From assembly GCA_030696505.1 (NCBI GenBank), contig JAUYSD010000118.1, positions 1-32,689 of the forward strand: a stretch of 32,689 bases of DNA, given 5' to 3'. The position numbers were made by a program, and so were the translations under genes. The notes under the pieces are model-generated. The model was given only the letters and a program-made list of their open reading frames with translations, searched no databases and was not told where the DNA came from. Of the stretch, positions 1 through 32,689 are shown in pieces (the first letter of the stretch is position 1; each line of letters begins with the position of its first letter). The DNA is from Sulfuritalea sp. (GTDB lineage Bacteria; Pseudomonadota; Gammaproteobacteria; Burkholderiales; Rhodocyclaceae).

Positions 1-168
1 TTCCACTACCGGAATCTCGATGTGTCGACGCTCAAGGAATTGTGCAAGCGCTGGAAGCCGGAAGTGGCGAAGGGGCTCAAGAAGCACGGCAAGCACGAGG
101 CGCTGGCGGACATCCTCGAATCGATCGAGGAACTCAAGTACTACCGCGAGCATCTTCTCAAGCTGTAG
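1..168 (+). CDS. orn: Oligoribonuclease, C-terminal 55 residues (gene cut by window start)
   Basis: The frame is open from the first base and ends in TAG at 166-168. The peptide begins [14 protein letters not shown] and ends with [20 protein letters not shown] plus KL. This is the characteristic C-terminus of oligoribonuclease, a DEDD-family 3'-5' exonuclease that degrades 2-5 nt RNA and pGpG to mononucleotides in the cytoplasm. The HEALADI stretch contains the conserved His-Glu-Ala-x-x-Asp of the ExoIII/DEDDh motif. Everything upstream, including the first catalytic Asp/Glu pair, lies outside the window. The gene converges on the glycosyltransferase gene with only 14 nt between stop codons and no visible terminator. 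Confidence 0.93.
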
Positions 169-182
169 GGGGCGCAGGGCGC

Positions 183-1790
183 TCATTCGGCGCGGCGGTA
201 GAGCCGCAGGCGTTCGCCCTTGTCGCCGGGACGCGAGGTTTCGCGCACCAGCGTCCAGCCGGGCAGGGCTTTTTCGGTGCCGGGCGCGGTCTGCATGATC
301 AGGTAGCGGCAGTCTTTCGCCCGGCTGGCGCCGACGGTGCGGATGCCGTCGAAATAGTCGAGCGAGGCGCGCTGCGCCAGGCCCAGACCGCGCCGCGCGA
401 TGCAGCCGGAATGGCTGCCCAGGATCTGGCGAAAGTTGGCGCTGACGCTACGGTAACTCTTGCCGTAGTCGATCCACGGCAGCATCAGCAGCATCAGCAG
501 CACCCAGACGGTGGTCAGCCCCACGCTCCAGCGTGCCGCCGCGCGCCACGGCGAGCGCGGCGTGCGCAGCATCACGGCGATCCAGGCGACGCTGACGGCG
601 ATCGCCAGCACGATGATCAGCGGCGAGGCCTCGGCGATGAAGCCGGGGGCGGGCTTGGTGAAGTTCTTGGCCACCCGCGCCGGTTCCCCGGTCAGCATGG
701 AAATGCCGCCCAGCCAGATCAGCGCCGCGACCAGCGTAAAGGTCATCATGCCGAACCAGTCGAAGGCGTTGGCCGCGCCACGCCGCAGCCGGCCGGCGCT
801 GGTCGCGGCGAGCAGGATCAGCGGCAGCAGCGCCGGCATCAGCGCCGTCGGCCGCGGCGCGTCGGTAAAAAACGCCAGCAGGGCGACCAGGGTGGCGGCC
901 AGCGGCAAGGCGGTTTGCCCTTCGAGCAGATGCCGGCGTTCCAGCCACAAGGCCCACAGCGCCAGTGGCCATGAGGGCCAGGCGGCCCAGGCCAGCAGTT
1001 CGAGGTGATCGCGACTGAAGCCGGGGCGCAGCGTCAGGCTGGCCTCCTCGGCGGTCCACCAGATGTCGAACAGGGCAGGCGACTGCTGCCAGAGCAGCAA
1101 GGGCCAGGGCAGCATCAGCAGGAGTGCGGCAGCCGCCGCCGCCAGCCCGGCAAGCCAGCTCCGCCGGGTTCGCCAGTCGGGGTGCAGCATCAGCAACAGC
1201 CCGGTCGCCAGCTCGATGACGACGCTGTCGATGCCGGCGGCGAGAAAGCCGACGCCGATGCCGGCGCCGAAAATCAGTCCGCCGCGCAGGGGCTGTGTGC
1301 GCCACAGCGCCAGTCCCCAGAGCGCGACGGCGAATCCGGTGATTGCCGCGATGGCCGGTTGGGCGTCGTGCAGCGGCACCAGCAGGCCGACCGTGCCGAT
1401 CGCCAGCAAGGGCGCGGCTACCGCGGCGCTGGCGCCGAGCAGCAGACCGGCCACACGCGAAAGAATCGTCAGGAAGGCGGCGCCGAACAGGACCGAGCCC
1501 AGGCGCGCCGCATCGTGCCAGGGCAGCAGCCAGCCCAGCAGCTTGCCGCACAGGGCCGCCACCCAGTGATACAGGGGCGGGGTGGTCAACCAGGGATCGC
1601 CGGCGATGCGCGGCACCAGCCAGTCGCCGCCGGCCATGCCGAAGGCGACCCCGAGATGCAGGGCGTCGTCGGTCTTCCACGGGTCATGGCCGACGCTCCC
1701 CGCCAGCAGCCAGACGGCGCACAGCAACAGCGTGCCGTAGCGCGCCAGTATGGACGCGGGGTTATGGTTGCGGTCGGTCAGGTCGGGCAC
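183..1790 (-). CDS. ArnT-like (GT-C fold) integral membrane glycosyltransferase
   Basis: A 535-residue, very hydrophobic protein with about 10-12 predicted membrane segments, followed by a soluble tail from about residue 440. The first external loop carries HDPWKTDDALHL (about 35-46) and GDWLVPRIAGDPWLTTPPLYHW (about 55-76). This matches the GT-C family of ArnT and protein mannosyltransferases, which use a polyprenyl-phosphate sugar donor on the periplasmic face. The acidic pair here is Asp-Asp (41-42), where Asp-Glu is common. Related enzymes add aminoarabinose or another sugar to lipid A or other envelope acceptors. No arn, lipid A or O-antigen gene is adjacent, so donor and acceptor are unknown. 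The start is GTG at 1788-1790 with a poor Shine-Dalgarno, so the N-terminus is uncertain. It lies downstream of rpmE on the same strand but is separated by a terminator and a repeat array. Confidence 0.8.
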   Translation of the reverse strand: MPDLTDRNHNPASILARYGTLLLCAVWLLAGSVGHDPWKTDDALHLGVAFGMAGGDWLVPRIAGDPWLTTPPLYHWVAALCGKLLGWLLPWHDAARLGSVLFGAAFLTILSRVAGLLLGASAAVAAPLLAIGTVGLLVPLHDAQPAIAAITGFAVALWGLALWRTQPLRGGLIFGAGIGVGFLAAGIDSVVIELATGLLLMLHPDWRTRRSWLAGLAAAAAALLLMLPWPLLLWQQSPALFDIWWTAEEASLTLRPGFSRDHLELLAWAAWPSWPLALWALWLERRHLLEGQTALPLAATLVALLAFFTDAPRPTALMPALLPLILLAATSAGRLRRGAANAFDWFGMMTFTLVAALIWLGGISMLTGEPARVAKNFTKPAPGFIAEASPLIIVLAIAVSVAWIAVMLRTPRSPWRAAARWSVGLTTVWVLLMLLMLPWIDYGKSYRSVSANFRQILGSHSGCIARRGLGLAQRASLDYFDGIRTVGASRAKDCRYLIMQTAPGTEKALPGWTLVRETSRPGDKGERLRLYRRAE

Positions 1791-1816
1791 GTTGCGAGCT
1801 TACCAGTGCGAACCCG

Positions 1817-1926
1817 GGATACCGTTCTCGCCCGGAAGGCGGGGACATATCGCGAGGATACCGTCCCGGCCTGGGGGGCCGGAACATATCGCGAGGATAC
1901 CGTCCCGCCCCGGAGGGTCGGGACAT
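1817..1926 (-). repeat. Three tandem 39-nt palindromic repeat units
   Basis: Units start at 1817, 1856 and 1895, with an exact 39-nt period. A 24-nt block is identical at 1845-1868 and 1884-1907. Each unit reads, on the plus strand, GGATACCGT, a variable self-complementary core, then ACATA. The cores differ in sequence but remain paired: GTCCCGCCC/GGGTCGGGAC in the third unit, GTCCCGGCC/GGCCGGAAC in the second, GTTCTCGCC/GGCGGGGAC in the first. Mismatches are mostly G-U compatible. On the minus strand the array stays open as 13-residue units containing GRYPRD. A fourth copy of the motif lies inside lpxH at 25221-25246, in the same orientation. The array ends directly against the rpmE terminator. 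Confidence 0.85.
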
Positions 1927-1954
1927 AAAAAAAGCAGCCCGCAGGCTGCCTTTT
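1927..1954 (-). terminator. Intrinsic terminator of rpmE
   Basis: Read on the minus strand there is a perfect 6-bp GC-rich stem (GGCAGCC side 1944-1949, GGCTGC side 1934-1939) with a four-base loop at 1940-1943. Seven T residues follow (1927-1933). It begins about 30 nt past the rpmE stop codon. It is the cleanest Rho-independent terminator seen in the window. Confidence 0.85.
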
Positions 1955-1980
1955 GGCCAGGAGGCAGGTCTGATACAGGA

Positions 1981-2190
1981 TCAGGCGGCCTTCTTGCTGT
2001 ATTTCTGGCGGAAACGCTCGACACGTCCGGCGGTGTCGACGATCTTCTGCTTGCCGGTATAGAACGGATGGCAGGCGGAGCAGACTTCGATGTGCAGCGG
2101 CTTGCCGCTGGTGGAACGGGTGCTGAACTTGTTGCCGCAGCTGCAGGTGACTTCGATTTCAGCGTAATTCGGGTGGATGCCGCTTTTCAT
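1981..2190 (-). CDS. rpmE: 50S ribosomal protein L31, zinc-binding (C+) type
   Basis: A 69-residue protein starting [20 protein letters not shown]. The four zinc ligands of the C+ form are present at C16, C18, C37 and C40 (CSCG and CSAC). The conserved HPFYTGKQ and GRVERF segments follow. Length matches the family (about 70 aa). L31 sits on the central protuberance of the 50S subunit and bridges to the 30S. The start was chosen because AAAGGA lies about 9 nt upstream and the N-terminus aligns with known L31. A second ATG lies 5 nt upstream but is followed immediately by a stop. The gene is last in the trxA-rho-rpmE group, with its own candidate promoter and terminator. Zinc-rich L31 is often replaced under zinc limitation by a cysteine-free paralogue, which is not in this window. 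Confidence 0.96.
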
Positions 2191-2250
2191 TTCATGGTCC
2201 TTTCGGGTGCAGGCGCGGTTCGTGGATTTGGCGAACCGACAGAACGCGGC

Positions 2251-2279
2251 ATTATCCGCTAATTTTGGGCTGTGCGCAA
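2251..2279 (-). promoter_or_regulatory. Candidate rpmE promoter and leader hairpin
   Basis: On the minus strand, TTGCGC (2274-2279, abutting the rho stop codon) and GATAAT (2251-2256) are separated by 17 nt, a good sigma70-like spacing. The leader downstream contains a perfect 7-bp hairpin (CGGTTCG at 2216-2222 with CGAACCG at 2232-2238). Independent expression of rpmE from rho fits the terminator that follows it. A regulatory role for the hairpin, for example L31 autocontrol, is only a possibility. Confidence 0.5.
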
Positions 2280-3539
2280 TCAGCGCTGGCGCATGGCGTC
2301 GAAGAACTCGCCATTGTTCTTGGTCGCCTTGACCTTGTCGAGCAGGAATTCCATGGCTTCCATGTCGTCCATGTTGTACAGCAGCTTCCTCAGGACCCAC
2401 ATTTTCTGCAGCACGGCCGGTACCAGCAGGAGTTCCTCGCGGCGGGTGCCCGAACGATTGACGTTGATCGCCGGATAGACGCGCTTCTCGGCCATCTTGC
2501 GGTCGAGGTGGATTTCCATGTTGCCGGTACCCTTGAACTCCTCGTAGATCACGTCGTCCAGGCGCGATCCGGTTTCGATCAGGGCCGTGGCGATGATGGT
2601 CAGCGAGCCGCCTTCCTCGACGTTGCGGGCGGCGCCGAAGAAGCGCTTGGGCTTCTGCAGGGCATTGGCGTCCACACCGCCGGTGAGTACCTTGCCCGAG
2701 GCGGGCTGCACCGTGTTGTAGGCGCGGGCAAGGCGGGTGATGGAATCGAGCAGGATTACCACGTCGCGCTTGTGCTCGACCAGGCGCTTGGCCTTCTCGA
2801 TGACCATTTCGGCGACCTGGACGTGGCGCGTGGCCGGTTCATCGAAGGTCGAGGCGACGACTTCGCCCTTGACCGTGCGCATCATTTCCGTGACTTCTTC
2901 GGGGCGCTCGTCGATCAGCAGCACGATCAGGGTGACGTCCGGATGGTTGGTGGTGATGGCGTGGGCAATGTGCTGCATCAGCACGGTCTTGCCGGCCTTG
3001 GGCGGCGACACGATGAGGCCGCGCTGGCCCTTGCCGATCGGCGCGATCATGTCGATGACGCGGCTGGTGATGTTTTCCTCGCTGCGGATGTCGCGCTCCA
3101 GCAGCATGTGCGTGGTCGGATGCAGCGGCGTCAGGTTCTCGAACAGTATCTTGTGCTTCGCGGCCTCCGGCGATTCGCCATTGACGCGGTCCACCTTGAC
3201 CAGGGCGAAATAGCGCTCGCCTTCCTTGGGTGAGCGGATTTCGCCTTCGATGGTGTCGCCGGAACGCAGGTTGAAGCGGCGCACCTGGCTCGGACTGATG
3301 TAGATGTCGTCGGTGCTGGCGAGGTAGGACTCCTCGGGTGCGCGCAGGAAGCCGAAGCCGTCGGGCAGGATTTCGAGGACACCGTCGCCGAAGATGGTTT
3401 CGCCCTTTTTTCCCTGGTTCTTCAGCAGGGCATAGATCAGCTCCTGCTTGCGCAGCCGGTTGGCATTCTCGATGTTGTTGGCGGCCGCCATCTCCAGCAA
3501 CTGGCTGACATGATGGGCTTTGAGCTCGGATAGGTGCAT
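2280..3539 (-). CDS. rho: Transcription termination factor Rho
   Basis: A 419-residue protein, the typical length of proteobacterial Rho. It has an N-terminal helical domain (1-47) and an OSB/cold-shock-like RNA-binding domain (about 48-125, with [14 protein letters not shown]). The RecA-like ATPase core carries Walker [13 protein letters not shown] (174-185), a Walker B region with [13 protein letters not shown], and the Q-loop segment ending [22 protein letters not shown]. Rho is a homohexameric RNA helicase that ends transcription at C-rich untranslated RNA. The gene lies 172 nt downstream of trxA and 89 nt upstream of rpmE, a conserved order. The Shine-Dalgarno is weak, but [11 protein letters not shown] is the expected N-terminus. 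Its leader and promoter are annotated separately. Confidence 0.97.
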
Positions 3540-3699
3540 GGACTGCCTGCGAGGAGATTCCGGCGGAATGCGCCGGAACAGAGTGGTGTAGGGGATGAAT
3601 TCAGGAAAGAATTCGATCAGGAGGGGAATCGAATCGGCGCCCTCAGGGCGTGGGCGCCTGTCTTGCTGGTCGGCGGCCCGGAATCAGACTCCGGGCGCC
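3540..3699 (-). promoter_or_regulatory. Structured rho leader with three perfect hairpins
   Basis: On the minus strand this ~155-nt untranslated leader holds three self-complementary elements: GCCCGGA/TCCGGGC with a 7-nt loop (3676-3696, at the very 5' end of the predicted transcript), GGCGCCC/GGGCGCC with a 9-nt loop (3636-3658), and TTCCGGCG/CGCCGGAA with a 5-nt loop (3558-3578). None is followed by a T-tract, so they are not ordinary terminators. Between them are C-rich, G-poor stretches such as GATTCGATTCCCCTCCTGAT. Rho is known in E. coli to limit its own synthesis by Rho-dependent attenuation in its leader. These features are compatible with that, but the link here is inference. Confidence 0.55.
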
Positions 3700-3728
3700 A
3701 ATGTAACGGGATCAGAGATTGCTGTCAA
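3700..3728 (-). promoter_or_regulatory. Sigma70-type promoter of rho, inside the trxA 3' end
   Basis: On the minus strand, a perfect -35 TTGACA (3723-3728) is separated by exactly 17 nt from -10 TACATT (3700-3705, four of six). The -35 lies in the last codons of trxA (the Ile-Asp-Ser codons before Asn-Leu-stop). Transcription would begin near 3693 and give a leader of about 155 nt. This is one of the two best promoter matches in the window. Confidence 0.7.
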
Positions 3729-4038
3729 TGAATGCGGTAAGTTGGGATTTCGACAGGGCGCCGACTTTTTGCGCCTCGACGGTGCCGCCCTTGAACAGGA
3801 GCAGGGTGGGGATGCCGCGGATGCCGAACTCGCCGGGAACCTTGGGATTGTCGTCGATGTTCAGTTTGGCGACGCGCAGCTTGCCGGAATAATCCCTGGC
3901 CACTTCGTCGAGTATCGGCGCGATCATTTTGCAGGGGCCGCACCATTCGGCCCAGAAGTCGACCAGGGTCGGTATCGCGGAGTCGAGCACTTCGGCTTTG
4001 AAAGTGCTGTCGGTGACGTGGTGAATGTGTTCGCTCAT
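3712..4038 (-). CDS. trxA: Thioredoxin 1
   Basis: A 108-residue protein with the redox motif [10 protein letters not shown] (WCGPC at 32-36) and the cis-proline segment [14 protein letters not shown] (about 72-85). It reduces cytoplasmic protein disulfides with NADPH via thioredoxin reductase. The size and sequence match E. coli TrxA closely. The start [10 protein letters not shown] is preceded by GAGGAA at suitable spacing. It is the first gene of the minus-strand trxA-rho-rpmE group and is divergent from fdxA across 180 nt. The last codons contain the rho promoter -35 element. Confidence 0.97.
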
Positions 4039-4127
4039 GAATTCCTCGGGGATGTTTGCGTTCCGGTGGGCGCTTCTGCGGCCGGGAGTCGCGATGAATT
4101 GCCGTGGGGCTGCGCCGGCATGGCCGA

Positions 4128-4136
4128 ATCCTAGCA
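4128..4136 (-). promoter_or_regulatory. Possible extended -10 element for trxA
   Basis: On the minus strand, TGC-TAGGAT (4128-4136) follows an A/T-rich run and looks like an extended -10 hexamer. No convincing -35 is present. It lies about 90 nt upstream of trxA in the trxA/fdxA divergent region (4039-4218). I see no gene or other clear element in the rest of that region. Confidence 0.25.
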
Positions 4137-4218
4137 AAAAATTTCCGCCATGGCGACTCCGGCTCGCACCAGGGCCGCGCAGCAATGGTACATTGTTCGC
4201 CAATTCTGGAGCGTAACC

Positions 4219-4542
4219 ATGACCTACGTCGTCACCGAAGCATGCATCAAGTGCAAATATACCGATTGCGTGGATGTCTGCCCCGTGGATTGTTTTCATG
4301 AGGGACCGAACTTCCTTGCGATCGATCCAGAGGAGTGCATCGACTGCACCCTGTGCGTGGCCGAATGTCCGGTCGAAGCGATCTTTGCCGAAGATGACGT
4401 TCCTGCAGGACAGGAGCATTTCATCGCGCTGAATGCGGAATTGGCCAAAACCTGGCCGGTCATCATCGAGCGCAAGGAGCCGCCGGCCGACGCCGACGAG
4501 TGGGCGACCAAGAAGGGCAAGCTGGGAGAACTCGAGCGCTGA
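4219..4542 (+). CDS. fdxA: 7Fe ferredoxin (one 3Fe-4S and one 4Fe-4S cluster)
   Basis: A 107-residue protein, [20 protein letters not shown] onward. Cysteines at 9, 17 and 50 are placed for the 3Fe-4S cluster, and C21, C40, C43 and C46 for the 4Fe-4S cluster. This is the Azotobacter FdI-type layout, shifted by the initiator Met. The C-terminal half ([20 protein letters not shown]) is the usual extension of this family. It is a cytoplasmic low-potential electron carrier; the partner enzyme is unknown. A longer open frame begins at 4150, but the family N-terminus fixes the start at 4219. It is divergent from trxA and upstream of aroC. Confidence 0.95.
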
Positions 4543-4550
4543 ACCGCTCC

Positions 4551-4593
4551 ATCGGGCGCGGCATAGCCCGATTGCACCGGCGCGATCCGGTGC
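4551..4593 (+). other. Two tandem hairpins downstream of fdxA
   Basis: Two perfect 7-bp stems lie back to back: ATCGGGC/GCCCGAT with an 8-nt loop (4551-4572), then GCACCGG/CCGGTGC with a 6-nt loop (4574-4593). They start 9 nt after the fdxA stop. There is no T-tract, so they are not classic intrinsic terminators, but they could protect the transcript end. A 10-nt direct repeat CGGCGTCCAA follows at 4605-4614 and 4618-4627. No gene is seen in 4543-4696. Confidence 0.5.
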
Positions 4594-4696
4594 CGCCGCA
4601 GCGCCGGCGTCCAACGTCGGCGTCCAATTGCCCGTGCGGCCGGCGTGGTAAGCTTTGCGCTACTTTCAGCTTCCTTTCCCGATCAAATTCGCGCCC

Positions 4697-5803
4697 ATGT
4701 CCGGCAATACTTTCGGTTCACTGTTCTGCGTCACCTCCTTCGGTGAATCCCACGGTCCCGCGATCGGCTGTGTGGTCGATGGTTGTCCGCCGGGGCTGGA
4801 TATCTCCGCCGCCGATATCCAGCACGAGTTGGATCGGCGCAAGCCCGGAACCTCGCGCCACGTCACCCAGCGGCGCGAATCCGACACGGTCGAGATCCTC
4901 TCCGGTGTGTACGAGGGCCGTACCACGGGCACGCCGATCGGCCTCCTGATCCGCAACGAGGACCAGCGCAGCAAGGACTACGGCAATATCGCGGAAATGT
5001 TCCGTCCCGGCCATGCCGACTACACCTATTGGCAGAAATACGGCATTCGCGATCATCGCGGCAGCGGCCGCGCCTCGGCGCGTGAAACCGCTGTGCGCGT
5101 TGCAGCCGGAGCGATCGCCAGAAAGTGGCTGCTGCAGCGCTATGGGATCACGGTGCGTGGCTGGATGAGCCAATTGGGGAGTATCGAAATTCCCTGGCTG
5201 GACGAGGCGGCAATCGACACCAATCCGTTCTTTGCGCCGAATGCGGCCATCGTGTCGCAGCTTGAGGACTACATGGACGCCCTGCGCAAGTCGGGCGATT
5301 CGGTCGGTGCCGAAGTCACCGTGATCGCCCGCGGCGTGCCGGTCGGCTGGGGCGACCCGGTGTATGACCGCCTGGATGCCGATATCGCTTACGCCATGAT
5401 GGGCATCAATGCCGTCAAGGGCGTCGAGATCGGCGCGGGATTCAGGTCGGTGACGCAAAAAGGCAGCGAACACGGCGACGAACTGACCCCGGAGGGTTTT
5501 CTGAGCAATAACGCCGGAGGCATCCTGGGCGGCATTTCGAGCGGGCAGGATGTGGTGGTCAGGATGGCGGTCAAACCGACATCGAGCATCCGCTTGCCGC
5601 GCCGTACCATCAATCTCGCCGGGGAGCCGGCCATGATCGAGACCCACGGTCGGCACGATCCCTGCGTCGGCATACGCGCGACGCCGATTGCCGAGGCCAT
5701 GCTGGCCCTGGTGCTGATCGACGCCGCGCTGCATCATCGCGCCCAATGCGCCGATGTCGCATGTCCCACGCCGCGAATTCCCGCACGAGCGCCGGTAAAA
5801 TGA
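4697..5803 (+). CDS. aroC: Chorismate synthase
   Basis: A 368-residue protein, close to the usual ~360. It has the family signatures [18 protein letters not shown] (about 15-32) and [20 protein letters not shown] (about 122-141), plus the late MAVKPTSSI segment. It converts 5-enolpyruvylshikimate 3-phosphate to chorismate with reduced FMN as a cofactor, the last common step for aromatic amino acids and folate. The open frame extends 14 codons upstream to 4655, but [20 protein letters not shown] is the normal N-terminus, so ATG 4697 was chosen. The Shine-Dalgarno is poor. Trp genes that use its product lie about 10 kb downstream on the same strand. Confidence 0.96.
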
Positions 5804-5849
5804 TCGACACAGTAGTGAGAATAGTGAACCGCCCAGAATTGGACCAGCA

Positions 5850-6095
5850 ATGAACGTCGAGCACCACGATCTGCACCACGAGTTTCCCGAGTATGCCGCG
5901 ACCATCCAGGCACTGAAGCTGGGCGACCATCATTTCGGCAAGCTGCTCGACGAGTACAACGGGCTGACTGCACAAATCGAGGAGTTGGAGATCAAGGATG
6001 CCCCCGTTGCCGATCCCTTGCTCGAAGACATGAAGAAGCTGCGCCTGAAACTCAAGGACGAGCTTTACGCCTTGCTGCAGGCGCACAAGGCCTGA
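5850..6095 (+). CDS. Small DUF465 (YdcH-type) protein
   Basis: An 81-residue protein starting MNVEHHDLHHEFPEYAATIQ. It has the DUF465 pattern: a His-rich N-terminus, then two helices around LDEYNGLTAQIEELE and LEDMKKLRLKLKDEL, with a conserved LK+LKDELY-type end. It is predicted cytoplasmic, alpha-helical and coiled-coil forming. No biochemical function is established for the family. It lies 46 nt after aroC and 51 nt before the MFS gene and is probably co-transcribed. Confidence 0.85.
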   Translation: MNVEHHDLHHEFPEYAATIQALKLGDHHFGKLLDEYNGLTAQIEELEIKDAPVADPLLEDMKKLRLKLKDELYALLQAHKA

Positions 6096-6146
6096 CGAAG
6101 GGCCTTGCGTAGGCAGAACCGCCGCTAGCGGTCGGCGGCAATCGTC

Positions 6147-7298
6147 ATGGAGCAAAGCACTCGTCTGTCTGCGTGGTACTTCTGGTACTTCGCCTTCATC
6201 GGCGCTTTCCTGCCGTACTTCGCACTTTATTTGCAATCGATAGGCCTCTCCGCGGGGCGCATTGCGATCCTGATGTCGCTCGGCCAATTCATGCGGCTTC
6301 TGGCGCCTTTGTTGTGGAGCTGGCTGGCCGACAGCGGCGGCCGGCGCGTGCGCATCGTCGTCGCCTCGGCAGCGGCCTCGCTGGCGAGTTTCTCGGTGGT
6401 GTTCCTGACGCAGGATTTCGTCGGCCTGCTGATCGGCATGGCGATCCTGCATTTCTTCTGGAGCGCATCGCTGCCGCTGGTCGAAGCGCTGACCCTGGGC
6501 CATCTGGCGGCCGCTCCGGAACGCTACGGCCGCATCCGGCTCTGGGGCTCGGTTGGTTTTATCGTCACCGTGATGGGCGTCGGCCTGCTGCTCGATGCGG
6601 CACCCATCAGCTCGCAGCTCTGGGTCAGTTGGGTCCTGCTGCTGGGGACCCTGGCCAGCGCGCTGACGCTGACCGAAGTGCCGGCGCGCGCGGGGCAGGC
6701 TGCGGGTTCGATCCTCGTCGTCCTGCGTCAGCGCAAGGTGGTGTTTCTGCTCGGCGCGGGCTTGTTGATGAGCGCGGCGCATGGTGCGCTTTATGTCTTC
6801 TATTCGATCCATCTGGTGGCGCAGGGCTACGGCAAGACCCTGGTCGGACTGCTGTGGACCCTGGGCGTGGTGGCCGAGATCTTCGTCTTCCTGTTCATGC
6901 CGCGCATTTCCAGGAGGGTCTCGCTGCGCCAGATCCTGCTGGCCTGTTTTGCCCTGGCGGTGCTGCGTTTCCTGCTGATCGGCTGGACCGTTGAATTCAT
7001 CGGCCTGCTGGTGTTCGCGCAGTTGCTGCACGGCGCCAGTTTCGGCGCACACCACGCGGCGACCATGGCGGCGCTCAATCGCTGGTTCGTCGCCAGCCAG
7101 CAGGCGCGGGCACAGGCCCTGTACGGCAGCGTGGCCTATGGCGCCGGCGGTTTGGGCGGCGCCTTGCTGGCCGGCGCCCTGTGGGAAAGCGCCGGTGCCG
7201 CGATCACCTTCAGCGCCGCGTCGCTGCTTGCGCTGCTCGGTTTGGCCATGGTCTGGCGCGGCGTTCCGGCTGATTCGGCGAGCGCGCCTGTGCGATAA
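6147..7298 (+). CDS. MFS transporter, HcaT/LacY-like family
   Basis: A 383-residue protein with about 12 predicted membrane segments. The N-terminus (YFWYFAFIGAFLPYFALYLQ) and the RYGRIRLWGSVGFIV segment at about 128-142 are typical of the MFS_1-like group that includes E. coli HcaT (phenylpropionate permease) and nucleoside:proton symporters. It is an inner-membrane secondary transporter, likely a proton symporter. Its substrate cannot be assigned. It lies between the DUF465 gene and leuC, 30 nt before the latter, so it may be co-transcribed with the leucine genes. Confidence 0.82.
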   Translation: MEQSTRLSAWYFWYFAFIGAFLPYFALYLQSIGLSAGRIAILMSLGQFMRLLAPLLWSWLADSGGRRVRIVVASAAASLASFSVVFLTQDFVGLLIGMAILHFFWSASLPLVEALTLGHLAAAPERYGRIRLWGSVGFIVTVMGVGLLLDAAPISSQLWVSWVLLLGTLASALTLTEVPARAGQAAGSILVVLRQRKVVFLLGAGLLMSAAHGALYVFYSIHLVAQGYGKTLVGLLWTLGVVAEIFVFLFMPRISRRVSLRQILLACFALAVLRFLLIGWTVEFIGLLVFAQLLHGASFGAHHAATMAALNRWFVASQQARAQALYGSVAYGAGGLGGALLAGALWESAGAAITFSAASLLALLGLAMVWRGVPADSASAPVR

Positions 7299-7328
7299 TC
7301 CAAGACCCGCGCGGACACTATGCAAATC

Positions 7329-8735
7329 ATGTCAAAAACGCTTTACGAGAAACTTTGGGACAGCCACGTCGTGCATGTCGAAGAGGACGGCACGGCGCTG
7401 CTCTACATCGATCGTCATCTGGTGCATGAAGTCACCAGTCCGCAGGCCTTCGAAGGCCTGAAACTCGCCGGACGCAAGGTCTGGCGCATTTCCTCGATCG
7501 TCGCCACGGCCGACCACAATACGCCGACCTCGCACTGGGAGCGCGGCATCCTCGACCCGATTTCGCGCCAGCAGGTGGAAACCCTCGACGCCAACATCCG
7601 CGAAGTGGGCGCCCTGGCCTATTTCCCGTTCAAGGACCGGCGTCAGGGCATCGTCCATGTCGTCGGCCCGGAAAACGGCGCGACCCTGCCCGGCATGACC
7701 GTGGTCTGCGGCGATTCGCATACCTCGACGCACGGCGCGTTTGCCTGCCTGGCGCACGGCATCGGCACTTCCGAAGTCGAGCATGTGCTGGCGACCCAGT
7801 GCCTGCTGCAGAAGAAGTCGAAGACCATGCTGGTCAGGATCGAAGGCAAAGTTGGCGCTGGCGTTACGGCGAAGGATATCGTCCTGGCCCTGATCGGCCG
7901 CATCGGCACCGCGGGCGGCAATGGCTACGCCATCGAGTTCGGCGGTTCGGCCATCCGCGCGCTGTCGATGGAAGGCCGCATGACGATATGCAACATGGCC
8001 ATCGAGGCCGGCGCCCGGGTCGGCTTCGTGGCGGCCGACGAGACCACCATCGCCTATCTCAAGGGCCGCAATTTTGCGCCCAAGGGCGCGGACTGGGACA
8101 AGGCAGTGGCTTACTGGCGCACGCTGGTCTCCGATGCGGATGCCCGCTTCGATACCGTGATCGACATGGATGCGCGCCAGATCGTGCCGCAGGTGACCTG
8201 GGGCACTTCGCCGGAAATGGTCACCGGGATCGATGGCGTGGTGCCGGCACCCGAGGACTTCAAGGATCCGGTCAAGAGCGAAGGCGTGGCGCGCGCGCTG
8301 CAGTACATGGGTCTCACGCCGCGCATGCGCATCGACCAGATTGCGATCGACAAGGTCTTCATCGGCTCCTGCACCAATTCCCGCATCGAGGACCTGCGCG
8401 CAGCCGCCGCGGTGGCCAGGGGGCGGCGAGTGGCCGCCAATGTCAAGCTGGCGCTGGTGGTGCCGGGCTCCGGCCTGATCAAGGAGCAGGCCGAGGCCGA
8501 GGGACTCGACAAGATATTCATCGCCGCCGGGTTCGAGTGGCGGCAGCCGGGTTGTTCCATGTGTCTGGCGATGAACGACGATCGCCTGAATCCCGGCGAA
8601 CGCTGCGCCTCGACCTCGAACCGCAATTTCGAAGGCCGCCAGGGCGCCGGCGGCCGCACCCACCTGGTCAGCCCGGCGATGGCCGCGGCGGCCGCGATTG
8701 CCGGCCGCTTTGCCGATGTTCGTGAATTGTCTTGA
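7329..8735 (+). CDS. leuC: 3-isopropylmalate dehydratase, large subunit
   Basis: A 468-residue protein. [16 protein letters not shown] is the family N-terminus. The 4Fe-4S ligands are C348 ([12 protein letters not shown]) and C409/C412 (GCSMCLAMN), the positions expected from E. coli LeuC. With LeuD it isomerises 2-isopropylmalate to 3-isopropylmalate in leucine synthesis. An in-frame ATG at 7320 would add three residues (MQI) and has slightly better GGACA spacing, so the start is ambiguous between 7320 and 7329. leuA is not in the window. The next gene, a tiny lipoprotein, starts 11 nt later. Confidence 0.96.
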
Positions 8736-8746
8736 GGAGAATACAT

Positions 8747-8866
8747 ATGTCCCGCGTGCTTATCGCTTCGATCCTGGTGCTTGTCCTGTCCGCCTGCAAT
8801 ACCGTGGAAGGCATCGGCAAGGACCTCAAGAAGGGCGGCGAAGCCATCCAGAAGTCGACCAAGTGA
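8747..8866 (+). CDS. Entericidin-like small lipoprotein
   Basis: A 39-residue protein, too short for ordinary gene callers. GAGGAGA lies 5-11 nt upstream of its ATG, so translation is well supported. It has a basic start (MSR), a hydrophobic stretch ([11 protein letters not shown]) and a lipobox LSAC at 14-17. The mature peptide, [20 protein letters not shown] plus STK, matches the entericidin EcnA/EcnB family (C-N-T-x-x-G-x-G-x-D). It is predicted to be processed by lipoprotein signal peptidase and anchored in the membrane. Enterobacterial entericidins have been discussed as a bacteriolytic toxin-antidote pair, but here there is one member only. Its stop overlaps the leuD start (TGATG), so leuD translation is coupled to it. 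Confidence 0.88.
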
Positions 8867-9504
8867 TGGACAAGTTCATCACGCTCGATGGCCTCGTGGC
8901 GCCGCTCGACAGGGCCAACGTCGATACCGACGCGATCATTCCGAAGCAGTTCCTCAAGTCGATCAAGCGTTCCGGCTTCGGCCCGAATGCCTTTGACGAG
9001 TGGCGCTATCTGGATCACGGCGAACCGGGCCAGGATTGCGCGAAGCGGGCCAGGAATCCCAATTTCGTGCTCAACCAGGCGCGCTATCAGGGTGCCTCCA
9101 TCCTGCTCGCGCGCAGCAACTTCGGTTGCGGCTCGTCGCGCGAACACGCACCCTGGGCGCTGCAGGACTTCGGTTTTCGCGCCATCGTCGCTGAATCCTT
9201 CGCCGACATATTCTTCAACAACTGCTTCAAGAACGGCCTGCTGCCGATCGTCCTGCCCAAGACGGAAGTGGATGCCCTGTTCGGTTTGACCGAACACACG
9301 CCGGGCTATCGCCTGACCATCGATCTGTCCGCGCAACGGGTGCTGCGTCCCGACGGCCATGCGATCCCGTTCGAGGTCGATGCCTTCCGCAAGGAATGCC
9401 TGCTCAACGGCTGGGACGATATCGGCCTGACTCTGCGCCACGCCGAGAAAATACGCGAGTTCGAGGCGCGTCGCCGCATCGAGCAACCCTGGTTATTTGC
9501 ATAA
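8866..9504 (+). CDS. leuD: 3-isopropylmalate dehydratase, small subunit
   Basis: A 212-residue protein, [20 protein letters not shown] onward. The conserved segments [13 protein letters not shown] (about 20-32) and [16 protein letters not shown] (about 82-97) are the swivel-domain signatures of LeuD. It forms a heterodimer with LeuC. Its ATG at 8866 shares one base with the TGA of the entericidin-like gene and has no strong Shine-Dalgarno of its own, which points to translational coupling. leuB follows after 10 nt. Confidence 0.96.
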
Positions 9505-9514
9505 AGGATTTTCG

Positions 9515-10579
9515 ATGAAAATTTGTGTTCTGCCCGGTGATGGCATCGGCCCGGAAATCATCGCCGAGGCGGTACGGGTGCTGCGTGCGCTCGATCTTGG
9601 CATCGAAATGGAAGAGGCCCTGCTCGGAGGTTGCGCGGTCGATGCCACCGGCGATCCCTATCCGGTGGCGACCCAGAAGCTGGCGCAGGCCGCCGATGCC
9701 GTGCTGCTCGGCGCCGTCGGCGGTCCGCAATGGGACAACAATCCGCGCGAGCAGCGGCCGGAGCGGGGCTTGCTGGGCATACGCAAGCAGCTCGGGCTGT
9801 TCGCCAATCTGCGGCCGGCGATCCTCTATCCGGAATTGGCCAATGCGTCGACCCTCAAGCCGGAAGTGGTGGCCGGGCTGGATATCCTGATCGTGCGCGA
9901 ACTGACGGGCGACATTTATTTCGGCCAGCCGCGCGGCATAGAGACGCGCAACGTGGATGGAATAATGCAGCGCTTCGGCTTCAACACGATGCATTACACC
10001 GAGAGCGAGATTCGGCGCATCCTGAAGGTGGCCTTCGAAGCGGCAAGGAAGCGCAACAAGAAGGTTTGTTCCGTGGACAAGATGAACGTGCTCGAATGCA
10101 CCCAGTTGTGGCGCGACGTGGCCATCGAGACCGGCCGGGAATATCCGGATGTCGAGCTGTCGCACATGCTGGTCGACAATGCGGCGATGCAGTTGGTGAA
10201 GAATCCCAAGCAGTTCGACGTCATGGTCACCGGCAACATGTTCGGCGACATACTGTCGGACGAGGCTTCGATGCTGACGGGCTCGATCGGCATGCTGCCG
10301 TCGGCCTCGCTGGATGCCAACAACAAGGGCTTGTACGAGCCTTCGCACGGCTCCGCGCCGGACATCGCCGGCAAGGGTGTGGCCAATCCGCTGGCGACCA
10401 TACTTTCCGCGGCCATGATGCTGCGTTACACTTTTGCCAACGAGGCCGCCGCCCTGCGCATCGAGGATGCCGTGAAGAAAGTCCTTGCACAGGGTCTCAG
10501 GACCGGCGACATTTTTGAGGCGGGAATGAAGAAGGTCGGCACCCGTGAAATGGGCGATGCTGTACTTGCCGCACTGTAA
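9515..10579 (+). CDS. leuB: 3-isopropylmalate dehydrogenase
   Basis: A 354-residue protein starting [15 protein letters not shown]. The NAD- and metal-site signature ([20 protein letters not shown]) and [13 protein letters not shown] are present. It oxidatively decarboxylates 3-isopropylmalate to 2-oxoisocaproate. AAAGGA (9503-9508) precedes the chosen start. The frame is open from 9497, but that upstream ATG overlaps leuD and is not supported by the family. It lies 10 nt after leuD and 21 nt before asd. Confidence 0.96.
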
Positions 10580-10600
10580 TTCGATACTGAAAGATTAATC

Positions 10601-11710
10601 ATGAAGCGTGTAGGTCTGGTGGGTTGGCGGGGAATGGTGGGTTCGGTGCTGATGCAGCGTATGCGCGAGGAGGACGATTTCGCCCATATCGAGCCGGTAT
10701 TTTTCACGACCTCGAATCCCGGCGGCAAGGCGCCCGAGTTCGCCAAGGGAGCGCCGCCGCTCAAGGATGCGAAGAGCATCGACGAACTGAAGTCGCTCGA
10801 CATCATCATCAGCTGCCAGGGCGGCGATTACACCACGGAAGTCTTCCCGAAGCTGCGCGCAGCCGGCTGGCAGGGCCACTGGATCGATGCGGCGTCCAGC
10901 CTGCGCATGATGGACGACACGGTGATCATCCTCGATCCGGTGAATATGGACGTGATCAAGGACAGCCTGGCCAAGGGCGGACGCAACTGGATCGGCGGCA
11001 ACTGCACCGTGAGCCTGATGCTGATGGCCTTGGGCGGCCTGTTCAAGGCGGGACTGGTCGAGTGGATGACCTCGATGACCTACCAGGCGGCTTCCGGCGC
11101 GGGTGCGCAGAACATGCGCGAGCTGCTGGCGCAGATGGGTGAAACGCATCGCGTGGTGAAGAACTTGCTCGACGATCCGGCTTCGGCGATTCTGGACATC
11201 GATCGCGAGGTCGCCGGCATTCTGCGCGACGACGGTTTCCCCACGGCCAACTTCGGCGTGCCCCTGGCAGGTTCGCTGATTCCATGGATCGACAAGGATC
11301 TTGGCAACGGTCAGAGCCGCGAGGAATGGAAGGGGCAGGCCGAGACCAACAAGATTCTGGGCCGCTCCGCCGCACCGATTCCGGTCGACGGGCTGTGCGT
11401 GCGCATCGGGGCGATGCGCTGCCACTCACAGGCGATGACCATCAAGCTCACCCGGGACGTGCCGCTGGACGAGGTCAATGACATACTGGCGGCGCATAAC
11501 GACTGGGTCAGGGTCGTGCCCAACGAGCGCGAGATCACCCTGAAGGAATTGACGCCGACGGCGGTAACGGGAACCCTTGGAGTCCCTGTCGGACGTCTGC
11601 GCAAACTCAGCATGGGGCCGCAGTATCTGTCGGCCTTTACCGTCGGTGATCAGTTGTTGTGGGGCGCGGCCGAGCCTTTGCGCCGCATGCTGCGCATCCT
11701 GTTGCATTGA
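10601..11710 (+). CDS. asd: Aspartate-semialdehyde dehydrogenase
   Basis: A 369-residue protein. The nucleotide-binding start is [17 protein letters not shown], and the active-site cysteine is C135 in [10 protein letters not shown], the same number as in E. coli Asd. The later segments [15 protein letters not shown] and [18 protein letters not shown] are typical of the Gram-negative type. It reduces aspartyl phosphate to the semialdehyde, the branch compound for lysine, diaminopimelate, threonine and methionine. The leuCDB-asd-fimV-truA order is conserved in beta- and gammaproteobacteria. Confidence 0.97.
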
Positions 11711-11772
11711 TGCCAAGTGCTGTTGCGACTGGAATGTAATGGGAAGGTTGAGCTTGCATCGCTAACTTCCTG

Positions 11773-11790
11773 ATGTTATTTTGATAACAT
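11773..11790 (+). promoter_or_regulatory. AT-rich inverted repeat upstream of fimV
   Basis: ATGTTAT (11773-11779) and ATAACAT (11784-11790) form a perfect 7-bp inverted repeat with a TTTG loop. This makes an unusually AT-rich patch in a GC-rich neighbourhood. It lies 25 nt before the GTG chosen for fimV, in the 105-nt asd-fimV gap, and overlaps sequences resembling a -10 element. It could be an operator or part of a promoter. No good -35 at normal spacing was found. Confidence 0.35.
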
Positions 11791-11815
11791 GATAAAAAGC
11801 CCGTCGGGAGTCACA

Positions 11816-14533
11816 GTGCCCAATACTGCCAAGCGAAATCCATTCAAGGCCACCGTGCTTGCGGCGGCGATTGCCGTTCTGCCTCTGGTCACACATGCTG
11901 CCGGGCTGGGAAAGATCACCGTGCTTTCGGCATTGGGGCAGCCACTCAAGGCGGAACTCGAAGTTTCCGCTTCCCGCGATGAAGCCTCGTCGCTGGTTGC
12001 CAGGCTGGCTGCGGTGGAAGCCTTTCGTCAGGCCGGGATCGATTACTCGCCGGCCTTGGCAACGCTGCGATTTTCTCGCGACATCAAGGAGCGTGGCGGC
12101 CGCCGCTACCTTGAAATAACCACCGATCGTCCGCTCAACGAGCCCTTCATCGACATGCTGGTCGAATTGAGCTGGGCCTCGGGACGTTTGGTGCGCGAAT
12201 ACACTTTCCTCCTCGATCCACCGGATCTGGCCGCGAAGACGCCTCCGGCGCCGATTGCGGCACCCGAAGTCAGGACCGTACCAGCGGCGCGACCGGTCGA
12301 CAGGCCTGCGGCCGCAGTTCCCGCGGAAACCCGTCCGGTGATCGAAAGCCGTCCACCCGCACCCATGCGGCCGGCGGAAAAGCCGGCGGCGAAACCTGTC
12401 GCTGCCAGTTCGCGCGAGGTGGTTCCGGGCGACACGCTGGGCAAGATCGCGGCGCAGACCCTGCCGGAGGGCGTCAGCCTCGATCAGATGCTGGTTGCGT
12501 TGTTCCGCAACAACAGCGATGCCTTCATTGCCGGCAACATGAACCGCCTGAAGGCCGGCAAAATACTTTCCATACCCGATGCCGAGACCGCAAGCCAGGT
12601 TTCCGCCGGCGAAGCGCGTCGGGAAGTTGTCGCCCAGGCAGCCGATTTCAACGCCTATCGACAGCGTCTGGCCGCGGCCGCGGCAGCTTCCGAACCGGCC
12701 GGCGATCGGGGCGCCAAGCAGGCGGTGAGCGGCAAGATCTCGCCCAGGGTTGAAGACAAGCTGCCGTTGGCGACGGGCAAGGACAAGCTGGAGGTATCGC
12801 GCACGGAAGCGGCGCGCGGTGCCGGGAACAAGCCCTTGCAGGGGCGGATTGCCGCGCTCGAGGAAGACCTGGTGTCCCGCGACAGGGCGCTCAAGGAAGC
12901 CAGCGGCCGCATTGCCGAACTGGAAAAGAATCTCAGCGACCTGAAAAAACTCGCCGAGATCAAGAGCAAGGCAGGTGCCGACGTGCAGAAAGCGGCCCAG
13001 GCAACGCAGCCTGCCGCAGCACCCAAGGCAGCAGAGCCACCCAAGCCGGTCGAAGCCGCCAAGCCCGCGGAAGCACCGAAGCCGGCCGACGCAGTCCAGG
13101 TTGCCGATGCCGCAGCCAAACCGGCCGAAGCAGCGAAACCCGCCGAGGCGCCCAAGCCTCCTCCACCGAAGAAAAAGGCCGTTCCGCCACCGCCGCCCGA
13201 GCCTGAACCCGACTTCATCGAAGAGAACGCGCCGCTGGTATTTGGTGGTGGCGCAGTGTTGGCGCTGCTGTTTGCATGGCTGGGGATTTCGGCCTACCGC
13301 AAGAAGCGCGGAGCTGCGATTTCCAATGCACCGATAGCCGAGACCGATCTTTCGGCGCACTCGGTGTTCAGCACGACCAGCGTAGCGCCGCCCCCGAGCG
13401 AACAGGAGACCAGCCAGTTCAGCACCACCGGAATGGGCATGGCTGCCAACCAGGAGACCGTCGATCCGGTAGTCGAAGCCGATACCTTCCTCGCCTTCGG
13501 GCGCGACGCCCAGGCCGAGGAAATCCTTCTTGAAGCCCTGAAGACGGATCCTCAGCGCCAGGCGATTCACCTGAAGCTGCTCGACATCTATGCGGCGCGC
13601 AAGAACGCCGGCCAGTTCGAGCTGGTCGCCCGCGACATGCGTGCCCTGACCGGCGGCACCGGTGAGGTCTGGGACAAGGTGGCCGCCATGGGTGCTGCCC
13701 TCGATCCCGGATGTTCGCTTTACGCCTCCGGTTCCTCGGGCGATCAGGCGGCCGCGCCGATTCCTGCCGCCGGGCCGGACATGAACGCGACGATGATCAT
13801 CCAGCCCGGGGTGATTACGCCCGATGCGCAGCCCGCCGCAGCCGCAGAGTCTGCTCCTGCACCGGCCGCGCCTGTAGCTCTGGATTTCGATCTGGATATC
13901 GGAACCAGTGATACGGCGAGCGCGGTTACCCCGACTGCCGAAATCAAGACCGAATCCGCCGGACTGGATTTCGACCTGGATCTGGGTGCGCCCGCGGCCG
14001 CGTCTGCTCCCGAGCCCGCCGTCAAGTCGGAGGTCAAGAGCGAGGAAGTCATACTCGATATCAATTTCGACTTGCCGACCAAGGAGGCACCCGCGCCTGC
14101 GTCGGGGCTTGATTTTCCCATGGCCGCGGAGACACCCGCGCCGGTGGCAGCCCCTGCAGCGCCTGTCGCCGCCGCAACCGATTCCGGCAGCATCGATTTC
14201 GACTTCGACCTGGGGACGCCGGCAACTGCCGCGCCAGCTCCCTTGCCCGAGATGTCGATCGAAGTTCCGACGCCGGCACCGGCGCCGGCAGAGTTCAACC
14301 TTGGGGATATCAGCCTGGAGTTGGATACGCCTGCCGGCACAGCGCCCGAGCCTGCCGCTGCCGTAGCCGATATGCCCGACAATCCGGAGGTTGCCACCAA
14401 GCTGGAGCTGGCGGCGGCCTATGAGGAAATGGGCGACAAGGACGGTGCCCGCGAACTGTTCCAGGAAGCCCTGGCAGAAGGCAGTCCGGCGCAGCAGAAG
14501 GCGGCGCGCGCCAAACTTGACAGTCTCGCCTGA
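11816..14533 (+). CDS. fimV: FimV-family polar organiser / peptidoglycan-binding membrane protein
   Basis: A 905-residue protein. Domains in order: signal peptide (about 1-28, ending VTHAA); FimV N-terminal domain starting GLGKITVLSALGQPL; a LysM-like peptidoglycan-binding domain (about 200-260, VVPGDTLGKIAAQTL); a coiled segment; an Ala/Pro/Lys-rich linker; one membrane segment (about 475-497, LVFGGGAVLALLFAWLGISA); a cytoplasmic acidic region with repeats such as LDFDLDIG, LDFDLDLG and IDFDFDLG; and a C-terminal TPR-type FimV motif (ELAAAYEEMGDKDGARELFQ). FimV/HubP proteins organise cell poles, type IV pili and flagella. The GTG at 11816 was chosen because GGGAG lies 5 nt upstream and the signal peptide then starts cleanly. 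An ATG at 11789 lacks any ribosome-binding site. Confidence 0.93.
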   Translation: MPNTAKRNPFKATVLAAAIAVLPLVTHAAGLGKITVLSALGQPLKAELEVSASRDEASSLVARLAAVEAFRQAGIDYSPALATLRFSRDIKERGGRRYLEITTDRPLNEPFIDMLVELSWASGRLVREYTFLLDPPDLAAKTPPAPIAAPEVRTVPAARPVDRPAAAVPAETRPVIESRPPAPMRPAEKPAAKPVAASSREVVPGDTLGKIAAQTLPEGVSLDQMLVALFRNNSDAFIAGNMNRLKAGKILSIPDAETASQVSAGEARREVVAQAADFNAYRQRLAAAAAASEPAGDRGAKQAVSGKISPRVEDKLPLATGKDKLEVSRTEAARGAGNKPLQGRIAALEEDLVSRDRALKEASGRIAELEKNLSDLKKLAEIKSKAGADVQKAAQATQPAAAPKAAEPPKPVEAAKPAEAPKPADAVQVADAAAKPAEAAKPAEAPKPPPPKKKAVPPPPPEPEPDFIEENAPLVFGGGAVLALLFAWLGISAYRKKRGAAISNAPIAETDLSAHSVFSTTSVAPPPSEQETSQFSTTGMGMAANQETVDPVVEADTFLAFGRDAQAEEILLEALKTDPQRQAIHLKLLDIYAARKNAGQFELVARDMRALTGGTGEVWDKVAAMGAALDPGCSLYASGSSGDQAAAPIPAAGPDMNATMIIQPGVITPDAQPAAAAESAPAPAAPVALDFDLDIGTSDTASAVTPTAEIKTESAGLDFDLDLGAPAAASAPEPAVKSEVKSEEVILDINFDLPTKEAPAPASGLDFPMAAETPAPVAAPAAPVAAATDSGSIDFDFDLGTPATAAPAPLPEMSIEVPTPAPAPAEFNLGDISLELDTPAGTAPEPAAAVADMPDNPEVATKLELAAAYEEMGDKDGARELFQEALAEGSPAQQKAARAKLDSLA

Positions 14534-14543
14534 GCGATCCCGC

Positions 14544-14569
14544 TCTCCCGACGCCTGTGCGTCGGGAGA
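14544..14569 (+). other. 10-bp hairpin between fimV and the EcfT-like gene, containing the Shine-Dalgarno
   Basis: TCTCCCGACG (14544-14553) pairs perfectly with CGTCGGGAGA (14560-14569) around a 6-nt loop. It lies 10 nt after the fimV stop. No T-tract follows, so it is not a classic terminator. The only Shine-Dalgarno-like sequence for the next gene, GGGAG (14564-14568), is in the 3' arm, 11 nt from its ATG. The stem would therefore hide it. Confidence 0.7.
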
Positions 14570-14579
14570 TGCTGTTCCA

Positions 14580-15155
14580 ATGAAGCGCCCCGATTCCGCC
14601 AGCCTGATCCTGCTGGGCCTGGCCGTACTTGTGGCCGCCTCCTCGCGCGCTGGAATGCCGCTGTTTCTGGCCTGCCTGGGCCTCGCCCTGGCGGCGCTGA
14701 CAGTCGCCACGTCGCATTTGCGCTTGCTGCTGCGACGCAGCCGCTGGCTGGCGCTTACCATGCTTGTCATGTTCGGCTGGCTGACGCCGGGGACACCGTT
14801 GCCGGGGATCCCCGGGGCGAGCCAGGAAGGGCTGTTGCTGGCTGCCGAGAGCCTTGCCCGCCTGTTCATTGCACTGTGCACCGTGGCCATGCTGTTGAAA
14901 GTCCTGACCCCCAACCAACTGGTCGCCGGCATGCGTTCGCTGCTGGCGCCCCTGGCGCTTCTGGGCATCTCCCGTGACCGGATTGCGGTGCGCCTCGCGC
15001 TGACTCTCGAAGAAGTCGAGGCGGCTCGGCAGCCGGATGACAGGCAGGGCGGCATTGCCGCCACGCTGTCCCTTCCCGCGGCAGTTTTCGGCGCGGCTGA
15101 CTTCTGTCTCGGTGTCCTGGCCGGGGCCCTGCTGCTGGGCGCGTGGCTGACGTGA
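14580..15155 (+). CDS. EcfT/CbiQ-like small membrane protein
   Basis: A 191-residue protein with about 4-5 predicted membrane segments (for example LILLGLAVLVAAS and WLALTMLVMFGWL). The middle, LARLFIALCTVAMLLKVLTP, then GMRSLLAPLALLGISRDRIA and a following Leu-Glu-rich helix, resembles the coupling region of energy-coupling-factor T components (CbiQ/EcfT). These link ATPases to a vitamin- or metal-binding S subunit. No ECF ATPase or S component is nearby and the protein is shorter than most EcfT. It may be a solitary or repurposed member; the function is unknown. It lies 46 nt after fimV and overlaps truA by 4 nt (GTGA). Confidence 0.7.
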   Translation: MKRPDSASLILLGLAVLVAASSRAGMPLFLACLGLALAALTVATSHLRLLLRRSRWLALTMLVMFGWLTPGTPLPGIPGASQEGLLLAAESLARLFIALCTVAMLLKVLTPNQLVAGMRSLLAPLALLGISRDRIAVRLALTLEEVEAARQPDDRQGGIAATLSLPAAVFGAADFCLGVLAGALLLGAWLT

Positions 15156-15937
15156 GAATCGCGCTCGGACTCGAATACGAGGGCTCCGGATTCTGCGGCT
15201 GGCAGTCGCAGGCGGGCGGGGGGGCGGTGCAGGATGTGGTCGAGGCGGCACTGTCCATTGTTGCCGACAGCCCGACGCGAGTCGTCTGTGCCGGACGCAC
15301 CGACGCCGGAGTCCATGCCCTGGCGCAGGTGGTGCATTTCGATAGCGCAGCCGTGCGTCCGCTTACGGCGTGGGTACGCGGCGTCAATGCCCATCTGCCG
15401 GCCAGCGTTGCCGTGCGCTGGGCGCAGCCGGTAGGCGACGAGTTCCACGCCAGGTTTTCGGCGCGAGGCCGGCGCTACCGCTACCTGCTGCTCAACCGCG
15501 CCGAGCGGCCCGGTCTCATGGCCCGGCGCGTCGGCTGGTTCCATCGTCCGCTGGATGCCGACGCGATGGCGGCGGCGGCGCGTCTGGTGCTCGGCGAACA
15601 CGACTTCTCGGCCTTTCGTGCGGTCGAGTGCCAGGCCAAGTCGCCGGTCAAGATCCTGCGCCGCGCCGATGTCGCACGTCACGGCGACCTGTTGGTCTTC
15701 GACTTCGAGGCCAGCGCCTTCCTCCATCACATGGTGCGCAACCTGGTCGGCGCGCTGGTCTATGTCGGCAAGGGCGCGCATCCGCCGGCGTGGCTGGGCG
15801 AACTGCTGGCCGGGCGCGATCGCGCCCGCGCGGCACCGACTTTCGAAGCCTGCGGCCTGTACTTTGCGGGCGTCGATTATGATCCGGTCTGGCAACTGAG
15901 AGTTGGTGCTGGCGACACGGCGCTGATCCTGCCCTGA
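15152..15937 (+). CDS. truA: tRNA pseudouridine synthase A (positions 38-40)
   Basis: A 261-residue protein from GTG 15152: MRIALGLEYEGSGFCGWQSQ. The catalytic aspartate is D51 in CAGRTDAGVHAL. Later family segments are ARGRRYRYLLLNR and SAFLHHMVRNLVGAL. It isomerises uridines 38-40 in tRNA anticodon arms. An in-frame GTG at 15143 would add three residues, but the GTGA overlap with the preceding stop and the family N-terminus favour 15152. Its place between fimV and the trp genes is a conserved betaproteobacterial context. Confidence 0.95.
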   Translation: MRIALGLEYEGSGFCGWQSQAGGGAVQDVVEAALSIVADSPTRVVCAGRTDAGVHALAQVVHFDSAAVRPLTAWVRGVNAHLPASVAVRWAQPVGDEFHARFSARGRRYRYLLLNRAERPGLMARRVGWFHRPLDADAMAAAARLVLGEHDFSAFRAVECQAKSPVKILRRADVARHGDLLVFDFEASAFLHHMVRNLVGALVYVGKGAHPPAWLGELLAGRDRARAAPTFEACGLYFAGVDYDPVWQLRVGAGDTALILP

Positions 15938-15952
15938 ACCTGATCTGAACCC

Positions 15953-16597
15953 ATGAAACGCACGCGAATCAAGATCTGCGGCATCACCCGCGAGCAAGAC
16001 CTTGCCACGGCCGTGGCGGCGGGCGCCGATGCGCTGGGTTTCGTGTTCTACGCGCCCAGTCCGCGTTATGTGACGCCGCAGCGGGCGGCTCAACTCGTGG
16101 CGCAGGTGCCGGCCTTCGTCGCCCGGGTCGGGTTGTTCGTCAATGAGTCGGCGGAAACCGTAGGCGCGGTGCTGGCGCAGGTGCCGCTGGATCTGCTGCA
16201 GTTTCACGGCGATGAAGACGCGGCCTTCTGTTCCAGTTTCGGCCGGCCATGGATCAAGGCCGCGAGGGTAAAGCCGGGATTCGATTTGCTAGAATACGCG
16301 TCCGCATTTGCCGGGGCCCCTGGAATATCGGGCTTGTTGCTGGATGCCCATGTCGAAGGCTATGGCGGCGGCGGCAAAAGCTTCGACTGGTCCCTGATTC
16401 CGCAGTCGTTGCCGCTGCCGGTCATACTGTCCGGGGGCCTGCATCCAGGCAACATCGCCGAGGCGGTGCGCGCCGTGCGGCCATGGGCGGTGGATGTCAG
16501 CAGCGGCGTCGAGAGCGCCCGCGGCATCAAGGATGCGCAAAAGATCACCGAATTCATTGCCGGAGTGCGAGATGCAGATGCAGGACCTTCCCTATAA
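15953..16597 (+). CDS. trpF: Phosphoribosylanthranilate isomerase
   Basis: A 214-residue (beta/alpha)8-barrel protein. It has [11 protein letters not shown] with active-site C9, the phosphate-binding [10 protein letters not shown] segment, and [18 protein letters not shown] with the general-acid Asp. It converts phosphoribosylanthranilate to CdRP in tryptophan synthesis. It is a stand-alone enzyme, not fused to TrpC as in enterics. Its last 26 nt overlap the start of trpB. No leader peptide or trp attenuator is visible upstream; truA ends 15 nt before it. The other trp genes (EGDC) are not in the window. Confidence 0.96.
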
Positions 16598-17783
16598 CTT
16601 GCCCGATGCGGGCGGCCACTTCGGTCCCTACGGCGGCATCTTCGTTGCAGAGACGCTGATGCCGGCCCTGACCGAACTGCGCGAGGCCTATGCCGCCGCC
16701 CAGGCCGATCCGGAATTCCGCGCCGAATACGAATACGACCTCAAGCACTATGTCGGACGGCCCAGCCCGATCTACCACGCCAAGCGCTGGTCGGGATTGC
16801 TCGGCGGGGCGCAGATCTACCTGAAGCGCGAAGACCTCAATCACACCGGTGCGCACAAGATCAACAACTGCATCGGCCAGGCTCTGCTGGCGCGCCGCAT
16901 GGGCAAGCCGCGCGTGATCGCCGAAACCGGCGCCGGCCAGCACGGCGTCGCCACCGCCACGGTGGCCGCCCGCTATGGCATGGAATGCGTGGTCTACATG
17001 GGGTCCGAGGACGTCAAGCGCCAGGCCGCCAACGTCTATCGCATGAAACTGCTGGGCGCCACCGTGGTGCCCGTCGAATCCGGTTCGAAGACGCTCAAGG
17101 ACGCCTTGAACGAGGCCATGCGCGACTGGGTGACCAACATCGGCAACACCTTCTACATCATCGGCACGGTTGCCGGCCCGCACCCCTATCCGATGATGGT
17201 GCGCGACTTCCAGGCGGTGATCGGCGAGGAATGCAAGACGCAGATGCCCGAGCTTGCGGGCCGCCAGCCGGACGCCGTGATCGCCTGCGTCGGCGGCGGC
17301 TCTAATGCCATGGGCATCTTCTATCCCTTCATTCCGATGGCCGGCGTAAAACTGATCGGCGTCGAAGCCGCCGGTCACGGCCTCGCATCGGGCCAGCATG
17401 CCGCTTCGCTCACGGCCGGCCGTTCCGGCGTGCTGCATGGCAACCGGACGTATCTGCTGCAGGACGAAAACGGGCAGGTGATCGAGACCCACTCGATATC
17501 GGCCGGTCTCGACTACCCCGGCGTCGGCCCCGAGCATGCCTGGCTCAAGGACTCCGGCCGCGCCGAGTACGTCACCATCACCGATGCCGAGGCCTTGCAG
17601 GCCTTCCATGACCTCTGCCATTTCGAAGGCATCATCCCGGCGCTCGAATCCAGCCACGCCCTGGCCTATGCGGCGAAACTCGCGCCGACCCTGGCGGCGG
17701 ATAAGGTGCTGCTGGTCAATCTTTCCGGCCGCGGCGACAAGGACATGCATACCGTCGCCGAGAAATCCGGCATCCAGTTCTGA
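16572..17783 (+). CDS. trpB: Tryptophan synthase beta subunit
   Basis: A 403-residue protein starting [20 protein letters not shown]. The PLP lysine is K96 in [11 protein letters not shown], and the phosphate loop is GGGSNAMG. It condenses indole with serine and forms an alpha2-beta2 complex with TrpA. The ATG at 16572 was preferred because GGAG (16562-16565) precedes it at good spacing; ATG 16578 is two codons in. The start lies inside the 3' end of trpF, implying coupled translation. trpA follows after 13 nt. Confidence 0.97.
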
Positions 17784-17796
17784 TTCGGTCCCCTTC

Positions 17797-18621
17797 ATGT
17801 CACGCATTCCTGCCACTTTCGCCACGCTTGCCGCACAAGGCCGCAAGGCCCTGATTCCCTTCATCACCGCCGGCGATCCCGATCCCGATGCCACGCTGCC
17901 GCTGATGCGCGCGCTGGTTGCCGGCGGTGCCGACATCATCGAGCTCGGTGTGCCGTTTTCCGATCCGATGGCGGACGGTCCGACCATCCAGCGCGCGTCC
18001 GAACGGGCCTTGGCGCATGGCATGAGCCTGCGCCGGGTGCTGGCGCTGGTAGGCGAATTCCGTCGGGAGAATGCGGCGACGCCGGTGGTGCTGATGGGCT
18101 ATGCCAATCCGGTGGAAGCCTATGGCATCGAGGCTTTTGCCCGCGACGCGCAGGCCGCCGGCGTCGATGGCGTATTGGTGGTCGACTATCCGCCGGAGGA
18201 GTGTGCCGGCTTCGCCGCCGTGATGAAGCAGGCGCATATCGATCCGATCTTCCTGCTGGCGCCGACCTCCACCGAGCAGCGTTACGGCGAAGTGGCGCAG
18301 ATCGGCAGCGGCTATATATATTACGTGTCGCTGAAGGGCGTGACCGGCTCCGGCAGTCTCGACCTGGACGAAGTCGCGCGGCGCATTCCGCTGATCCGCG
18401 ACAAGGTAGGCATGCCGGTCGGTGTCGGCTTCGGCATCCGCGATGGCGCGACTGCAGCGCGCATCGGCGCGGTGGCGGACGCCGTGGTGATCGGCAGCCG
18501 CATCATCGAGGAAATCGAGCGCGCTCCCATCGGCGAAGCGCCGGCGCGGGTGAAGGACTTTCTCTCCGGAATTCGTGCGGCCATGGATGCCGCTACTGAC
18601 AAACGAGGTGCCATCGCATGA
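17797..18621 (+). CDS. trpA: Tryptophan synthase alpha subunit
   Basis: A 274-residue barrel protein. The catalytic residues E49 and D60 fall in [14 protein letters not shown] at the same numbers as E. coli TrpA. It cleaves indole-3-glycerol phosphate to indole, which is channelled to TrpB. The frame is open from 17536, but [20 protein letters not shown] is the family N-terminus and lies just after trpB. Its TGA overlaps the accD ATG (ATGA), coupling tryptophan synthesis to a fatty-acid gene. Confidence 0.97.
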
Positions 18622-19478
18622 GCTGGTTACAGAAGCTGCTGCCGCCGAAAATCAAGCGCTCGGAAGGCACGCGCAAGTCTATCCCCGAGGGACTCTGGGC
18701 CAAGTGCCCGGCCTGCGAGGCGGTGCTCTACAGCACCGACCTGGAGAACAACCAGAACGTCTGTCCCAAGTGCTCCCACCATTTGCGGCTGCGTGCCCGC
18801 GTCAGGCTGGATGCGCTGCTCGATCCCGAGGGACGCTTCGAGATCGGCACCGAAGTCATCCCCATGGATCCGCTCAAGTTCAAGGACAGCAAGCGTTATA
18901 TCGATCGTCTGGCCGCCGCCAATGAGGATACCGGCGAGGCCGATGCCATGGTCGTCATGCAGGGCGCGATCAAGACCGTGCCGGTGGTGATCGCCTGCTT
19001 CGAGTTCGAGTTTCTCGGCGGTTCGATGGGCGCCGTGGTCGGCGAGCGTTTCGTGCGCGGCGTCAAGGCGGCAATCGAACTGCAGTCGCCCTTCATCTGC
19101 ATCACCGCCTCGGGCGGCGCGCGCATGCAGGAAGGCCTGTTTTCCCTGATGCAGATGGCCAAGACCACCGCCGCCGTGACCCAGCTCGCGCATCACCAGC
19201 TGCCCTTCATCACGCTGCTGACCGATCCGACCATGGGCGGCGTTTCCGCCTCCTTCGCCTTCGTCGGCGACGTGGTGATTGCCGAGCCCGGTGCCCTGAT
19301 CGGTTTCGCCGGGCCGCGGGTGATCGAGCAGACCGTACGCGAGACGCTGCCGGCGGGCTTCCAGCGCGCCGAGTTCCTGCTCGAAAAAGGCGCGATCGAC
19401 ATGATTGTCGATCGCCGCGAATTACGCGATCGGCTGGCCTCCCTGATCACCCTGCTGCAGCGCGTCCCGGCCGCCTGA
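18618..19478 (+). CDS. accD: Acetyl-CoA carboxylase carboxyltransferase, beta subunit
   Basis: A 286-residue protein. The N-terminal zinc ribbon has C30, C33, C49 and C52 (CPAC and CPKC). The crotonase-fold carboxyltransferase core contains [17 protein letters not shown] and [14 protein letters not shown]. With AccA it transfers carboxyl from biotin to acetyl-CoA to make malonyl-CoA. The zinc ribbon is also known to bind RNA or DNA in E. coli. The start overlaps trpA by 4 nt, and the stop shares a base with the folC start (TGATG). The accD-folC-dedD-cvpA-purF order is classical. Confidence 0.97.
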
Positions 19479-20785
19479 TGCCGCAACTGCAGCCCGTTGC
19501 CGGGCTGACGGCATGGCTGGCGCATCTCGAAGCGCTGCATCCGCGCGGCAGCGCCGGCATCGAACTCGGTCTGGAACGGGTCGCCGCGGTCAAGTCGCGG
19601 CTGGGCCAGCGCGAGACCTGTCCGGTGATTCTGGTCGGCGGTACCAACGGCAAGGGATCGACCTGCGCCATGCTGGAGCGCATCCTGCTCGCCGCCGGCT
19701 ACCGCGTCGGCCTGTATAGCTCTCCCCACCTGCTGCACTACAACGAGCGCGTCAGGGTCAATGGCGTCGCGGTCGACGATGCCGGCCTGTGCGCCGCATT
19801 CGCTCGCGTCGAGCAGGCACGCGGCGATGCTGCGCTGACTTATTTCGAGTTCGGCACCCTGGCGGCCTGGGAAGTCTTCGCCGCCGCCGGACTCGATGCG
19901 ATCGTCCTTGAGGTCGGCCTCGGCGGGCGGCTGGATGCCACCAATATCTACCAACCCGCGTGTTCCATCGTCAGCGGCGTCGACCTCGACCACATGGATT
20001 TTCTCGGCGCCGATCGCGAGGCGATCGGACGCGAGAAGGCGGGCATTTTCCGTAGCGGAATTCCGGCCATCTGCGGCGACCCGCAGCCACCCCTGTCCCT
20101 GACCGATCATGCGGCAACGATCGGCGCCCGATTGCAGATACTGGGCCGGGATTTCGGCTACCTGAAACAGGAACAGCAGTGGTTGTACTGGGGCCGCGCG
20201 GCCGGCGATCCAGAGGCGGCCACGCGCCGCGGCGGGCTGGCGTTCCCGGCTTTGCGCGGCGAGCGGCAATTGGGCAACGCGGCTTGTGCGCTGGCCGCGC
20301 TCGACGCCGTGCACCAGGCTTTGCCGGTTGCCATGAAGGACATCCGCCAGGGTCTGGGCACGGTTGAACTGGCAGGGCGTTTCCAGGTTCTGCCGGGCCG
20401 TCCGGCGGTGGTGCTGGATGTCGCCCACAACCCGCAGGCGGCCCGAGTCCTGGCCGCCAACCTCGGTGACATGAGTTTTCACCGCAATACCTGGGCGGTG
20501 TTCGGCATGTTCGCCGACAAGGATATCGACGGCGTCATCGATGCCTTGCGCGACCGGGTCACGCACTGGCTGCCGTGTACCCTCGAAGGCCGCCGTGCCG
20601 CCAGCGCCAACTCTCTGGCCGAACGTTTGCAGAGCCGCGGAATGAAGGTCGCGGGAGTGTTCGCCGCGCCCGCTGCAGCGCTCGCTTTTGCCCAGGAGCA
20701 CGCAGGCGAAGATGATAGAATCCTCGCCTTCGGATCCTTCCTCACTGTTGCTGCGGCCCTGCAAACGCTTGGCCGCCAGAGCTAA
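19478..20785 (+). CDS. folC: Dihydrofolate synthase / folylpolyglutamate synthase
   Basis: A 435-residue Mur-ligase-like protein. It has the P-loop VGGTNGKGSTCAMLE (about 53-67), YSSPHLLHYNERVRVNG, and a late VVLDVAHNPQAAR typical of FolC. It ligates glutamate to dihydropteroate and extends polyglutamate tails in the cytoplasm. Length fits the family (about 420-440). Its ATG shares one base with the accD stop. dedD begins 15 nt after its TAA. Confidence 0.96.
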   Translation: MPQLQPVAGLTAWLAHLEALHPRGSAGIELGLERVAAVKSRLGQRETCPVILVGGTNGKGSTCAMLERILLAAGYRVGLYSSPHLLHYNERVRVNGVAVDDAGLCAAFARVEQARGDAALTYFEFGTLAAWEVFAAAGLDAIVLEVGLGGRLDATNIYQPACSIVSGVDLDHMDFLGADREAIGREKAGIFRSGIPAICGDPQPPLSLTDHAATIGARLQILGRDFGYLKQEQQWLYWGRAAGDPEAATRRGGLAFPALRGERQLGNAACALAALDAVHQALPVAMKDIRQGLGTVELAGRFQVLPGRPAVVLDVAHNPQAARVLAANLGDMSFHRNTWAVFGMFADKDIDGVIDALRDRVTHWLPCTLEGRRAASANSLAERLQSRGMKVAGVFAAPAAALAFAQEHAGEDDRILAFGSFLTVAAALQTLGRQS

Positions 20786-20800
20786 CCACGCGTAACCACG

Positions 20801-21463
20801 ATGGCGGAACAAGACACCACGCCTGACGCAGATTTGCAGTTGAAGAAGCGCGCTCGCCGCCGGCTGGTTGGCGCTGCCGCGCTGGCGCTGTTTGCAGTGC
20901 TGGTTCTGCCGATGGTGATGGATCGCGAGCCGCGGCCGCTGAATCAGGACATCCAGGTGCGCATTCCCAGCCAGGACGCGACCGGCCTTGCGGCCAAGGT
21001 CATTCCCGGCAAGCCCGTGGCAAGCCCGATGCCGGCACCGGAAGCCGTGGCGGAACCCAAGTCTGAACCCAAATCAGAACCCAAGCCCGAGGTCAAATCC
21101 GAGCCCGTTGCTGCGCCGGCCCCGGCGGCAAAGCCGGCCGAAAAGTCCGTGGCAGCGCCAAAGAAAGCCGAGCCGGCAAAAACTCCTGCGCCAAGCAAGC
21201 CAGCCACCGATTCCAGGCCGACGCCTGAAGCCGCTGGTCAGTGGGTGGTGCAACTGGGTGCCTACAAGGAGGCGGGCAACGTCAAACTGCTGCTGGCCAA
21301 GCTGAAGGGGGTCGGCGTACCCGCCTACACTGAAAAATTCGATTCGCCGCAGGGTCCGCGCACCCGTGTTCGGGCCGGCCCCTTCCCCAGTCAGGACGCC
21401 GCAGAAAAGGCTCGGTCGAGAATCAAGATCATCGGCGTGGACGGCCCCGTCGCCCCAAAGTAG
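20801..21463 (+). CDS. dedD: DedD-like SPOR-domain membrane protein
   Basis: A 220-residue bitopic protein. It has a short cytoplasmic N-terminus with a basic patch (KKRARRR), one membrane helix (about 22-40, LVGAAALALFAVLVLPMVM), a long Pro/Ala/Lys/Glu linker with repeated SEPK units, and a C-terminal SPOR domain (about 144-217, WVVQLGAYKEAGNVKLLLAK). SPOR domains bind denuded glycan at the septum, so a division role is expected. No good Shine-Dalgarno precedes the ATG. It sits between folC and cvpA, as dedD does in E. coli. Confidence 0.92.
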   Translation: MAEQDTTPDADLQLKKRARRRLVGAAALALFAVLVLPMVMDREPRPLNQDIQVRIPSQDATGLAAKVIPGKPVASPMPAPEAVAEPKSEPKSEPKPEVKSEPVAAPAPAAKPAEKSVAAPKKAEPAKTPAPSKPATDSRPTPEAAGQWVVQLGAYKEAGNVKLLLAKLKGVGVPAYTEKFDSPQGPRTRVRAGPFPSQDAAEKARSRIKIIGVDGPVAPK

Positions 21464-21467
21464 CGCG

Positions 21468-21959
21468 ATGACGGTGTTCGATTACGCGGTGCTGACGATC
21501 ATTGCGGCGTCGGTGCTGTTGGGTTTGTGGCGTGGCGTGGTCAGCGAGATTCTGGCGTTGGCGGCATGGATAGTGGCTTTTCTGGTGGCGCGCGCCGCGG
21601 CGGCGGACGTGGCAAACTGGCTGGCCGCGCATATCGCCGAACCGGGCCTGCGCTTGCCGGTGGCGTATGTGCTGGTTTTTGTCGGGGTATTGCTGGTCTT
21701 CGCAATCGCGCGCATGCTTATTTCCTTGATGCTGAAGGCGGTTGGCCTGGGTTTGCTGGACCGCCTGCTGGGTGCGGGTTTTGGCGTCTTGCGCGGGACG
21801 CTGGTGGTATTGGCGGTGGTGCTGGTGGCGGGTATGACCCAGTTACCCAGGGAAGCGTGGTGGCGCGATGCGATGCTGGCGCCTCCGCTGGAGACTGTGG
21901 TGATCGCGGCAAAACCCTGGTTGCCGCCGGAAGCGGCAAAACGGATTCGGTTTCGATAG
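21468..21959 (+). CDS. cvpA: CvpA-family membrane protein
   Basis: A 163-residue protein with four predicted membrane helices, starting MTVFDYAVLTIIAASVLLGL. It has the family's early G-x-x-R-G-x-x-x-E motif (GLWRGVVSEI). E. coli CvpA is needed for colicin V export and affects envelope stress resistance; its exact activity is unclear. The start at 21468 lies 4 nt after the dedD stop. The open frame begins 102 nt earlier within dedD, but that extension is out of family. It is followed by the purF leader. Confidence 0.93.
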   Translation: MTVFDYAVLTIIAASVLLGLWRGVVSEILALAAWIVAFLVARAAAADVANWLAAHIAEPGLRLPVAYVLVFVGVLLVFAIARMLISLMLKAVGLGLLDRLLGAGFGVLRGTLVVLAVVLVAGMTQLPREAWWRDAMLAPPLETVVIAAKPWLPPEAAKRIRFR

Positions 21960-21982
21960 AGGAAGATGACCATCTCCTCTTT

Positions 21983-22062
21983 CCCCTTCCCGGGGAAGGG
22001 GGCGATAATTGTTCGCGGGCGCTGCCCGCTCCATGTTTTGGCCGCTTCGCCTTGGGGCGGCC
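21983..22062 (+). promoter_or_regulatory. Hairpin-dense leader between cvpA and purF
   Basis: Three hairpins lie in 80 nt: CCCCTTCC/GGAAGGGG with a 3-nt loop (21983-22001), GCGGGC/GCCCGC with a 3-nt loop (22015-22029), and GGCCGC/GCGGCC with an 11-nt loop (22040-22062). The last ends about 15 nt before the purF start, just upstream of AAGGA. The 118-nt gap 21960-22077 otherwise holds no gene. I see no match to an E. coli-type PurR operator. It could be a processing or attenuation region, or an inserted palindromic repeat. Confidence 0.5.
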
Positions 22063-22077
22063 CTGCGGAGAAGGACC

Positions 22078-23619
22078 ATGTGCGGAATTCTGGGTGTGGT
22101 GGCCACCACGCCGGTTAACCAGTTGCTCTACGACGGTTTGCAGGTGCTCCAGCACCGCGGCCAGGATGCCGCGGGCATAGCCACGGCGGAGGGCGGGCGC
22201 TTCCACATGCACAAGGGTTCCGGCCTGGTGCGCGATGTCTTCCGTACCCGCAACATGCGCAGCCTGATGGGCAATTGGGGCATCGGCCATTGCCGTTATC
22301 CGACTGCCGGCTCGGCCGACAACGCCGCCGAGGCGCAGCCCTTCTACGTCAATTCGCCCTTCGGCCTGATGCTGGCGCACAACGGCAACCTGACCAACGC
22401 CGACCAGCTGAAGCAGGACATGTTCCTCCAGGATCTGCGCCACATGAACACCAACTCCGATTCGGAGGTGTTGCTCAATGTGCTGGCGCACGAACTGCAG
22501 GCCGCGTCGACCAAGTACCAGGTCGATGCCGAGACGATTTTCAAGGCGGTGGCCGGCGTGCACCGCCGCGTCAAGGGCGCCTATGCCGTGGTGGCGATGA
22601 TCGCCGGTTACGGCCTGCTGGCCTTCCGCGATCCCTACGGCATCCGTCCGCTGGTGATCGGCAAGAACGAGACGCCGCAAGGCACCGAATACCTGGTCGC
22701 CTCGGAGAGCGTGGCGATCGACACGCTGGGCTTCAAGATGCTGCGCGACGTCGAACCCGGCGAGGCTGTGCTGGTCGACATGCGCGGCAACTTCGTCAGC
22801 CGGCAGTGCGCCGAGCGCACGCTCCATGCCCCGTGCATGTTCGAGTTCGTCTACCTGGCGCGGCCCGATTCGGTGATGGACGGCATTTCCGTTTACGAAA
22901 CGCGGGCCAAGATGGGTGACTACCTGGCCGACAAGATTCGGCTGACCATGCCGCACCTGGAGATCGATGCGGTGATTCCGATCCCCGATTCCAGCCGCCA
23001 TTCGGCGATGGAACTGGCGCGGCGCCTGGACCTTCCCTACCGCGAGGGTTTCGTCAAGAACCGCTACATCGGGCGCACCTTCATCATGCCCGGCCAGGCG
23101 ACGCGGCGCAAATCGGTGCGACAGAAGCTCAACGCCATCAGCCAGGAATTCAAGGGGCGCAACGTGCTGCTGGTCGACGATTCCATCGTGCGCGGCACCA
23201 CCAGCCGCGAGATCATCATGATGGCGCGCGAAGCCGGCGCGAAGAAGGTGTATTTCGCCTCGGCTTCGCCGCCGGTGCGCTTTGCCAACGTCTATGGCAT
23301 CGACATGCCGACGCGCAGCGAACTGATCGCCGCCTTTCGCAGCGACGAGGAAATCTGCCGCGAGATCGGTGCCGACGCACTGATCTACCAGGACCTCGAC
23401 GCGCTCAAGGCGGCGGTGCGCTCGGTCAATCCGACCGTGACCCAGTTCGAGACTTCCTGTTTCGACGGCCAGTACATCACCGGCGACGTCAGCGCGGGCT
23501 ATCTGCAGAGCATGGAGGACAAGCACAACCTGCCGCCGCTGCCGAAGCAGGACGACCAGGACGGCTTCGACGGCCCCGACGGCGAACAGCTCGACCTGAA
23601 TCTGGTGCAGTCGAGATGA
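22078..23619 (+). CDS. purF: Amidophosphoribosyltransferase
   Basis: A 513-residue protein. MCGILGVV places the N-terminal nucleophile cysteine at position 2, exposed after Met removal; no propeptide is present. The Ntn-type glutaminase domain (to about 235) has [22 protein letters not shown] and AHNGNLTN. The phosphoribosyltransferase domain has the PRPP loop [14 protein letters not shown]. It makes phosphoribosylamine from PRPP and glutamine, the first committed purine step. AAGGA precedes the ATG at 22078. A longer frame from 22009 lacks support. Its stop overlaps metZ (ATGA). Confidence 0.97.
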
Positions 23620-24800
23620 GCCTGGCGGACGAAAATCCGCACTGGTCTTTCGAGACGCTGGCCGTGCGCGCCGGGCAGGAGCGCAGCCAGTTCAACGAGC
23701 ACTCGGAGGCGCTCTACCTCACGTCGAGCTTCGTCTTCGACAACGCGGCACAGGCGGCGGCACGTTTTTCCGGCGCGGAGCCGGGCAATGTTTACGCCCG
23801 CTTCACCAATCCCACCGTAAGCACCATGCAAGAACGCCTGGCGGCGCTCGAAGGCGCGGAAGCCTGCGTCGCCACCGCCACCGGCATGGCGGCGATACTT
23901 TCCACCGTGATGGCGCTGATGCAGGCCGGCCAGCATATCGTCGCCTCGCGCAGCATCTTCGGCGCCACGCAGCAATTGTTCGGCAATATCCTGCCGCGTT
24001 TCGGCGTCGACACCAGTTTTGTCGACGGCGGCACGGTCGAGGCGTTTCGTGCCGCGCTGCGGCCGAACACGAAACTGGTATTCGTCGAGACGCCGTCGAA
24101 TCCGCTGACCGAGGTCTTCGACATCGCCGCGCTGGCCGAAGTGGCGCACGCCGGCGGGGCGCTGCTGGTGGTCGACAACTGCTTCTGCACGCCGGCCTTG
24201 CAGCGGCCGCTCGGACTGGGCGCCGACCTGGTGATCCATTCCGCGACCAAGTACCTCGACGGCCAGGGCCGCGTGCTGGGCGGCGCGGTCTGCGGCGCCC
24301 GTGTCCTGACCGAGGAAGTCTTCAAGTTCCTGCGTACCGCGGGGCCGACCCTGTCGCCCTTCAATGCCTGGGTGATCCTCAAGGGGCTGGAAACCCTGTC
24401 GATACGCATGAAGGCTCAGTCGGCGAATGCGCTGGAACTGGCGCAGTGGCTCGAAGCGCAGCCGCAGGTCGCGCGCGTGTATTACCCCGGCCTGGCTTCG
24501 CACCCGCAGCACGCGCTGGCGTTGCGCCAGCAGGCGAGCGGCGGCGCGATCCTGTCCTTCGATGTCAAGGGCGGTCGCGACGCCGCATGGCGCGTGGTGG
24601 ATAACTGCCGCCTGCTGTCGATCACCGCCAATCTGGGCGACACGAAGACCACCATCACGCATCCGGCCTCGACCACCCACGGCCGCATCACGGCCGAGGC
24701 GCGGGCGGCCTCGGGCATCGGCGAAGGCTTGTTGCGGATCGCGGTCGGGCTGGAAAGTCAGGCCGACTTGCGAGCCGACCTGACGCGCGGACTCGGTTAG
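23616..24800 (+). CDS. metZ: O-succinylhomoserine sulfhydrylase
   Basis: A 394-residue Cys/Met-metabolism PLP enzyme. The PLP lysine is K212 in [15 protein letters not shown], the form typical of MetZ. It makes homocysteine directly from O-succinylhomoserine and sulfide. Other family signatures are [20 protein letters not shown] and [19 protein letters not shown]. It shares 4 nt with the purF stop, a pairing common in beta- and gammaproteobacteria. Its TAG overlaps the lpxH stop of the opposite strand by 2 nt, leaving no room for a terminator between the convergent genes. Cystathionine gamma-synthase is the main alternative but fits less well. Confidence 0.93.
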
Positions 24801-25609
24801 CGCGACAAGTCGATCCGGCGCACGCCCGCCGCGTCGATTTCCAGGGCGTCGCCGCGACCGGTATCCCAATCCGACAGCACCCAGCGTTCGGCACTGCCTG
24901 CGGCGAGCTCGATGGTTTCGTGGCCCGGCCGGTGGGTATGGCCGTGGATCAGCCGGGTGCAGCCGTGGCTGGTCAGCACCGCCCGTATTGCCTCGGCGTT
25001 GGCGTCCATGATCGCGGCGGTCTTGCCCTGCATCGCTTCGGCGCTGCGCCGACGCAGGTTTTCCACCTCGGCGCGGCGCTCGGCCAGGGGGCGGGCCAGA
25101 AAGTCCGCCTGCCACTGCGGCGAGCGCACCATGCGGCGAAATTCCTGGTAGGGCAGGTCGTCGGTGCATACGGTATCGCCATGCATCAGCAAGTTCGCCG
25201 TTACCTGCCCGCGTCCGGGTGGATACCGTCCCTCCGGGACATAAAGCGGAGTTCCAGGTACGCAGAGAGAGCCAGCGTCAACTTTCTCGGTTTCTCCCAG
25301 CAGGGTGATGCCGGCCGCGGCGGCAAAGGTCGCGCCGATCAGAAAATCCCGGTTGCCGGCGATGAAGTAGATGCGCGTGCCGCGGTCCGCGAGTTCGCGC
25401 AGCAGACGGCAGACCTGCGCATTGAAGGGATCGGCCAGGTCGTCGTCGCCGATCCAGTACTCGAACAGGTCGCCGAGGATGAACAGCGTTTCGACATGGG
25501 CCGCGGCCGTGTCGGCGAGGAAGACGGCGAAACGCTGCGTCAGGTCGGGGCGTTCCGCCCGCAGATGCAGGTCGGAAACAAAACGGGCGGTTCCTGCAAT
25601 GGTCAGCAT
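24797..25609 (-). CDS. lpxH: UDP-2,3-diacylglucosamine diphosphatase with an in-frame insertion
   Basis: A 270-residue calcineurin-like phosphoesterase. The metal motifs are intact: SDLHL (D13, H15), GDLFEYWIGDDD (D47), GNRD (86-89), LMHGD (H143) and LIHGHTHRPG. It hydrolyses UDP-2,3-diacylglucosamine to lipid X on the inner face of the cytoplasmic membrane, step four of lipid A synthesis. Between TLL (about 102-104) and MHGD there are about 37 residues, against about 15 in E. coli LpxH, so roughly 22 are extra (about 111-135). They include VPEGRYPPGRG, encoded by a palindromic repeat annotated separately. The start at ATG 25609 fits the family; the upstream frame overlaps ppiB. It is last in the minus-strand envelope group. 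Confidence 0.93.
   Translation of the reverse strand: MLTIAGTARFVSDLHLRAERPDLTQRFAVFLADTAAAHVETLFILGDLFEYWIGDDDLADPFNAQVCRLLRELADRGTRIYFIAGNRDFLIGATFAAAAGITLLGETEKVDAGSLCVPGTPLYVPEGRYPPGRGQVTANLLMHGDTVCTDDLPYQEFRRMVRSPQWQADFLARPLAERRAEVENLRRRSAEAMQGKTAAIMDANAEAIRAVLTSHGCTRLIHGHTHRPGHETIELAAGSAERWVLSDWDTGRGDALEIDAAGVRRIDLSR
25202..25260 (-). repeat. Palindromic repeat copy inside lpxH
   Basis: The core at 25221-25246 reads, on the plus strand, GGATACCGTCCC, a TCC loop, then GGGACATAAAG, with stem GTCCC/GGGAC. It shares GGATACCGTCCC and GGGACATAAA with the third unit of the tandem array at 1895-1930, in the same orientation. The surrounding segment is bounded by a 6-bp inverted repeat, TACCTG (25202-25207) and CAGGTA (25255-25260), and has further short stems (CCCG/CGGG at 25208-25219, CTCCG/CGGAG). 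The reading frame stays open through it. The outer boundaries are provisional. Confidence 0.7.
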
Positions 25610-25626
25610 GGAACCGCCCCGTTCAA

Positions 25627-26115
25627 TCAAACTACTTCCGCGCGCTCGATGACGACGTCTTCCTTCGGCACGTTCTGGTGGAAGCCCTTGTTGCCCGTCT
25701 TCACCGACTTGATCTGATCGACCACGTCCTGGCCTTCGACGACGCGGCCGAACACGCAATAGCCCCAGCCGTCCTGGCATTTGTCGAAATCGAGGAAGTC
25801 GTTGTCACCGACGTTGATGAAGAACTGTGCCGTGGCCGAGTGCGGGTCGCTGGTGCGCGCCATGGCAACGGTGTAGCACGCGTTGCGCAGGCCGTTCTTG
25901 GCTTCGTTCTCGATCGGTGCATTGACGGGCTTCTGCTCCATGCCCGGCTCGAAGCCGCCGCCCTGGATCATGAAGCCATCGATCACGCGATGGAAAATCG
26001 TGTTGTCGTAATGGCCGGCTTCGACATAGGCGATGAAGTTGGCGGCGCTCTTGGGCGCCTTCTCGGCATCGAGTTCGAGGGTGATGACGCCGTGGTTGGT
26101 GGTGAGCTTGATCAT
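25627..26115 (-). CDS. ppiB: Cytoplasmic peptidyl-prolyl cis-trans isomerase, cyclophilin type
   Basis: A 162-residue cyclophilin without a signal peptide, [20 protein letters not shown] onward. Core motifs are [15 protein letters not shown] (about 41-55), with the catalytic Arg, and [18 protein letters not shown]. It catalyses proline isomerisation in the cytoplasm. It is similar to the preceding gene product PpiA, suggesting tandem duplication followed by different targeting. It lies 19 nt after ppiA and 17 nt before lpxH. Confidence 0.95.
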
Positions 26116-26134
26116 GGGATTTGTCCTTGGTGAA

Positions 26135-26698
26135 TTATTTCTTTGCCGGCAGCAACTTGACGGATTCGATCAGCACCGGCGTGGTCGGCACGTTCTGGTG
26201 CGGGCCGGCATTCGCCGTCGGTACCGTGGCGATCTTCTGCACGAGGTCGAAGCCCTGCACGACCTTGCCGAACACCGCATAGCCCCAGCCGTCGCGGCCG
26301 GGGTAGTCGAGGAAGCTGTTGTCCTTGAGATTGATGAAGAACTGCGCGCTGGCGGAATGCGGATCATTGGTGCGCGCCATGGCCAGCGTACCCGTTTCGT
26401 TCTTCAGGCCGTTCTTGGCCTCGTTCTGGATCTGGGCACGGGTTTCCTTCTGCTTCATGTCCGCCGTGAAGCCGCCGCCCTGGATCATGAAGCCCGGAAT
26501 CACGCGGTGGAACACCGTGCCGTTGAAAAAGCCGTCCTTGGCGTACTGCAGGAAGTTCTCCACCGTCTTGGGTGCCTTGTCCTGGTATAGCTCGATGGTC
26601 AGGGTGCCTTGCGAGGTCTTCAGTTCGACCTGGGGATTGGCGGCGTGGGCGGCAATGCCGAACAGAAATGCGAAAGCGAACAGAAACAGGCGGTGCAT
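26135..26698 (-). CDS. ppiA: Periplasmic peptidyl-prolyl cis-trans isomerase, cyclophilin type
   Basis: A 187-residue protein with a Sec signal peptide ([20 protein letters not shown], cleavage near 19-20). A cyclophilin domain follows, with [15 protein letters not shown] and [18 protein letters not shown]. It is an exported proline isomerase for envelope protein folding. A much longer open frame extends upstream, but the signal peptide and a GGAGATA ribosome-binding site fix the start at 26698. It is third in the minus-strand group, after the TPR and L,D-transpeptidase genes. Confidence 0.94.
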
Positions 26699-26751
26699 GA
26701 TATCTCCGGGGAAGGGGTGAGGGGAGGGGCGATTCGGCCGGACGGCGGGTG

Positions 26752-27996
26752 CTAGGCGGCGCCTTCGAAGACGATCTTCCAGCGGCCGCTTTCCTTGATC
26801 CAGTACTGACGCTTCTTCATCTGGCCGGAAAGGTTGCTGGAGCGGTAGTCCTGTTCGAAGGTTACAACAACGTGCTCTTCCTTGCCGGGATTGCGGAACA
26901 TGCTGATATTGCCGGTGCCGACCTTGATCCAGCTCTTGCCGGCATTGACCTTGCGCTTCTGTTCGATCCAGTCCTTGTAGCCGTGGCCGTCGGCTTTGAA
27001 CTTGTGGGAATAGTGCCGCGCGTACTGGTCGACATTGCGGCTTTCCCAGTCCTGCCGCCACTCCTCGACATTCTTCAGCAGTGAACTGCGTTCGCTCTGC
27101 CAGTCGTCGAGCGACAGCCATTCGATGCTGTTGCTGATGATCACCGGCGTCAGGCCGATCTGCAGGCTTTTCGACAGCGAGTCGAGATCCTGGTTGGCCA
27201 GCACCACGCAGCCGTCGGACGCTCTGGGCGGCCGTGAAAAAGTGTCGGAGGGCGTGCCGTGGAGCCAGATGCCGTGGCCGTTGCGTCCCTGGCGCTTGTC
27301 CCACTCGTTGGGATAGTTGATGGGGAAGGCGCCGCTGCCGTAAAAATCGGTGAGTTTTTTTCGCGGCAGGCTGGAGGTGACGTGATAGACGCCGATCGGC
27401 GTCTTCTTGTCGCCCTCGCGTGCCTTGTCGGCGCCGAGCTTGCCCTGCGTGATGTAGTAGTCGGCAACGAAGCGCGGCGTGCCCTGGTCGTTCTGATACA
27501 GGTAGAGCCTGGATTTCTGGGTGTCCACCACCACGGCATGTTTCTGTTCCGGATGCATCTGCAGCAGATAGCGCGGCACATAGTCGGCCGGTGGTTTGGT
27601 GCGGTAGCCCTTGAGGCGGACAATGGCTTCGTCGCGCAAGTCGGCGATCTTGTCCCCGGATGCCGATCCGCCGCCTTCGCCAAAGCTCATCAGCGGGCGC
27701 GAGCGCGCCAGCAGCAGATCGCCCATGACCAGATGCGCCAGGCGGAAGTTCGGATAGGCCTTGATCAGCATTTCCGTTTGCTGCATGGCGAGGTCGAGCT
27801 GGTTGCCTTCGATGGCATCGAATACTTTTGCCAGCAGCGGTTCCGGGCCCGAATCCGAATAGCGCGCTTCGGCGCCCGCGGCACGGGCGCCTTTCTTCAG
27901 ATGTCCCGGGGCTTTGCCGGCAGCTTCCGCTAAACCTGCCGCAATCAGCAATCCGCAGGCTGCGACGGCCGCCAGGGAACGCGACGGGTGGCGCAT
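26752..27996 (-). CDS. L,D-transpeptidase with C-terminal NTF2/Cds6-like domain
   Basis: A 414-residue exported protein. It has a signal peptide (about 1-25, ending GLAEAA), a helical region (50-130), and a YkuD catalytic domain (about 152-288). That domain has the motif HGIWLHGTP...ASDGCVVL; H246 and C263 are the active-site pair. The C-terminal domain (about 307-412) contains W-x5-[21 protein letters not shown] and GRWKIVFE, an NTF2-like fold seen in Cds6-type proteins. The enzyme should form 3-3 crosslinks or attach proteins to peptidoglycan in the periplasm. The adjacent TPR protein carries a homologous C-terminal domain. Its ATG shares one base with the TPR gene's stop (TAATG). Whether it crosslinks peptidoglycan or tethers a protein cannot be told. 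Confidence 0.88.
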
Positions 27997-29069
27997 TAGC
28001 TACCGACCCGCTCCTGCACGATCTGCCACTTGCCATCGCGCTTGCCCAGGAGCAGTACCTTGTTGCTGGAGGTCTTGAGCGTGGCCGACTTGTAGTGCTG
28101 GCGGAACTTTGCCGTGGCGGTGTCGCCATCGACGCTCACGCGCAGGTTTTCGACGCTGACCTGGATCGCGCCCGGCTTGGCAATGCGCTTCTGACGCTCC
28201 GACTCCCATGCCGTACGCGATTCGCCACCCGGTGTCTTGAAGTCGCGGGCATAGGCCGCCAGGTAGGCCTTGGTGTCCTTGCGCGACCAGGCTGCAGCCC
28301 ACAGGTCGATGGCCCGCACGATGTCGGCGTTGGCATCGGCAGCGGGCTTCTCGGCGGCGGGCTTGGCCGGCGCGGCGGCCGGTGCTGCGTTGACGGGTGC
28401 AGCGGCCGGCGGCGTCGCCACAGGGGCGGCAGCGGCGGGGGCGGCGGCGACCGGAGCCGGCGGCGGCTTGGGCGCTTCAACCAGCTTGACGGGCTCCACC
28501 GGGCGCGCGTCGCCGATCGGCTTGGTCGTCTTGCCGGGACGGCCGGCGGTGCCCATCAGGTCGCGGATCAGGGCCAGCTTCTTCTGCGCACTGGGATTCG
28601 ACGAATCGATCTGCAAGGCCTTGTCATAAGCCTGGCTGGCCAGCCGGGCGTAGATGTCGCCGAGGTTTTCGTGGGCGGTGGCGTAGGACGGGTGGGTGCG
28701 GATGGCCATCTCCAGGGCCTGCTTGGCCTTGTCGTATTGCTTCTGCTGGGCGTAGATGACCGCCAGATTGTTGTAGGGCTCGGGCAGTTCGGGATAGTCC
28801 TCGGTCAGCTTGGTGAACACCACGATCGCTTCGTTGGGCTTGTTCATTTCGGCCAGCACGATGCCCTTGAGGAAGCGGCCCTGCGCGTCCTTGGGCTTGC
28901 CCGCGAGGTACTTGTCCACCTGTTCCAGCGCCTGGGCGTGCTGCCCCTGCTTGATCTGCTTGCTGATGTCCTGCAGGGCGTCGGCATGGACCGCCGGCGC
29001 AACGGCCAGGAGAACGACAGAAGCGGCGGATGCCATGAGGCGTGCGGCATTGAGGCGGAATTGGGTCAT
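27996..29069 (-). CDS. Exported TPR protein with C-terminal NTF2/Cds6-like domain
   Basis: A 357-residue protein. It has a signal peptide (about 1-29, ending PAVHA), TPR repeats (about 35-170, for example [20 protein letters not shown] and [20 protein letters not shown]), and a Pro/Ala-rich linker (about 185-245). The C-terminal domain (about 250-355) has [20 protein letters not shown], the segment [11 protein letters not shown], and KFRQHYKS...GKWQIVQE. That domain has the same W, Y, F, Q-x-Y and W-x-I landmarks as the end of the downstream L,D-transpeptidase. It is predicted periplasmic and a likely scaffold or partner for that enzyme. The stop/start overlap implies matched synthesis. A possible promoter on the minus strand is TTGTGG-N18-TAGAAT in the cysS divergent region. 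Confidence 0.85.
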
Positions 29070-29107
29070 GGTATATACTTCTCGTTGGCGGTTGCCAGAA
29101 AATGAAT

Positions 29108-29254
29108 TTAGTTACGGCCGTTGCGCTTGGTGCTGATGAAGCAGGCGTCAACCTGCGCTGGAACTGCGTTTTCGCCGGGATAGACCATGCGGGATTCAGC
29201 TTCGGATTCTAACAAGAAGCCCGCCTTCCCCACAACCTGACCGCGTTTGATCAA
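29108..29254 (-). other. Open small frame upstream of the TPR gene (unproven)
   Basis: In the 254-nt gap 29070-29323 a minus-strand frame is open for 48 codons from a TTG at 29254 to TAA at 29108-29110. It contains the segments RGQVVGKAGFLLESEAES and VDACFISTKRNGRN. An internal ATG at 29188 would give 26 residues. No start has a good Shine-Dalgarno. On the plus strand a 36-codon frame (29102-29212) runs in the same register, so one may be the shadow of the other. I do not recognise the peptide. Confidence 0.2.
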
Positions 29255-29266
29255 TGAGCTGATAAT
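29237..29266 (+). promoter_or_regulatory. Candidate cysS promoter
   Basis: CTGACC (29237-29242) and GATAAT (29261-29266, preceded by T to give TGATAAT) are separated by 18 nt. Transcription would start near 29273, about 50 nt before the cysS ATG. The -10 is strong (5 of 6) and the -35 moderate. Confidence 0.4.
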
Positions 29267-29323
29267 GCCGGCCTTTCGTGGCCTTTTTCCCGCTTACCCC
29301 GCCGTCCGGACAGATTTTTCCTC

Positions 29324-30694
29324 ATGCTGAAGATATACAACACCCTGGCCCGCGAAAAGCAGGTCTTCGTCCCGATTCGGCCCGGCCAGGTCGATATGTA
29401 CGTCTGCGGCATGACGGTATATGACTTTTGCCACCTGGGCCATGCCCGCGTAATGGTGGTGTTCGACCTGGTCGCGCGCTGGCTGCGGGCCAGCGGCTAC
29501 GCCCTGAACTACGTGCGCAACATCACCGACATCGACGACAAGATCATCCGTCGCGCGCAGGAAAACGGCGAAACCATACGTCAGTTGACCGACCGCTTCA
29601 TCGCCGCAATGAACGAGGATGCGACGGCGCTGGGTGTATTGCGGCCCGACGCCGAGCCGCGCGCCACCGACTATGTGGCGCAGATGCTGGACATGATCGG
29701 TACGCTGGAAGCCAATGGCTATGCCTATGTCGCCGAGAGCCATGACGTCTGCTACTCGGTGCGCAAGTTCGACGGCTACGGCAAGCTGTCCGGCAAGTCG
29801 CTGGAGGATCTGCGCGCCGGCGAGCGTGTCGATGTCATGGCCGGCAAGCAGGACCCGCTCGACTTCGTGCTGTGGAAGCACGCCAGGGATGACGAGCCGG
29901 CCGAAGTGAAATGGTCTTCGCCCTGGGGCCCGGGACGTCCCGGCTGGCATATCGAGTGCTCGGCCATGGGTTCGGAACTGCTCGGCCGGCACTTCGACAT
30001 CCACGGCGGCGGCCAGGACCTGCAGTTCCCCCATCACGAAAACGAGATTGCTCAGTCGGAAGGCGCGCACCACTGCCAGTTCGTCAATTACTGGATGCAC
30101 AACGGCTTCGTTCGCGTCGATGACGAGAAGATGTCGAAATCGCTGGGCAACTTCTTCACCATCCGCGAGGTACTGAAAAAATTCGATCCGGAAGTGGTGC
30201 GCTTCTTCATCCTGCGCGCCCACTATCGCAGCCCGCTGAATTATTCCGACGTTCATCTCGACGACGCGCGACACGCGCTGACGCGGCTTTACACCGCGCT
30301 CAAGGGCGTCGCCGGCGAGGTCGCGGTGGACTGGAACGAGCCGCATGCCCAGCGCTTCAAGGCGGCGCTGGACGACGATTTCGGCACGCCGGAAGCCATG
30401 GCCGTGCTGTTCGACCTGGCCACCCTGGTGAATCGCGGCGATGCCGCCCTGGCCGGCCAGCTCAAGGCCCTGGGCGGCGTGCTGGGCTTGCTGCAGCGCG
30501 ATGCGCAAGGCTTCCTCCAGGCCGCACCCGAAGGCGGCCTGAGCAACGCGGAAATCGAAGCAAGAGTTGCCGCTCGCGGCACGGCGAAGAAGGCCAGGAA
30601 TTTTGCCGAGTCCGACCGCATCCGCGACGAACTCAAGGCTGCCGGCATCGTCCTCGAAGATGGACCGCAGGGGACCACCTGGCGCCGGGCCTGA
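29324..30694 (+). CDS. cysS: Cysteinyl-tRNA synthetase
   Basis: A 456-residue class I synthetase, near the E. coli length of 461. The HIGH motif is HLGH at 37-40, KMSKS is at 269-273, and the zinc site starts with C28 ([10 protein letters not shown]) and includes the Cys of [10 protein letters not shown] and [10 protein letters not shown]. It charges tRNA-Cys in the cytoplasm. The Shine-Dalgarno is weak; the start [12 protein letters not shown] is standard for the family. It is divergent from the TPR gene, with 254 nt between. A 256-nt stretch to the histidine kinase follows. Confidence 0.97.
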
Positions 30695-30752
30695 GCGGGT
30701 TGCGGCATAGGCGCGTCGCGGGACAGGTTTTGTGCGAGGGGTTCGGGGTCAT

Positions 30753-30781
30753 GTGACATAACACACGTCCGACGGTATAAA
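30753..30781 (+). promoter_or_regulatory. Strong sigma70-type promoter of the two-component locus
   Basis: GTGACA (30753-30758, five of six to TTGACA) is followed by exactly 17 nt and then TATAAA (30776-30781, five of six). Transcription would start near 30788, about 40 nt before the small ORF at 30829. A short dyad TGTG-N6-CACA (30752-30765) overlaps the -35 and might be an operator half-site pair. Apart from this promoter, 30695-30828 shows nothing I can name. Confidence 0.7.
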
Positions 30782-30828
30782 ACAAGCGCATAATTTTCGC
30801 TTTCGGCAGGACTTGGCTGGAGGCACGT

Positions 30829-30954
30829 ATGTCTGCAATCAATCCGAATCATGCGCTTGTCTATCATGGGCTGAATGCGGGGTGCGTCGGGCGCACGGTG
30901 CGATCGGATCGAGGCTGGCGCCTGCGGCGCCTTGACGTGCAGGCCGGCGAATGA
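30829..30954 (+). CDS. Unrecognised 41-residue small protein, coupled to the histidine kinase
   Basis: An ATG with a textbook Shine-Dalgarno (GGAGG, 30819-30823, 5 nt before the start) opens a 41-codon frame beginning MSAINPNHALVYHGLNAGCV. Its TGA overlaps the kinase ATG as ATGA. The C-terminal half is Arg-rich (RTVRSDRGWRLRRLD). There is no signal peptide, membrane helix or known domain. A good promoter lies about 50 nt upstream. The kinase itself lacks a clear ribosome-binding site, so its translation probably depends on ribosomes finishing this frame. It may be a functional micro-protein or only a coupling leader. Confidence 0.6.
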   Translation: MSAINPNHALVYHGLNAGCVGRTVRSDRGWRLRRLDVQAGE

Positions 30955-32420
30955 AGGTTCGCGCCCGGGAACGCATCGCCACAGCGACTTTGCTCGCCGT
31001 GATCGGCATCATCGCACTGGCAATCTGGTGGACCTATGCCGCAGTCGAGGACGGCGGCCGTCAGCGGCGCGAGGCTTCGGAAATCGCGCGCACTCTCAGC
31101 AGCCTGAGGCTGGCGACTCTCGAATACGCGCTCTACCACCGCGAACAGGAACGCGCGAAGTGGTATGAAATCTCGCAGCGCGCCGATCGGGTGATTGCAA
31201 CCGCCCGCTTTTCCGATGCGGCGGACCGCGAAGTCCTGGCCGGTGTGGGCGCCAGAAGGATCCAGGTGCGGCAAGTCTTCGGCGAACTGGTTGCACTCAC
31301 CGCCGCTGTCCCCGCAGCAGCGGACTTCAGTTCGAGTCGGAGTTCCGAGGCCCAGCTCCTCAGCCGGATTTTCGCCCTCCAGCAGGAGAACTTCACCGCC
31401 GCTTTTCGCCTGATCGACCTGGCGACCCGGCGCGCCAACGACGCACAGCACAGGCTGTTGGTCGTCATTCTCTCGGGACTGGGCCTGATCGCGCTGATCC
31501 AGATCGGCGGCTCGTGGTCGATCCAGCGCCATGTGCTCGAACCGGTCGCTAGGCTGCAACATGCGGCCCAGCAGGTTGCGGCCGGGAACTGGAGTTTCGA
31601 GTTCGGGAAAGGCGGCACGGACGAGATAGGCCAATTGACGCGCGACCTCGGCAGCATGACGCATGCGCTGCGAAATTCGCTGCTGCAGGTCGAGCGCAGC
31701 AACCAGGAACTGGCTGCCTTGAATCGCGAACTGGAAGCTTTCGGCTATTCGGTATCGCACGACCTGCGCGGCCCGCTGCGTGCCATGGACGGATTTTCGC
31801 TGGTGCTGCTCGAAGATTATGACGACAAGCTGGACGACGAGGGCAAGGATGCGCTGCGGCGCATTCGGGCTGCAAGCCAGCACATGGGGCTGCTGATCGA
31901 CGATTTGCTGCGCCTGTCACAGGTGGCGCGGGCCGAGTTGAAACTGGAGCCGGTCGATCTCAGCGGGATCGCGCGGGGCATCGCTGCATCCGTGCAGGGG
32001 GATCGCTCCGGGCGGACCGTGGAATGGGCGATCGAGGACGGCATGACGATCACGGCCGATCCAGGCCTGATGCAGATCGCCATGCAAAACCTGATCGCGA
32101 ACGCCTGGAAGTTTACGGCCAGGACCGAAAATGCGACGATTTGCGTCGGTACGCTGGAGCGCGACGGCAGGCGCCTGTATTTCGTCGCCGACAACGGCGT
32201 CGGATTCGACATGGCGCACGCGCAGCGGCTTTTCGGTGCCTTCCAGCGACTGCACCGCGCCGCCGATTTTCCGGGGACCGGAATCGGCCTCGCCATCACC
32301 CAACGCATCATCCGCCGGCACGACGGAAGAATCTGGGCGGAAGCCAAGGAGGGCAAAGGGGCGACTTTCTTTTTCAGCTTGGGAGACATGGGCCATGACC
32401 ACGGTTGGCATGCAGACTAA
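30951..32420 (+). CDS. Membrane sensor histidine kinase
   Basis: A 489-residue protein. It has TM1 (about 9-29), a helical periplasmic sensor (about 32-165, resembling four-helix/CHASE3-type sensors), TM2 (about 168-187), and HAMP (about 188-243, EPVARLQHAAQQVAAGNWSF). The HisKA domain has the phospho-accepting H270 in GYSVSHDLRGPLRAMDGF. The HATPase_c domain has N380/N384 (QNLIANAWKF), G1 DNGVGFD (414-420) and G2 GTGIGLAI (442-449). The DHp sequence is of the phytochrome-kinase-like type. All catalytic residues are present. The signal is unknown. It starts within the stop of the 41-codon ORF and precedes a response regulator, its likely partner. Confidence 0.93.
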   Translation: MKVRARERIATATLLAVIGIIALAIWWTYAAVEDGGRQRREASEIARTLSSLRLATLEYALYHREQERAKWYEISQRADRVIATARFSDAADREVLAGVGARRIQVRQVFGELVALTAAVPAAADFSSSRSSEAQLLSRIFALQQENFTAAFRLIDLATRRANDAQHRLLVVILSGLGLIALIQIGGSWSIQRHVLEPVARLQHAAQQVAAGNWSFEFGKGGTDEIGQLTRDLGSMTHALRNSLLQVERSNQELAALNRELEAFGYSVSHDLRGPLRAMDGFSLVLLEDYDDKLDDEGKDALRRIRAASQHMGLLIDDLLRLSQVARAELKLEPVDLSGIARGIAASVQGDRSGRTVEWAIEDGMTITADPGLMQIAMQNLIANAWKFTARTENATICVGTLERDGRRLYFVADNGVGFDMAHAQRLFGAFQRLHRAADFPGTGIGLAITQRIIRRHDGRIWAEAKEGKGATFFFSLGDMGHDHGWHAD

Positions 32421-32478
32421 CCCGCCGCCTGAGTGCCGTTCGGACCATGCGCCGCTGCCGGGACCGGCGGACCGATGA
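32395..32478 (+). CDS. Possible 27-codon coupling ORF between kinase and regulator
   Basis: An ATG at 32395, 9 nt after GGGAG (32381-32385), opens 27 codons (starting MTTVGMQTNPPPECRSDHAP) whose TGA overlaps the response-regulator ATG as ATGA. It overlaps the kinase 3' end by 26 nt. The frame is also open far upstream within the kinase gene, so an open frame here is weak evidence. It would bridge the 54-nt gap for translating ribosomes. Proline-rich, no domain. Confidence 0.3.
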   Translation: MTTVGMQTNPPPECRSDHAPLPGPADR

Positions 32479-32689
32479 GCACGTCCTTGAGACTGCTGCT
32501 GGTCGAAGATTCGGACGACGATGCCACGCTGGTGATCCGGACTCTGCGGCGCGGCGGTTTCGATGTGCAGCACGAGCGCGTCGACAGTGCCGCGGCGATG
32601 ACGGCTGCGCTGGCACGGCAGCAGTGGGATGCGGTGATTTCGGATTTCAGGATGCCGGGATTCACCGGACTGGATGCCCTCGGGATTTT
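32475..32689 (+). CDS. Response regulator, N-terminal receiver domain (cut by window end)
   Basis: 71 codons are visible from MSTSLRLLLVEDSDDDATLV. The acidic pocket is E11-D12 (with D14-D16), and the phospho-acceptor is D57 in DAVISDFRMPGFTGLDAL. The wording RRGGFDVQHERVDSAAAMTA resembles receiver domains that head multi-domain proteins with PAS, GGDEF/EAL or kinase modules. The output domain lies outside the window. It is the probable target of the upstream kinase. The ribosome-binding site is weak (GGCGGA). Confidence 0.9.
   Translation, partial: MSTSLRLLLVEDSDDDATLVIRTLRRGGFDVQHERVDSAAAMTAALARQQWDAVISDFRMPGFTGLDALGI

Follow-up and report, generated by a model that had tools for sequence, protein, structure and literature searches.

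Nested palindromic elements within a genus-wide sequence motif in the lpxH gene of a Sulfuritalea genome

The extra segment in the lpxH gene of a Sulfuritalea draft genome consists of two nested palindromic elements, a unit termed B inside a core termed C, both lying within an older motif, A′. We consider it probable, at roughly 0.75, that C and B are REP/MITE-like palindromes that were moved in trans and stacked in A′, and that A′ itself is a signature kept by a reader. The window, by which we mean the whole stretch of DNA analysed (32,689 nt), is contig C77 of the draft genome (G000; 4.45 Mb, 398 contigs, 90% complete, 4% contamination). The comparison set comprised 31 Sulfuritalea genomes, namely the source genome and G001–G030, of which G002 is a one-contig genome. 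Genes were called from open frames and Pfam matches; at Rfam gathering scores, zero families were found within the window.

The gene and its additional stretch are located as follows.

24797 to 25609, minus strand: lpxH, UDP-2,3-diacylglucosamine diphosphatase, 270 aa, with 22 extra residues within residues 112–139 (NCBIfam, alignment to 5b49, homologues)
25202 to 25270, minus strand: inserted stretch, 69 nt against 3 nt in relatives, a net gain of 66 nt or 22 codons (comparison with relatives' loci)

LpxH is identified by NF003743 (260 bits, cut-off 134) and TIGR01854 (230 bits, cut-off 190), and its closest counterparts among named records come from Sulfuritalea and other Rhodocyclales. The best NCBIfam stretches cover residues 139–267 and 9–111, leaving residues 112–138 uncovered between them, and alignment to the solved LpxH 5b49 places query residues 112–139 (28 residues) opposite six, a surplus of 22. 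These residues precede the MHGD motif. A preliminary description of this DNA had estimated about 22 extra residues at this place, which agrees with the surplus over 5b49; the edges it gave, 25202–25276, are refined here to 25202–25270, with 69 nt replacing 3. Relatives do not share the segment, which is absent from 26 of the 28 Sulfuritalea lpxH loci read (G009, G026 and G029 fall outside that count). C is found in two of these 28 loci, with B in the source genome and without B in G003; the G003 sequence, carrying the partial segment (C alone), also occurs in a named Sulfuritalea record (L125). The allele with both C and B comes from a single assembly among those searched.

The lpxH frame is open across the insert, and the flanks are 94% and 96% identical to G001. 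Asp13, His15, Asp47, Asn86, His143, His222 and His224, which we take to be the metal-site residues of LpxH, are invariant among 30 aligned homologues, in line with the earlier statement that the catalytic motifs are kept. An AlphaFold2 model built from 30 sequences has a mean pLDDT of 84.8, with residues 115–135 below 50 and located between strands 107–112 and 139–142. In this model the insert forms a loose loop that links the two strands, which would explain how LpxH could tolerate it. The LpxH of UBA6160, another member of the Rhodocyclaceae (L142:2001-2789), has an A′-like stretch and, at the corresponding position, a different insert of ~16 residues, which would make the site a possible insertion hotspot beyond Sulfuritalea.

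The insert is built from the following parts, one of which recurs as an array elsewhere in the window.

25202 to 25213, plus strand: left part of core C, including stem arm TACCTG at 25202–25207 (BLAST copies, alignment)
25214 to 25243, plus strand: B unit, 30 nt, in the loop of C (exactly this stretch is missing from other C copies)
25244 to 25270, plus strand: right part of core C, including arm CAGGTA at 25255–25260 and tail CGCAGAGAGA at 25261–25270 (BLAST copies, alignment)
1817 to 1927, plus strand: tandem array of three B units with a 39-nt period, in the gap 3′ of a minus-strand ribosomal protein gene, presumably L31-like

When positions 25190–25290 were compared with their own genome by BLAST, query positions 6–24 abutted position 55 onward in contigs C290, C175 and C339, so that B (25214–25243) is absent there. 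Core C adds a net 36 nt and B a further 30 nt; both are multiples of three, hence the gene stays open. The insert had previously been described as one palindromic repeat. Its in-frame position and its dispersal stand, but the GGATACCGT hairpin then singled out makes up only the inner 30 nt, nested in C. Similarly, the TACCTG/CAGGTA inverted repeat is present at 25202–25207 and 25255–25260 and bounds 59 nt, as had been claimed, but its arms belong to C and not to the GGATACCGT hairpin.

The hairpin, searched for as GATACCGT-N(5,30)-ACATA, is found at 25222–25243 in lpxH and three times within 1818–1927, against 0 in 100 dinucleotide shuffles of the window. The earlier suggestion that the lpxH hairpin is of the kind arrayed at 1817–1926 is thereby confirmed, GATACCGT-N-ACATA being present at both places. 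The B unit starts with TCC and finishes with ACATA, after which TCCC follows in several tandem B copies and TCGCGA in the window array. The C stem is made of a 6-bp and a 4-bp segment, separated by unpaired bases and closed by a 3-nt loop; the 30-nt class of B has a 9-bp stem starting GT and a 3-nt loop. Elsewhere the C stem reads TGCCTG/CAGGCA, TGCCGG/CCGGCA or TGCATG/CATGCA, compared with TACCTG/CAGGTA in lpxH. Across 23 distinct C cores, 97.4% of cells are paired with five two-sided pair changes, and across 22 hand-picked 30-nt B units the values are 94.4% and seven; 0 of 500 shuffles reached the score in either case. Folding of the lpxH copy alone was no better than that of shuffles (z −0.60 and −0.45); the case for the hairpins rests on covariation among copies. 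By eye, one locus (L084, in G000:C117) shows the reverse nesting, C within a B unit, and another (L041, in G000:C142) an inverted C within C, inside an open nuclease-like frame.

Both elements are spread through the genus. This draft genome holds 32 copies of B, so the motif does have other copies in its genome, compared with one match to the reversed control pattern, and all 31 Sulfuritalea genomes carry it (5–50 matches each; reversed control 0–3). Seventy genomes from outside the genus gave 0–4 matches, about equal to the reversed control. An unbroken stem of at least 6 bp at the hairpin foot occurs in 0 of the 31 outside-genus matches listed and in 20 of 32 in this genome, a comparison in which the B pattern itself fixes two pairs of that stem. 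The B-in-C composite, with two constant junctions, was found in 29 copies in 12 of the 31 Sulfuritalea genomes (reversed control 3). In 22 of these 29 composites the length of B, 30 or 33 nt, is a multiple of three, and in the other seven it is not. Recurrence with identical junctions suggests that the composite also spreads as a unit.

Nineteen reading frames through C copies, chosen from 31 loci of this genome, were scanned with Pfam. A Pfam family was matched by 16 of them, the three without a match being L062, L077 and L033. The matches span the insert or flank it on both sides in 12 of the 16 frames, including L072, which is perhaps a false join; in L070, L074, L068 and L079 the insert is located at an end of the Pfam match. 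The families (Pfam) are as follows.

Indole-3-glycerol phosphate synthase (L069, L072), ribosomal RNA adenine dimethylase, P-type metal ATPase
Biotin protein ligase, MurD, UvrD-type helicase, DnaX, histidine kinase, carboxyl transferase
PlsX-type fatty acid synthesis protein, glycosyltransferase, M1 peptidase, thioesterase
Radical SAM with FeMo-cofactor domain (NifB-like), PD-(D/E)XK nuclease

C is found in frame within birA, trpC, murD, uvrD and dnaX, short names that we read from the Pfam families; the expectation that relatives would lack the lpxH segment and that other genes would carry copies in frame was thus borne out on both counts. The encoded peptide is mostly of the KVGAGSLCVPGIPLRGQVTA or AVTCPRSGIPGTQSEPAPT type, which are different frames of one DNA. 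Two distinct trpC pieces carry C (L072, G000:C78:1274-1331; L069, G000:C91:225-282). On C78, a cytidine-deaminase-type (ribD-like) N-terminus is continued in frame, by way of C, by trpC; this would be a false join at the repeat or else a genuine rearrangement, and given this joint, false joins at these repeats may exist.

Beneath C lies A′, whose halves flank the lpxH insert.

25271 to 25283, minus strand: left half of A′ at lpxH, AGTTGACGCTGGC, 1 mismatch (relatives' loci)
25196 to 25201, minus strand: right half of A′ at lpxH, ACGGCG (relatives' loci)

At the same site relatives read, for example, AAAGTCGGCGCTGGCGGTACGGCGA, coding for KVGAGGTAT. Among 30 C copies examined, 21 sit between A′ halves (at most two mismatches in all), a share biased upward by the 64-nt hand-typed query, which included the A′ arms. 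The net gain for C in A′ is 36 nt in 20 copies and 66 nt (36 plus 30) in lpxH, and C is oriented one way relative to A′ in 17 copies and the other way in four. The preliminary description missed this genus-wide motif, which is itself most likely no insertion, and was incomplete in that regard; its interpretation as a whole is partly supported.

Landing of C in A′ predicts that A′ is present at unoccupied sites, a prediction examined at birA. Among 30 Sulfuritalea birA loci, three contain C (source genome, G007 and G028) and 21 have no insert. Four have only a 21-nt hairpin-like element (G024, G009, G030 and G018), which G028 carries together with C, and two have other inserts (G015 and G019). 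A′ (at most three mismatches) is present in 18 of the 21 insert-free loci, and G025, G021 and G016 show 7–9 mismatches; in the nearest relatives, G001 and G027, birA is empty and A′ is exact. The 21-nt birA element (L345, L351, L357, L364 and L370) reads like TCCC-N3-GGGA with a tail like CGCAGAGCGCT, lies in the left half of A′, and has a tail resembling that of C. On a tree of lpxH and birA (27 genomes, midpoint-rooted, deep nodes weak), the source genome forms a group with G001 and G027 (support 1.0), to which G003, G007 and G028 do not belong. Since its closest neighbours on this tree are empty, C appears, judging the tree by eye, to have entered independently at least twice in lpxH (source genome and G003) and at least three times in birA (source genome, G007 and G028).

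Exact copies of the 22-nt A′ pattern, AGTYGGCGCTGGCGNNACGGCG, number 247 in this genome (115 and 132 by strand) and 302 in the one-contig genome G002 (148 and 154), with 0 matches to the reversed control in both. All 31 Sulfuritalea genomes contain it, in 1–302 exact copies, again with a reversed control of 0 in each. Outside the genus, G037, from another genus of the same family, has 131 copies, and among the remaining 69 genomes 13 have 1–7 copies and 56 have zero. A 400-kb sample of G002 holds 79 A′ sites at up to three mismatches, compared with two in the reversed sequence, and the distribution of A′ matches in G002 is two-peaked. Judged by third-position GC in the G002 sample, the coding frame is clear for 34 of 74 copies, 19 of them in the KVGAGxTA frame, and ambiguous for 40. 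The profile of 74 copies ruled out a palindrome. A replication-polar word was also rejected, the strands being used about equally and twenty 20-kb stretches of G002 being without a plain strand pattern by eye. Exact copies are few in G016 (1), G021 (26) and G025 (38), where loss of a putative A′ reader is possible. That these few-copy genomes represent the ancestral state was dropped, as they are not first-branching on the lpxH and birA tree, although the midpoint rooting and weak deep nodes of that tree temper this point.

Copies of A′ elsewhere in the window lie in or near four further genes.

7850 to 7871, plus strand: exact copy, AGTT form, inside leuC, coding for 11 residues (pattern search)
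15901 to 15922, plus strand: copy with 1 mismatch, close to the 3′ end of truA (pattern search, orthologues)
20591 to 20612, minus strand: exact copy inside folC, antisense to the gene (pattern search, orthologues)
30565 to 30586, plus strand: copy with 2 mismatches, inside cysS (pattern search, orthologues)

The motif has dialects. The AGTT form, with T as its fourth base, accounts for 216 of 247 exact copies in this genome, 192 of 215 in G001 and 224 of 248 in G027; the other 28 Sulfuritalea genomes have 0–3 copies of it and read AGTC. Orthologous sites in truA, folC, lpxH and cysS follow the same division, with AGTT in the source genome, G001 and G027 and AGTC in most others. A lineage that switches one base at some 200 sites must have done so for a shared reason, for example a reader whose preference changed.

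Orthologues were aligned across the region syntenic with the window, from this genome and up to 18 others. In folC, A′ (at most three mismatches) is present in 14 of 16 orthologues and length is equal in all 16; in cysS it is present in 11 of 18, all equal in length. In lpxH it is present in 17 of the 19 aligned (17 of the 18 other genomes), and all but this genome are equal in length. Three birA orthologues without A′ are as long as those with it, and the solved LpxH, which is without A′, has equal length at the site once the 22 residues are left out. These equal lengths with and without A′ argue against insertion, and most likely A′ was written into existing sequence. The pattern in truA is less regular: A′ is present in 10 of 16 orthologues and slightly further on in two more, and the length of the 3′ end varies in lineages without A′.

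Taken together, the lpxH insert would be a stack of two small REP/MITE-like palindromes: C occupies a fixed point of A′, a motif present at this site in 17 of the 18 other genomes aligned, and B occupies the loop of C, adding 30 nt and keeping the frame. An enzyme acting in trans and handling hairpin DNA would move C and B, using A′ as its preferred target; selection would then retain in-frame, tolerated copies, and the B-in-C composite would spread as one unit as well. Because A′ is present or absent without altering length and changes coordinately as dialects, we infer a sequence-specific reader that would maintain the signature, the best known model of such maintenance being a DNA-uptake signal. 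By analogy with such signals, A′ might be a new DNA-uptake-type signature, a bipartite 22-nt word retained at hundreds of sites, many of them coding, with a dialect switch from AGTC to AGTT in one Sulfuritalea clade, serving also as a landing pad for palindromes that stack in essential genes, a tentative proposal to which we give less than even odds. An uptake-type signature would be the first in Rhodocyclales, as far as the literature searched allows.

Y1/RAYT transposases, found in 26 of the 31 Sulfuritalea genomes, were considered as movers of B and C and rejected for lack of linkage: none of 30 RAYT/Y1 loci examined (about 1.7–3.4 kb each; 45 matches listed) contains B or a C core. No mobilising gene was found in linkage with B or C, and neither excision, target duplication nor movement of them was seen. 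Another repeat, GGTCAGAGTC, is carried by nine of the 30 RAYT/Y1 loci. The sole RAYT/Y1 gene found in the source genome (G000:C375, L031:1013-1852) is split over two frames beside a short tandem duplication; GGTCAGAGTC lies just upstream of its start and in 8 of 29 other Sulfuritalea RAYT loci.

The same geometry can also be ascribed to recombination or gene conversion, with composites spreading between A′ sites and the A′ halves serving as homology arms. Hundreds of A′ sites are available, the net gain of 36 nt is constant, each subfamily keeps one orientation relative to A′ (17 and 4 copies), and B-in-C repeats with one junction pair. Homologous recombination, however, generally needs longer arms than the roughly 13 and 6 nt available here, and 9 of the 30 C copies examined failed the A′ arm test; at birA, the arms are identical to those of the empty sisters, with no sign of replacement. 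We hold this route to be unlikely, though it deserves serious consideration. Entry of a single palindromic element into lpxH in one step is a distinctly unlikely course. The B-in-C unit does occur in 12 of 31 genomes, so the last step may be one event, but C is without B in the lpxH of G003, in birA and at many loci of this genome, while B stands alone and in tandem elsewhere, marking C and B as two families. As a description of the insert, the single element is refuted by C without B and B without C.

A′ could itself be mobile, a kind of small dispersed repeat that entered genes by insertion, as its two-peaked matches in G002 and the restriction of its copy number to the genus would allow. 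Orthologues with and without A′ are, however, equally long in folC, cysS, lpxH and birA, truA not being clean, and we find this explanation improbable. Misjoining of repeats in a draft assembly is a further alternative, given a fragmented genome with 4% contamination and a ribD-like/trpC joint on C78 that resembles a false join. Yet lpxH stays open across its insert, the two sides being 94% and 96% identical to G001, and 12 genomes, including a one-contig genome, share identical B-in-C junctions; an artefact is highly improbable.

Single traits of this arrangement, in-frame and nested REP-like inserts, have precedents in the sources cited here. Rickettsia palindromic elements (RPEs) are described as palindromes of ~150 bp that entered unrelated genes without breaking the frame and that the proteins tolerate (PMC10969869). 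C likewise lies in frame in unrelated protein-coding genes. The present elements differ in their size (36 and 30 nt), in being nested, in having a preferred 22-nt target motif and in their host, a betaproteobacterium outside Rickettsiales. RPE families each have a conserved peptide, whereas C uses more than one frame. The comparison with Rickettsia made in the preliminary description is too narrow alone, for REP-like palindromes have been reported within genes of several species, many of them genes of replication and repair (PMC3733652). According to the same source, CGTC-tagged REPs are without a linked transposase, some REP families are inserted in other palindromes, and in T. roseum the target of GTAG-23 has hundreds of copies (PMC3733652). 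C and B resemble the CGTC REPs outlined there as short hairpins, some inside genes, without a linked transposase, but their stems and loops fall outside the CGTC and GTAG families described in that source. There, a CGTC REP has an 8–9-bp stem with AT first, a 4–5-nt loop and a CCA tail, matched by neither C nor B. Most C copies have CGTTACC or CGTTGCC, and L068 and L070 have CGTCACC, compared with a terminal CGTC, TGTC or CCTC tag next to the stem in CGTC REPs; the target A′ differs from REP targets in being non-palindromic and in register inside coding sequence. REPIN/RAYT systems are short palindromes in hundreds of copies that are thought to move in trans (PMC3116915). Here, by contrast with that description, 0 of 30 RAYT loci carry B or a C core, and GTAG, the tag at the hairpin foot of such repeats, occurs in none of the aligned cores of C (23) or units of B (22).

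Neisseriaceae DNA uptake sequences arise length-neutrally and have 12 fixed positions (A′: 20 fixed in 22 nt). They are the known case of dialects (PMC3630211). A′ resembles the sequences so described in occurring in many copies, on both strands and inside genes, with lineage-specific single-base dialects, and differs in numbering hundreds of copies, against thousands for those sequences. Small dispersed repeats of Nostoc are very small and inserted in one another; their likeness to C and B is by description only. Such repeats are named in passing in PMC3116915. Literature searches found none on Sulfuritalea repetitive extragenic palindromic elements, none on an uptake sequence and natural transformation in Rhodocyclales, no Sulfuritalea among the matches listed for palindromic repeats in genomes and, within a limited search, nothing on A′.

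Living relatives preserve a nearly complete series from the motif only, through the motif with C, to the motif with C and B, in lpxH and partly in birA. This series would illustrate a route by which mobile DNA lengthens a protein, and it extends the record of palindromes inside essential genes beyond the intracellular Rickettsiae. To our knowledge, uptake-type words are otherwise known from Neisseriaceae and Pasteurellaceae. If A′ is a signature with a reader, such words and their dialects would exist in a further bacterial family.
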